Shown here: positions 1 through 64,000 of the stretch, one piece after another
Numbering within the stretch: the stretch's first letter is position 1
Layout: every line of letters starts with the position of its first letter
Assembly: GCA_011526085.1 (NCBI GenBank)
Contig: WYBC01000038.1
Location: 62,001 to 126,000, forward strand
Direction of reading: 5' to 3'
Length of the DNA stretch: 64,000 bases
Source of the DNA: Lysobacter sp.
GTDB taxonomy: Bacteria > Pseudomonadota > Gammaproteobacteria > Xanthomonadales > Xanthomonadaceae
Translations under genes and position numbers: made by a program
The notes under the pieces: generated by a model
The model's input: the letters and a program-made list of their open reading frames with translations, nothing else
The model's database searches: none
What the model was told of the DNA's origin: nothing

Positions 1-135
1 CCGAGACGGCTGATCGAGCGCCACGTCGACCCGTCGGACCCGCTGGATGTGCGGGTGCGCTATGCGGTCGATGTCGAGATCCGGTACGGCGGCGAGACCG
101 CGAGGATCGCCGCCGTCTACGACGATCAACGCTGA
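1..135 (+). CDS. C-terminal end of an unrecognised protein (5' truncated by window edge)
   Basis: An open frame enters from base 1 and stops at TGA 133-135. The visible 44 residues are rich in charged residues and Val, with alternating hydrophobic positions suggesting beta strands, and end in VYDDQR. No start is in the window and I do not recognise the family. It is read as coding because the frame is open with G/C third positions and the next gene follows in the same direction. Confidence 0.45.
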   Translation, partial: PRRLIERHVDPSDPLDVRVRYAVDVEIRYGGETARIAAVYDDQR

Positions 136-192
136 TCGCAGCCGCTTGTCCAGCCTTCCTGTCGGGCCGATTCCGCCGGTATTCGCGTCCGC

Positions 193-483
193 ATGAAAAG
201 CATCCAGAAATTCAGTTGGGCGGCATCCGGCGCATGTGCGATGTTCGCCATGCTGCTCATCCTGCTGGCGATCATTCCGACGCCCAGGGCCGATGACCAT
301 CACGGCGGCATCTATTTGCTGGTGTTGGCGATGATCCTGTTGCCGATGTCGGCTTGTTTCTTCTTGATCGGTGTGTGGTTCAGGAAATCATGGCCCGGTA
401 AATGGCTGGTGCTCATCGTGCCAGCAGCAGCGTTCGTGGGCTTCATCGTATCGTCCCTGATCGGTATCTTCCCACCCATCTGA
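193..483 (+). CDS. Small integral membrane protein (96 aa)
   Basis: Three hydrophobic segments are visible, at about residues 13-31, 40-60 and 70-92, separated by a short polar loop (RADDHH) and a basic turn (RKSWPGKW). It is a small inner-membrane protein of unknown function. The ATG follows closely on the preceding gene's end. No catalytic motif is seen and I do not recognise the family. The nirK promoter region lies downstream. Confidence 0.55.
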   Translation: MKSIQKFSWAASGACAMFAMLLILLAIIPTPRADDHHGGIYLLVLAMILLPMSACFFLIGVWFRKSWPGKWLVLIVPAAAFVGFIVSSLIGIFPPI

Positions 484-561
484 CGGCGGCGGACGGTTCG
501 CGTATCCGCCTGTTCCGCGCCTTCGTCCCGCCCTGTGGCGCCACGCGTATCTGCCGTCTGC

Positions 562-575
562 TTGACCTGCGTCAG
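562..575 (+). promoter_or_regulatory. Candidate DNR/FNR-type operator upstream of nirK
   Basis: TTGAC (562-566), four bases, GTCAG (571-575) form a near-perfect inverted repeat like the TTGAT-N4-ATCAA boxes of CRP/FNR-family regulators such as FNR and DNR. Those regulators commonly control nitrite reductase genes. It lies about 68 bp before the nirK start, which fits an activator site near -41.5 if transcription starts near 610. The match is by eye and one half-site is degenerate. Confidence 0.35.
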
Positions 576-642
576 GGCGCCACCGGCTCCCGCGGACGGA
601 GCATGTTCCCGGTGATCGGAGAACCGATCGGGGAGAACGACG

Positions 643-2148
643 ATGAGACATGCCTACATGAGAACGCTCGCGCTGGCGGTCGCCGCCGCGCTGGCGCTGG
701 CCGCCTGCGGAGGGACGCGGACGTCCACGGACACGGCCGCCGACACCGGCGGCTCCGCGAAAGGCGATTTCGGTCCGCCGCAGGGCGCGCCGGTGAAGGC
801 GGTGCTGACCGCGCCGCCGAACGTCCCGCCGCCGACCGGGCGCAGCGCGCCGGCGAAGGTCGTGGTCGAGCTGGACGTGATCGAGAAGGAGATGCCGATC
901 TCCGAAGGCGTGACCTACACCTTCTGGACCTTCGGCGGCACCGTGCCGGGCAGTTTCATCCGCGTGCGCCAGGGCGACACGGTGGAGTTCCACCTGCGCA
1001 ACATGCCGGACAGCAAGATGCCGCACAACATCGACCTGCACGGTGTCACCGGGCCCGGCGGCGGCGCGGCGTCGAGCTTCACCGCGCCGGGCCACCACAG
1101 CCGGTTCACGTTCAAGGCGCTCAATGCCGGGCTGTACGTGTATCACTGCGCGACCGCACCGGTGGGCATGCACGTGGCCAACGGCATGTACGGCCTGATC
1201 CTGGTCGAGCCGCCGGAAGGGCTGCCGAAAGTCGATCGCGAGTACTACGTGATGCAGGGCGATTTCTACACCCGCGGCAAATACCGCGAGAAGGGCCATC
1301 AGCCGTTCGACATGGAAAAGGCGATCGACGAGCATCCCACCTACGTGCTGTTCAACGGCATGGAAGGCGCGATGACCGGCGACCGCGCGCTCACCGCGAA
1401 GACCGGCGAAACCGTGCGCCTCTACGTCGGCAACGGCGGCCCGAACCTGGTGTCGAGCTTCCACGTGATCGGCGAGATCTTCGACAAGGTCTGGTTCGAG
1501 GGCGGCACGAAGTACCAGGAAAACGTGCAGACCACGCTGATTCCCGCGGGCGGTTCGGCCATCGCCGAATTCCGCATGGAGGTGCCGGGCACCTACGTGC
1601 TGGTCGACCACAGCATCTTCCGCGCGTTCAACAAGGGCGCGCTGGCGATGTTGCGCGCCGATGGCGCCGAGCGCAGGGACATCTACTCGGGCAAGGAACT
1701 GGACGAAGTGTATGTCGGCGATCGCGCCAATCCGAACCTGGCCGCGGTCAGCGAGGCCACCACGTCGGCGAAGGCCGGTGCGCTCACCATCGACCAGCAG
1801 GCGAAGGCGGGACAGGCGCTGTTCGCCGGCACGTGCTCCACCTGCCACCAGCCGAACGGGCAGGGCATGGAAGGCGTGTTCCCGCCGCTGGCGAAGTCGG
1901 ACTGGATCGCGGCCGATCCAACGCGCCTGCCGCGGGTGATCCTGCACGGGTTGAACGGCCCGCTGAAGGTCAACGGCAAGGATTACGCGTCGGTGATGCC
2001 GCCGATGAGCCAGCTGACCGACGATGAGGTCGCGAACATTTCGACCTACGTGCTGAACAGTTGGGGCAATCCGGGCGGTCGCGTCACCACCGAGCAGGCG
2101 GCGCAGGCCCGCAAGGCCGCACCGCTCGGCACCGCCGGCGGCGAATGA
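643..2148 (+). CDS. nirK: Copper-containing nitrite reductase with C-terminal cytochrome c domain
   Basis: Reduces nitrite to nitric oxide in the periplasm. A lipoprotein signal ends in LAAC (Cys22), so the mature protein is membrane-anchored like Neisseria AniA. Two cupredoxin domains follow. His127, Cys168, His176 and Met181 fit type 1 copper ligands; His132, His167 and His322 fit type 2 ligands; Asp130 and His273 fit the catalytic pair. A Pro/Ala-rich linker leads to a class I cytochrome c domain with CSTCH (397-401) and a likely Met axial ligand near 451-454. This three-domain form is larger than ordinary NirK. A GGGAGA ribosome site precedes the ATG. The nirV-like and SCO genes follow at once, suggesting an operon. 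Confidence 0.93.
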
Positions 2149-2171
2149 GCCGCGCGCCACGGGATCCCGCC

Positions 2172-2951
2172 ATGCGTCGTCTTCTCGCCCTGTCGCTCGT
2201 CTGCCTGCTCGCCGGCCCCGCCATCGCCGGCGAGCAGCCGGCCTACGTGCGCCTGCCGGGCGGCAGCTTCCGCTCGGCGTTGCGCTACGAGGACATCGCG
2301 GACGCGCCGCTGCGGGTGCGTCCGTTCGCGCTGATGCGCAGGCCGGTGACGAACGCCGAATTCCTGGCGTTCGTGAAGACGCATCCGCAGTGGCGTCGCG
2401 ACCGCGTCGCGACCGTGTTCGCCGACGGGCGCTATCTCTCGCACTGGGGCGGACCGGTCGCGCTCGGCGCGAACGCGCTGCCGGCGCAACCGGTCACGCG
2501 GGTCAGCTGGTTCGCGGCCGAAGCCTACTGCCGCGCCCGGGGCGCGCGCTTGCCGGACTGGACCGAATGGGAATACGCCGCCGCCGCGGACGAAACCCGC
2601 CGCGACGCGCGCGCCGATCCGGCGTGGCGCGAGCGCATCCTCGCCTGGTATTCGCGGCCATCGGGCGGGCCGTTGCCGCGCGCGGGCCTGCAGGCGCCGA
2701 ACGCCTGGGGCGTGCAGGACCTGCATGGCCTGGTCTGGGAGTGGACCGGCGACTTTTCCGCGCTGCTGGTGACCGGCGACAACCGCAACCAGGGCGATGC
2801 CGAGACCGCGAAGTTCTGCGGCGCCGGCGCGCTGTCGATGAACGACCGCGATCACTACGCGGTGTTGATGCGGGTCGCGCTGCTGTCTTCGCTCGGCGCC
2901 GACAGCACCACCACCAGCCTCGGTTTCCGCTGCGCGAAGGACGTGCCATGA
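2172..2951 (+). CDS. nirV: NirV-like formylglycine-generating-enzyme-type (SUMF1) protein
   Basis: An exported protein with an N-terminal signal (MRRLLALSLV...AIAG). It has the SUMF1/FGE-sulfatase pattern: a start LPGGSFRSALRYED, RRPVTNAEFLAF, PVTRVSWFAAEAYCRARGARLP, a WEWTGDF block, and SLGFRCAKD at the end. Proteins of this family next to nirK are called NirV; their role in nitrite reduction is unsettled. An alternative ATG at 2145 overlaps the nirK stop (ATGA) and would add nine residues. I prefer 2172 because the signal peptide then starts cleanly. It overlaps the next gene by four bases. Confidence 0.8.
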   Translation: MRRLLALSLVCLLAGPAIAGEQPAYVRLPGGSFRSALRYEDIADAPLRVRPFALMRRPVTNAEFLAFVKTHPQWRRDRVATVFADGRYLSHWGGPVALGANALPAQPVTRVSWFAAEAYCRARGARLPDWTEWEYAAAADETRRDARADPAWRERILAWYSRPSGGPLPRAGLQAPNAWGVQDLHGLVWEWTGDFSALLVTGDNRNQGDAETAKFCGAGALSMNDRDHYAVLMRVALLSSLGADSTTTSLGFRCAKDVP

Positions 2952-3559
2952 ACGCGATCCGCAGATCCATTTCCCGGCGGCTGCTCGCCGCGGCGTTGCT
3001 TGCCGCGGTGTCGTTCGTCTCTGCCGCGGCGCTGGCGCAATCGGCCACCGTGCGTCCGCTGCCGCGCGATTCGATCTACCACCTGCCGGCGGTGCTGATC
3101 GACCAGCACGGCAGGTCGGCGGACTGGCGCGCGCATCGCGGCCGGCCGCAGATGGTGGCGATGTTCTACACCTCCTGCCGCTACATCTGTCCGCTGATCG
3201 TCGACAGCGCCAAGGGCATCGAGCATGCGCTGACGCCGGTCGAACGCGCGCGGCTCGGCATTCTGTTGATCAGCATGGACCCGGCGCGCGACACACCGGC
3301 CGCGCTGAAGTCGGTGTTCGACAAGCGCAAGCTCGACGCCGCGCGCTGGTCGCTGGCCAGCCCGCAGGCCGGCGACGTGCGCGCGATCGCCGGTGCCCTC
3401 GGCATCCGCTACCGGGCGTTGGCCGATGGCGAGTTCAACCACAGCAGCGCGCTGGTGCTGCTGGATGCGGAAGGCCGCATCGTCGCCCGCACCGAACGCA
3501 TGGGCGCCCGTCCCGACCCCGAATTCCTCGCCGCGGTGAAGCGAGCGCTCGCGCGTTGA
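2948..3559 (+). CDS. SCO1/SenC/PrrC family copper chaperone
   Basis: A thioredoxin-fold periplasmic protein that handles copper, classically for cytochrome oxidase CuA. An uncleaved or cleavable signal occupies residues 1-30. The copper motif CRYIC (Cys77, Cys81) and the third ligand His165 (FNHSS) are all present, as is the family's SMDPARDTP block. At 203 aa it has normal family length. The ATG overlaps the nirV-like stop (ATGA), so translation is probably coupled. Beside nirK it may supply copper to the nitrite reductase; that role is an inference from position. Confidence 0.88.
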   Translation: MNAIRRSISRRLLAAALLAAVSFVSAAALAQSATVRPLPRDSIYHLPAVLIDQHGRSADWRAHRGRPQMVAMFYTSCRYICPLIVDSAKGIEHALTPVERARLGILLISMDPARDTPAALKSVFDKRKLDAARWSLASPQAGDVRAIAGALGIRYRALADGEFNHSSALVLLDAEGRIVARTERMGARPDPEFLAAVKRALAR

Positions 3560-3620
3560 GTGTCGAGGCGGCCGTGTTTTCCTCGCTCGAATCATCGATC
3601 GAGCCCATGCGATCTTCCGG

Positions 3621-3652
3621 ATGTCATCGCGAGCCGCAGGCGAGGCACCTGC
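3621..3652 (+). repeat. Dispersed repeat, copy 1
   Basis: A 32-bp core beginning ATGTCATCGCGAGCCGCAGG matches 29 of 32 bases of 13220-13251; both copies are followed within about 15 bases by TTGATTCGA. It lies in the gap between the SCO gene and the HNH gene and can pose as coding sequence. Confidence 0.6.
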
Positions 3653-3776
3653 CTTCATTCGCTTGATTCGATTCGTCGCTACGGCGTTGACAGTGCGTTG
3701 GCGGGCGGATCAGACTCGTCTTGCATTGTCTCGCGCCTTGCCTCAAGCGATGGACCCCGTACCGCGTCGTCAGGAT

Positions 3777-4571
3777 ATGCCCAAGCATCGATTCACCATC
3801 GCGGAGCGCTACGCCGTCTGGCTGCATCATCAGCGGAGATGCTGGTTGTGCGAGGTGCCACTGCGCCTTGCCGAAGTCACGGTCGATCACGTGATTCCGG
3901 AGTCCCTGGCGGAAAGGCCGGCCCAACTCGCGGCGCTGCTGGAGGATCACGATCTGCCGGCCGATTTCCGGATCAACGGATTCGAGAACTGGCTGCCCGC
4001 GCATGCGCATTGCAACACCGCGAAATCCACCCGGGTCTTCAGGATGGTGCCGGCCCATCAGCCGATCTTCGATCGTCTGATCCGCACGTCTGCGGCAGCG
4101 CAACGAACAGCGTCCGCCGTTCGGCGCAATGTTTCGAAAGACAAGTTGCTGGCGAAGATCGCCGCCGCCATCGATCTTGACGCGATCTCGCTCACGGATC
4201 TCACGGAGTTCCTCGCGTTGTTCGGGGTCGAATCCCGGGCGACGAGCCAGGGGAGCGCTCACGCAGCTCCATTCGTCAAGCTCGATAACGGCTATTGGCT
4301 GAGAATGGATGAGATCGCGGCGGAAGGGCCGTGCGCCTGCGAGCGTGCCGCATGCGTCGGCAAGGACCGGAAGGTGTATTGCTACTTTTCTCGCCATCTC
4401 CCTGCCTGGGTGATCGGCAAGCGTCTCCACCACCGCTGCTACGACGAGATGGTTCAGTGCACACGCTGCGAATTCACGCACAAGCGCGGCCACATCGGCA
4501 AAGAAGGCGTTTGCGCGAAGCCGTATTCGAACCAGGAATATCTCGTGGATACGCGTGCCGCGCAGCGGTAG
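3777..4571 (+). CDS. HNH endonuclease domain protein with extra C-terminal cysteine cluster
   Basis: An HNH nuclease fold is seen at residues 20-85: CWLC (22-25), VDHVIP with Asp37-His38, NGFENW, then HAHCNTAK with His78, Cys79, Asn80. These are the zinc knuckle and metal site of HNH/Cas9-type nucleases. Residues 185-255 hold a second Cys/His cluster (CACERAAC, a lone YCYF, HHRC, CTRCEFTH, GVC), probably another zinc-binding unit. No signal peptide. The start is uncertain: in-frame ATGs also occur at 3621 (inside a dispersed repeat) and 3750. It stands alone, so substrate and role are unknown. Confidence 0.7.
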   Translation: MPKHRFTIAERYAVWLHHQRRCWLCEVPLRLAEVTVDHVIPESLAERPAQLAALLEDHDLPADFRINGFENWLPAHAHCNTAKSTRVFRMVPAHQPIFDRLIRTSAAAQRTASAVRRNVSKDKLLAKIAAAIDLDAISLTDLTEFLALFGVESRATSQGSAHAAPFVKLDNGYWLRMDEIAAEGPCACERAACVGKDRKVYCYFSRHLPAWVIGKRLHHRCYDEMVQCTRCEFTHKRGHIGKEGVCAKPYSNQEYLVDTRAAQR

Positions 4572-4707
4572 CCAGCAGCCGGGGCAAGGCCGCAGGCCGC
4601 ACCGGGGAATCCTGGGCATACGGCGTCATCCTCCCGGGTGCGCGCCTTGCGCTTGCCCGGGATACGCGACTGGTAGACTGCATGTTCTCCGTTCAAAAAG
4701 AGCCATC

Positions 4708-5295
4708 ATGAAATCGAAGTGGGTCTGTCTGCCGTTCCTGTTCGCATCGTTCGCCTCCCATGCTCAGGGGCTGACCGACACGAAAGATACGTTCGACTCG
4801 ATATACGAGGAGGCGCGGTCGACACTGCCGGACGCGCCCATCGCGGGTGCATTCTTCACGGTCGCCGAAGCCAGGGCGGCGTCCGGGGGCGACACCTTCG
4901 GCAACATCGGACAGTTGGCCAACTATCTGGCCGACGACTATTCGCTGCATCTGCGCATGCAACGGGAAATCGCCAGGCCCTACTGCGAAGACAAGGGCGT
5001 GGATATCGCCCCGTTTCTCGATGCGCTGGATCGCGTCGATGCGGGCGATGCGCAGATCGTCGAGAAGATCTATGCCCGGCTCGGCAACTCCTATGAACCC
5101 GTCTGGGCCATGCTCAAGGAGAGTGCGTCCGGGAAAGCAGCAGGCTTGATGCAGCGGATCGCGCGGGCGACGGATACGACGGAAGACACGGTCTGCGCGC
5201 ACCTCCGGACGCATCCGGTCGAATCGGCGCAGCGGCTGGGTTACGCGACCATCCGCGCATCGAGAAGCGAAATCCTGCGTACGCTCTCACCCTGA
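4708..5295 (+). CDS. Exported protein of unknown function (195 aa)
   Basis: A Sec signal peptide is clear (MKSKWVCLPFLFASFASHAQG). The mature part is mostly amphipathic helix with two cysteines (one in PYCEDKG, one in TVCAHL) that could pair in the periplasm. No known family is recognised. The preceding AAAAAGAG gives a good ribosome site. It is the last plus-strand gene before a convergent minus-strand cluster 33 bp away. Confidence 0.65.
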   Translation: MKSKWVCLPFLFASFASHAQGLTDTKDTFDSIYEEARSTLPDAPIAGAFFTVAEARAASGGDTFGNIGQLANYLADDYSLHLRMQREIARPYCEDKGVDIAPFLDALDRVDAGDAQIVEKIYARLGNSYEPVWAMLKESASGKAAGLMQRIARATDTTEDTVCAHLRTHPVESAQRLGYATIRASRSEILRTLSP

Positions 5296-5328
5296 TCGTC
5301 GACTGGCGATCTCGCGGTCCGCATCCGC

Positions 5329-6888
5329 TCACCGCCTCGCCAGCCGCGGCCACGCCCACGACAGCAGCAGCCATGCGGGCAGCAAACCGATGGCGTGGGT
5401 GGTGAGCGTCGCCAGCGGGTGCGTGGCGACCGCGAACACGGTGGCGCCCTGCAGGCAGACGTAGACGGTGCCGATCAGCAGCAGCTCGAACGGACGCGCG
5501 TTGCGGCACAGCGCACCCAGGCACAGGCCCCAGCTGGCGATGGAGGCGATCGCCGCCAGCGCCGCGAGCGCGGACAGCGGTTCGCTCGCGAGCAATCTCG
5601 CCAGCGCCGGCAGGCTCAATGCCGACAGCATGGTGACGCCGACGATGAAGCGCGCGGCGAGCAGGCGGACCAGGATGTCCGGCGCGGTGAAGACCAGCGC
5701 GTGGGTGCCGTGGTCGCGTTCGCGCAGCACGCCGCGCGAGAGCACGTCGAGCGGCAGCACCCAGGCCAGCAGCAGGCCGATGCGCATGCCTTCGGGCGCG
5801 CCGAACTGCGCGCCGAGCACGCCCAGCGCCGCGAGCCACCACCACGCCGCGCGCTGGCGCAGCGCGAGCTTGAGTTCGGCGATCACCAGAATGCCCAGCG
5901 GCCCGCGCGCGAACGGATCGAGCAGGCGATCGAACAGGGCATGCAGCCAGCGCGGACCGCGCCCGGCGCCGGCGTGCGCCTTCGTCTTCGACAGGCCGCG
6001 CGCGGCGGCCCAGTCCAGCAGCGGCGCCGCCATCAGCGTGAACAGCATCGCCAGCGCCAGCCACAGCGCGCGGCTGGCCACGACCTTGCCGCCGGGCTGC
6101 CACGTCGTCCAGTCGAAGCGCACGGTGCCGGCATCGGCCGCGTCGCCGCCGAGGTTGAAGCCGAACGGCAGCGGCTTGCCGGTCTGCGCTTCGCGCACGC
6201 GGCTGAACTCGCGCGCGGCGACCATCATGCCGCTGGGATCGCTGGTCCAGCCCTGCGGCGCGACCTTCGACGCGTTGTCGTACGGCGCCACCGAGACCGT
6301 CAGCATCACCGTCCACACCACGAAGAACAGCACGTTGCCGGCGGTGCGGCGCAGCCACGGCACCAGATCGAACCAGATCGCGAACATCGCGGTCAGCGCG
6401 AGGCTCGGCAGGCTCAACAACACCAGCGGTTTGAGCAGTTCGATCAGATCGATGTGGCGGTCTTCGGCGCGCACCCACTGCGCGGCGAGCGCGACGACGA
6501 TGCCGACCGCCGCGATCATCGCGAACACCGCCATGTGGCTGGCCCACTTCGCGAGCAGATACCCGCCGCGGGTCATCGGCGTGGTCACCAGCAATTGCCA
6601 GACGCGGGTTTCGATGTCGCGGGTGAGCGTGCCGCGCACCAGATAGAAGCCGACGAGGTTGAGGAAGGTGCTGTAGATCAGGCCCAGGCCCATGCCGGCC
6701 CAGGCGCTGGAATAGCGGCCGCGCGAGCCGTCGACCAGCGACAGCGTGCTGTAACCGGATTCGATCGGCGGGAAACACCACCAAGTCGCCCAGGCCATCA
6801 GCGCGAGCACCACCCAGAAGCGCGGCGTGCGCGTGCGTTCGCGCACGTCGGCGATCAGGATCGCGAAGAAGCGCTGCAGGGCGTCCAT
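5329..6888 (-). CDS. ABC-2 type transporter permease (519 aa)
   Basis: A membrane permease with two halves, each with about six hydrophobic segments: one set from residue 20 to 225 with an external loop, the other from about 270 to 510. The N-terminal sequence, a helix followed by TRTPRFW and a long periplasmic loop after the first span, is typical of ABC-2 exporters, and TRDIETRVWQLLVTTPMTRGGYLLAKW matches the conserved cytoplasmic coupling region of that family. One base separates its start from the stop of the ATPase gene. The pair forms an exporter of unknown substrate. Confidence 0.82.
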   Translation of the reverse strand: MDALQRFFAILIADVRERTRTPRFWVVLALMAWATWWCFPPIESGYSTLSLVDGSRGRYSSAWAGMGLGLIYSTFLNLVGFYLVRGTLTRDIETRVWQLLVTTPMTRGGYLLAKWASHMAVFAMIAAVGIVVALAAQWVRAEDRHIDLIELLKPLVLLSLPSLALTAMFAIWFDLVPWLRRTAGNVLFFVVWTVMLTVSVAPYDNASKVAPQGWTSDPSGMMVAAREFSRVREAQTGKPLPFGFNLGGDAADAGTVRFDWTTWQPGGKVVASRALWLALAMLFTLMAAPLLDWAAARGLSKTKAHAGAGRGPRWLHALFDRLLDPFARGPLGILVIAELKLALRQRAAWWWLAALGVLGAQFGAPEGMRIGLLLAWVLPLDVLSRGVLRERDHGTHALVFTAPDILVRLLAARFIVGVTMLSALSLPALARLLASEPLSALAALAAIASIASWGLCLGALCRNARPFELLLIGTVYVCLQGATVFAVATHPLATLTTHAIGLLPAWLLLSWAWPRLARR

Positions 6889-6889
6889 G

Positions 6890-7792
6890 TCAGTGGCTCC
6901 GCGCGTGAGCGGCGTCGGCGGTCCGGCCGGTCAGCCACGCATAGGCGTCTTCGAGTTCGGGCGTGACCGCCTGCGCGTCGGCATGCGGGCAGGCGTCCGC
7001 GAGCACGCGCACGCGGATGCCTTCGGGGCGGCGCAGCGAACCGCAGAGCGTGAAGCGCCTGCGCACGTCGGCGAGTTGTTCCGGCGCGATCGTCCACTCC
7101 CAGACGTGGCCGTCGGCCTGCGCGATCAGGCGTTCCGGCGTGCCGTGGAAGCGCAGCGCGCCGGCGCTCATCACCGCCAGCGCGGTCGCGCTGGCTTCGA
7201 CATCGGAGACGATGTGGGTGGACAGGATCACCAGCCGTTCGCCGGCGAGATCGGTGAGCAGATGGCGGAAGCGCATGCGCTCTTCCGGATCGAGGCCGAC
7301 GGTGGGTTCGTCCACGATCAGCAGAGTCGGATCGTTGAGCAGCGCTTGGGCGATGCCGACCCGCTGGCGCATGCCGCCGGAGTATTCGCCGAGGCGGCGG
7401 TCGGCGGCGTCGCCGAGGCCGACCTGCGACAGGCAGTCATCGACGCGCTCGCGCGCCTTCGGCCCGGACAGACCCTTCACCGCGGCGAGGAAACCGAGGA
7501 ACTCGCGCGCGCTCAGCGCGGGATAGACGCCGAAGTCCTGCGGCAGATAGCCCAGGGTGCCGCGCAGCGCGTTCGGCGCGGCGGCCAGGTCGGTGCCGTT
7601 CCAGGTGATCCGGCCACTGCTGGGGCGGGTCATCGTCGCCAGCATCCGCATCAGGGTGGACTTGCCGGCGCCGTTCGGGCCCAGCAGGCCGAGGATCCCG
7701 GGCCCGAGCTCCAGGCTCACGTCCGCCACCGCCGCGTGGCCGCCGGCATAGCGGTAGCCCACGGATTCCAGGGAAAGCCTGCATCGCGACAT
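6890..7792 (-). CDS. ABC transporter ATP-binding protein (300 aa)
   Basis: The nucleotide-binding half of the exporter encoded just downstream. Walker A is GPNGAGKST, the Q-loop region is GTLGYLPQDFG, the signature is YSGGMRQR, and Walker B is LLIVDEPTVGLDP followed by an H-loop in ILSTHIVSD. The C-terminal 80 residues form the variable domain often found in ABC-2 ATPases (CcmA/YhaQ type). The gene lies behind a YtrA-type operator at 7849-7872, but no GntR regulator gene is next to it. Confidence 0.9.
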   Translation of the reverse strand: MSRCRLSLESVGYRYAGGHAAVADVSLELGPGILGLLGPNGAGKSTLMRMLATMTRPSSGRITWNGTDLAAAPNALRGTLGYLPQDFGVYPALSAREFLGFLAAVKGLSGPKARERVDDCLSQVGLGDAADRRLGEYSGGMRQRVGIAQALLNDPTLLIVDEPTVGLDPEERMRFRHLLTDLAGERLVILSTHIVSDVEASATALAVMSAGALRFHGTPERLIAQADGHVWEWTIAPEQLADVRRRFTLCGSLRRPEGIRVRVLADACPHADAQAVTPELEDAYAWLTGRTADAAHARSH

Positions 7793-7848
7793 CGTCCATC
7801 TCCCGCCCCGGCGACCCGTCGGCGACGGGTCTCTCGTCCAGCTGCCTA

Positions 7849-7872
7849 GGTAATGTAGTCAACTACAACACC
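7849..7872 (-). promoter_or_regulatory. Candidate YtrA/GntR operator of the ABC exporter
   Basis: GGTA-N16-CACC encloses an inner palindrome TGTAGT-CA-ACTACA; 9 of 12 positions are symmetric over the whole 24 bp. GGTG-N16-CACC is, as I recall it, the site of the Xanthomonas YtrA regulator, which controls an ABC transporter. It lies 57 bp upstream of the ATPase start, and a weak minus-strand -10 (TACATT) falls inside it, so a bound repressor could block transcription. Confidence 0.45.
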
Positions 7873-7978
7873 TAATCACATAGGCCGGAAGCCATGCCCG
7901 GGGCGGCAGCGCCGCTGGGGCACGGTTCGAGTGGGGCGATGGGCAAGGCGACCCGGAGAGGGCGCCCCCGGCCGCGCG

Positions 7979-8383
7979 TCAGGCGTGCGAGAGATGCGCG
8001 ATGGCCGCGGTCGCGGCTTCGCGGTCGTTGTCGTCGAAGGCGGTGATGTTCACGTGTTCGACGGTTCCCGCATCGAGGCAGCGCACGTTGACGCTCCAGC
8101 CGTCGGGATGGCTGCGCGGCACGTAGAACGCCTTCACGCCGCAGTGGCGGCAGAACAGATGCCGCGCGGTGCCGGTGTTGAAGCGGTATTCGGTGAGGTC
8201 GTCGGCCCCCGCGGTCAGGCGGAACCGCGAGGCCGGCACGATCAGATGCAGGAAGCCGGTCATCCGGCACATCGAGCAGTTGCAGTCGAGGGCGTCCAGC
8301 GTCGCCGGGGCGTCGATCTCGAAGCGCACGCGGCCGCAGTGACAGCCGCCGCGGTGCTGGATGAGGTCGGGACCGTCCGCCAT
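7979..8383 (-). CDS. GFA (CENP-V/glutathione-dependent formaldehyde-activating) family protein
   Basis: A small zinc protein of the GFA/CENP-V fold, 134 aa, the usual length. Zinc ligand sets are visible: GGCHCGRVRFE near the N-terminus, DCNCSMCRMTG about 20 residues later, and FCRHCGVKAFY around residue 80. The family name comes from S-hydroxymethylglutathione synthase, but most members have no proven activity, so the substrate is unknown. It starts two bases after the stop of the exported protein gene upstream, suggesting cotranscription. Confidence 0.85.
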   Translation of the reverse strand: MADGPDLIQHRGGCHCGRVRFEIDAPATLDALDCNCSMCRMTGFLHLIVPASRFRLTAGADDLTEYRFNTGTARHLFCRHCGVKAFYVPRSHPDGWSVNVRCLDAGTVEHVNITAFDDNDREAATAAIAHLSHA

Positions 8384-8385
8384 GT

Positions 8386-8994
8386 TCACGGCCTGCCCTT
8401 GTCCTTGCCCTTGCCCTTGCCGCCGCTGTTGCCGGGCCCCGAACCATTGCCCTTGCCGCCATGGCCGGGACCATGGGCGTCGTGGCCGCGGTCGTCGGCG
8501 TGCTTCGGCCCTCTGCCGCGGCCCGGGAAATCGCGCTGCAGCTGCGCGTCGAGTTCGATCGGGCGGCCCCAGCGGTCGTAGCTCGGCACCATGCCGCGCT
8601 TGAGCTGGTGGAACTGCGGCGATCCGGGCTTGATGCCCAGACGCTTCGCCATCGCACCCCAGCCCTGGGCGTGGTCGCGTTCCCACTGTTCGACCACGTA
8701 GCGGCACGGGCGGCCGGCGAGTTTCGCCAGCGCGCAGGCGAAGTAGATGTCGCCGGGCGCCCAGCGCCGCGCGAGCAGGTCGACCACGAGATCGCGCGGC
8801 GCGGCGTGGTAGCGCACCAGTTCGTCGACGAAGGGATCGCGGTAGCGGTTGCCGTAGCGGTTCATGTCGCCGAGCCACGCGTCCATCCAGACGTCGCCGC
8901 TGCGCGGGTTCCAGCCGAAGGTGAAATCCTGGGCCTGGGCGGTGCCGGCGGCGAGGCCGAAGGCGAGCAGGGTGGAAACGATCAGTCTGCGCAT
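8386..8994 (-). CDS. Exported protein with Gly/Lys-rich tail (202 aa)
   Basis: A signal peptide ends near AQAQ. The middle 130 residues are folded-looking, with WERDHAQGWGAMAKRLGIKPGSP and FACALAKLAGRPC. From about residue 160 the chain becomes low-complexity, with GHGGKGNGSGPGNSGGKGKG and similar repeats, encoded by repeated CTTGCC units on the plus strand. No family is recognised. Such tails are common on Lysobacteraceae exported proteins and are probably disordered. Confidence 0.65.
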   Translation of the reverse strand: MRRLIVSTLLAFGLAAGTAQAQDFTFGWNPRSGDVWMDAWLGDMNRYGNRYRDPFVDELVRYHAAPRDLVVDLLARRWAPGDIYFACALAKLAGRPCRYVVEQWERDHAQGWGAMAKRLGIKPGSPQFHQLKRGMVPSYDRWGRPIELDAQLQRDFPGRGRGPKHADDRGHDAHGPGHGGKGNGSGPGNSGGKGKGKDKGRP

Positions 8995-9094
8995 GGTCGG
9001 AAGCCTGCAGGAAAACGTGTGGCGGAGATCATGGTCGCTCGCGGTGCGAGCGTCCAGCCGCGTGTCGCGACAGCGCCGCGGCGCGGGCGGGCGT

Positions 9095-9805
9095 TCAGCC
9101 CGCCGCCAGCGAGCGGATCGCCGCCGGCAGTTCCGCCGGCCCGGCGACGTTGCGCAGCCGCTCCAGCGCGGTCGGCGGCGCGGTTTCGGCTTCGTGCGCC
9201 CAGGTCACGTGATAGGGCATGTGCACGCCGCAGCCGCCGAGTTCCAGCACCGGCACGATGTCCGAGCGCAGCGAGTTGCCGATCATCGCGAAGTCCGCCG
9301 GCGCCAGCGCGAATTCCGCGAGCAGCCGGGCGTAGGTCGCGGCATCCTTCTCGCTGACGATCTCGATCCGCCGGAACAGGTCCGACAGCCCGGAATCGCG
9401 GACCTTCGCTTCCTGGTGGAACAGATCGCCCTTGGTGATCAGCACCACCGGGCGTTCGCGCGCGATCTCCTCGACCGCTTCGCGGATGCCGGGCAGCAGT
9501 TCCACCGGATGCTGCAGCACCGACTTGCCGATCGCGACGATGCGATGCAGGTCGCGCGCGGAAATCCGTTCCTCGGTGATCGCGATCGCGGCTTCGACCA
9601 TCGACAGGGTCATGCCCTTGGCGCCGTAGCCGAACAGGGCGATGTTCTGCTTCTCGACGGCGTACAGCCGGTCGTGGGCGTCGTCCAGATCGACGTAGCC
9701 GCCGACGATGCGCTCGAATTCGGCCTGCGCGTCGCGGTAGTAATCCTCGCTGCGCCAGAGGGTGTCGTCGGCGTCGAAGCCGACCAGTTTGAGTTCGCGG
9801 GTCAT
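9095..9805 (-). CDS. HAD superfamily hydrolase (236 aa)
   Basis: A haloacid dehalogenase-fold phosphatase. Motif I is FDADDTLW with the nucleophile Asp near residue 10; motif II is in VVLITKGD; motif III Lys and motif IV Asp (MIGNSLRSDI) are present. The helical cap between residues 18 and 95 places it in HAD subfamily I. Substrate is unknown. The ATG at 9805 is chosen because the family motif follows nine residues later. It lies last in a minus-strand series after the lytic transglycosylase gene. Confidence 0.8.
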   Translation of the reverse strand: MTRELKLVGFDADDTLWRSEDYYRDAQAEFERIVGGYVDLDDAHDRLYAVEKQNIALFGYGAKGMTLSMVEAAIAITEERISARDLHRIVAIGKSVLQHPVELLPGIREAVEEIARERPVVLITKGDLFHQEAKVRDSGLSDLFRRIEIVSEKDAATYARLLAEFALAPADFAMIGNSLRSDIVPVLELGGCGVHMPYHVTWAHEAETAPPTALERLRNVAGPAELPAAIRSLAAG

Positions 9806-9851
9806 GCGCACAGTATGCCGCGGTTCGCGCGATGCGGCCCGCGCGCGGCGG

Positions 9852-10658
9852 TCACGGCAGGGTGGTGCGCAGCTTGTCCGTGACCGGGATCGCATCCGCC
9901 GGACGCAGCGGCGGCGGCGAGAGCGCGGCGCGATAGACGCGGTAGAGCGCCTGCACCTTCTCCAGATAGGCCTGGGTTTCCTTGTACGGCGGCACGCCGT
10001 CGTAGCGCGCCACCGCGCCCATCCCGGCGTTGTAGGCGGCGATCGCCAGTACCGGGTCGTTGCGGAAACGTTTGAGCAGCATCCTGAAATGCCGCGCGCC
10101 GGCATCGATGGACTCGGCCGGCGAGAACGGATCCTTCACCCCGTATTCCAGCGCGACCGCGGGCATCAGCTGCATCACGCCCTGCGCGCCCTTGGGCGAG
10201 ACCGCCTTTTCGTCGAACGCGCTTTCGGCGTGCGCGATCGCGCGCAGCCATGCATCGTCGACGCCGGTGCGTTTCGCCACGGCCTTGAAGATCTTCGCGT
10301 GGCGATCGAGGCGCGGCGTGTCGACCTTGCCCAGGCCTTCGTGCGCGGGCTCGCCTTCCGGGGTCGCGACGGTGAAGCGCAGATACACCCGCGAACCGGG
10401 CAGATTGCGGGTGCCGTAGACGAGTTTGCCGTCCTGCTCGCGTTCGTACAGCGTGCCGCTGAACACGCCCATCTCGCCCCACAGGTTCGGGGTCTGCACC
10501 GCGGTGTCGTCGATGTCCTTCGCTTCGCACTTCGAGCCCGGTTCCGGCGCCGTCGACAGGCTGACGGTGCCGTCGCGCACGCAGCGGTAGACCGTGCGCG
10601 CCTCGGCCGGCAGGACAGCCAGCGCGAGCGCGAGCGATGCGAACAGCCGGAGCGACAT
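9852..10658 (-). CDS. Lytic transglycosylase, SLT domain (268 aa)
   Basis: A periplasmic enzyme that cleaves peptidoglycan glycan strands to anhydromuropeptides. A signal peptide covers residues 1-20. The N-terminal third resembles a DUF4124-type domain (YRCVRDGTVSLSTAPEPGSKC). The SLT domain follows: the catalytic Glu in AIAHAESAFD, then SPKGAQGVMQLMP, and AIAAYNAGMGAV with a closing PYKETQAYLEKV. The order and spacing match the Slt70/MltC-type fold. It starts 19 bases after the upstream exported-protein gene and is probably in one operon with it and the antiporter. Confidence 0.87.
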   Translation of the reverse strand: MSLRLFASLALALAVLPAEARTVYRCVRDGTVSLSTAPEPGSKCEAKDIDDTAVQTPNLWGEMGVFSGTLYEREQDGKLVYGTRNLPGSRVYLRFTVATPEGEPAHEGLGKVDTPRLDRHAKIFKAVAKRTGVDDAWLRAIAHAESAFDEKAVSPKGAQGVMQLMPAVALEYGVKDPFSPAESIDAGARHFRMLLKRFRNDPVLAIAAYNAGMGAVARYDGVPPYKETQAYLEKVQALYRVYRAALSPPPLRPADAIPVTDKLRTTLP

Positions 10659-10677
10659 GGCGGGCTTGCGGGACGGC

Positions 10678-11718
10678 TCAGGGCCGACGCGCGGCCTCTT
10701 CCTGCGCCCAGGTGCGCGCGCTGCCGCGCAGGCGCATGCGGTGGCGTTCGTGTTCGTCGTGCCGCCGGCCGTAGCGGCTGGTGTTCACGGTTTCCACCAG
10801 CTCGATGGCGCCGGTGTCGCGGCGGAACACCAGCACGCCTTCCTCGCGCAGCGAGAGATCCTGCGGGGCACCTTCTCCGCTCGCCGCTTCGCCGGTCAGC
10901 TCTGCGACCAGCCGCCACTGCGCGGCGGCATCGCCGGCGGTGTCGAGCGCATGGGTCCAGCGGATGCGCGCCAGACCGGCGTCCTCGCCGTCGATTTCCA
11001 GCACGTACTCGCGCTGGCCCGGCAGCGGTTTGCCCTCCATCGGCGATTCGATCGGGGCGGCGTCGCGATAACGCTTGCCCACTTCCAGCGACATGCCGAC
11101 GAAGGCGCCGAAGGTCTTCATCTGGCTGCTGGAGACGTGTTCGACGCCGTCGAGCGTGATGATCTGCGGGATGACCTCGTCCAGTCGCGCGCGCGCGACG
11201 TCCAGCGCCGCCTCGCGGTCGTACTTCGACACCTTCGGTCCGTCCTTGCCGAAACTCTTCTCGAGGCCGGCTTCGAGGATCGGACGGATCGCCGTGCGCA
11301 CGCGGCCGGCGATGTCCTCCAGATTGCGCACGCGGCGATAGCGGCCGTCGCGGTCGAGTTCGATGGTGACCGGCAGGCCGTCGAGTTTTTCCAGCATCGG
11401 CGCGAGCAGGTCGGTCGTGCTGCGGTCGCCGTCGATCGCCTCCACCCGGCTGTCGCGGGTGGTCCAGACCAGCACATGGCCTTTGCGTCCGGCCTCTTCC
11501 ACCCGCACTTCGGTGCGATCGGTGACGCGCCGGCTGCTGCCGCCTTCGGCGTTCTTCTCGCGGTGGATGGATTCGGTGTCGTAGACCAGGGTCGTGCCGG
11601 TGCGCCACGGCACCGGCATGCGGACGCGTTCGGCGGCCAGCGCGGGCGACGCGGCCAGCGACAGCACGACCGGCAGCAGCACGGCGAGGAGCGGGGCGGC
11701 AGAGCGTATCGGATTCAT
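10678..11718 (-). CDS. Exported protein of unknown function (346 aa)
   Basis: A Sec signal peptide ends at about ALAAE (residue 29). The mature chain has alternating beta-rich segments and a central helical region (LEDIAGRVRTAIRPILEAGLEKSF). Nothing in it resembles an active site known to me. It lies between the antiporter and the lytic transglycosylase genes, with gaps of 25 and 19 bases, so a cell-envelope role is likely but not shown. Confidence 0.6.
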   Translation of the reverse strand: MNPIRSAAPLLAVLLPVVLSLAASPALAAERVRMPVPWRTGTTLVYDTESIHREKNAEGGSSRRVTDRTEVRVEEAGRKGHVLVWTTRDSRVEAIDGDRSTTDLLAPMLEKLDGLPVTIELDRDGRYRRVRNLEDIAGRVRTAIRPILEAGLEKSFGKDGPKVSKYDREAALDVARARLDEVIPQIITLDGVEHVSSSQMKTFGAFVGMSLEVGKRYRDAAPIESPMEGKPLPGQREYVLEIDGEDAGLARIRWTHALDTAGDAAAQWRLVAELTGEAASGEGAPQDLSLREEGVLVFRRDTGAIELVETVNTSRYGRRHDEHERHRMRLRGSARTWAQEEAARRP

Positions 11719-11743
11719 CGGCGGCTTCCGGTGAGCGTTGCGG

Positions 11744-12955
11744 TCAGGCGCCGCGCGAGATCAGTTCGCGCATGCGTTGCAGTTTCGGCGCCACCATCGG
11801 CACCGTGAGCATCGTGCTGGCCACCGCCATCAACAGCAGCGCGGTGAAGGTGGCGCTGGTGATGATGTGCTTGTCGAGCAGCACGTTGGCGAAGATGATC
11901 ATGATCAACGCCTTGGTCTGCAGCAGCCAGCCGATGATCGAGGCTTCGCCCGGCTGCCATTTCAGGATACGCCCGGCCAGATGCACCCCGGCCAGCTTGC
12001 CGCCGAGCTGGGCGAGCAGCAGCGCGGCGGCCGCGACGAACACCGCCGCGCCGCCCATGTCCCAGCCGGTGCGCAGGCCGGTGCTGAGGAAGAACACCGG
12101 CATCACCACCAGCAGCACGTTGTGGCGCAGGGTGTCCATCTTGTCGCGGTCGAACCAGTGATGGTCCATGACCACGCCGGCGAGGAAGGCGCCGACCATG
12201 AAGTGCAGGCCCGACCAGTCCGCGCCGAAGGCGCAGGCCGCCAGCCAGAACAGCGCGACGTACCAGCGGTCGCGTTCCGGAATGCGCACCATGAGTTTGC
12301 GGAAGACGACGCAGGCGAGCGCGAACACCGCGATGAACGCGGCCTGGCGGCCGATCCGCTGCCAATCCATCAACACCAGCGCGAGTACGCCCCAGATCGC
12401 GACATCGTCGAGGCTGGCGTAACGCAGGATGCGCTGGCCGATGGGCTGGCGCAGGATCTCGAGCTTCTCCATCAGCAGGATCAGGATCGGCAGCGCGGTC
12501 ACCGCGCAGGCCATGCCCACGCCGACCACGAACTGCCAGGTCAGTCCCTTCGGCCCGATCCAGCCGTCGAAGGCCAGCATGGCGGCCGCCACGCCGCAGC
12601 CGAACAGCATCGGCGTGCCCAGGGCCAGGCCGGCGGTGATCGAGCTTTCGCGCCGGTGCTTCCAGGCTTCGCCCAGATCCAGCTCGATGCCGGCGATCCA
12701 CACGAACAGCATCACCGCCCACCAGGCCACGCCGTTGAGCGACTGGATCACGTCCTTGGTGAAGACGAACTGGTAGTACTCGGGGAAGATCGCGCCGAGC
12801 ACGCCCGGCCCGAGCAGGATGCCGGTGACGATCTGCACCACCACCAGCGGGGCGAAGTAATCGGTGCGGCCGAGGCGCCAGATCAGATAGGGCACCGCGA
12901 AGATGATGACCATCGCGATCAGGAACAATTCGGTGGTGGTGATGGCGTGGGGCAT
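11744..12955 (-). CDS. CPA2-type cation:proton antiporter (403 aa)
   Basis: An inner-membrane sodium/potassium-proton exchanger of the KefB/CPA2 type. About twelve hydrophobic segments are visible. Family marks include GILLGPGVLG near the start, IAGIELDL, GMACAVTALPILILL and HFMVGAFLAGVVMDH. There is no C-terminal RCK (TrkA-N) domain, so the protein ends with the transport module. The ATG at 12955 is preferred to upstream in-frame starts because the first transmembrane helix then begins within ten residues. Confidence 0.82.
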   Translation of the reverse strand: MPHAITTTELFLIAMVIIFAVPYLIWRLGRTDYFAPLVVVQIVTGILLGPGVLGAIFPEYYQFVFTKDVIQSLNGVAWWAVMLFVWIAGIELDLGEAWKHRRESSITAGLALGTPMLFGCGVAAAMLAFDGWIGPKGLTWQFVVGVGMACAVTALPILILLMEKLEILRQPIGQRILRYASLDDVAIWGVLALVLMDWQRIGRQAAFIAVFALACVVFRKLMVRIPERDRWYVALFWLAACAFGADWSGLHFMVGAFLAGVVMDHHWFDRDKMDTLRHNVLLVVMPVFFLSTGLRTGWDMGGAAVFVAAAALLLAQLGGKLAGVHLAGRILKWQPGEASIIGWLLQTKALIMIIFANVLLDKHIITSATFTALLLMAVASTMLTVPMVAPKLQRMRELISRGA

Positions 12956-13042
12956 CTGCGGGAAGGGCGATCGGCAGGGCCGGCTAGCGTCCCGTGTCCA
13001 GTCCGGAAATGCAACGCCGGTCCCGCGAGCATGCTGCTGCGG

Positions 13043-13063
13043 TAGAGCGGGCTTCAGCCCGCT
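13043..13063 (+). repeat. REP-type palindrome with GTAG-like foot
   Basis: GTAGAGCGGGCT then TC then AGCCCGCT forms an 8-bp perfect stem just 3' of a GTAG-type tetranucleotide, the layout of REP sequences recognised by RAYT transposases. A RAYT gene lies at 50.5 kb. Confidence 0.5.
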
Positions 13064-13219
13064 GCCTGCGTGATGTCCGTGACGGTGGGTGAATCGGTAC
13101 CGTATTGACATATAGGCCATCTGCTTCCGCTCGGTTTGCAGGGATGACCGCTTCCAAAGCGCGCGTTTCGGACGCTCGTGTTGGCTGAGTGCCAGGGTTG
13201 GGGGCATTTCGAATGTCGA

Positions 13220-13251
13220 ATGTCATCCCGAGCCGCAGGCAAGGGACCTGC
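13220..13251 (+). repeat. Dispersed repeat, copy 2
   Basis: Matches 29 of 32 bases of 3621-3652 and, like it, is followed by TTGATTCGA. Confidence 0.6.
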
Positions 13252-13340
13252 TAGTGATTGATTCGAATCCATCTGTTGCGAAGGCTGACGGAACGGTCTG
13301 TCGTTCGCCCTTGGTTTCGCTCGCTGCCGCGAGCGAGTCA

Positions 13341-13520
13341 CTTTTCTTTGCTTGTGCAAAGAAAAGATAACCAAAAGAAAGCACACCCCGTCGGTCGCGC
13401 CCGGCGCGTTGCGCCGGGTCCACGGGTTTCGCGGGGTTTTTCGACAGGACATCCGTGTCCTGTCGAAAAACGCGCGGCGTCCTGCCGCGCGCCCGTTGGG
13501 CCTGATCCGCGAAACCCGTC
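13341..13520 (+). repeat. Composite element of five stacked hairpins
   Basis: Five inverted repeats occur in 180 bp: CTTTTCTTTGC/GCAAAGAAAAG (13341-13366), CCCGGCGC/GCGCCGGG (about 13400-13418), a 15-bp stem around TTTTTCGACAGGACA with a 4-base loop (13437-13470), GCGCGGC/GCCGCGC (about 13471-13490), and an outer stem ACGGGTTTCGCGG with its complement at about 13422-13434 and 13507-13519. The arrangement resembles dispersed elements common in Xanthomonad genomes; no ORF is needed to explain it. Confidence 0.6.
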
Positions 13521-13714
13521 GCGACCAGGGGCCCCGGTAGATCAAGACCAGAATCGGCTTTCGTCCGATTTCAAACGCGGAAGTCACGCGCCCGGGGTGC
13601 TTCGTGTCGATCATGCGGCCGATGCGAACTCCCGCGAGAGGACGCCTGCGACATTCGACGGGAGACTGCATTCCGAGTCATCCACAACTCACCATCCAAC
13701 CTTCCGAGGTGTTC

Positions 13715-13909
13715 ATGTCCCATCCCACCGATTCCTTCGGCCCCTTCAAACATGACAAATACCGGCTCGAAGCCGTTCGCCTGCACGAACGAACGCGCTT
13801 CTTGCTCGGCATTGCCCGGTATGCAGTCACATCGATCTGCCTTTTCAGCGACCAGTCGGCGGCAGTCGCGGCCTCGCTCGGCGCCATTTTCCAGGCGCTG
13901 ACGCGCTGA
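13715..13909 (+). CDS. Possible small protein (64 aa)
   Basis: An ATG at 13715 has a good ribosome site (GAGGTG, 13706-13711). The 64 residues include a hydrophobic stretch near the C-terminus (AVAASLGAIFQAL) and a basic middle (HDKYRLEAVRLHERTR). No family is recognised. Coding status rests on the ribosome site and the frame only, since neighbouring DNA is repeat-rich. Confidence 0.35.
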   Translation: MSHPTDSFGPFKHDKYRLEAVRLHERTRFLLGIARYAVTSICLFSDQSAAVAASLGAIFQALTR

Positions 13910-14001
13910 CTCCCCGCGTGAGACCTGAACCGGCCGGATAGGTCGTCCCATGGTCGCGTGCTACCCTCTCGCCGTGCCCCCGTCAGAAGAGGCGTAAGCC
14001 C

Positions 14002-15156
14002 TTGATTCTTCGTGCCTTGCCCCGCGTGGCTGCGGTCGCGATGAGCGTGTCGCTCGTCGCCTGCGCCACCCAGACGCCGCCTCCGAAGCCCGTGGCCATC
14101 GTCGCGGCCCCCGAAGCCCCGCCGCCGCCCGCACCGCCGGTGGCACCGCTGCCGAAGGTCCCGCAGCCGCAGGAGCGCCCGGTGGCGCCGCCGGCGGTCA
14201 CCGATCCGGCGATCCCGCGCGAACAGCGCATCGCCGCGTTCGTTGATTACACCGCGACCACCTACGGCATCGACCCGCAGCGCATCCGCGACACGCTGGC
14301 GCAGGCCGAGTACAAGCAGAGCATCATCGACGCCATCACCCGCCCGGCCGAGGCGGTGAAACCCTGGCGCGATTACCGCACCATCTTCATGACCCCCGCG
14401 CGCATCGACGGCGGCATCGCGTTCTATCGCGACAACCGCGAACCGCTGGAACGGGTGGCCGCGCAGACCGGCGTGCCGGCCGAGTACATCGTCGCGATCA
14501 TCGGCGTGGAAACCTTCTACGGCCGCAACACCGGCAGCTATCGCGTGCTGGACGCGCTGTACACGCTGGCCTTCGATCATCCCAAGCGCGCGCCGTTCTT
14601 CGCCGGGGAGCTGGCGCAGATGTTCGCGCTGGCGAAGGAGGAGCCGCAGCTCGACCTGCTGGCCCTGAAGGGCAGTTACGCCGGCGCGATGGGCATGGGC
14701 CAGTTCATGCCGTCGAGCTATCGCCTGTGGGCGAAGGACGGCGACCGCGACGGCCGCCGCGATCTGCTCACGCACAAGCCCGACGTGTTCGCGTCGATCG
14801 CCAATTACTTCGTCGTGCACGGCTGGCAGGCCGATGGCCCGGTGGTCGCGCGTGCGACGCTGGACGCGGGCGCCGCCGAATTCGTGCCGGAGAATCTCGA
14901 ACCGGCGCAGACGCTGTCGGCGCTGGCCGCGCGCGGTTACCGGCCGCAGGCCGGCGAGCCCACGCCCCGCGACCCCGCGACCGAAGGCGCGACGGTGGTG
15001 AACCTCGATGGCGCGGCCGGCCGCGAATACTGGCTGGGCTATCGCAACTACTACGTCATCACCCGCTACAACCGCTCGCCGATGTACGCGCTGGCGGTGC
15101 ATCAGCTGGCCAGCGCCATTCGCGCGGGCGCGGCCTCGAACGGGGCGCAGCCGTGA
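14002..15156 (+). CDS. mltB: MltB-type lytic murein transglycosylase, lipoprotein
   Basis: A membrane-bound lytic transglycosylase of family GH103 acting on peptidoglycan in the periplasm. With a TTG start the signal ends in LVAC, a lipobox; the later ATG at 14041 would leave too short a signal. A Pro/Ala-rich linker precedes the domain. Catalytic Glu lies in IIGVETFYGRNTG; SYAGAMGMGQFMPSSY and the FASIANYFVVHGWQ block are the family's substrate-cleft motifs. The stop overlaps the GTG start of rlpA by four bases, so the two are cotranslated. Confidence 0.87.
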   Translation: MILRALPRVAAVAMSVSLVACATQTPPPKPVAIVAAPEAPPPPAPPVAPLPKVPQPQERPVAPPAVTDPAIPREQRIAAFVDYTATTYGIDPQRIRDTLAQAEYKQSIIDAITRPAEAVKPWRDYRTIFMTPARIDGGIAFYRDNREPLERVAAQTGVPAEYIVAIIGVETFYGRNTGSYRVLDALYTLAFDHPKRAPFFAGELAQMFALAKEEPQLDLLALKGSYAGAMGMGQFMPSSYRLWAKDGDRDGRRDLLTHKPDVFASIANYFVVHGWQADGPVVARATLDAGAAEFVPENLEPAQTLSALAARGYRPQAGEPTPRDPATEGATVVNLDGAAGREYWLGYRNYYVITRYNRSPMYALAVHQLASAIRAGAASNGAQP

Positions 15157-16259
15157 GCGCGCTCGTGCGCGGCGTCGGGTTGGCGGTGCTGTCGTGCGCG
15201 CTGGCCGCCTGCGGCAGCGCGCCGAAGCGATCCGACCCGCCGCCCGCGGCGGAGCGCGGCCCGGAACATCGCGACGCCGGTCGCGAGGTCGCGCATGCGC
15301 CGAAGCGCTCGCCGTATCCGCCGGCCCAGGAAGACCCGTCCAAGCGCGGCGATTACGTCGCCGGCGGGCTGTACGCGCCGCACATCCCGGACAGCGCGCC
15401 GGACGAGATTCCCGACGTCGACGCCATCCCGGAGCCGGAAGTGAAGGCCGAACCGCGTTCGCGCATCGGCAACCGCAGCTATGCGGTGATGGGCAAGCGC
15501 TATCAGGTCCGCGATTCCGCCGATGGCTATGTCGAAGAGGGCATGGCCTCGTTCTACGGCAGCAAGTTCCACGGCCGCAAGACGTCGAATCACGAGGTGT
15601 ACGACATGTACGCCTTCAGCGCGGCGCACAAGACGTTGCCGCTGCCCAGCTACGTGCGGGTGACCAATCTCGCCAACGGCAAATCGGTGGTGGTCCGGGT
15701 CAACGATCGCGGCCCGTTCCATGCCGGGCGCATCATCGATCTGAGCTACGCCGCCGCGACCAAGCTCGGCTTCACCCGGCAGGGCACCGCGCGGGTCGAA
15801 GTGCGGGCGCTGACGCCGGAGGAAGGCCGCGGCGGACGCGAGACCGCCGCGCGCACGCCGCCGGTGGCACCGCCGCTGGCGACGGTCGAGGACAACGCGG
15901 TCTCCGCCGACGAATTCGAGCGCTGGATGCGCGAACGCGGCATCCGTTTCGCGAGCGCGGCGGCGACGCCTGCGACGCCGACGGCCCCCGCACCGGCACC
16001 CGCCACGCCTTCGCCCGGCGCCGACGCCAGCGACGTGCTGCTGCAACTGGCGTCGTTCTCGGCCCGCGACAACGCGGAGCGCGCGCGCGACCGCCTGTCG
16101 GCCGGCGGCGTCGCGCCGCTGCGCATCGACGAGGCCACGGTGAACGGTCAATCGGTCTGGCGCCTGCGCATCGGCCCGGTGCCGACGGCGCGGGTGCAGG
16201 AACTTTCCGGGCGTGCGGCGGATCTGGGTTTCGGGTCGGCGCAGATCGTTCGCGACTGA
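15153..16259 (+). CDS. rlpA: RlpA family septal ring lytic transglycosylase with SPOR domain
   Basis: A lipoprotein (lipobox LAAC) that cleaves denuded glycan strands at the septum. Its double-psi beta-barrel domain runs from GMASFYGSKFHGRKTSN through VRVNDRGPFHAGRIIDLSYAAA. A disordered Ala/Pro linker and a C-terminal SPOR domain (LLQLASFSARDNAERARDRL) follow; SPOR domains bind denuded peptidoglycan at division sites. GTG 15153 overlaps the mltB stop (GTGA). Length 368 aa is usual. DacC follows in the same direction. Confidence 0.9.
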   Translation: MSALVRGVGLAVLSCALAACGSAPKRSDPPPAAERGPEHRDAGREVAHAPKRSPYPPAQEDPSKRGDYVAGGLYAPHIPDSAPDEIPDVDAIPEPEVKAEPRSRIGNRSYAVMGKRYQVRDSADGYVEEGMASFYGSKFHGRKTSNHEVYDMYAFSAAHKTLPLPSYVRVTNLANGKSVVVRVNDRGPFHAGRIIDLSYAAATKLGFTRQGTARVEVRALTPEEGRGGRETAARTPPVAPPLATVEDNAVSADEFERWMRERGIRFASAAATPATPTAPAPAPATPSPGADASDVLLQLASFSARDNAERARDRLSAGGVAPLRIDEATVNGQSVWRLRIGPVPTARVQELSGRAADLGFGSAQIVRD

Positions 16260-16327
16260 AGCCGGCGCGACCGAAGCCTGTGCGGCCGCGGCCTTTGCTG
16301 CAAAATACCGCGCTTGTGGTCATTCAG

Positions 16328-16346
16328 CGGCCTTCGCGGCCGTTTT
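16328..16346 (+). terminator. Possible intrinsic terminator after rlpA
   Basis: CGGCC, a 5-base loop, GGCCG, then TTTT. The stem is short, so the call is weak; it lies between rlpA and dacC. Confidence 0.35.
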
Positions 16347-16437
16347 CTCCGGAGTAGACGATTCGATGAACAGGTTGGGTGCGGTGCGACAGGGCGAACG
16401 CGCAAGCGGCTCTGGACGGAAACATTCCGCAGGGACG

Positions 16438-17625
16438 ATGCGTGCGTGGTGGGCGGCCTTCGTGGCCGCGTGCACGGTGGGCTTGGCGTTGGCGCAGGCG
16501 CCGACCGCCAAACCCGCACCGCCGCCGCCGCTGACCATTCCCGACGCACCGAAACCCGTCAGCGCCAAGGCCTGGCTGGTGATGGACGAGGCCACCGGCA
16601 AGGTGCTGGCCGGCGAGAACATCGACATGCGCCTGGATCCGGCCAGCATCACCAAGGTGATGACCTCGTACGTGGTCGCGGCCGAGCTGCAGGCCGGCCG
16701 GATCAAGGCCAGCGACCAGGTCATGATGAGCGAGAACGCCTGGCGCACCGGCGGCGCCGGCACCGAGGGCAGCTACAGCGGCTTCGAGGTCAACAAGACC
16801 GCGCCGCTGGAAGCGATGGAGAAGGGCATGGCGATCCAGTCCGGCAACGACGCCGCGATCGCGCTCGCCGAACACATCGCCGGCACCGAGGCCGCGTTCG
16901 CCACGCTGATGAACGACTACGCCAAGCGTCTCGGCATGAAGAACACCCGTTTCGCCAACGCCACCGGCCTGCAGGCCGAGGGCCATTACGCGTCCGCCCA
17001 CGATCTCGCGCTGCTCGGTCGCGCGCTGATCCGCGATTACCCGCAGCAGTACGCATACAACAAGGTCCGCGAATTCACCGTCGGCCCGATCACCCAGCCC
17101 AACCGCAACCGCCTGCTGTGGCGCGACGAATCGGTCGACGGCATCAAGACCGGCCATCACTCCGCGGCCGGCTGGTGCCTGATGGCCTCGGCCAAGCGCG
17201 GCGACCAGCGCCTGATCAGCGTGGTCCTGCACGCCGCCAGCGACGACGAGCGCATGAATGATTCGCAGGCGCTGCTGAACTGGGGCTTCCGCTTCTACGA
17301 GACCCATCGCCTCTATCAGGCCGATACGGTCATCGCCAACCACAAGGTGTGGAAAGGCACCGCGGACGTGGTCAAGCTCGGGCTGGAACAGCCGCTGCTG
17401 GTGAGCACGCCGCGCGGCCGCTACGCCGACCTCAAGCCGCAGATGGACGTGCCCAAAACTCTCATCGCGCCGATCAAGGCCGGCCAGAAGATCGGCACCG
17501 TGCGGGTGATGCTGGACGGCAAGGTGGTGGTCGAAGCGCCGCTGGTCGCGGTCGAGGGCGTGGCCGAGGGCGGGTTCTTCAAGCGCCTGTGGCACGAATT
17601 CCTGATGTGGTGGGAGTCGGTCTGA
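16438..17625 (+). CDS. dacC: D-alanyl-D-alanine carboxypeptidase (PBP5/6 type)
   Basis: A low-molecular-weight penicillin-binding protein that trims the terminal D-Ala from muropeptide stems. The signal peptide is MRAWWAAFVAACTVGLALAQ. The active-site SxxK is SITK (catalytic Ser), the second motif is SGN, the third is KTG (in DGIKTGHHSAAG). A C-terminal beta domain and a last amphipathic helix (RLWHEFLMWWES) anchor it to the membrane. An upstream ATG at 16366 with a distant GGAG is possible and would add 24 residues; I prefer 16438 because it has an adjacent AGGGA site. Confidence 0.9.
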   Translation: MRAWWAAFVAACTVGLALAQAPTAKPAPPPPLTIPDAPKPVSAKAWLVMDEATGKVLAGENIDMRLDPASITKVMTSYVVAAELQAGRIKASDQVMMSENAWRTGGAGTEGSYSGFEVNKTAPLEAMEKGMAIQSGNDAAIALAEHIAGTEAAFATLMNDYAKRLGMKNTRFANATGLQAEGHYASAHDLALLGRALIRDYPQQYAYNKVREFTVGPITQPNRNRLLWRDESVDGIKTGHHSAAGWCLMASAKRGDQRLISVVLHAASDDERMNDSQALLNWGFRFYETHRLYQADTVIANHKVWKGTADVVKLGLEQPLLVSTPRGRYADLKPQMDVPKTLIAPIKAGQKIGTVRVMLDGKVVVEAPLVAVEGVAEGGFFKRLWHEFLMWWESV

Positions 17626-17665
17626 CGTACACCACGGACCGGCATCGTCCGGCGAGGAGAGCGGG

Positions 17666-17959
17666 ATGGATTTCAGCGAGTTCGTCGCCGTCGTCGGCGC
17701 GCAGAAAGAGCCCGAGCTGAAGGATTTCGAGCGTCTCTCGGTGTTCGCGTACACCGCCGAGAAGGACGTGCTGTGGACCGCGCTGGGCCACGCCGGCATC
17801 CATCCGATCTATCGCACGCTGCTGGTGCAGGCGCTGCATCGCCGCATGATCGAAGATCTCGAACGCGAGCAGGCGCGCCAGCGCAGGCTGGAAGAAGAGG
17901 CGCGGCTGGACGCGGCGAAGGACAAGGACGTGCCGCCGCCGCGCAGGCGCAGCCGCTGA
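17666..17959 (+). CDS. Small protein with charged C-terminal helix (97 aa)
   Basis: No known domain. Residues 1-62 look globular (ERLSVFAYTAEKDVLWTALGHAGIHPIYRTLLVQALH); the C-terminal third is a highly charged helix (DLEREQARQRRLEEEARLDAA) ending in Arg/Pro. It follows dacC by 40 bp with a strong GAGGAG site. In other gammaproteobacteria the ybeD/lipB genes follow dacA, but this protein does not resemble YbeD. Function unknown. Confidence 0.6.
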   Translation: MDFSEFVAVVGAQKEPELKDFERLSVFAYTAEKDVLWTALGHAGIHPIYRTLLVQALHRRMIEDLEREQARQRRLEEEARLDAAKDKDVPPPRRRSR

Positions 17960-18025
17960 GTCTCCGGACACGGATCGTCGCCTCCCGGCCGTAGAATCGG
18001 GACATCGCACCCGCAGGAGTCGCGC

Positions 18026-18406
18026 ATGACGCACCGCAGCCGCCTCGCCGGCTTCATCATCGACTGCCAGACCGACGACCTCGACACCGCCACCCGCTTC
18101 TGGAGCGGCGCGTTGGGCCTGCCCATCGGCGAGCTGTCGCCGGAGGAATCCGCGACCTACGCCAAGCTCGACGACGCGCCCGGCGACCTGCACATCGAAG
18201 TGCAGAAGGTGACGCACCCCTCGCGCGTGCACCTCGACATTGAGGCCGACGACGTCGATGCCGAAGTGCGGCGGCTCGAAGCGCTCGGCGCGAAACGCGT
18301 CGCCGCCGTGCACACCTGGGTGGTCATGGAAGCGCCCACCGGCCAACGCTTCTGCGTGGTGCGGATGAAACACCCGGAGCGCGGGGCGACGCCGAATGTC
18401 TGGTGA
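18026..18406 (+). CDS. VOC (glyoxalase/bleomycin-resistance) family protein
   Basis: A single-module VOC-fold protein, 126 aa. Typical features are the beta-strand FIIDCQTDDLDTATRFWSGALGLP, a helix, then the second half HLDIEADDVDAEVRRLEALGAKR and the final strand GQRFCVVRMKHP. Metal ligands are not clear, so enzyme, binding protein or resistance protein cannot be told apart. It is the last plus-strand gene before the convergent bpX6 gene. Confidence 0.75.
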   Translation: MTHRSRLAGFIIDCQTDDLDTATRFWSGALGLPIGELSPEESATYAKLDDAPGDLHIEVQKVTHPSRVHLDIEADDVDAEVRRLEALGAKRVAAVHTWVVMEAPTGQRFCVVRMKHPERGATPNVW

Positions 18407-18452
18407 GCTGCGCGCTGGCGAGCCGGCCGCCCGGTGAGCCGCCGCGTGGCGT

Positions 18453-21263
18453 TCAGCAGAGACTGAACGCCGTCACCGTCTCGCGATCGGCATGGATGTC
18501 CAGCATCCGGCCCGCGTCGTCGAAGAACACCAGATGCCCGTCGCTTTCGCGGAACTGCGGCGTGGCGCCGGCGGGCCAGTCCACCGTCGCCAGGGTGTCG
18601 CCGTCGGTCATGCGGCAGACCGCGACATGGGTCCGGTCCGGCGTGGACACGGTCACTATCAGGCCTTCTTGTCGCGCGGCACGGCAGACGATGCCGATCT
18701 GTTCCGCAGAGACGTGGCCGAAGCTGCGGCCGTCGCCCGCGGCGATCTCGATTTCGCGTCGCCGGCTTTGGGTGTCGAACGACACATGCAGGCGGGTTTC
18801 GCTCAGCGATTCGAGCATGGGTTGGCAGACACGTCCGTAGGGCAGCAGCAGGCACGGCCGCTGCGGGTCGAGCTTCACGATTTCGCGGCTGGCCAGCCGT
18901 CGCGCCGGCAGGTGGTAAGTCCAGTGCTCGAAACCCAGCGGCGTGCGCATCAGATAAAGCTCGTACTGCGCGTCGTGGCGCGCCGCGACCAGCGGGCCGG
19001 GCAGATCGCCGACGTGCCAGATCACCTCGCGCAGCGACTTCGCGGTGTCGATCACCAGGATCCGGTTGTCGGCGACCACGCTCCATGCCGCACCGTCGAA
19101 GCGCGACGCGTGCGCATCCGCGCGCAGCGAGCCCAGATCGGCGACCGTCCGTCGCACCAGATCGAGCCGGCTCACCCGCGACAGCGTTTCGCGCCTCGCC
19201 ACCGCCAGCGCGACCAGGCCGTTGTCCGCGATCACCAGTGTTTCCGCGGGCGTCGCATAGCGCTGCTGCACCTGGCCGCGCGCATCCACCACCGCCACGC
19301 CGGCTTCGCCGAGCGCGATCAGGTAGCGCCGCTCCGGCAGCGGCGCGACATCGTGGATGGCCATCAGTCCCGCCGCGGGCGCTGCGAACGCGCGTGCCGA
19401 TCTGCGTTCCCACAGCGACGTGCGCTGCGACGCGGGCGGTAGCGACCATGCCGGCAGATCGGCCTTGAGATACGGATCGCCGCCGAGGCTCAGCAGTTTG
19501 TTGAGTCTGGATTTGCCGAGCAGATTGCGTCCGGCCGCGCGATCGCCCGCGATCGCCGGCAGCAGCGCGTTGACGATCGCGGCGATCGCCGGCGTGCGCT
19601 GCGGCGCGGTCAGCAATGCTTCGGCCAGCGCGGAGCGCGCCTCGGTGGCGGCCTCGGCATCGGCGGGATCGTCACCCGGCCGCGCCAGCGCGCGGATGCG
19701 ATCGCCATGGCGTTCCAGGGTGTCCGGCAGCCGTTCGGCGCGACGCACCAGCGCGCGCGCCGACAGCGTTTCGCCGGCATCCTCGGCGATGCGCAGCCAT
19801 TCGATGGCCAGCGCGCGTGCTTCGGGCAGCGGCCATACCGCGTCCATCGCCGCCAGCCACTCGCCCCGATCCGCCAGCGATTCGCCCCACAGCAGGCGCA
19901 GTTTCCGCGCCTGTTCCGGATGGCTCTGCTCCATGGCATGCACCGCGGAGGCGAACGCGCCGTCGCGGCGCGCGATCTGCACCGCGCGGGTCCAATCGCC
20001 TGCGAGCAGCAGCAGCCGCACCGTCGTGGCCGCCGGCATGTCCCAGGCCAACGACAGCTCCGCCGCCTGCGCGTGCCGGTCGTGGCGCTCCAGATAGTCC
20101 AGGCATTCCTGGCGCGCGTTCAGCAGTTCGCCGAGCACGAACACCGCTTCGTCGATGCGGCCCTCGCGATCCAGCCGCTCGAAACTGCGGCGATACATCT
20201 CGCGCAGATGCGCGCGCACCATCTCGTCGAGATGCACGTTCACGCTGGGGCCGGCGTCGGTGCCCAGGCGCAGGTCGCCGCGACGCCCCGGCGTGCCGAA
20301 AGCCTGTCCCAGCGAATCGCCGGTGGCGTCGATCGGCAGCGCATGGCGCAGCGCTTCGCCGAGATCGCCGTCCTCGAAACGCTTCATCATCCGCCGCAGA
20401 TACGCGCCCTGGCGCCAGCCGATCAGGCGCGACGCGCGGGTGGCGATGGCCAGCCGGGTCAGCGCGTCGCGCAGCGCCGAGGGCGGCGTCGGCGCGCGCC
20501 GGGCCGGCAGGCCGTCGCCTGCGGCGACACCGTGCCCCGACGCGCCTTTGCCGGGCATGCCGTGCGCACCGCTGCCGAGCCAGCGCAGCACGCGACCGAA
20601 CAGATCCTCGCCCGTGCGCCGGCCGTCGGCGGCCGCGGTCGGCGTGCGCGTGCGCGTGCGTGCGTCGGCGACGATCTGTTTCAGGAACTGTTCGCGCTCT
20701 TCGCTGGGTGGCGGAATGCGGTCGCCCAGCACTTCGCGCACGCCCTTGCCGCGCAGGACCGGCAGCGCCGGGGGCGTGAGGGTCACGCTGCAGTCGAAGG
20801 TGTCGTGCAGCGTGAAATCGCCGATCTCGACCCAGACCGAGAGATCCAGCGGCACGCCGTCGGCGAGGCGCAGTCCGCAGGGACGCGCGCCGCGCACCAG
20901 CACCAGATCGAAGCCGCGCACGCGCTGCAGCTCGTCCGCGGCCAGCGGCGCGCTGCCGAGAGGGCCCTGCGCGCCGGCATCGTGTTGACTCGAATCCTGC
21001 CGCAGCGCGCACAGCGCCAGCCCGGGCAACGTCGCGCAGTCGGCGAGCGTCGCCTGCGGAAAGCGCAACAGGTCGCCATCGGCAAACCGCAGCGCCTGCG
21101 CGCCGCTGCGCCACGCGCCGAGCATGCGCGCCGCGCGTGCGGCCTCGTCGAAGCGCGCGGCGTCGAACCACAGCGCCGCGACCGGTTGCACGCCGCGCCA
21201 CAGCGGCAGGCGCACCGCGTCGTCGTTCGCGACCGCGTCGATGGCGTCGGCGTCAGTCCGCAT
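18453..21263 (-). CDS. bpX6-type beta-propeller component of a MoxR/vWA/beta-propeller ternary system
   Basis: 936 aa. The N-terminal part (LPLWRGVQPVAALWFDAARFDEAARAARMLG and RFPQATLADCATLPGLALC) matches what I recall as the bpX6 domain of the MoxR-vWA-beta-propeller ternary systems. A long helical, Ala/Arg-rich middle (residues about 270-600) reads as tandem helical hairpins (ELLNARQECLDYLERHDRHAQAAELSLAWD). The C-terminal 320 residues show beta-propeller blades with repeated strands such as ERRYLIALGEAGVAVVDARG. No signal peptide or membrane span. It overlaps the upstream gene by 11 bases and is the last gene of the operon. Confidence 0.7.
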   Translation of the reverse strand: MRTDADAIDAVANDDAVRLPLWRGVQPVAALWFDAARFDEAARAARMLGAWRSGAQALRFADGDLLRFPQATLADCATLPGLALCALRQDSSQHDAGAQGPLGSAPLAADELQRVRGFDLVLVRGARPCGLRLADGVPLDLSVWVEIGDFTLHDTFDCSVTLTPPALPVLRGKGVREVLGDRIPPPSEEREQFLKQIVADARTRTRTPTAAADGRRTGEDLFGRVLRWLGSGAHGMPGKGASGHGVAAGDGLPARRAPTPPSALRDALTRLAIATRASRLIGWRQGAYLRRMMKRFEDGDLGEALRHALPIDATGDSLGQAFGTPGRRGDLRLGTDAGPSVNVHLDEMVRAHLREMYRRSFERLDREGRIDEAVFVLGELLNARQECLDYLERHDRHAQAAELSLAWDMPAATTVRLLLLAGDWTRAVQIARRDGAFASAVHAMEQSHPEQARKLRLLWGESLADRGEWLAAMDAVWPLPEARALAIEWLRIAEDAGETLSARALVRRAERLPDTLERHGDRIRALARPGDDPADAEAATEARSALAEALLTAPQRTPAIAAIVNALLPAIAGDRAAGRNLLGKSRLNKLLSLGGDPYLKADLPAWSLPPASQRTSLWERRSARAFAAPAAGLMAIHDVAPLPERRYLIALGEAGVAVVDARGQVQQRYATPAETLVIADNGLVALAVARRETLSRVSRLDLVRRTVADLGSLRADAHASRFDGAAWSVVADNRILVIDTAKSLREVIWHVGDLPGPLVAARHDAQYELYLMRTPLGFEHWTYHLPARRLASREIVKLDPQRPCLLLPYGRVCQPMLESLSETRLHVSFDTQSRRREIEIAAGDGRSFGHVSAEQIGIVCRAARQEGLIVTVSTPDRTHVAVCRMTDGDTLATVDWPAGATPQFRESDGHLVFFDDAGRMLDIHADRETVTAFSLC

Positions 21264-23139
21264 CCAGCACCTCGCCCTCGCCGTTCCACGCCATCGGGCG
21301 CTGGCCGCCGGGCGTGATCACCACCAGCCGCCGATGTTCGGTCACCGCCGCCACCACGTCGCAATCGCTGCCCACGCCGACCGTCGCGATCGGCACGTCG
21401 GCGTGATACAGCAGCGATTGTTCGTCCGCGCCGATCAGCATCAGCCGGCGCCGGTCCGGCGACAGCGCAACCAGACCGTGATCGGCGCTTCCTGGCCATT
21501 GCACCAGGCCGAACACCTGCCACTTCGCGCCGACCGCGATCCGCACCTGCCTGCAGATGTTGCCGTAGCCGCGGCGCTCGAAGACCATCCATGCGCCGCC
21601 GTCGCCGCTGCCGTGTTCCGGGATGCACCAGGCGCCGGACCAGTTCACGTTGCCGCCGCGCGCGCCCGACGCGATGTTGCCGTGGATCCAGGTCCGCACC
21701 GGGCGTCGTGGGGCCTCGCCTTCGCCGATCACGCGATCCACGGTGGTGAAGCGATCGTGCAGCACCAGTTCCATGCGCTGGCGACCGTAGCGGACGTAGA
21801 CGAGGCGTTCGCCGTCCGCGCGCGCGATCGCCAGGACGTCGTGCTCGAACACCTCGTGCGCCGACGGCGTGCCCTGGCCGCGCGCGGGATCGCCGCGCCA
21901 GCGCAACAGATGCCCGGCGCCGTCGAGCACGTAGACATCGTGCGGCTTGCGCGTGCCGGTGAGCCACACGCAGGGGCGCCAGTGCGCCTGTCCCGGTGGT
22001 GCCTGGAACTCGCGGTTGTCGGGGCGGACGCGGGTGCGGAAACCCTCGAAATTCCAGAAATGCAGATGCTCCCGGTCGGCGATGATGCCCGCGAAATGTT
22101 TCGTGCCCAGCGCGGCGCACAGCAGCTCGCGGCCGCGCGTCCACGCCATCGATCGCGCACCGGTCCGCACCTCGCCTTCGTGTCGCGGCAACGTGTAGAG
22201 CATCGCCATGCTTTCGTCGAGCAGCGGCACCGCGATGCGTTCGCCGCCGGGTCCGATCAACGGCGGCTGGCGCAACGACAGCCGCGCGCCCTGCGCCTCT
22301 TCTTCGACCGGCACCGGCGTCACCTCGAACGCGAACTGGCCGCGCAGCAGTTTCGCCGCCGCGCCGGTCGGCGGCAGCGGCAGGGCCACGTCGCGACGGC
22401 CGCCGGGTCCGGCGATCGCCACCGCCAGCGCGCCCAGCCATTCGCGACGGATGTCGACGCGATGGGTGAAACCGTCGCGATCGTGCGCGGCGTCCGCGGT
22501 GTCGCCGATCCGCCAGCATTCGCCGTGGCCGTGGCGGTCGCCGGCCAGCGCCGCGCGCCACGCCGTCGTGGCCGCCGCATCCGCATGGACCAGCGTGCGC
22601 CGCGCCAGGAACGCCTTCAGCCGCTGCGGGCTTTCCGCGGGATGCAGTTCCGTCGGTTCGGCCAGCGTGCCCCAGCGGAATTCCAGGCCGGCCGCTTCCG
22701 CGCGCCGTGCGAGCAGGATCCACAGCGCGACCTGCACCAGCCGCGGTGCGCCCAGCTGCGCCGGACCGGTGTCGAACAGCGCCACGATCCGCGCATCGGC
22801 CTTGCGCACTTCGCGGCGCGGCGACAGGAACAGATGCTCGCCGCTGCTCGCGCGGCGCAGGAATTCGTCCGGTGCCGCGTCGGCCACGGCCCATTCGCTG
22901 AGCAGCAACCGGTGGTACGGGCCGCGTCGCCGCAGATCGTCGATCCCGACCGGTTCCTCGTCGCCGCGCAGCCGCGGCCCGCGGAACGCGCCGAGCGCGG
23001 CCTCCAGTCGCGGCAGCAGATCGCCCATCGCGGCGATCTGTTCCGGCGACAGCCATTCCAGCCATGGTCGCCACGGGCGCAGCGCGGCCGGCAACGCCAC
23101 CGGCGCGGGCGCGGGCAGCTGTTTGCGCGCATCGCTCAT
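21253..23139 (-). CDS. vWA-like/beta-propeller protein of the ternary system (628 aa)
   Basis: The middle component. Residues 100-160 look like a von Willebrand A fold (DARIVALFDTGPAQLG, then a long helix LVQVALWILLARRAEAAG), but the MIDAS motif is degenerate: DTGPA (123-127) replaces DxSxS. Residues from about 270 onward form beta-propeller blades with Trp- and Gly-rich strands (RWRGDPARGQG, MAWNGEGEVLDAD at the end). Cytoplasmic, no signal. The ATG overlaps the bpX5 stop (ATGA) and its end overlaps the next gene by 11 bases, so translation is coupled along the set. Confidence 0.7.
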   Translation of the reverse strand: MSDARKQLPAPAPVALPAALRPWRPWLEWLSPEQIAAMGDLLPRLEAALGAFRGPRLRGDEEPVGIDDLRRRGPYHRLLLSEWAVADAAPDEFLRRASSGEHLFLSPRREVRKADARIVALFDTGPAQLGAPRLVQVALWILLARRAEAAGLEFRWGTLAEPTELHPAESPQRLKAFLARRTLVHADAAATTAWRAALAGDRHGHGECWRIGDTADAAHDRDGFTHRVDIRREWLGALAVAIAGPGGRRDVALPLPPTGAAAKLLRGQFAFEVTPVPVEEEAQGARLSLRQPPLIGPGGERIAVPLLDESMAMLYTLPRHEGEVRTGARSMAWTRGRELLCAALGTKHFAGIIADREHLHFWNFEGFRTRVRPDNREFQAPPGQAHWRPCVWLTGTRKPHDVYVLDGAGHLLRWRGDPARGQGTPSAHEVFEHDVLAIARADGERLVYVRYGRQRMELVLHDRFTTVDRVIGEGEAPRRPVRTWIHGNIASGARGGNVNWSGAWCIPEHGSGDGGAWMVFERRGYGNICRQVRIAVGAKWQVFGLVQWPGSADHGLVALSPDRRRLMLIGADEQSLLYHADVPIATVGVGSDCDVVAAVTEHRRLVVITPGGQRPMAWNGEGEVLDAD

Positions 23140-23570
23140 GACGCGTTCCAGTGCGCGGCGATCCGCGCCAGCACCGCGGTATCCGCCGGCAGCAACCGGT
23201 GCAGCGGCACCAGTTGCGCGGGATCGGGCCAGAGCAGCAGCGGCTTCTGCGCATGCCTGCGCGCGATCGCCGCCGCCAGCAGATCCAGCGCGATGTCGGG
23301 CCGTTGCAGCGTCGGCAGCCACAGCGTCGGCGCATCGGCGCGCGGTGCGGCGTAACGCGCGCCCGCCACCCAGGGCAGGGCATCGGCGGGGCCGGTCAAC
23401 AGCAGCAGATCCTGGTGCGCGGTGATCTGCCACGGCACCGCCGCCTGCCGGCCCTCGCATGCGATCGCCGCCGCATGCGCCTTCGCGAACAGCGCGCGCG
23501 CCACCGCGCCGCAGCCGACCACGCCGGTCGCGCTCGGCACATCGGTTTCCTCGCGCCAGCGCCAGCGCAT
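23136..23570 (-). CDS. bpX5-type component of the ternary system (144 aa)
   Basis: A small protein between the MoxR ATPase and the vWA-like gene. It has a short N-terminal Gly-rich segment (GVVGCGAVARALFAKAHAAAIACEGRQ) and an alternating alpha/beta core (LLLLTGPADALPWVAGARYAAP, LWLPTLQRPDIALDLLAAAIARR). I recall bpX5 as the matching family from the MoxR/bpX systems; the match is by gene order and sequence flavour, not by search. It starts 14 bases after the MoxR stop and its own stop overlaps the next start. Confidence 0.6.
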   Translation of the reverse strand: MRWRWREETDVPSATGVVGCGAVARALFAKAHAAAIACEGRQAAVPWQITAHQDLLLLTGPADALPWVAGARYAAPRADAPTLWLPTLQRPDIALDLLAAAIARRHAQKPLLLWPDPAQLVPLHRLLPADTAVLARIAAHWNAS

Positions 23571-23584
23571 CGCCGCGGCGTCGC

Positions 23585-24712
23585 TCAATCCGCGGCCGAC
23601 GCCACCGCCGCCAGTCGCGCGCGGGTCTCGGCCAGCGCGGACGGCAAGGCGTCGGTGGCGAAGTTCGCGTCGATCTCGCGCAGCAGCGCTTCGGCGAGGG
23701 TCGCTTTCACCGTGGCTGCGTGATCGCCGTCGAGACAGTCGCGCGCGGCTTCGATCAGGCGCGACACCCGCGACATCGGCTGCAGCGTCGCCTGTTCCAC
23801 CGCCGCGTGCAGGGTCGGATGCGCCGCCACCGCCAGGCGGTCGCGCAGCGCTTCGCGCGCGCTCAGCTGGCTCTGCTGGGTCGGCATCACGTAGAACAGC
23901 GGCCACAGATCGGCTTCGGTGGCGCGCGTGCGTCCGGCCAGCACGGTCGCCGCGGCCACCAGCCGCTGCGCCTTCACGATCCGCCGGTCCGACAGCCCCA
24001 GTCCCGCCGCACGCAGCTGGCGCACGGCCGCGGCCAGCGCGCCGCGCGCGTCGTCCATCGCCACCGTGGCCACCGCATCGCACAGCGCACCCAACTGCGA
24101 CAGATCGGCGCAGGGCGCGGTCGGCACGCGCTCGCTGTTCCAGCCGCCGCGCAGCAACGCTTCCAGCTGGTTGTCCGGCACCGGTTCCACGAACAGATGC
24201 AGCAGGAAGCGGTCGGCGAACGCGGCCAGCGACTCGTCGTCCGGCAATGCGTTCGCCGCGCCCACGCACACCCGCAGCGGACACTGGTGCACGGTCTGGC
24301 CGCGGCGGAAGCGGCGTTCGTTGAGGATGCCCAGCAGCGTGTTCAACACCGCGGTCGAACCGAGGAACACTTCGTCGAGGAACACCACATCCGCTTCCGG
24401 CAGCATGCCGGTCACGTCGGTTTCCACCACGCCCTCGCGCAGCTTGCGCAGGTCCACCGGCCCGAACAGTTCCGAAGGCTCGGTGAAGCGCCCCAGCAGA
24501 TATTCGAAATAGCGTCCGCCCAGCGCGCCCGCGACCCGGCGCACGATCGCGCTCTTCGCGGTACCCGGCGGGCCGATCACCAGCAGATGTTCCTGCGCCA
24601 CCGCCGCCAGCACGATCAGTTCGGCCAGCTGTTCGCGGCCGACCATGCCGCGGGTGGCGGTCTGCACCACCTCGCGCAAGCGTGCGGCGGTGTCGGAAAG
24701 GGATGCGGTCAT
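23585..24712 (-). CDS. moxR: MoxR-type AAA+ ATPase of the ternary system
   Basis: An AAA+ ATPase of the MoxR family, thought to act as a remodelling chaperone. Walker A is GPPGTAKS (47-54), Walker B VVFLDE (109-114), and sensor/arginine-finger regions follow (NERRFRRG, AFADRFLLHLFVEPV). The C-terminal 130 residues form the helical lid. Length 375 aa is somewhat above classic MoxR (about 330). Genes for bpX5, the vWA-like and the bpX6 protein follow directly, so this is the motor of that set. Confidence 0.88.
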   Translation of the reverse strand: MTASLSDTAARLREVVQTATRGMVGREQLAELIVLAAVAQEHLLVIGPPGTAKSAIVRRVAGALGGRYFEYLLGRFTEPSELFGPVDLRKLREGVVETDVTGMLPEADVVFLDEVFLGSTAVLNTLLGILNERRFRRGQTVHQCPLRVCVGAANALPDDESLAAFADRFLLHLFVEPVPDNQLEALLRGGWNSERVPTAPCADLSQLGALCDAVATVAMDDARGALAAAVRQLRAAGLGLSDRRIVKAQRLVAAATVLAGRTRATEADLWPLFYVMPTQQSQLSAREALRDRLAVAAHPTLHAAVEQATLQPMSRVSRLIEAARDCLDGDHAATVKATLAEALLREIDANFATDALPSALAETRARLAAVASAAD

Positions 24713-24761
24713 GCGCGCGTGCCTTGAAGAGTCGTGCCTTGAGGAGAAAGGGGGCGGAAAC

Positions 24762-25073
24762 TCAGCCGCGCCGGCGCAGCCATGCCCGGCGCACGTAGAA
24801 CGCCAGCGTCATCGCCGCCAGCCACACGCCGTAACCGACCGAGGTTGCCAGTACCTGCGGCCACATGTGGCCGTGCCGACGGTCCGCGATCTCCATCGAC
24901 CAGTGCATCGACAGCAGGAACGCGGCCGTCGCGAGCGCCAGTGCGCCCAGGTCGAACACGATCCGCGCGGCGGGGCGCGGTCGGCGCGGGTAGAACCAGT
25001 ACAGCGCGCCGAGGATCAGGAACCACGGCAGGAACAGGATCAGGGCGAGGTTGAGTTCGACGGTGGGGTGCAT
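24762..25073 (-). CDS. Small membrane protein between trpS and moxR (103 aa)
   Basis: Three transmembrane segments are seen, at about residues 8-26, 38-56 and 72-92, with basic loops (RRPRPAAR, RRAWLRRRG) that place the C-terminus inside. No known family. It begins 13 bases after the trpS stop and ends 49 bases before moxR, so it is likely cotranscribed with both, but nothing shows that it belongs to the ternary system. Confidence 0.65.
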   Translation of the reverse strand: MHPTVELNLALILFLPWFLILGALYWFYPRRPRPAARIVFDLGALALATAAFLLSMHWSMEIADRRHGHMWPQVLATSVGYGVWLAAMTLAFYVRRAWLRRRG

Positions 25074-25086
25074 GGCGTGCGGTCTC

Positions 25087-26421
25087 TCAGCCGGTCTTGC
25101 TTTGCGCGCGTTCGTCTTCGGCGCGCTTGAGCGCATCCAGCGCGGCGCCCGCTTCCGCTGTCTGCGCTGCGATCGAGGCCACGGCGGCCGACAGCGCAGC
25201 GCCGCCTTCCTGCCTGAAGCGCGCGACCCAGGCGCCGGCGTCCTTCGGGTTCTCGAAGCCGATGCTCTGCAACAGCACGACGTCGCCGTCGGCCAGCTTG
25301 AAATAGAACTTCCCGTCCTTTTCGCGATACTGCTTCAGCTGCGGCAGCGCGGCGGCTTTTTCCTTCTCCACCTTAGGCGCATCGCCGGCCTTCGACAGAT
25401 CGCGCAGTCCCACCGCTTCGCGCAGCGTGCGCAGCAGCGGGGTGGCGTGGCGTTCGCGCAGCGCGACGGCGTTGTCGCGCAGTTGTTCCTCGATGATCGC
25501 GGGTTTCGCCATCAGATCGTTGTAGCGTTCGCGCAGCGGCGCGACTTCCCGGTCGATGCGGTCGAACAGCGTCTGCTTCGCATCGCCCCAGCCGATGCCG
25601 TCGGCGAAAGCGGCGCGCATCGCCGCGGTTTCCTCGGCGCTCGCGAACGCCTGATAGAGCTGGAACAGCGCCGATCCTTCGGTGTCCTTCGCTTCGCCGG
25701 GTGCGCGCGAATCGGTGACGATCGAGAAGATCAGCTTCTTCAGCTGCTCGCGCGGGGCGAACAGCGGGATGGTGTTGTCGTAGCTCTTCGACATCTTGCG
25801 GCCGTCGAGGCCGGGCAGGGTGGCGACGTGTTCCTCGATCGCCGCTTCCGGCAGCGTGAAGAAGGTCTTGCCGACCGGTTCGCCGTACAGATGGTTGAAG
25901 CGCTGCGCGAAATCGCGCGCCATCTCGATGTGCTGGATCTGGTCGCGGCCCACCGGCACCTTGTGCGCGTTGAAGATCAGGATGTCCGCGGCCATCAGCA
26001 CCGGATACATGAACAGGCCGGCGGTGATCGCGTTGTCGTCGTCCTCGCCTTCCGCGCGGTTGCGGTCGACCGCGGCCTTGTAGGCGTGCGCGCGGTTGAG
26101 GATGCCCTTGCCGGCCACGCAGGTCAGGAACCAGGTCAGTTCGGTGGTTTCGACGACATCGCTCTGGCGGTAGAACCACACGCGGTCGTGGTCCGGCTGC
26201 AGGCCGCAGGCCAGCCAGCTCGCGGCGATCTCCAGCGTCGAACGCTGCACCTTGGCCGGATCCTGCACCTTGATCAGCGCATGGAGGTCGGCCAGGAAAT
26301 AGAAATTCTGCACGTCGGGGCTGCGGCTGGCGGCCACCGCCGGGCGGATCGCGCCGACGTAGTTGCCCAGGTGCGGCGTGCCCGAGGTGGTGATGCCGGT
26401 GAGGATGCGCGTGGAGGTCAT
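25087..26421 (-). CDS. trpS: Tryptophan-tRNA ligase with C-terminal extension
   Basis: Charges tRNA-Trp in the cytoplasm. The class I signatures are present: HIGH-like GTPHLGN near residue 15 and KMSKS in DGRKMSKSYDN. Other family blocks are seen, such as GILNRAHAYK and ILIFNAHKVPVGRDQ. At 444 aa it is about 110 residues longer than E. coli TrpS; the tail (KLADGDVVLLQSIGF, then an Ala-rich helix) is shared, as I recall, by Xanthomonad TrpS proteins. The ATG at 26421 is chosen because the family motif follows. An upstream in-frame start at 26511 gives no homologous extension. Confidence 0.94.
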   Translation of the reverse strand: MTSTRILTGITTSGTPHLGNYVGAIRPAVAASRSPDVQNFYFLADLHALIKVQDPAKVQRSTLEIAASWLACGLQPDHDRVWFYRQSDVVETTELTWFLTCVAGKGILNRAHAYKAAVDRNRAEGEDDDNAITAGLFMYPVLMAADILIFNAHKVPVGRDQIQHIEMARDFAQRFNHLYGEPVGKTFFTLPEAAIEEHVATLPGLDGRKMSKSYDNTIPLFAPREQLKKLIFSIVTDSRAPGEAKDTEGSALFQLYQAFASAEETAAMRAAFADGIGWGDAKQTLFDRIDREVAPLRERYNDLMAKPAIIEEQLRDNAVALRERHATPLLRTLREAVGLRDLSKAGDAPKVEKEKAAALPQLKQYREKDGKFYFKLADGDVVLLQSIGFENPKDAGAWVARFRQEGGAALSAAVASIAAQTAEAGAALDALKRAEDERAQSKTG

Positions 26422-26577
26422 GGGGGCGGCGGAATCGGGTCGGCAGCGGAAGCGGCCGGTCAGTTTACCCGCGGCTGAATGCAAGCGTCCCGTTCGCCGC
26501 TGCGGCTGCAACCCCGTTCATCGGGCCTGCGCGTTCATGGGGGTGTCCGAACCGGACATCCCACACGGAGCCCCGTC

Positions 26578-27411
26578 ATGTTGCGCCCCACCGCCCTGCT
26601 GCTCGCCGCCCTCGTTTCCGCCACCGCCTGCGCGCCGCTGTCGGCGCAGCCGCTGGTCGATGTGGACATCGTCGACCGCGATACCGGCGAATGGCTGCCC
26701 GAATACCGCCATCGCGGCCGCGACTGGGTGCCGGGCACCCCGGGCCACCGCTACGGCGTGCGCTTGACCAACACCACCGGCGAGCGCGTGCTCGTGGTGC
26801 TGTCGGTGGACGGCGTGAACGCCATCAGCGGCGAAACCGCCGCCGCCAACCAGACCGGCTACGTGCTGGGCCCATGGCAGAGCACCGAGATCACCGGCTG
26901 GCGCAAATCGTGGCAGGACGTCGCCCAGTTCTATTTCACCGACCTGCCCGACAGCTATGCCGCGCGCACCGGCCGCCCCGACAACGTCGGCGTGATCGGC
27001 GTGGCGGTCTTCCGCGAACGCGCCCAGCCGCAGCCGTACTACGCGCCGCCGGTCGCCCGCGACAACGAATACGACGACCGTTATCGCGGTCGCAACGAAA
27101 GCAAATCGGCGCCCGCCGCCGCGCCGCAGGCCTCGCGTCGCGCCGCCGAAGCCGCCGATTCGGCCAGCGGCGTCGGCCAGAGCATCGGCACCGGCCACGG
27201 CCAGCGCGAATGGGCGCCGGTCAGCCGCACCGATTTCGTCCGCGCCTCGCGCACCCCGGCACAGGTGGTGCAGCTCCGCTACGACGACATTCCGAACCTG
27301 GTCGCGATGGGCGTGATGCCGCGCCCCTACCGTTACGACGACGGCTATCGTCGCGGCCAGCCGCAGGCCTTCCCGAACGGCTTCGCCGCCGATCCCCCGG
27401 GCCGCTGGTAA
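26578..27411 (+). CDS. Exported protein of unknown function (277 aa)
   Basis: The N-terminal signal contains SATACAPLSAQ, so it may be a lipoprotein or a cleaved export. Residues 25-150 look like a beta-rich domain (HRYGVRLTNTTGERVLVVLSVDGVNA, YVLGPWQSTEITGWRKS), and the rest is Pro/Ala/Arg-rich and probably disordered. No known family. It is divergent from trpS and ends at a strong hairpin (27433-27460), so it is likely a single-gene transcript. Confidence 0.65.
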   Translation: MLRPTALLLAALVSATACAPLSAQPLVDVDIVDRDTGEWLPEYRHRGRDWVPGTPGHRYGVRLTNTTGERVLVVLSVDGVNAISGETAAANQTGYVLGPWQSTEITGWRKSWQDVAQFYFTDLPDSYAARTGRPDNVGVIGVAVFRERAQPQPYYAPPVARDNEYDDRYRGRNESKSAPAAAPQASRRAAEAADSASGVGQSIGTGHGQREWAPVSRTDFVRASRTPAQVVQLRYDDIPNLVAMGVMPRPYRYDDGYRRGQPQAFPNGFAADPPGRW

Positions 27412-27432
27412 ATCTTCCACGGGACGCACGAC

Positions 27433-27460
27433 GGGCCGGCATCGCCGGCCCGTTTCGTTT
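27433..27460 (+). terminator. Intrinsic terminator
   Basis: GGGCCGGC-ATC-GCCGGCCC, an 8-bp perfect stem, is followed by GTTTCGTTT. It sits 22 bases after the preceding gene's stop. Confidence 0.75.
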
Positions 27461-27528
27461 GCGTCGCGACCCGCGCCCGCCCGCGTCGTTTATCCTCATC
27501 GCGAGCCGAAACGCAGGGGGATGCGTCG

Positions 27529-29478
27529 ATGATCCGAGGTCTGTTCCGCGCAGGGAGCTGTGCGCTGCTGTTGTGGGCAGGCGCGCTGTCCGCCGCCGAA
27601 CCGGCACCCCAGGCGTCCGCACCCGTAGCCTCCGTCGATCTGGCGCCGTTCCTGCGCAAGGACGCGTATCTGCAGATCAAGATCTCGCCCACCGGCGAAT
27701 ACTATGCGGCGACGGTACCGCTGGAGGACCGCACCATCCTGGTGGTCATCCGCCGCGCCGACAAGAAGCCCATCGCCAAGATCGAAGACAAGGAAGACAC
27801 CGTCGTTGCCGATTTCTGGTGGGTCAACGACCATCGCGTGATGGCCGGCATGGCCAGGAAATACGGCCGCAACGATGTCCCGTCGCCAACGGGCGAGCTG
27901 GTCGCGATCGATGCCGACGGTTCGCGTTCCACATGGTTGACCGGGCCGACCGATTACAGCTTCGCGCTGCTGCACGATACCTTGCGTGCGGACCCCGACA
28001 ACGTGTTGATCACGGTCGTGCCCTATGGCGCGCAGACCGAGACATCGCTCGAACGGATGAACGTCTACTCCGGGGTGCGCGCTCCGGTGTCCGCGGCGCC
28101 GGTCAACAATGCCGTGTTCACCAGCGACCACCAGGGCCATGCGCGTTTCGCGCGCGGCGGCGGCAAGGACAATCTCAGCAAGCTGTACTACCGCGATGCC
28201 GGCAACAAGCCGTGGCGCCTGATCAACGACGAGTCCGTCAGCGGCGTGCGGGAGATCGCGATGGGATTTTCGCCGGATGGCAGGATCGCGTACCTGCAGG
28301 TGGAGCAGGCACGCGGGCCGGATGTCGTCATGGCGATGGACACCGCGACCGGCGCGCGCACCGAGCTGCTGCGCGATCCCGTCGCCGATCCCCATGCGCT
28401 GCTGGAGGCTGTCGATGGCGACGCGCCGGTTGGTGCGCTGTACGTGCATGGCACCAGCAGCACCCGATTCTTCGATCCGGCGGAGCCGACCGCGAAATAT
28501 TACCGCCAGCTGGAGAAGGCGTTCCCGGGGCATACCGTCCTGCTGACATCGGCCACCGACGACGGCAGGCTGCTGCTGTTCGCGGTATGGAGCGACCGCA
28601 ACCCGGGCGATTTCTATCTCTACGACACCGTCGCGAAGAAGGTCGATCCGGTGTTCAGCCGGCGTCTCTGGTTCGATCCCGACAAGCGTCCGCCCACGCG
28701 CAGCGTGGAGATTCCGGCGCGCGACGGTCTGATGTTGCATGGGTACCTGACGCTGCCGCTGTCGAGCCCCCGGGATGCGGGTTTGCCGCTGGTCGTGCTG
28801 CCGCACGGCGGTCCGTTCGGCGAGTTCGACACCCCGTGGTTCGACGACGACGCACAATTGCTGGCCGAAGCCGGCTATGCGGTGCTGCGCGTGAACTATC
28901 GGGGATCCGGCAACTACGGTCGCGCATTCCTGCATGCCGGCGCCCGCGAATGGGGCGGCAGGATGCAGCAGGATCTCACCGACGCCACGCGCTGGGCCGT
29001 CGCGCAGAAGATCGCGGATCCGGCGCGCGTCTGCATCTACGGCGCCAGCTATGGCGGTTACGCCGCGTTGATGGGCGCCGCCAGCGAGCCCGACCTGTAC
29101 CGTTGTGCGGTGGGCTATGTCGGCGTGTACGACCTGGAAAAGTTGCATCGCGACGTATCGAAGCGCGGTGGCGGTGCGGGCAACTGGGCCGACCAGTGGA
29201 TCGGTCCGCGCGATGGGCTGGCCGCCGTGTCGCCCACCGCCCTGGCCGACCGGATCAGGGTCCCGGTGTTCCTCGCCGCGGGCGGCAAGGACCGGCAGGC
29301 GCCGATCGAGCACACCGAACGCATGGAGAAGGCGCTGAAGAACGCCGGCGTGCCGGTGGAAACCCTGTACTACCCGTACGAAGGCCACGGTTTCTACACC
29401 GAGGAGCACCGGCGCGAGTACTACACGAGGCTGCTCGCGTTCCTCTCGCGCCACCTCGGTGGCGCGACGGCGAAATAA
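27529..29478 (+). CDS. S9 prolyl-oligopeptidase family serine peptidase
   Basis: A 649-aa secreted or periplasmic peptidase with a signal peptide (MIRGLFRAGSCALLLWAG...AAE). The N-terminal half is a beta-propeller with Ser/Asp-rich blades that gates the active site. The C-terminal alpha/beta-hydrolase has the nucleophile GASYGGY, the Asp in AAGGKDRQAP, and His in YPYEGHGFY. This matches acylaminoacyl-peptidase-like S9 enzymes. It is alone in its orientation; a convergent gene follows. Confidence 0.85.
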   Translation: MIRGLFRAGSCALLLWAGALSAAEPAPQASAPVASVDLAPFLRKDAYLQIKISPTGEYYAATVPLEDRTILVVIRRADKKPIAKIEDKEDTVVADFWWVNDHRVMAGMARKYGRNDVPSPTGELVAIDADGSRSTWLTGPTDYSFALLHDTLRADPDNVLITVVPYGAQTETSLERMNVYSGVRAPVSAAPVNNAVFTSDHQGHARFARGGGKDNLSKLYYRDAGNKPWRLINDESVSGVREIAMGFSPDGRIAYLQVEQARGPDVVMAMDTATGARTELLRDPVADPHALLEAVDGDAPVGALYVHGTSSTRFFDPAEPTAKYYRQLEKAFPGHTVLLTSATDDGRLLLFAVWSDRNPGDFYLYDTVAKKVDPVFSRRLWFDPDKRPPTRSVEIPARDGLMLHGYLTLPLSSPRDAGLPLVVLPHGGPFGEFDTPWFDDDAQLLAEAGYAVLRVNYRGSGNYGRAFLHAGAREWGGRMQQDLTDATRWAVAQKIADPARVCIYGASYGGYAALMGAASEPDLYRCAVGYVGVYDLEKLHRDVSKRGGGAGNWADQWIGPRDGLAAVSPTALADRIRVPVFLAAGGKDRQAPIEHTERMEKALKNAGVPVETLYYPYEGHGFYTEEHRREYYTRLLAFLSRHLGGATAK

Positions 29479-29479
29479 G

Positions 29480-29505
29480 CCGGATCGATTGGCGGATCGA
29501 TCCGG
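29480..29505 (+). terminator. Hairpin between convergent genes
   Basis: CCGGATCGAT, a 6-base loop, ATCGATCCGG: a perfect 10-bp stem without a T-run, located between the S9 peptidase stop and the DUF3297 gene's stop. Confidence 0.5.
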
Positions 29506-29511
29506 AGCGGA

Positions 29512-29754
29512 TCACTCCGCGCCGCGCAGATACGGCTCGACCGTGCCCTTGACCTTCATCGTCATCGGCTGGCCGCGGCGGTCGAGCGCCTTGCCGGCGA
29601 TGACGCGGACCCAGCCTTCGCTGACGCAGTATTCCTCGACATTGGTGCGCTCGACGCCGTTGAAGCGGATGCCGATGCCGCGTTCCAGCAGGGCTGCATC
29701 GTAGAACGGGCTGCGCGGATCGTTGGAGAGGCGGTCGGGAAGCGTGTCGGTCAT
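29512..29754 (-). CDS. DUF3297 family protein (80 aa)
   Basis: A short protein matching the DUF3297 pattern, with NDPRSPFYDAALLERGIGIRFNG, then VEEYCVSEGWVRV and GTVEPY near the end. Family members carry this exact start; their role is unknown. The ATG at 29754 is preferred to an upstream TTG. No signal peptide. Confidence 0.75.
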   Translation of the reverse strand: MTDTLPDRLSNDPRSPFYDAALLERGIGIRFNGVERTNVEEYCVSEGWVRVIAGKALDRRGQPMTMKVKGTVEPYLRGAE

Positions 29755-29832
29755 GGCGGGCAACGGGCGAGGTGCGGAAGGCGCATAGGATACCCCGGGC
29801 CGCGCGGCATGGCCGCCGCGCCCGGCCGCGCC

Positions 29833-30288
29833 TCAGAACGCGGTCTCGCCGCGCGCCAGCGGGTCGGGCAGGGTCTCGCCGTCGCCCACGAAACCCAGCG
29901 ACACCGAATTCAGGCAATAGCGGAGGCCGGTCGGTCGCGGGCCGTCGGGAAAGACGTGGCCGAGGTGCGACTCGCAGCGCGCGCAGACGATCTCGATCCG
30001 GACCATGCCGTGGCTGGTGTCGCGGATGTTCTTCACGTGTTCGGCGGCGAAGGGCGCGAAGAAACTCGGCCAGCCGGTGCCGGAATCGAATTTCGTGCTG
30101 GAGCGGAACAGCGGCAGGCCGCAGAAACGGCAGACGTAGGCGCCCTCGCGCTTGTTGTCGAGGAACACGCCGCAGAACGGCGCTTCGGTGCCGTGCGACA
30201 GCAGCACGCGGCGCTCCTCGGGCGAGAGCGCGGCGGCGAGCGCGACGCGCTGGTCGGCGGTGGGCGGGGTCAGGTCGAAATCGGGCAT
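29833..30288 (-). CDS. msrB: Peptide methionine-R-sulfoxide reductase
   Basis: Reduces methionine-R-sulfoxide in oxidised proteins. Two zinc-binding CxxC pairs (Cys53/Cys56 and Cys102/Cys105) flank the fold; the catalytic Cys125 is in RYCLNSVSL. The [10 protein letters not shown] and [10 protein letters not shown] blocks are family hallmarks. At 151 aa, normal length, no signal. It is near the DUF4031 gene but separated by 36 bases. Confidence 0.94.
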
Positions 30289-30324
30289 GCGGGGCTCCGG
30301 GCGGAAGGCGGGGACTGGTCGATG

Positions 30325-30630
30325 TCAGGAGGCGTCATCGGCGCCACCGGTTGCGTGGCCGCTCCATTGCCGCCGCGCGTTGGCGATGATCGCGCGCATC
30401 CGGGTGCGGTCATCGTGCCGCGACACCGGGGTCGCGCCCAGCGTCAGCGCGCGTTCGCGCAGGGCGCTGTCGATGTCGTAGTGCGCGCCGCTGCGCTTGT
30501 CCTGGAAGGCGCGACGCGGAATGCCCAGGCGCGCGGCGAAGGCGTGCAGTTCGTCCAGTTCGTCGGCCATGAGATGCGCCCAGCGCCGGCCGCGCCAGCG
30601 GAACACAGCGTTGTCGACGTAAACGGCCAT
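30325..30630 (-). CDS. DUF4031 domain protein (101 aa)
   Basis: MAVYVDNAVFRWRGRRWAHL and the following GIPRRAFQDKRSGAHYDIDSALRERAL match the DUF4031 pattern, in which VYVD and HYD are conserved. Function unknown. It is divergent from the ABC exporter gene, the two starts being about 120 bp apart. Confidence 0.7.
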   Translation of the reverse strand: MAVYVDNAVFRWRGRRWAHLMADELDELHAFAARLGIPRRAFQDKRSGAHYDIDSALRERALTLGATPVSRHDDRTRMRAIIANARRQWSGHATGGADDAS

Positions 30631-30752
30631 GGCGACAGTGAACCACGCCCGCGGCCCATCCGGCAAAGCGCGACGCTTTCCTGCGTCCTGACATGGGCTG
30701 CCGGCGAGGCCATCAGCTTTGATTCCCGGTCGCCCGCCCTCATGATGACGCG

Positions 30753-32609
30753 ATGACCACGCCCCCCGTCGCACCGCAGACCGCCGAACAGACTTCGCCG
30801 CTGGTCGTCGCCCAATCCGCCACCGCCCGCGGCGAATGGCAGATCCTGCGCGAACTCACCCCGTACCTGCGCCCGTTCATGGGCCGGATCCTGTTCGCGC
30901 TGGGCCTGGTCGTCGCCGGGAAACTGGCGGGTCTCGCGGTGCCGATGGTGCTCAAGAAACTGGTCGATGCGCTGGGCATGGAACGGGCGTCGGTGGCCCT
31001 GGTCATGCCGGTGGGGCTGCTGCTCGCCTACGGCGCGTCGCGCGTGGGCATGACCCTGTTCACCGAGGTGCGGCAGATCGTGTTCGCGCGGGTGATGGCG
31101 CGGGTGTCGCGGCGGGTGACGCTGCAGGTCTTCCGCCATCTGCACGCGCTGTCGCTGCGGTTCCACCTGGCGCGCCGCACAGGCGGTGTCGCCCGCGACG
31201 TCGAACGCGGCGGCACCGCGATCGCCGATCTGCTGGACTGGATGATCTACACCATCCTGCCGACCCTGTTCGAGATCGTGCTGGTCACCGGCGTGCTGGT
31301 GTGGATGTACGACTGGGGATTCGCGGCGATCGTGCTGGCGACGCTGGTCGCCTACATGGTCTTCACCTTCATGATCACCGAATGGCGCACGCGCTACTAC
31401 CGCGCCGCGGTCGAGGCCGATACCCGCGCCAACGAGCGCGCGGTGGACTCGCTGCTGAACTACGAGACGGTGAAGTACTTCGGCAACGAAGAACACGAAG
31501 CGCGGCGTTACGACATGAGCCTGCAGCATCGCGAGGAAGCGCAGGTGATGAGCCGCAAGACCCTCGGCCTGCTCAATCTCGGCCAGGTCACGATCGTCTC
31601 GCTGGGCGTGACTGCGATGATGTGGCGCGCGGCTGCGGGCGTGGTCGACGGCACGATGACCATCGGCGGACTGGTGTTCGTCAACGCGGTGCTGCTGCAG
31701 TTGTCGGCGCCGTTGAATCTGCTCGGCATGATGTATCGCGAGGTGAAGCAGGCCTTCACCAATCTCGAACGCCTGTTCGGGCTGCTCGACGAGAATCTCG
31801 ATGTGAAGGATCGCGACGATGCGGTGCTGCTGCAGGCGCATCGCCCGCGGGTGACCTTCGAGAAGGTCCGCTTCGGTTACGACCCGCGCCGCGAGATCCT
31901 GCGCGAGATCGATTTCGAAGTGCCGGCCGGCGGCACCGTTGCGGTGGTCGGGCATTCGGGCTCGGGCAAATCCACGCTCGGCCGCCTGCTGTACCGGTTC
32001 TACGACGTGGATTCGGGACGGATCGCGATCGAAGGCGACGACGGCGCGCTGCGCGACCTGCGCGACTACACCCAGGCTTCGCTGCGCAAGGCAATCGCGA
32101 TCGTGCCGCAGGACACGGTGCTGTTCAACGACACCATCCACTACAACATCCTGTACGGCCGTCCCGATGCGAGCCGCGAGGAAGTGGAAGCCGCGGCGAA
32201 GGCCGCGCATATCCACGACGCCATCCTGCGTCTGCCGGACGGTTACGACACCGAAGTCGGCGAGCGCGGCCTGAAGCTGTCCGGCGGCGAGAAGCAGCGG
32301 GTCGCGATCGCGCGCGCGCTGCTCAAGAATCCCGCGATCCTGATCTTCGACGAAGCGACGTCGGCGCTGGACTCGAAATCCGAACAGGCGATCCAGGCCG
32401 AGCTCGATCGGATCGCCGAGGGTCGCACCACGATCGTGATCGCGCATCGACTGTCGACGGTGATGAACGCCGACGAGATCCTGGTGATGGACCAGGGCCG
32501 GATCGTCGAGCGTGGCCGCCATGCCGAACTGCTCGCGCGCGAAGGCGCCTACGCGCAAATGTGGCGGCTGCAGCAGCAGGAGCGCAACGCGGAAACGGTC
32601 GAGGCATGA
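30753..32609 (+). CDS. ATM1/HMT1-type ABC exporter (fused permease and ATPase)
   Basis: An ABCB-type half transporter, 618 aa, working as a homodimer. Six membrane helices occupy residues 40-320, and the cytoplasmic NYETVKYFGNEEHEARRYD segment is the ATM1 signature for glutathione-linked cargo. The ATPase has GHSGSGKST (Walker A), LSGGEKQR (signature), LIFDEATSALD (Walker B) and the H-loop AHRLST. The family exports Fe/S precursors or glutathione-metal conjugates; which applies here is unknown. A ~60-residue N-terminal extension precedes the first helix. Confidence 0.88.
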   Translation: MTTPPVAPQTAEQTSPLVVAQSATARGEWQILRELTPYLRPFMGRILFALGLVVAGKLAGLAVPMVLKKLVDALGMERASVALVMPVGLLLAYGASRVGMTLFTEVRQIVFARVMARVSRRVTLQVFRHLHALSLRFHLARRTGGVARDVERGGTAIADLLDWMIYTILPTLFEIVLVTGVLVWMYDWGFAAIVLATLVAYMVFTFMITEWRTRYYRAAVEADTRANERAVDSLLNYETVKYFGNEEHEARRYDMSLQHREEAQVMSRKTLGLLNLGQVTIVSLGVTAMMWRAAAGVVDGTMTIGGLVFVNAVLLQLSAPLNLLGMMYREVKQAFTNLERLFGLLDENLDVKDRDDAVLLQAHRPRVTFEKVRFGYDPRREILREIDFEVPAGGTVAVVGHSGSGKSTLGRLLYRFYDVDSGRIAIEGDDGALRDLRDYTQASLRKAIAIVPQDTVLFNDTIHYNILYGRPDASREEVEAAAKAAHIHDAILRLPDGYDTEVGERGLKLSGGEKQRVAIARALLKNPAILIFDEATSALDSKSEQAIQAELDRIAEGRTTIVIAHRLSTVMNADEILVMDQGRIVERGRHAELLAREGAYAQMWRLQQQERNAETVEA

Positions 32610-32998
32610 TCGACGGTCCAACTTGGACGGCGAACGCGTCGCTGAAGCGTTGTTGGTAGAGCGGCCTGACCAGTCATTCGACTGTTGAAAACCAGGCCGC
32701 TGCTCGCCGCAAATAAAAACAGCGGCCCGAAGGCCGCTCTACCGCAGGATCGATGCATCCGTGGCGCCGATGCCATCCATGACGATGCGTTGCGGGCTTC
32801 GGATCGTCCGGCCCGCACATTCCTGTGCGGGCGTTCGGCACAGCGCGCGGCAGTGCCGCGCAAGCGCTCGCGGCATTCGATTGTTGCGCCGATGCCATCC
32901 ATGGCGATGCGTTGCGGGCTACGGGTCGTCCGGCCCGCACATCCCTGTGCGGGCGTTCGGGGCAACTGCGCGGCAGTGCCGCGCAAGCGTGTTGCCCC
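32610..32998. other. Non-coding region with inverted and tandem repeats
   Basis: 389 bases between the convergent ABC exporter and rtcB genes. They contain a GTAG-headed inverted repeat (32656-32742) and two copies of a 122-bp tandem repeat. No gene is seen. Confidence 0.6.
32656..32742 (+). repeat. Inverted repeat of GTAGAGCGGCCT with terminator-like inner hairpin
   Basis: GTAGAGCGGCCT (32656-32667) and its exact complement (32731-32742) flank 63 bases that include AGCGGCC-CGAA-GGCCGCT. It could terminate the ABC exporter transcript and also has the GTAG foot typical of REP elements. Confidence 0.5.

Positions 32999-33000
<2 letters not shown>
32764..33000 (+). repeat. Two tandem copies of a 122-bp unit
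   Basis: The unit starts GCGCCGATGCCATCCATG at 32764 and again at 32886. Each copy contains the inverted repeat GCCCGCACAT/TGTGCGGGC and a GCGCGGCAGTGCCGCGC palindrome; copies differ by a few bases in the first 100, and the second fades before the rtcB end. Confidence 0.6.
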
Positions 33001-34216
<1,216 letters not shown>

Positions 34217-34504
34217 GGTGTTGTCCAGTGCGCGCGGTCGCGCGCGAATGTCGAAGTCGTCGTGTCGATGCGGGATGCCGTTGTGGCCGCCATCACGCAG
34301 TGGCATGGATGCAACCCGATTCGATGATGGCAATATCCGCTTCGTGCGCCGCCCGCGTCGAAGCACCACAACGCACGCGAATGCGCTGGCAGCCAGCCCT
34401 TGGCCTCGGCATGGGGATTGGTGCCGGGTGCTTCAGGGCGAAGCGGATCGAAGAGTGGAGAAATGCGAACGCGCAGATGGGGTGTTGGAATGAGAACCCG
34501 CAAA

Positions 34505-34743
34505 CGAAACACCCCCGGAGGTCGTCCGAGGGCGTTCGCGTTCCTCGGAGATCGGATCGACCGATCTCCGCGAAGGAAGATCAGCCGTGGCGGCGGTCGA
34601 AGCCGGATTTCGCCTGCTGCGTGCAGCCGATCGCATCGCGGCGGATGCGCGAAGGTTCGGAGCGGCGGTGGAGATGGAGAGCGGCGTTCATCGGGAAAAT
34701 CCGGTGGAATCTCGTGACGGTCGTGCAGCGCGTGCTGCGATCG
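34505..34743 (-). ncRNA. Candidate orphan transcript (small RNA or small-protein mRNA)
   Basis: A minus-strand unit with its own signals: promoter 34750-34778, a 36-aa ORF at 34581-34691, a 10-bp hairpin CGGAGATCGG (34546-34570), and an intrinsic terminator at 34512-34532. The predicted RNA is about 240 nt. The ORF has no clear ribosome site and is rich in Arg/His, so the transcript may act as RNA. I know of no named family it fits. Confidence 0.35.
34512..34532 (-). terminator. Intrinsic terminator of the orphan transcript
   Basis: On the minus strand CCCTCGGA-CGACC-TCCGGGGG pairs over 8 bp (one G-T) and is followed by TGTTTCGTTT. Confidence 0.5.
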
Positions 34744-34749
34744 GCGCGC

Positions 34750-34778
34750 ACATTACACCCGGCATTTTCGGATTGCAA
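34750..34778 (-). promoter_or_regulatory. Sigma70-like promoter of the orphan transcript
   Basis: On the minus strand: -35 TTGCAA, 17-base spacer, -10 TAATGT, in locally AT-rich DNA. Confidence 0.45.
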
Positions 34779-34987
34779 ACATTTTTTTCACAATCCCGCG
34801 GTGCAGGCGCGAAAGATTGCCGAAGACATTTCGAAACATGCGCGGCGCGGGCCGGCCACACACAGGCGACGCACGAAAACAGGGCGACCGGAGTCGCCCT
34901 GCAGAGCACCACGCATCGGGGGAGGCGTATCGCGGATCCGTGTCGTGAAAACTGTTCGAGAAACGGATTTGATGCGGCTCGCAGCGG

Positions 34988-35542
34988 TTACGGCAGCAGC
35001 ACCTTGTCGATCACGTGGATCACGCCGTTGCTCTGGTAAACGTTCGCGATGGTGACCTTGGCGGTGTTGCCCTTCGCGTCGGTCACCGTGACGTCCTTGC
35101 CGGCGCTCTTGAAGGTCAGCGTTCCGCCCTGCACCGTCGCGTAGGTGGCGGTGCCGTTGCCGGCCTTGATCTTCGCGGCGATGGCCTTGGCGTCGATGCG
35201 GCCCGGGACCACGTGATAGGTCAGAACTCCGGTGAGCGTACCCTTGTTCTCGGGCTTGAGCAGCGTGTCGACGGTGCCGGCCGGCAGCGCGGCGAACGCG
35301 GCGTTGGTCGGTGCGAACACGGTGAACGGGCCCTTGCCTTTCAGCGTCTCGACGAGTCCGGCCGCCTTGACCGCGGCGACCAGCGTGGTGTGATCCTTCG
35401 AGTTGACCGCGTTGTCGATGATGTCCTTCGTCGGCAGCATCGGCGCGCCGCCGACCATGGGATTCTCGTGGTGGCCGGCCTGGGCGGCGAAAGCGAGGGT
35501 GAAGGTGGCGGCCAGCGCGGCCGTGAGCAGTGTCGTTTTCAT
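34988..35542 (-). CDS. Fasciclin (FAS1) domain exported protein
   Basis: A 184-aa secreted adhesion-type protein. The signal peptide ends near AFAAQAG. One FAS1 domain follows, with the family blocks TLVAAVKAAGLVETL, GPFTVFAPTNAAFAALPAG and the closing YHVVPGRI, then VYQSNGVIHVIDKVLLP. Such proteins mediate cell-surface interactions in many bacteria; the partner is unknown. The ATG at 35542 is chosen because the signal peptide starts there. Confidence 0.9.
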   Translation of the reverse strand: MKTTLLTAALAATFTLAFAAQAGHHENPMVGGAPMLPTKDIIDNAVNSKDHTTLVAAVKAAGLVETLKGKGPFTVFAPTNAAFAALPAGTVDTLLKPENKGTLTGVLTYHVVPGRIDAKAIAAKIKAGNGTATYATVQGGTLTFKSAGKDVTVTDAKGNTAKVTIANVYQSNGVIHVIDKVLLP

Positions 35543-35765
35543 CGCGTGTGTTCTCCGTGGGGGAAGGGCGACCGGCGCCTCCGCGATCCGGGGGAGATCG
35601 GAACGTCGCGGAGGACCGGTACGGAGAGCTTTACGCGGCGGCGTCTTCGCCGGATGCAGTCGGGATGCAGTCGATGCGAAAAAAAGCCTTGCCGGGTGAA
35701 GGCGCCGCATACGCGTTGCGACGCCGCATGGATGCAGCGACGCGAAACGCGTTCACCTGCCGGTG

Positions 35766-36452
35766 TTATTTCAGCAACGGCGCCAGCGCGGGCCAGACGT
35801 GATCGCGCAGTTTCGGCTGTGCGGCCGCGGTGGGATGGATGCGGTCGGCCTGGAAGGCGCGATCGTCGAACGCGACCGGTTCGAGCAGGAACGGCACGAA
35901 CGCGGTCTTGTGCTGCTGCGACAGGTCCCGGAACGTGCGCTCGAAGCCCTGCGTGTAGTCGGGGCCGTAGTTCGGCGGCAGGCGCATCCCGATCAGCAGC
36001 ACCTTCGCGTTCGCGGTCTTCGCCGCGACGATCATCTTCGCGAGGTTCGCGCGGGTCTGCGTCAACGGCAGGCCGCGCAGGCCGTCGTTGCCGCCGAGTT
36101 CGATCACCACCACCGACGGCTTGTGACGCTTCAGCTCCGCGGCGATGCGCGATGCGCCGCCGGCGGTGGTTTCGCCGCTGATGCTGGCGTTGACCACGCG
36201 CCAGCCCGGTTTTTCCTTCGACACTTTCTGCGCGGTCAGCGAGACCCAGCCCTGCGATGCGGCGAGGCCGTAGCCCGCGGACAGCGAGTCGCCCATCACC
36301 AGCACGCTGCGCTGCGCGCTCGGCGTGGCCGATGCGGTCGCCGCGGAAGCGGTCGGCGCGCGCGCGGACTGCGCGCCGACGCCGAGCCCGAGCGACAGCG
36401 CGACCGATGCGCAGACGACGATGGACAGGCGGCGTAAATGCGTCGTTTTCAT
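35766..36452 (-). CDS. TesA-like arylesterase/lysophospholipase (SGNH hydrolase)
   Basis: A periplasmic SGNH esterase, 228 aa. Block I is VMGDSLSAGYGL (nucleophile Ser), block III GGNDGLRG, block V DRIHPT with the catalytic Asp and His. The signal peptide covers residues 1-27, followed by an Ala/Ser-rich linker. It resembles E. coli TesA, which is a thioesterase I/protease I/lysophospholipase L1. It ends close to the next minus-strand gene's region, so it may share its transcript. Confidence 0.88.
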   Translation of the reverse strand: MKTTHLRRLSIVVCASVALSLGLGVGAQSARAPTASAATASATPSAQRSVLVMGDSLSAGYGLAASQGWVSLTAQKVSKEKPGWRVVNASISGETTAGGASRIAAELKRHKPSVVVIELGGNDGLRGLPLTQTRANLAKMIVAAKTANAKVLLIGMRLPPNYGPDYTQGFERTFRDLSQQHKTAFVPFLLEPVAFDDRAFQADRIHPTAAAQPKLRDHVWPALAPLLK

Positions 36453-36460
36453 CGGAATCC

Positions 36461-37867
36461 TCAGGCGAAGCGGGTCTTCAACATCGCGTAGCAGCTGCGC
36501 AGCGCCTGCGCTTCGCCGCCGGCGGGCCGGCCGGGACGATCGTTGTCGTTCCAGCTGTAGACATCGAGATGCGCCCACGCCTGATCGGCGGGAACGAAGC
36601 GTTCGAGATACAGCGCGGCGGTGACGCAGCCGGCCATGGTCGAACTGCTGCCGTTGGCGATGTCGGCGATGCCGCTGTTGAGATAGCGCAGATACGGCCG
36701 GTGCAGCGGCATGCGCCACAGCGGGTCGCAGTGCGCGGCGCCGGCGGACAGCCAGTCGTTCGCGAGCGCATCGTCGTTGCTGAAGAGCGCCGGCAGGTCC
36801 GGACCCAGCGCGACGCGCGCGGCGCCGGTGAGCGTGGCGAAGTCGAGGATCATGGCCGGCGCCTGTTCGCCGGCATAGGTCAGCGCGTCGCACAGGATCA
36901 CGCGGCCCTCGGCGTCGGTGTTGTCGATCTCCACGCTGATGCCCTTGCGCGTGGCCACGACTTCGCCGGGACGGTACGCGTTCGGGCCGATCGCGTTCTC
37001 CACCGCCGGCACCAGCAGCGTGAACCGCACCGGCAGCTTCCGCGCCATGATCAGTTCGGCCAGCGCGATCGCGTGCGCGGCGCCGCCCATGTCCTTCTTC
37101 ATGTTGCGCATGCCGGCCGCGGCCTTGATGTCGAGGCCGCCGGTGTCGAAGCACACGCCCTTGCCGACGATGACGATGTGCGGGCGGTTCCGGCCTTCGT
37201 CGGTGTTGCCGCCCCAGTGCATCACGATCAGCCGCGGCGCGCGGTGCGAGGCGCGGCCGACGGCGTGGATCGCGGGGAAGTTGTGGGCCAGCAGGTCGTC
37301 GCCGGCCAGCACGTCGAGATCGGCGCCGTGCGTCTGCGCGATGTCGCGCGCGACCGCTTCGAGTTCGTCCGGACCCATGTGCTCGGTCGGCGTGTTGATC
37401 AGGTCGCGCACGCGCACGCAGGCGGCGAGCTGCGCGGCGATGTCGTCGTCGACGTCGGCCACCAGCCGCGCCGGCGCGCGCGCGGCGTCGCGATAGCGGG
37501 TGAATCGATAGCTGCCGAGGCCCCAGCCCAGGTGCAGCGCATCGCGGGCCGCGTCGTCGGGCAGGCCGTCGTCGACGAGGCGCCAGTCGCCCGCTGGCAG
37601 CGCCCCGGGCGCGTGCGCGTAGGCGAAGGGATCGTGCAGGTCGCCGACGCCCAGCACCGCGCCGGCCAGGCCGTCGCCACCGGGCAGCAGCGCGTGGGTG
37701 CCGGCCGCGCCGGTGAAACCCTGCGCCTGCAGCCAGCGGCGGGTCGATTCGGAATGCGCGGCGATCCATGCGGGGAACCGCGCCGCGGTCACGACCGAGA
37801 GCGCGAAGGCAGCGCTGGAAGGAGCGTCGTCGGTGGCGGCGGGCACCAGCCCGGGCAGTGCGGTCAT
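36461..37867 (-). CDS. M17 leucyl aminopeptidase family protein
   Basis: A 468-aa cytosolic, two-metal aminopeptidase. The M17 motifs are seen: VGKGVCFDTGGLDIK with the metal-binding Lys and Asp, KDMGGAAHAI, and the signature NTDAEGR. It cleaves N-terminal residues from peptides; precise specificity unknown. The reading frame continues 5' of 37867 but the homologous N-terminus begins there; ATG 37867 overlaps the HAD gene's stop. Confidence 0.88.
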   Translation of the reverse strand: MTALPGLVPAATDDAPSSAAFALSVVTAARFPAWIAAHSESTRRWLQAQGFTGAAGTHALLPGGDGLAGAVLGVGDLHDPFAYAHAPGALPAGDWRLVDDGLPDDAARDALHLGWGLGSYRFTRYRDAARAPARLVADVDDDIAAQLAACVRVRDLINTPTEHMGPDELEAVARDIAQTHGADLDVLAGDDLLAHNFPAIHAVGRASHRAPRLIVMHWGGNTDEGRNRPHIVIVGKGVCFDTGGLDIKAAAGMRNMKKDMGGAAHAIALAELIMARKLPVRFTLLVPAVENAIGPNAYRPGEVVATRKGISVEIDNTDAEGRVILCDALTYAGEQAPAMILDFATLTGAARVALGPDLPALFSNDDALANDWLSAGAAHCDPLWRMPLHRPYLRYLNSGIADIANGSSSTMAGCVTAALYLERFVPADQAWAHLDVYSWNDNDRPGRPAGGEAQALRSCYAMLKTRFA

Positions 37868-38625
37868 GGCGTGATCTCGGCAACGGGTTCGTCGGAATCT
37901 CGGGGCGCGGTCGCGGCGTGCATCGCGTCGATCCGGTCGGCCAGCGCGGCCATGTCCGGCACGATCAGGTCCGGCACGATGTCGGCGTGCGGCCAGTGCG
38001 GGTGCTGCGCGTGCGCGTCCTCGCGATGCACCCACGCGGTGCGCAGGCCCGCGCGTGCGGCGCCCAGCACGTCCGCCTCGATGTGGTCGCCGACGTGCAG
38101 CACCTCGTCGGGCGCGCAGCCGAGGCGTTCGCAGGCAGCGTGGAAGATGCTCGCCGCGGGCTTGGCGGCGCCGTGTTCGCGCGCGCCGAGCTGGAACACG
38201 AAATGCCGGTCCAGGCCGACCGCGACGAGGTCGGCGTTGCCGTTGCTCAGCGCCGCCACCGGCAGTCGCGTGGCGATCCGCGCCAGCGCGTCGATCGCGT
38301 CGGGATAGCACTCCACGCGATTGCGCTCGGCGTAGAACACGTCGTAGGCCGGGCCGGCCAGCGCCGGGTCTTCGCCGCTCTCGCGGAAGGCGTGTTCCAG
38401 CGTCAGCCGGCGCAGCGCGCCCATGTCGTGCAGCAGGTGCGGGTGCCCGGCGAACACCCGCTCGCGCAGCGCGCGCATCTCGACGATGGGGAAACGCGCG
38501 GCGGTGCGCGGGCTGTGGATGCGCAGCCAATCGTCGAGCACCTGTTCGATCCGTGCGCCGATGGGGGCGAACGGCCACAGCGTGTCGTCGAGGTCGAGGG
38601 TGATGGCGCGGATGCGGAAGTTCAC
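37864..38625 (-). CDS. HAD-IA phosphatase, YigB-like (253 aa)
   Basis: The HAD fold starts with LDLDDTLWPF (motif I), continues with ALSNGNA (motif II) and ends with HVGDHIEADVLGA (motif IV). The cap is of the C1 type, and HxxLWP residues match the YigB subfamily, which includes an FMN/5-amino-uracil phosphatase. Substrate unproven here. Its stop overlaps the aminopeptidase ATG, so the two are translationally coupled. Confidence 0.82.
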   Translation of the reverse strand: MNFRIRAITLDLDDTLWPFAPIGARIEQVLDDWLRIHSPRTAARFPIVEMRALRERVFAGHPHLLHDMGALRRLTLEHAFRESGEDPALAGPAYDVFYAERNRVECYPDAIDALARIATRLPVAALSNGNADLVAVGLDRHFVFQLGAREHGAAKPAASIFHAACERLGCAPDEVLHVGDHIEADVLGAARAGLRTAWVHREDAHAQHPHWPHADIVPDLIVPDMAALADRIDAMHAATAPRDSDEPVAEITP

Positions 38626-38689
38626 GGCGGTAAGTGTAACGCGGGCGCCCGGCCGGCCCCATGGCCGGCGGCGGCCCGGGGTGCGGCAT

Positions 38690-39787
38690 TCATTCCAGCA
38701 GCCGTGCCCAGGGTTCCATGCCTTCCAGGCGTTCCAGCACCAGCTTCGTGCAGGCCAGCAGCGGGACCGCCAGCAGCAGTCCGACGATCCCCCACAGCCA
38801 GCCGAACACCATCAGCGCCAGCAACAGCATCAGCGGCGACAGCGCCATCCGCCGGCCGAGAACGATCGGCGTGATCAATTGGCCTTCGAGCGCGTGCAGC
38901 AGCAGGTACAGGCCCGCCGGCAGCAGCGCCTGCAGCGGCGCGTCGAAATGCACGAACCCCATCAACAGCATCGCGACCATGCCGATCAGCGGCCCGACAT
39001 ACGGCGCGTAGTTCAGCAGCGCCGCCAGCGTGCCCCACAGCAGCGCTTCGGGCAGCGGCAACCCCAGCAGCGCCAGCGCGCCGGCGAAGGCCAGCCCCAG
39101 CGCGCCGTTGATCACGGTGATGGTGAGCACGTAGCGCGACATCTCGCGTTCGATCGACTGCAGGATGCCGACCGTGAGTTTCTGCTGCTGCCGTCCGGGC
39201 AGCAGCGCCAGTGCCCGCCGCTGCAGGTTCTCGCCGTAGACCATGAAAAACAGGGTCAGCAGCACCACCGCCAGGACCGAGGCGATCAGCCGCGGCGTGG
39301 CGGTGATCGCGCGGTAGGGGTCGTTCACTTCGGTGCGCACCACTTTCACCGCGCTGGCGTCTTCGCCGCCGGCGGCGCGGGCGATGCTTTCGGCGTTCTT
39401 CTTCGCTTCCTGCACCGGCTTGGTCATCTGCCGCAGCTTCGGCGACAGCTCGCGCAGTTCGCGCGGCAACTGCCGCACCAGATCCCCCGCCGGTTCCGCG
39501 AGCAGGTTGCCGAGCAGGATCGCGCAGGCCAGGCCCGAGGACAGCACCGCGACCGCGCCGAGGAAGCGCGGGATGTAGAGCTTCTGCAGCCAGCGCAGGA
39601 TCGGGTTGCCGATCAGGGCGAAGAACATCGCCAGCAGGATCGGCAGCAACAGCTCCTGCGTCGCCCAGAGGGTGAAGCCGACCGCCAGCGTCGCCAGCAC
39701 CAGCGCGGCGGCGGACGAGCGCGGCCGCGGCGCATGCGGCGGGGGCGCGGGCGAGGGTTCGGAGACCGGTTCGACGGACGTGGACAT
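38690..39787 (-). CDS. AI-2E family transporter (PerM-type)
   Basis: A 365-aa membrane protein of the AI-2E/PerM family, which includes permeases and antiporters. About eight hydrophobic helices are visible, from residue 28 to the C-terminus, with the conserved NYAPYVGPLIGMVAMLLMGF and HALEGQLITPIVLGRRMALSP motifs. A Pro-rich N-terminal stretch precedes the first helix. Its cargo is unknown. It is 64 bases from the HAD phosphatase start, in the same direction. Confidence 0.85.
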   Translation of the reverse strand: MSTSVEPVSEPSPAPPPHAPRPRSSAAALVLATLAVGFTLWATQELLLPILLAMFFALIGNPILRWLQKLYIPRFLGAVAVLSSGLACAILLGNLLAEPAGDLVRQLPRELRELSPKLRQMTKPVQEAKKNAESIARAAGGEDASAVKVVRTEVNDPYRAITATPRLIASVLAVVLLTLFFMVYGENLQRRALALLPGRQQQKLTVGILQSIEREMSRYVLTITVINGALGLAFAGALALLGLPLPEALLWGTLAALLNYAPYVGPLIGMVAMLLMGFVHFDAPLQALLPAGLYLLLHALEGQLITPIVLGRRMALSPLMLLLALMVFGWLWGIVGLLLAVPLLACTKLVLERLEGMEPWARLLE

Positions 39788-39874
39788 GGCCGGATTCCTG
39801 CGGGCGTGAATGCGCAGATTAATGCCCGCGCCGCCCCGCCGTGGGCGCCGTGCGTTGCGCACGGCGCGATGCGC

Positions 39875-41329
39875 TTATTGCATCAGCAGATTGCCCTGCT
39901 GGCCGTTGCGCCACACCCGCAGCACCAGTTCCGACGGCGGGTCGGCGAAGTTCGCGCGGAAGCCGCCGAGGTCGCCGAAATCGCCCGCGCTGCCAGCCAG
40001 GACCACGTCGCCCTTGCGCAGGCCGTTGCGGGCGGCGCGGCTGCCGCGGGCAACATCGTCCACCAGCACGCCGGTGACGTTCTGGCGCCGCAGCGATTCC
40101 GGCAGCTCGGCGAAGGTGGCGCCGGTCAGGCGCGGGTCGAGGCTGGCGCCGGCGATCTCGCGTGGCTGTTCGCGCAGGGTCGCGGCGATCGTCAGCGGCT
40201 TGCCGTCGCGGCGCACCTCCAGCGAGACTTTGGTGTTCACCGGCTGCAGGCCCTGGAAGTTGCGCAGCGCGTCGCTGTTGTCGATGCGCTGGCCGTTGGC
40301 GCCGAGGATCACGTCGCCCTCGCGCAGGCCGGCCGCGGCCGCGGACGAGCCAGGATACACCCGGGTCACCACCGCGCCGCGGGCCTCGCCCAGGCCCAGT
40401 CCCTGCGCGATGCGCGCGTCGACGGTCTGGCTGTCGATGCCCAGCGCGCCGCGGCGGACCACGCCGTTGTTCGCCAGCAACTGCTCCATCACGCTGCGCG
40501 CGAGATCGCTGGGAATCGCGAAGCCCAGGCCGATGTTGCCGGCCATGCTGCCGCGCGGGTTGAAGCTGGCGGTGTTGATGCCCACCAGCTCGCCGCGCAG
40601 ATTGACCAGCGCGCCGCCGGAATTGCCGGGATTGATCGACGCATCGGTCTGGATGAAGTTCTGGAAGCCCAGCCCGGGCAGGCCGCTGCGGCCCACCGCC
40701 GAGACGATGCCCGAGGTCACGGTCTGGCCCACGCCGAAGGGATTGCCGACCGCCACCACGAAATCGCCGACCAGCAGCCGGTCGCTGTCGGCCAGGGTCA
40801 CCGCGGCCAGGCGCTCCGCGGGAATCCGCATCAGCGCCACGTCGGTGTCGGGGTCGGACCCCACGAATTCGGCCTTGAGGGTGCGGCCGTCGCTGAGCGT
40901 GATCGAGACGTCGTCGGCGCCTTCGATCACGTGGTGATTGGTCAGCACCAGGCCGCGCTGGGCATCGACGATCACGCCCGAGCCCAGCGATTCGGAAATG
41001 CGCTCTTCGGGGATGCCGAAGATCCGGCGGAACACCGGGTCGTCGCCGAACGGCGTATTCACCCGCACCCGCTGCTTGGTGTGCACGCTCACCACCGCCG
41101 GGGTCACCTTCTTCAGCATCGGCGCCAGCGAGGGCATGGCCTGGCCGTCCACGGCATTGGGCAGGGCCGCGACCATCGGCGCGGCGACCGGCGCGGACGC
41201 GGCCAGGGCCGGGGTCTGCAGGGTTTCGCGCACCCAGGTGGCGGCGAAACCGCCGAATGCGGCGGCCGCGGTCAGGGCCAGCAGGAGGGAGGTTTTCGCG
41301 GGACGGCGGGCGGGGCGTTCGGTGGTCAT
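39875..41329 (-). CDS. DegQ/HtrA-type periplasmic serine protease
   Basis: A Do-family protease with two PDZ domains, 484 aa. An N-terminal membrane anchor or signal (residues 14-31) is followed by the catalytic domain: His in LTNHHVIEG, Asp in DTDVALM, Ser in NPGNSGGALV. PDZ1 runs from about residue 285 (GIDSQTVD) and PDZ2 from 390. It degrades or refolds damaged periplasmic proteins. No rpoE or antisigma gene adjoins it. Confidence 0.92.
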   Translation of the reverse strand: MTTERPARRPAKTSLLLALTAAAAFGGFAATWVRETLQTPALAASAPVAAPMVAALPNAVDGQAMPSLAPMLKKVTPAVVSVHTKQRVRVNTPFGDDPVFRRIFGIPEERISESLGSGVIVDAQRGLVLTNHHVIEGADDVSITLSDGRTLKAEFVGSDPDTDVALMRIPAERLAAVTLADSDRLLVGDFVVAVGNPFGVGQTVTSGIVSAVGRSGLPGLGFQNFIQTDASINPGNSGGALVNLRGELVGINTASFNPRGSMAGNIGLGFAIPSDLARSVMEQLLANNGVVRRGALGIDSQTVDARIAQGLGLGEARGAVVTRVYPGSSAAAAGLREGDVILGANGQRIDNSDALRNFQGLQPVNTKVSLEVRRDGKPLTIAATLREQPREIAGASLDPRLTGATFAELPESLRRQNVTGVLVDDVARGSRAARNGLRKGDVVLAGSAGDFGDLGGFRANFADPPSELVLRVWRNGQQGNLLMQ

Positions 41330-41564
41330 CGTTCGGGCGATCGCAGGGACGCGGCCGGGCGGCGCGCAGGGGAGGAATGGACGGGCTGAAGATCGCGACG
41401 CGGGCCCCGGGAATCAAGCCCCGGCACGCCCGCCGCGCGGACTGCCGCAGTCTCCGCGGGCCGGCTTAAACGCGGGATGAAACCGGCTTCGGCCAGCCCC
41501 GACCGCCGGCCGGATGACCGCGGACTGGCTGTGACGGAGTTCGCATTACGAATTCGTCAAGCCG

Positions 41565-41593
41565 TTGACTTGGGTCATCGGGGGGCGTAGCTT
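41565..41593 (+). promoter_or_regulatory. Sigma70 promoter of nrdJa
   Basis: TTGACT, 17-base spacer, TAGCTT: five of six and three of six matches to consensus with optimal spacing, oriented towards nrdJa. Confidence 0.55.
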
Positions 41594-41608
41594 GGCACCC
41601 CGCGTCGC

Positions 41609-41623
41609 CACTACATCTTGGGG
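41609..41623 (+). promoter_or_regulatory. Candidate NrdR box
   Basis: CACTACATCTTGGGG matches 13 of 15 bases of the NrdR box form CACTATATCTTGTGG. NrdR represses nrd genes when dATP/ATP is high. Only one box is seen, where pairs are usual. Confidence 0.45.
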
Positions 41624-41917
41624 TGCATGTGGCAACCGGCCCAACCAATGGTGTTTCACGGAAGTTTTGGTTCCACGGTGTCATCGAGCGGACATCTGTA
41701 TGGAAGCGTGGGTGGGTCGCGGGCATCGCCAGGTCGGAATCGCAGGAGGCAGGCGAGCAGAGACGGGTCGCACAGGAGCGTTTGAATCGCGGTCGGACCC
41801 GGAACCGCATCACGGAATCCGTTGGCAGCGTGGAGCATGGGGGCTCCGCTGCCGGCACCACACAGAACAAGAGGCCGACGGCACAGCCGCGGCCCGCAAC
41901 GACGAGGATGGGAGTGG

Positions 41918-44071
41918 ATGAGCACTGTGCGTCTTGAGGCTGTCGCCAAAGCGGAAGCCGCGGCGGAAATTCCGATGCAGCCGGCGTCCTGGGACATCTG
42001 GGACAAGAAATACCGGCTCAAGACCAAGCAGGGCGAGGACGTCGATGGCGACATCGACGCCACGTACCAGCGGGTCGCGCGCGCGCTGGCCGATGCCGAG
42101 CCGAGCGGCGAGAAGCAGAAATACTGGTACGAACGGTTCCTGTGGGCGCTGCGCCGCGGCGCGATCCCGGCCGGCCGCATCACCTCGAACGCCGGTGCGC
42201 TGGAACACAAGCCGGCCACCTCGACGATCAACTGCACCGTGTCGGGCACCATCACCGACTCGATGGACGGCATCCTCGAAAAGGTCCACGAGGCCGGCCT
42301 CACCCTGAAGGCGGGCTGCGGCATCGGTTACGAATTCTCGACCCTGCGTCCGCGCGGCGCGTTCGTCGCCGGCGCCGGCGCCTACACGTCGGGCCCGATG
42401 TCCTTCATGGATATCTACGACAAGATGTGTTTCACCGTGTCCTCGGCCGGCGGCCGTCGCGGCGCCCAGATGGGCACCTTCGACGTCTCCCACCCGGACG
42501 TGAAGGACTTCATCCGCGCCAAGCGCGAAGACGGCCGCCTGCGCCAGTTCAACCTGTCGCTGCTGATCACCGACGGCTTCATGCAGGCGGTGGAAAGCGA
42601 CGCCGACTGGCCGCTGGTCTTCCCGATCAACGAGAAGGAAGTCGGCGACCTCGACGTGCACAACGCCGAGCAGGTGGTCTGGCGCGAATGGCCGACCCAC
42701 AAGAACTACATCACCCGCGACGACGGGCTGGTGGCCTGCAAGATCTACGGCCACATCCGCGCCCGCCACCTGTGGGACATGATCATGGTCTCGACGTACG
42801 ACTACGCCGAGCCGGGCTTCATCCTGATCGACAAGGTCAACGAGATGAACAACAACTGGTGGTGCGAGAACATCCGCGCCACCAACCCCTGCGGCGAACA
42901 GCCGCTGCCGCCCTACGGCGCCTGCCTGCTGGGTTCGGTCAACCTCACCAAGTTCGTGCGCGCCCCGTTCACCGACCAGGCCGCGTTCGACTGGGAGGAA
43001 TACAAGGAAGTCGTGCGCGTGTTCACCCGCATGCTCGACAACGTGGTCGAAGTGAACGGCCTGCCGCTGGAACAGCAGCGCGCCGAGATCATGCGCAAGC
43101 GCCGCCACGGCATGGGCTTCCTCGGCCTGGGCAGCACCATGACCATGCTCGGCATGAAGTACGGCAGCGCGCCGTCGCTGGACTTCACCGACCGCATCGC
43201 CCGCGACATGGCCGTCGCCGGCTGGGAAGTCGCGCTGCAGCTGTCGCAGGAAAAGGGCCCGGCGCCGATCATGGAAGAACGCTTCCCGGTCACCGCCGAA
43301 ATGCTGCGCAAGCGTCCGGAAATGGTGAAGGACGGCTGGAAGGTCGGCCAGGAGATCCCCGGCAAGGTCCTGCACGCCCGCTACAGCCGCTACATGCAGC
43401 GCATCGCCACGGTGGCCCCGGAGCTGGTGGACGAGCTGGCCGAGACCGGCGCCCGCTTCACCCATCACAGCTCGATCGCGCCCACCGGCACCATCTCGCT
43501 GTCGCTGGCCAACAACGCCTCCAACGGCATCGAACCCTCGTTCGCGCACCACTACAGCCGCAACGTGATCCGCGAAGGCAAGAAGTCGAAGGAAAAGGTC
43601 GACGTCTACAGCTTCGAGCTGCTGGCCTACCGCGAGCTGATCAACCCGAAGGCGATGCCCTTCAGCGACGAAGCCGACGCGAAGCTGCCCGACTACTTCA
43701 TCTCCGCCGACGATATCAGCCCCAAGGAACACGTTGACGTGCAGGCCGCGGCCCAGAAATGGGTCGACAGCTCGATCTCCAAGACCGCGAACGTCCCCAC
43801 CGATTACCCGTACGAGGACTTCAAGGACATCTACCGCTACGCCTACCAGCAGGGCCTCAAGGGCTGCACCACCTTCCGCTTCAACCCGGCCGCCTTCCAG
43901 GGCGTGCTGGTGAAGGAATCGGACCTGGAAAACACCCTGTACCGGTTCGAGCTGGAAGACGGCAGCATCATCGAGGTCAAGGGCAACGAAGAGATCGAAT
44001 ACGACGGCGAAATGCACTCCGCCGCCAACCTCTTCGACGCGCTGAAAGAGGGTTACTACGGTAAGTTCTGA
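41918..44071 (+). CDS. nrdJ: Adenosylcobalamin-dependent class II ribonucleotide reductase, catalytic part (NrdJa)
   Basis: Makes deoxyribonucleotides using a cobalamin-derived radical. Active-site residues are N323-C325-E327 in ATNPCGEQPLPPYG; the redox Cys is C106 (TINCTVSG) with C134 in GCGIGYEF. At 717 aa it lacks the C-terminal Cys-tail, which is supplied by a separate gene (NrdJb) as in Pseudomonas aeruginosa. A GGGAG site lies 4-8 bases before the ATG at 41918. Class II enzymes work with or without oxygen. Confidence 0.93.
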   Translation: MSTVRLEAVAKAEAAAEIPMQPASWDIWDKKYRLKTKQGEDVDGDIDATYQRVARALADAEPSGEKQKYWYERFLWALRRGAIPAGRITSNAGALEHKPATSTINCTVSGTITDSMDGILEKVHEAGLTLKAGCGIGYEFSTLRPRGAFVAGAGAYTSGPMSFMDIYDKMCFTVSSAGGRRGAQMGTFDVSHPDVKDFIRAKREDGRLRQFNLSLLITDGFMQAVESDADWPLVFPINEKEVGDLDVHNAEQVVWREWPTHKNYITRDDGLVACKIYGHIRARHLWDMIMVSTYDYAEPGFILIDKVNEMNNNWWCENIRATNPCGEQPLPPYGACLLGSVNLTKFVRAPFTDQAAFDWEEYKEVVRVFTRMLDNVVEVNGLPLEQQRAEIMRKRRHGMGFLGLGSTMTMLGMKYGSAPSLDFTDRIARDMAVAGWEVALQLSQEKGPAPIMEERFPVTAEMLRKRPEMVKDGWKVGQEIPGKVLHARYSRYMQRIATVAPELVDELAETGARFTHHSSIAPTGTISLSLANNASNGIEPSFAHHYSRNVIREGKKSKEKVDVYSFELLAYRELINPKAMPFSDEADAKLPDYFISADDISPKEHVDVQAAAQKWVDSSISKTANVPTDYPYEDFKDIYRYAYQQGLKGCTTFRFNPAAFQGVLVKESDLENTLYRFELEDGSIIEVKGNEEIEYDGEMHSAANLFDALKEGYYGKF

Positions 44072-44200
44072 CCCTCCGTTTCCCGCCTTCCTCCGCCCGC
44101 GGGGGAAGGCCGGGAGAGGGGAATGAACCCGCCCCGGCGCCGCCCATCGCCTTCGCCCGTTCGTCTCACCGCATGGCCGCGGATCGCGCTACATTTCGCC

Positions 44201-44219
44201 CACGGGCGTTCCGCCCGTG
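44201..44219 (+). promoter_or_regulatory. Hairpin before the histone-like gene
   Basis: CACGGGCG-TTC-CGCCCGTG, an 8-bp perfect stem, 22 bases before the ATG. It could act as terminator of nrdJa or as a translational control element; there is no T-run. Confidence 0.4.
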
Positions 44220-44241
44220 TACCCCCTGACGAGGAACCACC

Positions 44242-44724
44242 ATGAGCAATGGCAATGTGATCACGGAAGCGCTTTCCGACGCCGCCGAAGCGGTGGCGGA
44301 CAAGGCCAAGGAAGTCGGCGACGCGGTCGCCAACACCAAGGCCGGAAAAGCGGTGAGCAAGGCCGTCGGCAAGGCGAAGAAGTCCGCGGCCAAGGCCCGC
44401 AAGAAGGCCGGCAAGGTCGTCGACGACGCCAAGGCCAAGGCCGCATCCGCGGTGAAGACGGTGAAGGCCAAGGTCGCCGGCGGCAAGACGACCGCGAAGA
44501 AGGCCGCCAAGAAGGTCGCGAAGAAGGCCGCCGCCAAGAAGACTGCGGTGAAGAAGGCGGTCAAGAAGGCCGCGGCGAAGAAACCGGCCGCGAAGAAGGC
44601 CGCTGCCAGGAAGACGGTGAAGAAGGCGCCGGCGAAGAAGGTCGCCGCGAAAAAGACCGTGAAGAAGGCGGCGAAGAAAGCGGCACCGAAGAAAGCCGCG
44701 AAGAAGGCCGTGAAGAAGAAGTAA
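44242..44724 (+). CDS. Histone H1-like Lys/Ala-rich DNA-binding protein (160 aa)
   Basis: About half the residues are Lys or Ala. Residues 1-35 form an amphipathic helix (ITEALSDAAEAVADKAKEVG) and the rest repeats units such as KKAAKKV and KKAVKKA, as in AlgP/HC2-type H1-like proteins. These condense DNA and alter transcription. It has a GAGGAACC ribosome site. Its place between the two halves of the ribonucleotide reductase is notable. Frame slips within the AAG repeats could change length. Confidence 0.82.
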   Translation: MSNGNVITEALSDAAEAVADKAKEVGDAVANTKAGKAVSKAVGKAKKSAAKARKKAGKVVDDAKAKAASAVKTVKAKVAGGKTTAKKAAKKVAKKAAAKKTAVKKAVKKAAAKKPAAKKAAARKTVKKAPAKKVAAKKTVKKAAKKAAPKKAAKKAVKKK

Positions 44725-44736
44725 TCCAGGCATCGG

Positions 44737-44873
44737 ATCTCCTCCCCGCACCGGGGAGGAGATGTTCCAGGTTTCAAACCTTCTCCCGCACCCGGGGAAG
44801 ACATGCTTCAAACCTTCTCCCCGCACGCGGGGAGGACATGCTTCAAGCCTTCTCCCCGCAAGCGGGGAGAAGG
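44737..44873 (+). repeat. Four consecutive CTCCCCGC hairpins, partly a 35-bp tandem repeat
   Basis: A 12-bp perfect stem (44737-44763, loop CAC) follows the histone-like gene, then tandem units with a period of 35 bp (GACATGCTTC at 44800 and 44835), and a last 12-bp stem (44848-44873). Each unit folds as CTCCCCGC.GCGGGGAG. The first hairpin may terminate the histone-like transcript. Confidence 0.55.
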
Positions 44874-44948
44874 GGCCCCGCAGGGGGCGGATGAGGGGGC
44901 GCCCCTCGCAACCACCGACACCACACACAGCATCCGGAAACACGCGCC

Positions 44949-45722
44949 ATGGCCGTCAAGATCGACAAGAAAATCAAGGGTTACGCCGTCGTCAAACCCG
45001 AAGACAAGGCCGCCGTCGCCGGCGCCTCCGTGCCGCGCGCCACCGTCGAAGCCGAGCAGTCGCTGCCGGTCGCCGACGTCATCCAGATGCACGAGCGCAT
45101 CGAGCGCCCCGAAGTGCTGATCGGCAGCACCTACAAGATCAAATCCCCGCTGGTCGAACACGCCATGTACGTGACGATCAACGACATCGTGCTCAACGCC
45201 GGCAACGAGCACGAGCAGCGCCGCCCCTTCGAGATCTTCATCAACTCGAAGTCGATGGAACACTTCCAGTGGATCGTCGCCCTCACCCGCATCATGTCCG
45301 CCGTGTTCCGCAAGGGCGGCGACGTGACCTTCCTGGTCGAGGAAATGAAGGCCGTGTTCGACCCCAAGGGCGGTTACTACAAGGCCGGCGGCGTCTACAT
45401 GCCCTCGCTGGTCGCCGAACTGGGCATGATCGTCGAGGACCACCTCAAGACGATCGGCCTCATGCACGATCCCGAAATGAGCGACACCCAGCGCGCCCTG
45501 ATCGCCGAAAAGCGCCGCGCCTACGAAGAAAACCGCTCAAAAAAAAAGCCTGACGTGACCGGGGCCGCCCCGGCCATCCATCACGAAGAGATCGAAGTCA
45601 CCGGCGAAGGCGTGAGTTTCCCGCCCTCGGCGACGATGTGCCACAAGTGCTCGACGAAAGCGGTCGTCATCATGGACGGGTGCGCGACCTGTTTGAATTG
45701 TGGGTATTCGAAGTGCGGGTGA
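44949..45722 (+). CDS. nrdJb: Class II ribonucleotide reductase, C-terminal Cys part (NrdJb)
   Basis: A 257-aa protein that resembles P. aeruginosa NrdJb, the separately encoded C-terminal part of the enzyme. Its end, MCHKC.....CATCLNCGYSKC, carries the redox-active cysteine pair that reduces the active site after each turnover. The first 190 residues include KGGYYKAGGVYMPSLVAELG. The halves must assemble for activity. It lies 877 bp after nrdJa, past the histone-like gene. Confidence 0.85.
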   Translation: MAVKIDKKIKGYAVVKPEDKAAVAGASVPRATVEAEQSLPVADVIQMHERIERPEVLIGSTYKIKSPLVEHAMYVTINDIVLNAGNEHEQRRPFEIFINSKSMEHFQWIVALTRIMSAVFRKGGDVTFLVEEMKAVFDPKGGYYKAGGVYMPSLVAELGMIVEDHLKTIGLMHDPEMSDTQRALIAEKRRAYEENRSKKKPDVTGAAPAIHHEEIEVTGEGVSFPPSATMCHKCSTKAVVIMDGCATCLNCGYSKCG

Positions 45723-45743
45723 GGTGTAGTCGCGAATTTTTCA

Positions 45744-46586
45744 ATGACAAGTAACTTTAAGCGAAGGATTGTCGCGGTCTTAGTGCTTTCACTGGCGCTG
45801 GGGCATTACCTTTTTAAGTCTATTTTCTTCATTCTTTGGTTGCTCCTCGTGCTTTTGGTGTTGGCGTCGTTGGCTCACAATTTGGGTTTTTTCGATTTCG
45901 GTAAATTCAATTTGCCACTATCAAAAATCGAGATCGGGGATGGATTGACTGCCCTTGGAATTCTCTTTGCCTCTTACGGGGTAATGAGTGCGTGGAGAAG
46001 GCAAAAGCGCGAAGAATTGATGCTCCAGTCCGTAGAGGAAATCGATTTTTTCTTTCGTGATTTTGTCCGAACGACTAACAAAATGAGCGCTGAAGTTCGA
46101 GTGCTTGATCGATATTTAAAGGCTGTTCTCAAAGAACCTGATGGAGGAGATTGGATTTATTCAACAAGCCACATCCTCGGGTTAATTCCGCAGATCGAAG
46201 CGGCCAGAATATCAATTAATGAGATGGCCATTAGAGTGCATGATTTGGATGCGAGAGAAGCTCTAGTGGTCTGGTCAATACCTTTGGCAAAGATGCGTTT
46301 TGATCGGGCCATCGGTGCTCTTACGCAGTTGTCCGACATCTCTTTTTTGGATTTGCCTCTCGGCATGTCCTCGGCAGAAGATTTGAGGAATTGGATTTTG
46401 CATATTGGAATCGGCCGGGATGTTGAAAATGAATATGAGAAATTTATTGAGCGTTCAAGTGAGTTGACCGGTCAAATTGCAGGCGATATTGGGGGAATAC
46501 GAGCAGCCATCTTTGGTAGATACTTTCCTCCGACAATTGCTGGGGCAAAATCCATATTCGAAATCAAAGAAGAGGAAAGCGAGTAA
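45744..46586 (+). CDS. AT-rich membrane protein of unknown function (280 aa)
   Basis: Three hydrophobic segments are visible (about residues 9-26, 28-47 and 66-84), then a cytoplasmic helical region with EIDFFFRDFVRTTNKMSAEVR and SIPLAKMRFDRAIGAL. Two sampled 60-base lines have 43% and 48% G+C, against about 70% in neighbours, so the gene was probably acquired by transfer. No family is recognised. No ribosome site is obvious before the ATG at 45744. Confidence 0.65.
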   Translation: MTSNFKRRIVAVLVLSLALGHYLFKSIFFILWLLLVLLVLASLAHNLGFFDFGKFNLPLSKIEIGDGLTALGILFASYGVMSAWRRQKREELMLQSVEEIDFFFRDFVRTTNKMSAEVRVLDRYLKAVLKEPDGGDWIYSTSHILGLIPQIEAARISINEMAIRVHDLDAREALVVWSIPLAKMRFDRAIGALTQLSDISFLDLPLGMSSAEDLRNWILHIGIGRDVENEYEKFIERSSELTGQIAGDIGGIRAAIFGRYFPPTIAGAKSIFEIKEEESE

Positions 46587-46590
46587 CCCG

Positions 46591-46620
46591 GAAAAACAGG
46601 GGGCAGAGTAGACTTTCCTG
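46591..46620 (+). repeat. GTCGACTTT repeat, diverged copy
   Basis: AAAACAGGGGGCAGAGTAGACTTTCC, five bases after the AT-rich gene's stop; shares the frame ACAGGG..CAGAGT.GACTTTCC with the other copies. Confidence 0.5.
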
Positions 46621-46656
46621 AATGCGTACGGTCGCCTCGCAACCCGCCCTACGTAA

Positions 46657-46674
46657 GGCGGGTCTTGACCCGCC
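46657..46674 (+). repeat. REP-like palindrome
   Basis: GGCGGGT-CTTG-ACCCGCC, a 7-bp stem, close to the larger GTAG-headed pairs. Confidence 0.4.
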
Positions 46675-46758
46675 GTGGACGGAGCGGTGTCATGGGAGCC
46701 ACATGGATGAGGCGTGGGCCCAGTGAAATTCCTACGCTTGATAGCTAGAAAACAGCGC

Positions 46759-46899
46759 GTAGGGTGGGGTGAGCGCAGCGATGCCCACCCGAACCACCCG
46801 CACGCTTCAACATATCCCGCCGGCATGATCGCTCCGATCGATGCTTTCCTCGTCGGACAGGGCGGGATGGTGGGCATCGCTGCGCTCACCCCACCCTAC
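46759..46899 (+). repeat. Inverted REP pair (BIME-like), copy 1
   Basis: A 31-bp perfect inverted repeat: the left arm starts GTAGGGTGGGGTGAGCGCAG (46759-46789) and its exact complement lies at 46869-46899, with a 79-base centre. Each arm is itself hairpin-like (GGTGGG..CCCACC) beside a GTAG tetranucleotide. It differs from copy 2 (50313-50453) at one base. Confidence 0.8.
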
Positions 46900-46921
46900 G
46901 ACGGGTCGATGTGATCTGATG

Positions 46922-46950
46922 GTAAACACACGGGTCAGCGTCGACTTTCC
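46922..46950 (+). repeat. GTCGACTTT repeat
   Basis: AAACACACGGGTCAGCGTCGACTTTCC, about 20 bases after REP pair copy 1. Confidence 0.55.
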
Positions 46951-47030
46951 GCAATCCAATCCCTTTTGAAAACATCCTTGGTTCGACGATGGCAAACACC
47001 GCTGCAAGACGTGCGATATGGGCGTCAAAA

Positions 47031-47060
47031 GAACGCGGGTCAGAGTCGACTTTCGAAAAG
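47031..47060 (+). repeat. GTCGACTTT repeat
   Basis: GAACGCGGGTCAGAGTCGACTTTCG. Confidence 0.55.
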
Positions 47061-47064
47061 CACC

Positions 47065-47186
47065 GTAGGGCGGGCTCAAGCCCGCCACATGCGGTGGAAC
47101 GACCGCGTGCGACTCTGCTGGGCATTGCCTTCGATCGGCGTGCGGCATAAGGGCATGTCGAAATGGCGGGCTTGAGCCCGTCCTGC
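47065..47186 (+). repeat. Second GTAG-headed inverted palindrome pair
   Basis: GTAGGGCGGGCTCAAGCCCGCC (47065-47086) faces a near-complement (47165-47186), matching 19 of 22 bases, around 78 bases. Each half is a palindrome with GGCGGGCT/AGCCCGCC. REP-type, different stem from copy 1. Confidence 0.55.
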
Positions 47187-47424
47187 GGAGCTCGCTTTCG
47201 AGTCCGAGGTATCGGCGACGTGTCATAGCACATGAATCCATCGACCGAGGCGAATGCAATATCGAAATCGATATAGAAAATCTATAAATAATGTTTGTCT
47301 CAGATGCTGGATTGGCATCACTTGAATCAAAGGGATCAGACAGGGAATGATTGATCCTTGCGAACGGAGATATGATGTCCGCAGGACAAGCATGCCCGTT
47401 TGTCAGTCTAACAGGGGGCGAAAG

Positions 47425-48525
47425 ATGGGCGGTTACAGGAAGATTGCCTGCGCTTGTGCGTTGTTCGTCATCGGTATTTCGATCGCGACGCACGCATCCG
47501 CGCACAAGCTGGCGACGCAGTCGACGCCGGAAGAACGGAGATTGGCCGGCATCACCTCCGACATGCTGATCGACATGGAACGAAAGTTGGCGCAATGGTC
47601 GGTGTCGGCCTTCACCGAGCCGGTGCATGAAGAAATCACCAATCGAATCTACGGGTGCAACGGCGACGTCTGCGCCGGCAGCGTCGCGACCACGGCTCCG
47701 GTTCCGGTACTCGCTGGTGTGCGCTGGAACGACGATCCGCCGTTCCGGATGACATCACGGCAGTCGAGAAGCTCCAAGTGCAAGACCCAGGAGACGATCC
47801 GATTCGAAACGCAGCCGGGCTGCTGGGTGGCGTTGTTCCTCGACGCCAACAAGGGGGCTGCGAAAGGCGACGCGTACGGTCCAGATCACGCGATGCTCTA
47901 CAGATCGCATTTCGGCGATCTGCAATATCTGCATTCGATGGCGTCCGGCGATGGCGAGCCTGCCGAAAAGACAAAAGCAAAGTTGATGGACTGGTTCGAG
48001 TTCACGTGGCGCGCGTCGCGCGGTGAGTACACGCTGGACACCCGTCTGAAGTCGATCGAGAATCCGACGGTCCAGGCCGCATACGGCCATGGCGAGTGGA
48101 GGTTGCTGGAGCTGTATACCCTCGGCGCCAGTGGCGGTTTGAGACGCTACGTGAACGATGTCGCCTTCGGATCCCTGCTGCATACCCTCCAGGACAGTTA
48201 TGCCGCAGGGCATGTGGATCGCGAGGAATCCACTGGGACAGGGGAGTGCCGCGTGCGCAATCTGAGCGTTGCGTCGCCCGGCGGGATCCTCGAATTCCAT
48301 GCCTACAACCACCAGAACCACAAGCAGCACGCGGAGGCAGATTCGCGGGTGTTCTTCATGCGTACATTCCAGTCCGACGGGAACGTCGTTGATGTCGGTC
48401 GTGTGCTCGTCAAAGCGAGGAGTCAGAACATTCCTTGGGATGAGATGGCGCCGTTCTTCGACTGCGTGTTCACATTGAGAAAGCCGCAAGCGCTTGCCGG
48501 GCCCGGCGACTTCGTCGCCCGATAA
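47425..48525 (+). CDS. Exported protein with possible zinc-His motifs (366 aa)
   Basis: The signal peptide (MGGYRKIACACALFVIGISIATHASAHK) starts at ATG 47425 with an AGGGGG site; an upstream in-frame ATG at 47347 is unlikely. Histidine-rich patches (HEEITNRIYGC, LLHTLQDSYAAGHVDRE, EFHAYNHQNHKQHAEAD) recall the zinc sites of bacterial phospholipase C/S1-P1 nuclease folds, but the match is weak. Four or more cysteines suggest disulfides. It may be a secreted hydrolase. Unrecognised otherwise. Confidence 0.55.
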   Translation: MGGYRKIACACALFVIGISIATHASAHKLATQSTPEERRLAGITSDMLIDMERKLAQWSVSAFTEPVHEEITNRIYGCNGDVCAGSVATTAPVPVLAGVRWNDDPPFRMTSRQSRSSKCKTQETIRFETQPGCWVALFLDANKGAAKGDAYGPDHAMLYRSHFGDLQYLHSMASGDGEPAEKTKAKLMDWFEFTWRASRGEYTLDTRLKSIENPTVQAAYGHGEWRLLELYTLGASGGLRRYVNDVAFGSLLHTLQDSYAAGHVDREESTGTGECRVRNLSVASPGGILEFHAYNHQNHKQHAEADSRVFFMRTFQSDGNVVDVGRVLVKARSQNIPWDEMAPFFDCVFTLRKPQALAGPGDFVAR

Positions 48526-48581
48526 GAAAAACACGCGTCAGAGTCGACTTTTCATGGAAAACGAGAGTCAGAGTCGACTTT
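48526..48581 (+). repeat. GTCGACTTT repeats, tandem pair
   Basis: Two copies with GTCGAC cores 30 bases apart (48543 and 48573), just after the stop of the 366-aa gene. Confidence 0.55.
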
Positions 48582-48726
48582 GGCAACTTTGAATCGCGTA
48601 AGGGGTTCATGCGGTTGTAGGGTGTATCAAAGAAGCGTCGTACGAATTCTTCAGCATATCAAATGTCCGTGAACTGGTGCGACGCTTGATATGCAAAAAT
48701 CTCAGAGCAGATGAAGGGAGATCATC

Positions 48727-49416
48727 ATGATGCGGAGACTCATTATTTCGTTTTTGGTGCTGTCGCTCGTTGGGTGCGTGAGCACGAATGCCAATTACAG
48801 GCCAACCGCCATCGATATCAGCGAACCCCCTCTGGGACAGGTTGTGACTGCCGAGGTGGGAGGCACCATGCTGAGGCAAGGCAAATATGTCGAACACGAC
48901 GCAATCTATCTGCAGGAGACCGTGAAGGTTGGTGTCTTCGGCGCCTATATCTTTTCCCGCGGCTATTACCTCCGCGAAGGTGAAGACAGTAAGAACGAGT
49001 TCTATTATCCGGAAAACAGCCCGGAAGGCGGGCGCGTCGACAAAAGTGCTTTGGCCGATCCATACAAGACAATGATGGTGGTCAAAGGGCAGGACACGAT
49101 CTGCGGTGTTTCTGTCCTCAATGCGCGGGTGTGCGAAAAGAATGTCAGATTCGAGAGGGTCAGGCGGCCTGCGTTGGTTTCAGACGGTTTTCAACAGACC
49201 CTTCTGTACAGTGGGCGCATTGGCAACAAAATCAATATTTCCTACCGCGAGTTCTCCAATAACACCGCCCGGCCGGCTTTCAATAATGATGTGGAGTATG
49301 ATCTGGGCGAGTCGATGACGATTGGCTACAAGGGCGCAGAAATCGAAATCATCGAGGCTACGAACAGAATGATCAAATACAGAGTCATACGAAATTTCAA
49401 TCAAGCTGTTCAATGA
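48727..49416 (+). CDS. Lipoprotein of unknown function (229 aa)
   Basis: The signal peptide has the lipobox LVGC, giving a lipid-anchored Cys after about 17 residues. The mature part is beta-rich (YIFSRGYYLREGEDSKNEFYYP, VEYDLGESMTIGYKGAEIEIIE). No known family. ATG pair at 48727/48730; a GAAGGGAG site precedes. It lies in the accessory island, where base composition is more mixed than elsewhere. Confidence 0.6.
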   Translation: MMRRLIISFLVLSLVGCVSTNANYRPTAIDISEPPLGQVVTAEVGGTMLRQGKYVEHDAIYLQETVKVGVFGAYIFSRGYYLREGEDSKNEFYYPENSPEGGRVDKSALADPYKTMMVVKGQDTICGVSVLNARVCEKNVRFERVRRPALVSDGFQQTLLYSGRIGNKINISYREFSNNTARPAFNNDVEYDLGESMTIGYKGAEIEIIEATNRMIKYRVIRNFNQAVQ

Positions 49417-49554
49417 GCGCGTAAGTCCGCACGGTGGACTCGCGCGATGCATCGTAGAGGGGGTGCGCAGAAAACCCCGCCATTCTGCATCGGGCCCGCG
49501 CCGACCCTCAACGCAAGACAGCAACGGCCGCCCCATCGCGGCTGTTTGCTTTTT

Positions 49555-49583
49555 GGAAAAACACGGGTAAGCGTCGACTTTCC
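49555..49583 (+). repeat. GTCGACTTT repeat
   Basis: GGAAAAACACGGGTAAGCGTCGACTTTCC, 50 bases before the next gene's start. Confidence 0.55.
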
Positions 49584-49633
49584 ATGTGATGTGCCCTGCG
49601 ACGCTTTGGAATCGACGCCGAAGGAGGCATTGG

Positions 49634-50296
49634 ATGCGGCAGGAGTTGCTGACATACGCAGAAGTGGATCGACGCATTGAGGCGCTGCCTGAGGGACCGG
49701 TCGCCGCTATGCGTCGTCCGCCATGGATGGTGTGGCTGGATCGTCTGGGCTACGTTGGCGTGTTAGTGGGCCTTATGCCTGCCTTGATCGTCCAGTTTCT
49801 GAAGCCTGCTGCGTGGATGGTGTCTGTGGCTCTTGTCGGGCTGGCGCTAACTGCGGTTGGTTTCCTTCCCGTGCTCGTACGCGATCTGTCGGTACTGCTT
49901 CGGTCCATCGGCCGTGCTCGCGAAGAGTTCATTCGGCAATGGGATCACGATTTCGTCGCGTTCGAGGGCCTGCTGGCCTGGTTGACTGCATTCCCGCGCG
50001 ATGTACTGGAGCATCGGCTACGCTTCGCACAGGCCGCGCAAACGCGAATCGCCACCAAGATGGGTTTGATCTACGGCGGCGCGGATCGGCTGGGAATGGT
50101 CCCGCTGATCGCTGCGATGTATGTGCAGTTTGACGCCTTTTCGACGGTCGACTTCGATATACCGTTGTGGAAGATTTTTGTCGGTTTTTTCGCCTTGATT
50201 GTGTACGCTGCCGCGTTCCAGGTGTCTCGTGTGCGCCTGCGGCTGGAGTTACACGCCGCGCTGCTGACGGAGGCGCTCGAGAGAAAGTCCACGTAA
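49634..50296 (+). CDS. Membrane protein of unknown function (220 aa)
   Basis: Start ATG 49634 follows a near-perfect ribosome site, AAGGAGG, with 6-base spacing. Two hydrophobic pairs are visible: residues about 40-85 (WLDRLGYVGVLVGLMPALIV and the following span) and 165-200 (IFVGFFALIVYAAAF). The middle is cytoplasmic and helical. No family is recognised. The REP pair copy 2 begins 17 bases after the stop. Confidence 0.6.
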   Translation: MRQELLTYAEVDRRIEALPEGPVAAMRRPPWMVWLDRLGYVGVLVGLMPALIVQFLKPAAWMVSVALVGLALTAVGFLPVLVRDLSVLLRSIGRAREEFIRQWDHDFVAFEGLLAWLTAFPRDVLEHRLRFAQAAQTRIATKMGLIYGGADRLGMVPLIAAMYVQFDAFSTVDFDIPLWKIFVGFFALIVYAAAFQVSRVRLRLELHAALLTEALERKST

Positions 50297-50312
50297 AGAA
50301 AAATGGGAGCGC

Positions 50313-50453
50313 GTAGGGTGGGGTGAGCGCAGCGATGCCCACCCGAACCACCCGCACGCTTCAACATATCCCGCCGGCTTGATCGCTCCGATCGATGCTT
50401 TCCTCGTCGGACAGGGCGGGATGGTGGGCATCGCTGCGCTCACCCCACCCTAC
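50313..50453 (+). repeat. Inverted REP pair (BIME-like), copy 2
   Basis: Same structure as 46759-46899: left arm 50313-50343, right arm 50423-50453, 141 bp, one base different in the centre. It ends 84 bases before the RAYT start codon. Confidence 0.8.
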
Positions 50454-50537
50454 CGTTGCGCCGGGTGGTGTTTTTCCTGCGGGGAAGGGCGGGGTTTTCC
50501 GATGGCGGCCGATGGTGGCGGGCGGCAGGCTTGCGGT

Positions 50538-51035
50538 ATGCCCGACTATCGACGCTTGTGGGTGCCCGGCGGCACCTATTTCTTCACGGTGAATCTGGCC
50601 GATCGTTCGCGTCGGCTATTGGTGGACAACATCGATGCCTTGCATATGGGCGTAGCGTCCGTGCGCGTCGCGCATCCATTCGAGACCGTCGCATGGTGCG
50701 TGTTGCCGGATCATCTGCATGTGGTCTGGACCTTGCCGCGTGGGGATGACGATTTCGCGACGCGCTGGATGCTGATCAAGGCGCAATTTTCACGTCGTAT
50801 CGAAAGCGGCGAACGGTTGTCGGCGTCGCGATGCAAGCATCGGGAACGCGGTATCTGGCAACGCCGCTTTTGGGAACACATGATCCGCGACGAACGCGAT
50901 CTGCGGAATCACATCGACTACATCCACTTCAATCCGGTGAAGCATGGCATGGTGGCGCGCGTCGCCGACTGGCCGTATTCGTCCTTCCATCGATTCGTGC
51001 GCCAGGGGCGATTGCCCGCGGACTGGACCGGATGA
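50538..51035 (+). CDS. REP-associated tyrosine transposase (RAYT)
   Basis: A 165-aa Y1-type HUH transposase. The start MPDYRRLWVPGGTYFFTVNL is the RAYT N-terminus. The metal-binding HUH is LPDHLHVVW with His59 and His61, and the catalytic Tyr128 lies in DYIHFNPVKHG. RAYTs are domesticated relatives of IS200/IS605 transposases that cut REP palindromes with a GTAG foot. A matching REP pair lies 84 bases upstream. An in-frame ATG at 50502 would add 12 residues. Confidence 0.9.
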   Translation: MPDYRRLWVPGGTYFFTVNLADRSRRLLVDNIDALHMGVASVRVAHPFETVAWCVLPDHLHVVWTLPRGDDDFATRWMLIKAQFSRRIESGERLSASRCKHRERGIWQRRFWEHMIRDERDLRNHIDYIHFNPVKHGMVARVADWPYSSFHRFVRQGRLPADWTG

Positions 51036-51211
51036 TCGAGACCCGACTTCCAACGCACAAGGTAGACGCGTAGGGTGCGGAGGTCGTCGGCATGCTTCGT
51101 GCATGGATTGATCGCATCCGCCCCGCGGGTTACAACCCTTCAGCACGACCGACACGGGCGCGACGCGCCCCGGGTTTCGATGCCGCATCCCGAACAAGGA
51201 CAGGAGCAGAC

Positions 51212-51988
51212 ATGATCCATCGCAACACCATCGCGTTCGCGGGCATGCTCGCGGCGCTGGCGTCCGCCGCAGGCGCGACCGCGCAGGCGCAATCGGTGCC
51301 CGACGTGGGCGAACGCGGTGCGATGAGCTCGGTGCAGGCGACCGCCTGCGTGCCGCCGTCGCCGGTCAACGATCGCTACAACCACTGCGGCTGGGGCGTG
51401 TGGCGGCTGGAAACGCAGCGGACGGCGGTGATCGCCACGCTGGCGGAAGCGGCCAGCTACCTGATCTGCCGCGAGATGGTCGATGCCGCCGAGCCGGGCG
51501 GCTACCCGATCACCATCGAGGCCGACGGCGTGGTGATCTCGACCGGGACGCCCGCCGCGGCGGCAGGGCACGCGCCCGGAGGCTGCTTTCTGGTCTCGGG
51601 CAAGAAGATCGTGCTCAACGGCGCGGCCAAGCCGCTGAAGCCGGTCAACGGCTATTACATCCGCCTGGGCGCGCTGCCCTGGTCGAACGCGGTGTCGTGG
51701 CAGGCGCGGAAGCTGGCGGCGGCCAGTGCGGATCGCACGCTGCTGGCGCGTTTCCCGCAGCAACGCCTGCTGCGCGTGTGCTTCGGCAGCTACAACGTGC
51801 TGGGCAATCCGCCGCCGTACATCCGCGACTACCGTCTCTGGGCCGACAGCGGACACGTCGTCGCGCGCGGGTCGGAAGTCGCCGTGTTCAACTTCGGCAG
51901 TTGCACCGATGTGTCCGCGTCGCTGCTGGCGGTGGAGCCGCAGTGGGCTGCGGGCGTCGATGTCGGCCAGGGACGGCTGGTGTTCTGA
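51212..51988 (+). CDS. Exported protein of unknown function (258 aa)
   Basis: Signal peptide MIHRNTIAFAGMLAALASAAGATAQAQ is clear, with an AGGAG site before ATG 51212. The mature chain has five cysteines, likely disulfides, and beta-rich segments (GYPITIEADGVVISTG, FGSYNVLG). No known family. It converges with the M15-like gene across a strong hairpin. Confidence 0.6.
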   Translation: MIHRNTIAFAGMLAALASAAGATAQAQSVPDVGERGAMSSVQATACVPPSPVNDRYNHCGWGVWRLETQRTAVIATLAEAASYLICREMVDAAEPGGYPITIEADGVVISTGTPAAAAGHAPGGCFLVSGKKIVLNGAAKPLKPVNGYYIRLGALPWSNAVSWQARKLAAASADRTLLARFPQQRLLRVCFGSYNVLGNPPPYIRDYRLWADSGHVVARGSEVAVFNFGSCTDVSASLLAVEPQWAAGVDVGQGRLVF

Positions 51989-52067
51989 AACGAGGTTCGC
52001 GGTGGCGTGCCTGTCGCGACGATGGGCCGATGCCGACGCTGCGCGGTCAACCGCTTCGATGCGCAGT

Positions 52068-52100
52068 GATGATGGCGCCGCCGTCGGCGGCGCCATCATC
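52068..52100 (+). terminator. Bidirectional hairpin between convergent genes
   Basis: A perfect 15-bp stem starting GATGATGGCGCCGCC with a 3-base loop (GTC), in the 129-bp gap between two convergent exported-protein genes. No T-run, but the stem is very strong. Confidence 0.65.
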
Positions 52101-52117
52101 ATCACCGCAGCGACAGG

Positions 52118-52942
52118 CTAGAACAGCGTGACCGTACAGGCGCCGAGGTAGGCGCGGGCGCCGTAGAGCGCGCTGACCGGCGCGTTGGCGGCCACGACGG
52201 TCGGGCCCAGCGAGGTGTAGACGCGCCAGGGTGAGCCGGCCAGCGCCGACTGTGTCGCATAAGTGCTGCCCGCGTAGCTGATCTGGCGGACATGACGCAG
52301 CGGGCCGTAGCCGCTGGGATACGTCCAGTACTTCACCTGCGCCGTGCCGCTGGCGCATGCGGCGCTGCTGGCGAGATCGTTGGTGGTGAACCACGATGTC
52401 TGCGCATTGGCGCCTTCGCGGGAAAAGCTGAAGTGGATGTGGTCGTAATGCGGGCCGCAGGTGGGACAACTGCGGAAGCCGCCGGGTTGATCGGAGGACC
52501 AGATCGAATCCTTCCAGATGATTTCGATGATGCCGAGGCGGCGCGCCTTTGAATGCCGATTGCCGTATTCGTCGGTCGCGAGGATCCAGTCGACGATGGC
52601 CTGCGCGCGGGGCTCGCTGGCGTTGACGTAGAAATCGAGCGCCCGGCCTTCGCGATGATAAGAGGTCGCGCTGACGTTGCAGGGCCGGCCGATGTGCCAG
52701 TTGGGGTTGTACTGATTGGGCGCGCCGAACCAGAAGCCCAGCAAGCCGCGCAGCCGGTCTGGACCGGGCTTGTTGGTCGGATCGCAGAGCGGGGGATATT
52801 GATTGCGCGCCGGATACGGTTCGAGATTGTTCGGCGGATAGGGCCATCCCAGTTCGTAGACTTCGGCTTTCGCCGGTGTCGCGATGCCTGCGAGCGTGAA
52901 GGACAGCGTTGCCGCGATGAGCGGAAATTTGAATGGCGTCAT
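52118..52942 (-). CDS. Exported protein with M15-like peptidase motif
   Basis: Signal peptide MTPFKFPLIAATLSFTLAGIATPAKAE, then a fold with YHREGRALDFYV and HYDHIHFSFS, which fit the HxxxxxxD...HxH zinc pattern of the peptidase M15/VanY and ARB-type domains. Such enzymes cut D-Ala-D-Ala or related bonds. The last 90 residues look like a separate beta domain. Length 274 aa. Divergent AraC gene upstream. Confidence 0.7.
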   Translation of the reverse strand: MTPFKFPLIAATLSFTLAGIATPAKAEVYELGWPYPPNNLEPYPARNQYPPLCDPTNKPGPDRLRGLLGFWFGAPNQYNPNWHIGRPCNVSATSYHREGRALDFYVNASEPRAQAIVDWILATDEYGNRHSKARRLGIIEIIWKDSIWSSDQPGGFRSCPTCGPHYDHIHFSFSREGANAQTSWFTTNDLASSAACASGTAQVKYWTYPSGYGPLRHVRQISYAGSTYATQSALAGSPWRVYTSLGPTVVAANAPVSALYGARAYLGACTVTLF

Positions 52943-53042
52943 GTTCGTATTCTCCCTGTCGTGATCGACGCCAAGAGTGGTACGCCAGCCATCATTAAAC
53001 TTTCGATAACGTTTCGTGAAGCCGATGCCCGGTCCGGGCAGA

Positions 53043-53075
53043 GCGCGCAGGGCGGGCTTGCGCCCGCACTGTGGC
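53043..53075. repeat. REP-like palindrome near the AraC gene end
   Basis: CAGGGCGGGCTTGCGCCCGCACTG: a 6-bp stem GCGGGC/GCCCGC (53052-53067) in a GGCGGG context similar to the 47-kb pair, without a clear GTAG. Confidence 0.35.
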
Positions 53076-53082
53076 GTTGAAG

Positions 53083-54009
53083 TCATCCGGTGCGAACGCC
53101 ATCCTGCGCGCGCAGGCTCTCGATGTCGCGGATGGGCGGTGCGCCGAACATGCGCGCATATTCCCGGCTGAACTGCGAGACGCTCTGGTAGCCGACGCGA
53201 TAGGCGACGCTCTGCGCGTCCATCTTCCCGGCGATGAGCAGATGCCGGGCTTCGGTGAGCCGCAGGCGCTTCTGGTACTGCACCGGGCTCATCGCGGTCA
53301 CGGCCTTGAAATGCTGGTGGAACGAGGACGGACTCATGTTCGCCATCTCGGCCAGCTCCTCCACGCGGACCGGTTCCGCGATCTTCGTCCTGATGCGCCG
53401 GATGATCTGTCCGATCCTGTAGGTCCTGCTGCCGGTCATGGCCATCTGCGCGATCGCGCGACCGTAGGGGCTGTTGAGCACGCGATAGTGGAATTCGCGC
53501 AGCACCAGCGGTGCGAGCACGGGGATGTCGCGCGGGGCATCGAGCAGCCGCGCCAGTCGCAACGCCGATGCCAGCATGTCCGCATCCATTTCGCCCACGA
53601 ACAGACCGCGCGTCGTTTCGGCGCGGGTCCAGCCGACGTCGTCCGATTGCGCGATGAGGTCGGCCAGGGTCCGCGCATCGAGATCGATGGCCAGGCACAG
53701 ATAAGGCGCCTCGCGCGAGGCTTCGACCACCTGGCCCACCAGCGGCAGGTCCACGGAAACGGCGAGGAACTGCGGCGGTGCATACCGGTAGATCTCGTCT
53801 TCCAGCAGCACCTGCTTGGCGCCCTGGACGATCACGCAGATGGACGGCTGGTAGACGCTCGGCAACTGCATCTGCCGCACGGACAGGCGGATGCAGTGGA
53901 GGCCGTCGATGGGCGTGCGGTGCATCCCGTCACCGTTGGAGTGGCGATCGATCAGTCCCCCGAGCGCGTGCAGGTCGGGCGCCATCAAGTGATTGATTTC
54001 GTTTGCCAT
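53083..54009 (-). CDS. AraC family transcriptional regulator (308 aa)
   Basis: An N-terminal ligand/dimer domain of the AraC-type N-terminal family (residues about 20-180: PSVYQPSICVIVQGAKQVLLEDEIYRY) and a C-terminal pair of helix-turn-helices (VRVEELAEMANMSPSSFHQHFKAVTAMSPVQYQKRLRL). It is divergent from the SDR gene 167 bp away, which it very likely controls. The ATG at 54009 begins the family sequence. Confidence 0.87.
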   Translation of the reverse strand: MANEINHLMAPDLHALGGLIDRHSNGDGMHRTPIDGLHCIRLSVRQMQLPSVYQPSICVIVQGAKQVLLEDEIYRYAPPQFLAVSVDLPLVGQVVEASREAPYLCLAIDLDARTLADLIAQSDDVGWTRAETTRGLFVGEMDADMLASALRLARLLDAPRDIPVLAPLVLREFHYRVLNSPYGRAIAQMAMTGSRTYRIGQIIRRIRTKIAEPVRVEELAEMANMSPSSFHQHFKAVTAMSPVQYQKRLRLTEARHLLIAGKMDAQSVAYRVGYQSVSQFSREYARMFGAPPIRDIESLRAQDGVRTG

Positions 54010-54175
54010 GTGCGAGCGATGGTACGTCCGTGCCGACCGTGCTTCAACGTCGGGGCTCAGGAATCTGGAGGATTGTGCAATCAGTCCGGAGGTCCGGGTA
54101 TCCCGGGCGCGGGCCGTCGCGACCAGACTTCCTGCCACGCGAATGACGCGGAACATTCAACCGAGGAGCAAGCAT

Positions 54176-54907
54176 ATGTCCAAGATCGTTCTCATCGCCG
54201 GCGCAAGCAGCGGGATTGGTGAAGCCACCGCCCGGACCCTGGCGAAGCACGGCCACCGCGTGGTGCTCGGTGCGCGACGCACCGACCGCCTGGAGAAGAT
54301 CGTCGCGGAGATCCGGGCCGACGGCGGTACCGCGGAGTATTCCAGACTGGATGTCGCGGACCTCGCGAGCACGCGCGCGTTCGCGGCCTTCGCCCGCGAC
54401 AGGTTCGGAAGGATCGACGTGATGTTCAACAATGCCGGCGTGATGCCCGTGTCGCCGATGAACGCGCTGAAGACGGACGAGTGGGACCGCATCGTCGACA
54501 TCAACATCAAGGGCGTCCTGAACGGCATCGCCGCGGTCCTGCCCGTGATGGAAGCGCAGGGCGGCGGGCACATCATCAGCACTGCATCCACCGGTGCCCA
54601 TGCCGTGGGCGGGCAATTCGGCGTGTACTGCGCCAGCAAGTACGCGGTGCGGGCGATCATGGAAGGGCTGCGCCAGGAAATGACGCACATCCGGGTGACC
54701 ACGCTCTCGCCGGGCGTCACCGAATCCGAACTGGGCCACGACATCTCGGTGGACGACACCGCGACCGCGGTCAGGCAACTGCGCAGCATCGCGCTGGACG
54801 TGAATGCGGTCGCGAACGCCGTGCACTACATCATCTCGCAGCCGGTCGACGTGGATGTCGGCGAGATCATCATCCGCTCGGTGCGCAGCGCCGGGCATGC
54901 GTTCTGA
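54176..54907 (+). CDS. Short-chain dehydrogenase/reductase (243 aa)
   Basis: A cytosolic NAD(P)-dependent oxidoreductase. The cofactor motif GASSGIGEA is TGxxxGIG-like; NNAG marks the NAG; the catalytic Ser/Tyr/Lys appear as STGAHAVGGQFGVYCASKYAV. ARRTD after the second strand suggests NADP. Paired with a divergent AraC regulator, an arrangement usual for substrate-induced reductases. GAGGAG ribosome site. Confidence 0.9.
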   Translation: MSKIVLIAGASSGIGEATARTLAKHGHRVVLGARRTDRLEKIVAEIRADGGTAEYSRLDVADLASTRAFAAFARDRFGRIDVMFNNAGVMPVSPMNALKTDEWDRIVDINIKGVLNGIAAVLPVMEAQGGGHIISTASTGAHAVGGQFGVYCASKYAVRAIMEGLRQEMTHIRVTTLSPGVTESELGHDISVDDTATAVRQLRSIALDVNAVANAVHYIISQPVDVDVGEIIIRSVRSAGHAF

Positions 54908-54943
54908 GGAAGGCGTGATTGAGGTGACCCGGGTCACCAGGAG

Positions 54944-54966
54944 ACTCGGGTCAGGGTCGACTTGCA
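54944..54966 (+). repeat. GTCGACTTT-type repeat, diverged copy
   Basis: ACTCGGGTCAGGGTCGACTTG, about 40 bases after the SDR stop. Confidence 0.45.
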
Positions 54967-55007
54967 GGGCTGCGATCCGCGAGGTTCGCAGCCCCGGGAA
55001 TGCGGGA

Positions 55008-56255
55008 TCAGCGCGTCGCGTCGCAGGCGGTGGGCATGGCGGCGACGGGCGCGGCGCCCTGCTGCGTTCCTGCGGCCCAGGCGTAGATCAGCAGGCCGGC
55101 GACCGCCATGGCGGCGCCGACGTAGCCGGTGGACGTCCAGCCGAAGCCGGCGCTGATCGCCATGCCGCCCAGCCAGGGACCGATCGCGTTGGCGGTGTTG
55201 AACGCGGCATGGTGCGATGCGGCCGCGAGGGTCTGCGCATCGCCCGCTACGTCCATCAGATGCGACTGCAGGATCGGGCCTAGCGCGCCCATCAGGCCGA
55301 TCGACACCGTCGCCAACAGGATCGTCGGCAGCGTGCCGGCCATCCATGGGAAGAGCAGCAGCATCGCCGTGGCCCAGGCCAGCACCATCCACGCGCCGCG
55401 CAAGCGGAAGCGGTCGGACAGCCAGCCGCCGACGAAGTTGCCGATCACGCCGCCGACGCCGAAGCCGGCCAGGCCCAGCGGAATCCAGGCCGGTGCCACG
55501 TCCGTCACTTCCAGCATCGTCGGCGCGAGATAGCTGAAGACCGAGAACATGCCGGCGAAACCGATCGCGCCGATCCCCAGCGCCTGCCACACCGGCAACC
55601 GGTTGAAGGCGCGCAGTTCGTCCAGCGGCCTGGCCTTGGGCCCGTCGATGCCGGCGGGCAGCCAGATTGCCAGCAGCATGGCGGTGGCCAGTGCGATGAG
55701 CGCGACGAAGGCGAACACCCAGCGCCAATCGATGATCTGTCCCAGCCACGTGGCCAGCGGATTGCCGATCAGGATGGCCAGGGTCAGGCCGAGCATCACC
55801 AGGCTGATCGCGCGGCCGCGCTTGTCCGGCGGACTGATCGCCACCGCCGTCAGGGCGGCGACGCCGAAGTACGCGCCGTGCGGCAGGCCGGCGATGAAGC
55901 GGAATACCAACAGGCTTTCGTAGGTTGGCCCCAGTGCGCTGGCCAGATTGCCCAGCGCGTAGAACCCCATCAGTGCCAGCAGCAGGGTCTTGCGCTGCCA
56001 GCCCGCGCCCAGGATCGCCAGCAGCGGTGCGCCCACCACCACGCCGAGCGCATAGGCGCTGATCAGGTGCCCGACCTGCGGTTCGGTGACGCCGAGGGCG
56101 ATCACCATGTTGGGCATCAACCCCATGCCGGCGAATTCGCTGGTGCCGATGGCGAAACCGCCCAGCGTCAGCCCGAACAGGATCAGGCCGACCTGACGCG
56201 GGGTCAGGTCTCCGGCGACGGCGGAGGAGGAAACGGAAGGCGGTGCGACATCCAT
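55008..56255 (-). CDS. MFS transporter, AraJ/drug-efflux type (415 aa)
   Basis: Twelve hydrophobic helices fit the major facilitator superfamily, DHA1/AraJ group. The family's N-terminal FAIGTSEFAGMGLMP and the motif A-like region (HLISAYALGVVVGAP, FIAGLPHGAYFGV) are present. Substrate unknown; relatives export sugars or chloramphenicol. It converges with the SDR gene across a GTCGACTTG repeat. Confidence 0.85.
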   Translation of the reverse strand: MDVAPPSVSSSAVAGDLTPRQVGLILFGLTLGGFAIGTSEFAGMGLMPNMVIALGVTEPQVGHLISAYALGVVVGAPLLAILGAGWQRKTLLLALMGFYALGNLASALGPTYESLLVFRFIAGLPHGAYFGVAALTAVAISPPDKRGRAISLVMLGLTLAILIGNPLATWLGQIIDWRWVFAFVALIALATAMLLAIWLPAGIDGPKARPLDELRAFNRLPVWQALGIGAIGFAGMFSVFSYLAPTMLEVTDVAPAWIPLGLAGFGVGGVIGNFVGGWLSDRFRLRGAWMVLAWATAMLLLFPWMAGTLPTILLATVSIGLMGALGPILQSHLMDVAGDAQTLAAASHHAAFNTANAIGPWLGGMAISAGFGWTSTGYVGAAMAVAGLLIYAWAAGTQQGAAPVAAMPTACDATR

Positions 56256-56479
56256 GCGGCATTGTGCTGCACTGCAGCATCCGCGGTCGACGCCGGTTCT
56301 GGAACACTGAGGGTGCGGCGTCCGGTCGTTGCGGGCGGCCGTGGGAATGCGGCCGGACAGGAAGCGGACAACGCTGGCGCTCCCGTTGGCTGGAACCCCG
56401 AGCAACGGCCCCTTTCCGGAAACCCGGAAACCGGGTCTTGCCCGTTAGGATCGAAGCACGCTCACCGAGGTCGACGAAC

Positions 56480-56932
56480 ATGCGAAAACTGCTGCTCCTG
56501 GTCGCGCTCTGCATTCCCCTGCTGGCCTCGGCTACGTCCGTTGCGCCGAAGTCGCTGGAAGCGATCGTCCGCGATGCAGACCATGTGATCGTCGCGACCG
56601 TCGTCGAAGTCGACATGATCGATGGCAAGGGCCGGCCGGTGCGCGACCCGAGGGCGCGCACGGGACCGGGCCTCGAGAACCGGATGCGCTTCCGCCTCGC
56701 GGTCGAAGAGGTCCTGTTCACGCGCGAAAGGAAACTGCCGGCCACTCTGCTGGTGCCGCTGTGGCAGATGTGGCATTACCAGCTCGACCACATGCAACAC
56801 CAGGTCACCGGCTCGAAAGGGATTTTTCTGCTGAAGGGCGGGGACTTCCAGCCCGCCTACCACGTCCAGTTCCAGCGCGATCTCGACGAACGCGCCGAGA
56901 TCGAGCGGCTGCTCCGCGCCCGAACGCCTTGA
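56480..56932 (+). CDS. Exported protein of unknown function (150 aa)
   Basis: Signal peptide MRKLLLLVALCIPLLASATS, then a beta-rich chain (ADHVIVATVVEVDMIDGKG, RFRLAVEEVLFTRERK). A conserved-looking patch VPLWQMWHYQLDHMQHQVTGSKGIFLL is unusual in having many His/Trp/Met residues and could bind metal, but no family is known. It is alone, between divergent neighbours. Confidence 0.6.
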   Translation: MRKLLLLVALCIPLLASATSVAPKSLEAIVRDADHVIVATVVEVDMIDGKGRPVRDPRARTGPGLENRMRFRLAVEEVLFTRERKLPATLLVPLWQMWHYQLDHMQHQVTGSKGIFLLKGGDFQPAYHVQFQRDLDERAEIERLLRARTP

Positions 56933-57018
56933 TCCGCGGGCGCGGAACGAGCGGAACCGCCGCATCGAGGCGAGATGCCCGACATCGGCAAGATGTCCTG
57001 ACGGATGAGGCCTTCGGC

Positions 57019-57684
57019 TTATGCGCCCTGCGGATCGAATCGCTCGCTCGTGTCCATGCGGATGTTGCGCAGGTGCGCGGTCGCGAGATGCGAGGCGTAG
57101 CGGTGTTCGGCGAAATAGCCGATCAGCAGCGAGCGTCTGCGCGCGCCGCTCCGGTTGAGGCTGCCGGCGTGCAGCAGATCGGCATCGAACACGAGGATGT
57201 CGCCCGCGTGACCCGCGAGTTGCACGCAGCGCGATTCGTCGGCGAGGTCGGGCGGCGGCGCGTCCGGCGCGGAGCGATGCGTGCCGGGGACGAGGCGCGT
57301 CGCGCCGTTGTCGGGGCCGTAGTCGTCGAAAAAGACCAGCGCGTTGACCGTGTCGCCGGGCCGATCCGCGGAGAAGTCGCGATGCAGGCCCTGCTGGCCG
57401 CCGCCCGCCAGCGGCTCGCGGCCCTCGACCTGGGCGAGGAAGAACCGCTCGCCGATCAGCGCGCCGACCGCGGCCAGCAACGACGGCAACCGGCAGACGG
57501 CCTGCACCTTCGGATCGAGATCCAGTTGCGAATGGCGCCAGTCCGCGCCGCGCGGCACCGGCCAGCGGTCCGACGGCATCACGCCCGCATCGAACGTGTC
57601 GCGAAGCGCGTCCAGCCATTCGGCCGGGACCGCGCGCTGCAGCAACGCATAGCCGTCGCGATGGAGTTGTTGGCGGTCGATCAT
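57019..57684 (-). CDS. Phytanoyl-CoA dioxygenase (PhyH) family protein
   Basis: A 2-oxoglutarate/Fe(II)-dependent oxygenase of 221 aa. The metal triad is LHRDFS (HxD) and the distal His in DADLLHAGSLNRS, with an Arg after it for 2-oxoglutarate. The cofactor fold and ending match the PhyH family. The substrate is unknown. It is divergent from the GH16 gene. Confidence 0.85.
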   Translation of the reverse strand: MIDRQQLHRDGYALLQRAVPAEWLDALRDTFDAGVMPSDRWPVPRGADWRHSQLDLDPKVQAVCRLPSLLAAVGALIGERFFLAQVEGREPLAGGGQQGLHRDFSADRPGDTVNALVFFDDYGPDNGATRLVPGTHRSAPDAPPPDLADESRCVQLAGHAGDILVFDADLLHAGSLNRSGARRRSLLIGYFAEHRYASHLATAHLRNIRMDTSERFDPQGA

Positions 57685-58063
57685 GGGGGCGTCGATGGCG
57701 GTGTCGATGGCATTCTCGGATGCGCGATGTTGTACCGGGTCTTCGCCGGAAAGGACAGCGTCGGGAGGCGCGATTGCGCCGCGTCTTCGGGCGGCGGTAT
57801 ATTCCGGGCGCGCATGGCCGCCATCGGATTGGAGCCGATGCGCGATGCCGCGGGAGGTGCCCATCGGTTCACGCCATCGAACCGCGCCATCGAACCGCGC
57901 CATCGATGCAAGGCGACACGGCAAGGCAATACGGCAAAGCAACATGCAACAGGGGGCGCCGATCCACGGGACAACCGTGATCGAACACGCCGAAGCGCAG
58001 ACACGGAATCGACAGGCCGACGATGTCGTCGCGCCTCGAAACGCCACGCACAGGGAGCCGGTG
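57685..58063. other. Intergenic region between divergent PhyH and GH16 genes
   Basis: 379 bases. Includes a short tandem repeat, CGCCATCGAACCG (57872-57884, 57885-57897 and a partial third). Otherwise I see no gene or clear promoter. Confidence 0.5.
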
Positions 58064-58870
58064 ATGAGCAAGACGCTGCACACGAATGTTCTGCAGGCCG
58101 CGGATGGATGGACGGTCGCCGCGAATCTGTCGTTTTCCGACGGGCCCGATGTGGACCGCACGGTCTGGACCAGTCCGCACTGGATCTCGAGCAGCGACAA
58201 CCCTTCGTTTCTCGGACGGACCGCGCTCCGCAACCTGCCCGACTTCGGCATTCCGCTGGGCTGCGTGCCGGTGGCCAACGGACGCGCGCAGCTGATCCTC
58301 AGTTCCTGGAATCCGCGCGATCCGGACAACACCTCGTTTCTCGGCGCGCAGATCAGCACGCGCGAGAAATGGGGACTGGGCAGTTACGAGAAGGTCGCGT
58401 TCCAGGCGCGGGTGCGTTGCCCGTTCGGCATGCCGGGCGGTGCCGTGGCGTCGCTGTTCAGCTACAACCTGCTGTCGACCGATCCGTTCCAGCACGACGA
58501 GATCGACTTCGAGTTCGCCTCGAACTTCTGGCAGGGCGTGCACGAAGCGATCAACACCAATGTCTACATCGACGACAATGCCGGCATCGATCAGGTCGTG
58601 CCGACCACGGTCGATTTTTCCGGCCCGATCGACTTCATGATCGTCTGGTCGTCCGAGGACATCCGCTGGTACATCAACGATGCGCTCGTGCGCACCGAGA
58701 CCAGCGTGCCGCAGTCGGACATGAGCCTCACCCTGAATTTCTGGGTGCCGGGCAGCGACTGGGGCTGGGCCTACAACGCGGATCTGCAGGCGGCCGCGGC
58801 GCCCGGCACCCAGTGGATCTACGAAGTGTACTGGGCCAACGTCTACGTCCAGGGCGCGAAGGGCGGGTAG
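58064..58870 (+). CDS. GH16 family glycoside hydrolase without signal peptide
   Basis: A laminarinase/licheninase-like GH16 enzyme (268 aa). The catalytic motif is DEIDFE with Glu146 as nucleophile, Asp148 and Glu150 as acid/base. Jelly-roll blocks are visible (ASLFSYNLLSTDPFQ before, IDFMIVWSSEDIRWYIND after). It would cut beta-1,3/1,4-glucans. No signal peptide is found at this start or in an upstream in-frame extension, which is odd for a secreted family. AGGGAG ribosome site. Confidence 0.83.
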   Translation: MSKTLHTNVLQAADGWTVAANLSFSDGPDVDRTVWTSPHWISSSDNPSFLGRTALRNLPDFGIPLGCVPVANGRAQLILSSWNPRDPDNTSFLGAQISTREKWGLGSYEKVAFQARVRCPFGMPGGAVASLFSYNLLSTDPFQHDEIDFEFASNFWQGVHEAINTNVYIDDNAGIDQVVPTTVDFSGPIDFMIVWSSEDIRWYINDALVRTETSVPQSDMSLTLNFWVPGSDWGWAYNADLQAAAAPGTQWIYEVYWANVYVQGAKGG

Positions 58871-59059
58871 GCGCACGCCGTCCGCGCGGAGCGACGTTCC
58901 GCGCGGCGCCGATGTCGGCGGGATCGGGCCGCGCGGTCGCAGCCTGCGGCCGTGGCATGCCACCACGGCATGCCAAAGTTTCCAGCGTTGGACGCCGGCC
59001 GTCGCAAAGCCTGCACGCCCGCGGTATCTTCCCGCATCGATTCCCACTGGAGCCATTGC

Positions 59060-59485
59060 ATGCGCATGTTCGCCGTTCTCGCCCTGTTGACCTTCGCCGC
59101 GGCCGTCCAGGCCGGCGACGCCAGGCCTTATGGCAAGCCGCTGCCGGAAGGCGCATCCACGCCGATCGCGCAGGCGGTCGCCCAGTTCGATGCGCATGCG
59201 GGCAAGCCCGCGCGCTTCAGCGGACGCATCGCCGAAGTCTGCCAGGCCGAAGGCTGCTGGATGGTGCTGGAGGACGACGGCCAGACCGCGCGGGTGATGT
59301 TCGGCGACCATGCGTTCCAGATTCCGAAGGACAGCGCCGGCCGCGCCGAAGTCCATGGCGTGCTGTCGCGCAAGCAGCTCACCCCGGCCCAGATCAAGCA
59401 CCTGGAAGAAGACAGCAAGGGCCTGCCGGTGTCCCCGGTCGAGTACCGCATCCTCGCCGACGGCTTGGTGCTGCAGGCGCCGTGA
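59060..59485 (+). CDS. DUF4920 domain exported protein (141 aa)
   Basis: Signal peptide MRMFAVLALLTFAAAVQAG, then the DUF4920 pattern with ARFSGRIAEVCQAEGCWMVLEDDG, RVMFGDHAFQIPKD and VHGVLSRKQL. The two cysteines of VCQAEGCW resemble a metal or redox site. The role is not known. It is downstream of the GH16 gene by 189 bases. Confidence 0.8.
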   Translation: MRMFAVLALLTFAAAVQAGDARPYGKPLPEGASTPIAQAVAQFDAHAGKPARFSGRIAEVCQAEGCWMVLEDDGQTARVMFGDHAFQIPKDSAGRAEVHGVLSRKQLTPAQIKHLEEDSKGLPVSPVEYRILADGLVLQAP

Positions 59486-59562
59486 GCGGCAGCGCCACCC
59501 AGGCTCGATGACATCATCTGGATGGCATCATGCTGCGACAGGCCGGATCAGGGGGCGGTTCG

Positions 59563-59970
59563 ATGACGCAGGATTTCCAGGACATCACGTTCAACCGCAA
59601 TCACAGGCAGGAGAGCGCCGCGAGGGAGGCGGCGATCGGATTGCGGTACGTGATCGCCGCAATCGCGATGAACATCGTCGTGATCGTGCTTGCGCTCGTC
59701 GTCGAAGCCAGCTCGATGGACGGTGCCGGCATCCTGGCGCTGCCGGTCGCGATCCTCGCGATCTGCGCCTTCGGCTGCGGCGCATACGGCATCTATTCGA
59801 TGCTCGATGCGCTCGGCTGGTCCGGCTTCGCCAGCGCCTTCGTCATCGCGTCGTTGCTGGTGCCGTATTTCAAGCTGGTCACGCTGATCGTCGTCTCGGT
59901 GCTGGCGCTGAATCTTGTCCGCAACAACGGATTCGGCTTCCGGTTGTTCGGTCCGCTGAAAAAGCGATGA
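59563..59970 (+). CDS. Membrane protein of unknown function (135 aa)
   Basis: Three or four hydrophobic segments from residue 32 onward (YVIAAIAMNIVVIVLALVVEA, ILALPVAILAICAFGCGAY, SAFVIASLLVPYFKLVTLIVV). The ATG at 59563, with GGGGGCGG upstream, is preferred over 59530. It resembles small YccF/DUF-type membrane proteins but no family is assured. It ends close to a small propeller-fragment gene. Confidence 0.6.
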   Translation: MTQDFQDITFNRNHRQESAAREAAIGLRYVIAAIAMNIVVIVLALVVEASSMDGAGILALPVAILAICAFGCGAYGIYSMLDALGWSGFASAFVIASLLVPYFKLVTLIVVSVLALNLVRNNGFGFRLFGPLKKR

Positions 59971-60033
59971 TCCGCCGGCCGGGGGCGACCCGGCCGTGCG
60001 ATGCGATGCGTTCCTATCGAGGAGATGCGTGTC

Positions 60034-60417
60034 ATGGAAGAAGCGCCGAACCCCCGCGATCTGTTGTTCGTCGGAACCTATGGTCACGTGAGGGCCATCG
60101 ACAAGCGGACCGGCGAAGATCGATGGCAGACCAGTCTACCGGCCACCGGCTACGAAACCGTCAGTGTGCTGTGCGAAGGCTTCCGGGTCTTCGCGGGGTC
60201 GAAGGGCTATGTCTTCGCGCTGGATGCGAGAACCGGCGAGATTCTGTGGACCAATGGCCTGTCAGGCCTGGGCCACAACGACATGAGTCTGGCGGTGCAG
60301 ACCGCATGCGCGGAGCCGCCGCCGCTTCCGCCGCTGTCGACGGAGCGGGAGGATGCCGACATTTCCGCCGAGTTCGACGGTGAGGTCGAGGCGATCGACG
60401 AACCCGGGAAGGCATGA
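60034..60417 (+). CDS. Short PQQ-type beta-propeller repeat protein (127 aa)
   Basis: The chain has two PQQ-like repeats (VGTYGHVRAIDKRTGEDRWQTS and GSKGYVFALDARTGEILWTNG), as in BamB, then an acidic tail (STEREDADISAEFDGEVEA). A real BamB has seven or eight blades and a signal peptide; this has neither, so it may be a fragment or an intracellular partner. Start 60034 sits 9 bases after a GAGGAG site. Confidence 0.6.
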   Translation: MEEAPNPRDLLFVGTYGHVRAIDKRTGEDRWQTSLPATGYETVSVLCEGFRVFAGSKGYVFALDARTGEILWTNGLSGLGHNDMSLAVQTACAEPPPLPPLSTEREDADISAEFDGEVEAIDEPGKA

Positions 60418-60518
60418 TCCGCGGGAAGATGCAGGCATCCGCCGGTCGTCGTGACGGAGCGCCTGCGCACCTATAATCCGCATTCCGGGCGCGTGTCGCC
60501 CCTCCTGCCGGGTTCGAC

Positions 60519-61346
60519 ATGATGATTTCCGCTTCGGTGCCGCGCACGCTCCGGGTGCTGCTGGCGTCCGCGCTGGTGGCGTTCGCGATTCCCGGATCCG
60601 CGGCGCGCGCCGAATCGATGACCGCCGTCGACGCGAAATCGACGCAGCCGTCCAACGAGAAAGGCCTCGTCCGGTCGCCCGCCGGCGCGCCCGGCGGCAC
60701 CACGCGGGTGGTGCGGGTCGGCGACAAGACCCTGATCGTCCCGATGCCCGAAGGCTACGTGGCGATGGAGGATTTCGATCCGCAGATGCGCGGCCTGCTG
60801 GAGGATGCGAAGCCGGCGGACATGCTGTTGCTGGACATGCTGCTGCATGCCGAGGATCTGAATCTCGAACCGTCCGAATACGGCCGCCATGTGTCGATCG
60901 AGTTCTATACCAAGAAGGGTCTGGAGAACGTCGAGCTCGACGCGAAATCCTGGACGCAGGCCAGGCCCCTGATCGCCGGCAAGCTGCGCCGCATCGATCT
61001 GTCCCCGAAGCTCGCCGACCGGGACGACCGCATCAACGAGGCCTTCGCCGCCCGCTTCGGCGATGGCATCCGCTTCGAACAGGGCAAGCCCGGCGAACAG
61101 GTCGTCTATCGCGAAGACGAGCGGACGATCCGCATGTATCTGGTGCTGCCGATGCAGCAGACGCTGAACGGCGAAACCTATCAGGTCGAGGAAGTCCGGC
61201 TGGTGACGTTGACCCGCATGCGCAGCCGGATGGTCGGCGTCGGCGCCTCGCTGGAGTTTCCGGCCGGCAAGGCCGATATCGGCGAAGCGGTGAAACAGCT
61301 GGATGCGTTCGTCGACGCGCTGTTGAAGCTCAATCCGGCGACGTGA
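60519..61346 (+). CDS. Exported protein of unknown function (275 aa)
   Basis: Signal peptide ends near AFAIPGSAARAES. The rest reads as a single alpha/beta domain (KTLIVPMPEGYVAMEDFDPQMRGLLEDAK, NERDDRINEAFAARFGDG, FPAGKADIGEAVKQLDAFVDALLKL). The pattern is common in Xanthomonads but has no name that I can give. ATG pair at 60519/60522. It ends at a hairpin, facing the thioesterase gene. Confidence 0.6.
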   Translation: MMISASVPRTLRVLLASALVAFAIPGSAARAESMTAVDAKSTQPSNEKGLVRSPAGAPGGTTRVVRVGDKTLIVPMPEGYVAMEDFDPQMRGLLEDAKPADMLLLDMLLHAEDLNLEPSEYGRHVSIEFYTKKGLENVELDAKSWTQARPLIAGKLRRIDLSPKLADRDDRINEAFAARFGDGIRFEQGKPGEQVVYREDERTIRMYLVLPMQQTLNGETYQVEEVRLVTLTRMRSRMVGVGASLEFPAGKADIGEAVKQLDAFVDALLKLNPAT

Positions 61347-61360
61347 GGCCGCTTCGGAAG

Positions 61361-61389
61361 GATCGAGGCCATCCGGTGCGGCCTCGATC
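61361..61389 (+). terminator. Hairpin between convergent genes
   Basis: GATCGAGGCC, 9-base loop, GGCCTCGATC: a perfect 10-bp stem without a T-run. Confidence 0.5.
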
Positions 61390-61448
61390 GCGGTGATGCG
61401 GATCGACGACAGGGACGACCGAGGGTGTCCGATCCGTCGCCGCGGGCG

Positions 61449-62228
61449 TCACCCCGCGGCGATGCAGTCCTGCACCAGCGGGTGCAGCGTGCGCAGCACG
61501 TCATCCCTCGCCGAGTGGATGAAGAAATGGCCGTCCTCGAAAACGTGCAGCGCGGGCGTGTCCCGGAAATAGCGGTCCCATTGGCGCAACGCATCCAGCG
61601 GCACGTCGGCGTCCCGGGTGCCTCCCAGCAGGGTGGCGCGGCAGGGCAGCGGCGGTACCGGCTCGTGGCGGTAGGTGTCGCTCAGCGAGAGGTCGGCGCG
61701 GAGGGTCGGCAGCACGATCTCGAGCAGTTCCGGATTGGCGAGGATTTCCGGTGGCGTGCCGTTGAGGTTGCGCAGCTTCTCGATCAGCTGCGGCGTGGGC
61801 AGATCGTGCAGGATCTCGCTGCGGGGGATGTGCGGCGGACGTTTCGCCGACAGCACCAGATGCCGCGGCAGCGGCATGCCGCGCTTCGCCAGTTCGACCG
61901 CGAGCGCGTAGCCGATCAGCGCGCCGTTGCTGTGGCCGAAGAACAGGCAGGGCCGGTCCATGAGCGGCGCGACGAGATCGGCCAGCAGCGTGCTCAGTTG
62001 CGCGAGCGAAGCGATCGGGGCCACGTTGTAGCGTGCGCCGCGACCGGGGAGCTGCAGTGCGAGCACTTCGGCCGATGCGGGCAGCGCCGCGTGCCAGCCG
62101 CGATAGATCGCGCCGCCGCCGCCGGCGTAGGGAAAACAGAAGACGCGGCACTGCGTCGATTGCGGCCGGACTTCGCGGAGGAACCAGTCCGATGGGTTGT
62201 TGATCGCCGGGGTGATGATCGCGGACAT
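61449..62228 (-). CDS. Type II (TEII) alpha/beta-hydrolase thioesterase, orphan
   Basis: An editing thioesterase of NRPS/PKS systems, 259 aa. The start CFPYAGGGGAIYRGW and the PGRGARYN segment are TEII hallmarks. Nucleophile Ser100 in GHSNGA, Asp in GGTRDADVP, His in EDGHFFI. No synthetase gene is in the window, so it acts on one elsewhere or has another role. The ATG at 62228 begins the family pattern. Confidence 0.82.
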   Translation of the reverse strand: MSAIITPAINNPSDWFLREVRPQSTQCRVFCFPYAGGGGAIYRGWHAALPASAEVLALQLPGRGARYNVAPIASLAQLSTLLADLVAPLMDRPCLFFGHSNGALIGYALAVELAKRGMPLPRHLVLSAKRPPHIPRSEILHDLPTPQLIEKLRNLNGTPPEILANPELLEIVLPTLRADLSLSDTYRHEPVPPLPCRATLLGGTRDADVPLDALRQWDRYFRDTPALHVFEDGHFFIHSARDDVLRTLHPLVQDCIAAG

Positions 62229-62552
62229 CCTGTTGTCGTGTTCGAACGTGGGGAAAGCCATGCTAACGGATGCGCGGCTGCCGCACATCGGGCATGGCGA
62301 CAGCGCCGGGCCGCGACCGCTGCGGTCGCCGCATGTGCGACGGGACGATCATGTCGTCGATATTGCGGGGATGTTGCAATGCCGCATCGCTGGCGGCATC
62401 GCGCGTCGTGTTGACCGTCGCAGGACAACACGCTAGCGTACGGCGCGGCAAGGAACGGCCCCCACACGGTCCGAACGCCCCCAAGGTTGTCCGTTTTCCC
62501 TGACGGAAGCTCCGGCTTCCGCCGGCACTACCTCTTTACAAGGATGCAAGTC

Positions 62553-63641
62553 ATGACCCACCGATTCGGCAAGAACGCACTTGCGCTGTTTTCGACCCTC
62601 GCCCTGCTCGCCGTCGGCGCGCCGGCCATGGCCAATACGCTGAACCAGAACGTGTCCTGGACCATCGATCGCGCGGGCACCACCGCGAAGTATCGCGTCG
62701 TCGCCTATGGCGATTCGATCTACGCCGGTTACAACGGCTCCATTTCCAACGCCGCGAAGTATTCGGCGCCCACGGTCGACGCCGAATACCTGGCGGCGCT
62801 GTGGAATGCGGACATCGAAAGCGTGCGCCGCGCCAAGTCCGGTGCGATCGCATCCGACGTCTACAACAACAAGATCGTGGCCGAGCGTTCGTACATGCAG
62901 GCCGCGTCGACCCGCGTGGTCACTTTCGAAATGTGCGGCAACGACGGCCTGCAGGCGCGCACCAGCTTCAAGGGCCAGACCGGCACCTGCAACTACAGCG
63001 TGCTCACCACCGCGGTGAACAACTGCAAGACCTACGTCGCTTCGGCGATGGATTACATCAACGCCAACGCCTATTCCGGCGTGAAGCTGAAGGTCATCGC
63101 CAACCTGTACTACCCCGGCTACAACGCCGACAACGTGCAGAGCTCGTGCAACGATCCGACCACCGGCGCCAAGGTCAATCTGCGCGACAAGTTCCTGCCG
63201 GCGATCGCGCAGATGAACTACTGGATGTGCGAATACGCCCGCCAGAAGGGCTTCAAGTGCGTCGACAACTTCGCCGAGTACATGGGCGCCGACTACGACA
63301 GCAACGGCGACGGCCAGATCGATTCGAACGCGCTGAAGTACGTCGCCGGCGAGAGCGAATCCAGCTATCTGACCCGCATCACCTCGACCCTGAAGCCGAC
63401 CCTGCGCGACGCGAACACGCACTTCGTGTCCTCGTCCAGCAGCTACGACTACATCCAGTCGGACGACGTGCATCCGACCTACACCGGCGGCACCGTGTCC
63501 GCGGGGCTGTGGGGCGGCACCACCGGCACCGGCGCGGCGCGCTACACCTCGTTCACCAACGGCCGCAGCCCGATCTGGAACCAGTACGGCCACGAGCGCA
63601 TGGGCTGGTCGTTGTCGACCCACAGCCCGGCGGCGCCCTGA
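62553..63641 (+). CDS. Secreted SGNH/GDSL-like hydrolase (362 aa)
   Basis: Signal peptide MTHRFGKNALALFSTLALLAVGAPAMAN. The SGNH pattern is RVVAYGDSIYAGYNG (Ser nucleophile), a GND (Asn in EMCGNDGLQ) and DDVHPTYTGG with the Asp/His pair. Several Cys pairs suggest disulfides. It acts on esters such as lipids or glycans outside the cell. Start 62553 lies 9 bases after AAGG; 62544 is possible. The next gene starts 44 bases later. Confidence 0.83.
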   Translation: MTHRFGKNALALFSTLALLAVGAPAMANTLNQNVSWTIDRAGTTAKYRVVAYGDSIYAGYNGSISNAAKYSAPTVDAEYLAALWNADIESVRRAKSGAIASDVYNNKIVAERSYMQAASTRVVTFEMCGNDGLQARTSFKGQTGTCNYSVLTTAVNNCKTYVASAMDYINANAYSGVKLKVIANLYYPGYNADNVQSSCNDPTTGAKVNLRDKFLPAIAQMNYWMCEYARQKGFKCVDNFAEYMGADYDSNGDGQIDSNALKYVAGESESSYLTRITSTLKPTLRDANTHFVSSSSSYDYIQSDDVHPTYTGGTVSAGLWGGTTGTGAARYTSFTNGRSPIWNQYGHERMGWSLSTHSPAAP

Positions 63642-63684
63642 TCGCGCCACCGGCACAGTCAGGACGCAGTTCCCGGACACGGCG

Positions 63685-64000
63685 ATGGCTGACGATCGCG
63701 ACCATGGCCCCCCCCCGTCGTCCCGCAAGGACGACGAGGGGGTGCGCGTGTCCGGACGCGCGGGCGGCGGTCGCCGCCCCGCGCTGTTGTACAAGGCGCT
63801 CGCGCTGGTGCTGGCGGGCGGCTGCGCGGTCTATGTCGTCAAAACGCTTCACCAGGAATCCAACGCGGCCGCCGATGCCGGCGGTGCCGCGCCCGCGGCC
63901 GATTCGCGGGTCGACGCGCGCACCGCTGCGTCGCCGCACCCTTCTTTCGCGTCGAATGCCGTGCCGCGCCGCGTGCTGACGCCGGGTTCGTCCGGGGCAG
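63685..64000 (+). CDS. N-terminal part of a membrane-anchored protein (3' truncated by window edge)
   Basis: From ATG 63685 a frame stays open to the window end (105 codons). A basic start (KDDEGVRVSGRAGGGRRPAL) leads to one membrane helix (LYKALALVLAGGCAVYVV) and a Ser/Ala/Pro-rich periplasmic linker. This fits an inner-membrane-anchored periplasmic protein; next to a secreted SGNH enzyme, a lipase chaperone (Lif) is a possibility that the visible part cannot test. A run of nine C at 63708-63716 lies 23 bases into the gene. Confidence 0.5.
   Translation, partial: MADDRDHGPPPSSRKDDEGVRVSGRAGGGRRPALLYKALALVLAGGCAVYVVKTLHQESNAAADAGGAAPAADSRVDARTAASPHPSFASNAVPRRVLTPGSSGA

Follow-up and report, generated by a model that had tools for sequence, protein, structure and literature searches.

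Do four closely packed genes in a 64,000-nt stretch of Lysobacter sp. DNA (the window) encode a single machine, and what would such a machine do? MoxR-vWA-beta-propeller ternary systems were predicted by Kaur et al. in 2020, with Xanthomonas and Pseudomonas among the hosts named, and the part of that paper cited here describes them without a conventional effector (PMC7159879). We find that the four-gene set is a chromosomal member of these systems, belonging to the bpX5/bpX6 class. A preliminary description of the window had called the biochemistry of such systems barely explored, and the literature found indeed describes the class as a prediction only; no experiment on the bpX5/bpX6 class was found in the literature searched.

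Gene layout and protein families

The four coupled open reading frames lie on the minus strand in the order MoxR, bpX5, 628-aa protein and 936-aa bpX6 protein (Table 1). The overlaps of 4 and 11 bases given in the preliminary description are exact, the first between the bpX5 and 628-aa genes (23136-23139) and the second between the 628-aa and 936-aa genes (21253-21263). At the MoxR/bpX5 junction, a TTG start produces a 4-base overlap and an ATG start leaves a gap of 14; with script-called starts, the ATG (23570) is used in most of 10 aligned relatives, and the starts at the vWA/bpX6 junction overlap in 66 of 71 cases. A sigma-70 promoter scan found none, a terminator scan returned one terminator-like match where 1.9 were expected, and an Rfam search of the whole window gave no match.

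Table 1. Positions of the four genes, their domains and motifs, and the genes that border them
Feature	Coordinates	Strand	Basis
Small hydrophobic protein m124, left border, behind trpS	24762..25073	-	genus comparison
bpMoxR AAA+ ATPase, 375 aa	23585..24712	-	Pfam PF20030, E 1.4e-90, 302 bits, cut-off 27
Walker A GPPGTAKS, res 47-54, GxxxTAKS variant	24551..24574	-	motif reading
bpX5 small protein	23136..23588 (TTG) or 23136..23570 (ATG)	-	Pfam PF19921, E 7.5e-40
628-aa vWA-like + beta-propeller protein	21253..23139	-	position, homology, AF2 model
FDTGPAQLG motif, res 122-130, at the expected MIDAS DxSxS place	22750..22776	-	alignment
Predicted beta-propeller of 628-aa protein, res 284-625	21265..22290	-	AF2 model fold search
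bpX6 protein, 936 aa	18453..21263	-	Pfam PF19922, E 7.4e-49, res 17-195
Low-confidence linker of bpX6, res 196-262, predicted helix 220-230	20478..20678	-	AF2 model
Predicted alpha-helical solenoid of bpX6, res 347-602	19458..20225	-	model secondary structure
Predicted beta-propeller of bpX6, res 615-936	18456..19421	-	model fold search
Glyoxalase-like VOC gene, right border	18026..18406	+	genus comparison

The first gene encodes a MoxR AAA+ ATPase with intact Walker motifs, as had been proposed: it matches PF20030 and carries both GPPGTAKS and FLDE (res 111-114), together with NALPDD, ADRF and SDRR. GPPGTAKS is found in 73 of the 76 relatives scored, the remaining three having GPPGTGKS, and the GxxxTAKS P-loop variant was named by Kaur et al. 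as frequent in the class (PMC7159879). A profile built from 12 MoxR sequences matched RavA in the PDB (E 7.2e-47, profile positions 3-272), and at 1e-6 the RavA structures were the only solved ones that it matched. Because 12 of 14 control genomes also contain matches to PF20030 above the cut-off of that model, we regard bpX5 and bpX6 as the class-specific marks. Both component names given in the preliminary description are borne out by Pfam scores far above the cut-off of 27 bits (136 bits for bpX5 and 166 bits for bpX6), and the PF19922 family is found in 52/52 aligned bpX6 members.

Across the four proteins, the Pfam lists hold only bpMoxR, other AAA and P-loop families, bpX5, bpX6 and a sub-cut-off HTH, and Pfam found no conventional effector domain in any of them. 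A VMAP or iSTAND ternary system was considered as well; it would call for a VMAP or an inactive STAND protein, and the families that Pfam lists for the four proteins are those just given. PADLOC returned nothing for the bpX5, 628-aa and bpX6 proteins, and only weak generic AAA matches for MoxR.

Architecture of the two large proteins

The 628-aa protein had been described as vWA-like with propeller blades, and only the second half of that label is supported by our analysis. In the AF2 model (pLDDT 86.8, pTM 0.62), where the domain arrangement is unsure given the pTM, a predicted propeller sits C-terminal to the vWA-like region, as the class demands; the fold search took the full-length model, propeller matches filled its lists, and the Hsv2 propeller aligned with a VIA Z of 16.4 (rmsd 3.9, 268 residues aligned). 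Hsv2 and other WD40-type propellers presumably have seven blades. The class paper counts about four blades (PMC7159879), whereas the propeller here spans about 340 residues in the model and the Hsv2/WD40-type alignment runs along its length.

By sequence, the vWA label finds no confirmation. The 628-aa protein has no Pfam match up to E 10, a Pfam vWA is found in 0/55 aligned family members, and hhalign gave the vWA-like region probabilities of 0.14-0.65% against vWA profiles (3 of 6 templates of CoxE type, those left by the stop filter, 30 of VWA_2 type and 55 in a mixed set), compared with 96.6% for a vWA-to-vWA control. The MIDAS DxSxS motif is likewise absent from the family alignment (0/55), and position 213 is Asp in 3/55. 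At the expected MIDAS place, the family instead carries FDxGPxQLG; over 55 rows including the window, F122, D123 and P126 are each conserved in 52, Q128 in 53, L129 in 43, and G125 and G130 in all 55. Kaur et al. allow for the loss of one or both aspartates in the vWA of the class (PMC7159879).

The bpX6 model (pLDDT 86.4, pTM 0.75) contains the plan of the class's third component, for which a variable N-terminal region, TPR-like helices and a propeller are described: here an N-terminal region, a helical region (347-602) and a propeller (615-936). Its predicted propeller resembles chain 6zqd_UA of the 90S pre-ribosome (VIA Z 17.9, rmsd 3.7, 269 aligned) and Pwp2 (5i2t; Z 16.2, rmsd 3.8, 262 aligned). 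Propellers were found in the structure models of both large proteins, in line with the earlier claim, and HMM and structure searches each returned matches. The set shares with the class of Kaur et al. its MoxR family, its GxxxTAKS P-loop, a vWA-like protein with a C-terminal propeller, and a third protein that combines an N-terminal domain, helical repeats and a propeller.

A membrane segment is described in the third component of the Kaur class, where it is not stated to be a requirement, and the window's bpX6 protein lacks one, with no 19-residue stretch above 1.8. Hydrophobic segments within residues 150-330, the part that includes the linker, occur in 41 of the 72 bpX6 members scored, and none of these 41 is from Xanthomonadaceae. 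Two such segments occur in 33 bpX6 proteins, where K+R per 15 residues is 1.6 and 3.2 on the outer flanks and 0.9 in the loop; because the outer flanks are more positive than the loop, both ends of the hydrophobic hairpin are probably cytoplasmic. Judged from these sequences, bpX6 seems to have a membrane-anchored form in many lineages and a membrane-free form in Xanthomonadaceae.

Gene order, distribution and chromosomal site

All four genes occur in the same order and on the same strand in 72 of 80 loci, with a contig end in the other eight. The operon ranges from Lysobacter to Myxococcota, Acidobacteriota, Abditibacteriota and one Acidimicrobiaceae bin. In 11 genomes of the window's genus, it is present at one site in five, absent in five and undecidable in one; of 20 genomes of the Lysobacter genus, 15 carry it at one site. 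The genes are kept together as a unit, as the preliminary description had expected, and this gene-order comparison did not find them apart in relatives. What is new here is that, at fixed chromosomal sites, the operon either occurs or is missing as a whole.

Two genes border that unit. The small hydrophobic protein m124 is also found in three of the five genus-mates without the operon (it is missing in G089 and G198) and we therefore place it outside; the VOC gene is found in all eight genus-mates whose contig stretch reaches it, operon or none, and lies outside the system as well. A search for a fifth conserved partner found none in the list of shared flank families, in which a steady neighbour pair occurs in Lysobacter only.

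One explanation of the four genes, possible though rather unlikely, is a defence system against phages or other bacteria, in which the bpX6 protein would be the sensor or executor and the threshold would be set by the MoxR pair. It would suit the patchiness of the operon, as bpX5 is found in 10 of 198 family genomes, and a P. syringae clade carries the same gene set within a region of genome plasticity (PMC9677677). A conflict role was also proposed for the class by Kaur et al., who found it enriched in multicellular forms (44/118 organisms, P 0.0094; PMC7159879). The chromosomal site itself points the same way: in G198 it holds an HNH nuclease similar to restriction enzymes of type IV (Pfam HNH, E 4.3e-10; PADLOC mREase_IV, 1.2e-18), and in G115 a weak X-Tfe-like gene (PF20410, E 0.0015, 19.5 bits, below the cut-off of 24.9). 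However, the window's genus has 17-26 X-Tfe domains per genome, so that the X-Tfe-like gene is weak evidence. Defence is also disfavoured by the absence of an effector domain by Pfam, by the single site in most Lysobacter-genus genomes, and by the neighbours, which are mostly ordinary (129 genes at 37 loci, metabolic, transport or regulatory for the most part among the families listed). On a role in conflict, the genomic evidence therefore cuts both ways.

At the empty sites, a search for operon remnants with composition correction off returned matches of E 0.006 or worse, with one exception. In G115, a bpX6 match (E 1.5e-6, residues 202-346, 32% over 156 columns) is oriented against the operon, antisense to the X-Tfe-like gene, and is probably a chance match rather than an operon remnant. 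The X-Tfe-like gene stands behind a gene that resembles a lipoprotein by eye.

Selection and phylogeny

Over 13 pairs, MoxR is the slowest gene (omega 0.01-0.11), and its partner genes evolve faster (0.06-0.50; a single bpX5 value, from a pair in which one copy is frameshifted, is 0.98). Gene-wide omega is below 1 in 13/13 pairs, with no positive selection at the gene level; selection on the four genes is purifying, which sets them apart from the Kaur class and counts against defence. When the genes are split into segments, three Xanthomonas pairs reach omega values of 0.64-0.80 for the C-terminal part of bpX6, and the linker reaches 0.52. The most conserved parts by entropy are the vWA-like N half (1.23 bits) and the bpX6 solenoid (1.73), and the least conserved are the propeller of the 628-aa protein (2.69 bits) and the bpX6 linker (2.72), which fits an engine that stays constant while its contact surfaces vary.

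The MoxR tree tracks bacterial families (12 changes against a minimum of 11; 7 of 71 rows fall outside all groups), which is not the pattern of a defence system that moves freely. With trpS left out, the operon tree agrees with the flanking genes, the shared grouping being weakly supported (49/33). Horizontal transfer was dropped as an explanation of the genus pattern, the conflict being only with trpS, the odd gene in G061; in the counts of changes on the tree, gain is indistinguishable from loss.

Comparison with known systems

An FtsH ternary system, which needs two FtsH-type AAA domains in its third protein, was rejected as a candidate, since neither the 628-aa nor the 936-aa protein matches an AAA family. 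Midasin (Mdn1), compared here together with Rsa4 and Ytm1, is one giant chain, and differs from the present set in being eukaryotic and working on ribosome precursors; Rsa4 and Ytm1 are WD40-propeller proteins. Kaur et al. assign midasin to the MoxR clade (PMC7159879), and this AAA mechanoenzyme pulls on partner proteins with its MIDAS domain (PMC8837202).

The RavA-ViaA pair of E. coli similarly joins a MoxR ATPase to a vWA-protein partner, and no solved structure is closer in sequence than RavA. ViaA differs in having two domains, a helical part and a VWA with a MIDAS motif, and the part of the source cited mentions neither a propeller nor a bpX protein (PMC9489729). NorQ-NorD is a MoxR/vWA pair that remodels a partner; its client is nitric oxide reductase, and propellers are unnamed in the portion of that paper relied on here (PMC13036017). 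Like these pairs, the four genes could encode a chaperone dedicated to assembling an envelope or respiratory complex, with no role in conflict, an explanation that we judge improbable. The exclusive match of the MoxR profile to RavA structures argues for it, as do the purifying selection, the fixed sites within genera, the hydrophobic segments in many bpX6 proteins and the inner-membrane action of RavA/ViaA (PMC9489729). Yet no client enzyme gene was found to accompany the operon, the listed flank families shared between genera being generic, and its complete absence in close relatives argues against need by a core complex.

Arc2 of P. aeruginosa (PA4317-23) also contains a MoxR-like ATPase and a VWF protein, a pair that co-occurs in Xanthomonadaceae and Pseudomonadaceae (PMC8926400). 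It is a different cluster, with other genes surrounding the pair, and its protective effect, which depends in part on the competitor's ColA toxin, favours a defence role here (PMC8926400).

Proposed mechanism

The reading that we favour, and to which we give about an even chance, is an ATP-driven remodelling complex of the bpX5/bpX6 class with an accessory role in conflict or stress. By homology to RavA, bpMoxR would assemble into an ATP-driven ring. The 628-aa protein would dock on this ring via its highly conserved vWA-like N half, by analogy with NorQ/NorD and RavA/ViaA, its fast-evolving propeller would hold a partner, and bpX5 may act as a small adaptor. ATP cycling would remodel the bpX6 protein, a solenoid-propeller scaffold and the putative client, which in many lineages would sit at the inner membrane via its predicted hairpin and in Xanthomonadaceae would be soluble or peripherally bound. 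The four proteins would form one module, probably protective in conflict or envelope stress, and accessory because close relatives do without the operon.

We also consider a further proposal, which we think unlikely: the bpX5/bpX6 class would be a MoxR machine of its own kind, FDxGPxQLG would be a docking motif that replaces the metal-dependent MIDAS of the vWA partner, bpX6 would switch between membrane-hairpin and soluble forms, and the module, at a swap site in the window's genus, would protect at the inner face of the membrane against injected toxins or phages. Since the site would exchange conflict modules, this proposal places protection at the inner membrane face without a toxic effector of the module's own.

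The comparison narrows the question to a set of four proteins whose engine is constant and whose propellers vary, which keeps a fixed order over several phyla, is present or absent as a whole unit and has two apparent anchoring forms. Its role is directly testable, as the minimal set is defined, one genus offers natural absences, and hosts such as Lysobacter enzymogenes can be named.

Identity of the four genes and class membership

The four minus-strand genes lie where the preliminary description placed them, with overlaps of 4 and 11 bases, and Pfam returns the names it gave for three of them: the MoxR ATPase is bpMoxR (E = 1.4e-90), the small protein is bpX5 (E = 7.5e-40) and the 936-aa protein is bpX6 (E = 7.4e-49). 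For the 628-aa protein, Pfam gives nothing up to E = 10. The bpMoxR model by itself is unspecific, since 12 of 14 control genomes also score above its cut-off; the bpX5 model matches in none of the 14. Against NCBIfam, the MoxR protein reaches RavA at E = 4.4e-47 (161 bits, cut-off 681). PADLOC gives it weak AAA matches (best E = 0.00075) and has no match for the other three proteins.

The operon is a member of the fourth of four kinds of MoxR-vWA ternary systems predicted by Kaur et al. (2020; PMC7159879). As excerpted from that source, the fourth kind has a vWA protein carrying a C-terminal propeller, a third protein that combines TPR-like helices and a propeller with an N-terminal region that varies, a P-loop that is often GxxxTAKS and no conventional effector, and its hosts include Pseudomonas and Xanthomonas. 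A table excerpted from a Pseudomonas syringae study (PMC9677677) places four genes in a single genome-plasticity region: ravA, a bpX5 gene, one labelled 6ND4 and a bpX6 gene. A literature search of open papers found no experimental study of the class.

Positions of the operon, of features in compared loci (L numbers) and of segments in the structure models
Feature	Sequence	Positions	Strand
Four-gene operon	window	18453-24712	minus
Lysine- and alanine-rich protein	window	44242-44724	
Stretch of lower GC	window	45744-50296	
GC of 0.54-0.56	window	46001-50000	
Transposase-like ORF	window	50379-51035	
HNH gene at operon site	L041	3873-4802	
Lipoprotein-like, then X-Tfe-like gene at operon site	L036	9632-10999	
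AAA+/TPR pair, Lysobacter	L048	6908-9791	
AAA+/TPR pair, Lysobacter	L050	8326-9693	
AAA+/TPR pair, Lysobacter	L016-L019, L196-L211		
Broken operon copies, Xanthomonas phaseoli	L057	10888-16061	
Tandem 628-aa-type genes, Massilia frigida	L123	11541-15124	
Helical N-terminal part	628-aa model		
Mixed region	628-aa model	to ~265	
Propeller	628-aa model	284-625	
Pfam lobe	bpX6 model		
Low-confidence linker	bpX6 model		
Helical solenoid	bpX6 model	347-602	
Propeller	bpX6 model	615-936	

Gene order across relatives

Using the MoxR profile alone as the query, with the partner genes outside it, we collected 80 loci from GTDB species genomes. All four genes are matched in the same order and on the same strand in 72 loci, and the other eight (L046, L078, L083, L117-L120, L122) run into a contig end either among the matched genes or no more than about 100 bases from them. 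One of the 72 (L085) has a bpX6 gene truncated by the contig end, and one of the eight (L117) has a 1.2 kb gap from MoxR to bpX5. With script-chosen starts, 52, 47 and 66 of 71 loci have overlaps at the three junctions. A tree of 71 MoxR rows is congruent with families, requiring 12 changes where 11 is the least possible, with seven rows in no group; outside the main Pseudomonadota groups its branches are long and uncertain. Two of the 72 loci show altered copies: Xanthomonas phaseoli has an open MoxR frame with broken bpX5, 628-aa and bpX6 genes, and in Massilia frigida two tandem 628-aa-type genes lie between bpX5 and bpX6.

Structure models and the vWA question

AlphaFold2 models were built from alignments of 55 (628-aa) and 52 (bpX6) sequences, the window's included, and reached a pLDDT of 86.8 with a pTM of 0.62 for the 628-aa protein and a pLDDT of 86.4 with a pTM of 0.75 for bpX6. 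In fold searches of the models, the 628-aa propeller resembles Hsv2 (Z = 16.4, rmsd 3.9, 268 residues aligned) and Pwp2 (5i2t; Z = 15.7), and the bpX6 propeller resembles the 90S pre-ribosome chain 6zqd_UA (Z = 17.9, rmsd 3.7, 269 residues) and Pwp2 (5i2t; Z = 16.2, rmsd 3.8, 262 residues). Propellers filled the lists of both proteins, and these searches barely probe the remaining parts. Sequence-profile searches connect the 628-aa protein with Pwp2 at E = 0.0013 only and give the bpX6 profile no match among solved structures.

Of the preliminary reading of the 628-aa protein as vWA-like with propeller blades, the model bears out the propeller; the vWA half found no match by sequence. Pfam finds vWA families in 0 of the 55 aligned members, and aligning this region to profiles of vWA proteins in related genomes yields a non-significant 0.14-0.65%, as against 96.6% for two vWA profiles matched to each other as a control. 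The MIDAS motif DxSxS occurs in 0 of 55 members; where it is expected, most carry FDxGPxQLG (D123 in 52, G125 in 55, Q128 in 53 and G130 in 55 of 55). The label vWA-like is therefore borrowed, provisionally, from the published class.

Membrane form of bpX6

A hydrophobic 19-residue stretch scoring above 1.8 is present within residues 150-330 in 41 of the 72 bpX6 proteins scored, a set that includes the window's. The same scan finds none in the window protein, in Xanthomonas, Lysobacter, Stenotrophomonas and Tahibacter members, or in Achromobacter, one Pseudomonas, one Massilia, Zooshikella and most deep-branching members. A 17-residue scan with cut-offs of 1.9 for one stretch and 1.4 for a second divides 71 proteins into 33 with two stretches, nine with one and 29 with none. 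In two-stretch proteins, the outer flanks are more charged than the loop, so this form is likely a hairpin whose ends are both cytoplasmic. At least six changes of the trait are needed on the MoxR tree. A membrane segment is part of the description of the class in PMC7159879; the Xanthomonadaceae form of bpX6 is without one.

Evolutionary rates and a proposed mechanism

Across 13 close pairs, omega was 0.01-0.11 for MoxR, 0.08-0.25 for the 628-aa gene, 0.06-0.38 for bpX6 and 0.08-0.50 for bpX5, except for 0.98 in one pair (L072/L074) whose L074 copy is frameshifted; no gene-level positive selection was found in these pairs. By segment, dN peaks in the bpX6 linker in many pairs, and one Xanthomonas pair has an omega as high as 0.80 in the bpX6 C-terminal part. 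The least variable columns by entropy are those of the vWA-like N half (1.23 bits) and, within bpX6, of the solenoid (1.73); entropy is greatest in the bpX6 linker (2.72) and in the propeller of the 628-aa protein (2.69). Together, rates and entropies suggest a constant engine with variable contact surfaces. By analogy with MoxR/vWA machines already studied (RavA/ViaA, NorQ/NorD and midasin), an ATP-driven ring would pull or twist its partner through the 628-aa adaptor; the bpX6 scaffold would be the object moved, and bpX5 may serve as a small adaptor.

Presence, chromosomal site and role

Counting the window's own genome, bpX5 occurs in 10 of 198 genomes in the family sample and in five of 369 in the class sample (four above cut-off). 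In the window's genus (11 genomes), the operon site lies between trpS with m124, a small hydrophobic protein gene, and a glyoxalase-like VOC gene. The operon is present in G000, G061, G172, G199 and G200 (in G200 as MoxR and bpX5, up to the contig end) and absent in G013, G089, G137, G115 and G198; G189 was not decidable. Only 28 bases separate the m124 match from the VOC match in G013, and 22 in G137; G089 and G198 gave no m124 match. On a tree of five flanking proteins from 10 genomes, at least four changes of operon state are needed. In Lysobacter, the operon adjoins one conserved 682-aa gene, probably an M13-type peptidase, in 15 of 20 genomes, and five are without the operon. The operon is thus chromosomal, its site constant within each of the two genera, and gained or lost as a whole; in the window's genus, loss is likelier than gain, given the common site and the agreement of the trees. 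The trpS gene of G061 (L022) groups with different genomes than its neighbours do, which suggests recombination beside the site.

Two genomes lacking the operon carry other genes at its site. G198 (L041) has a gene whose product contains an HNH endonuclease domain (E = 4.3e-10) and has a PADLOC likeness to type IV restriction enzymes (1.2e-18). G115 (L036) has a gene that is lipoprotein-like by eye, with no Pfam match, followed by a weak X-Tfe-like gene whose XVIPCD match (E = 0.0015, 19.5 bits) is below the cut-off of 24.9. Each of the 11 genomes has 17-26 XVIPCD matches, so genes resembling antibacterial type IV effectors are plentiful across the genus. The occupants fit a swap site for conflict genes, as two cases of which one is weak and involves a domain common in the genus.

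We also tallied 129 genes, called of 165, at up to two per side of 37 loci. Among the families listed (25 of 48 and 25 of 119), LysR, beta-lactamase-fold, MFS, response-regulator and transport families lead the Pfam tally, and PADLOC at 1e-10 gives one or two members per family, mostly generic (sigma-54 AAA, AAA, kinase-like); these families show no sign of a general defence island around the operon. Two roles were weighed, conflict and envelope assembly. An accessory protective role is favoured by the absence of the operon as a whole unit and by the other genes found at its site; purifying selection, the constancy of the sites and the ordinary neighbours point away from it.

In Lysobacter, an AAA+ ATPase and TPR protein pair lies divergently beside the operon. 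It occurs in 13 of 14 operon-bearing genomes showing that side (G173 is the exception, and G116 is not counted) and in one of five without the operon.

Other observations in the window

One stretch of the window has lower GC than the ~0.65-0.74 of most of its length, and its ORFs of 280, 392 and 236 aa have no Pfam match at 0.001. Another ORF, likewise with no Pfam match at 0.001, presumably resembles a REP-associated tyrosine transposase. The lysine- and alanine-rich protein, 160 aa long, is one that we take to be histone H1-like.
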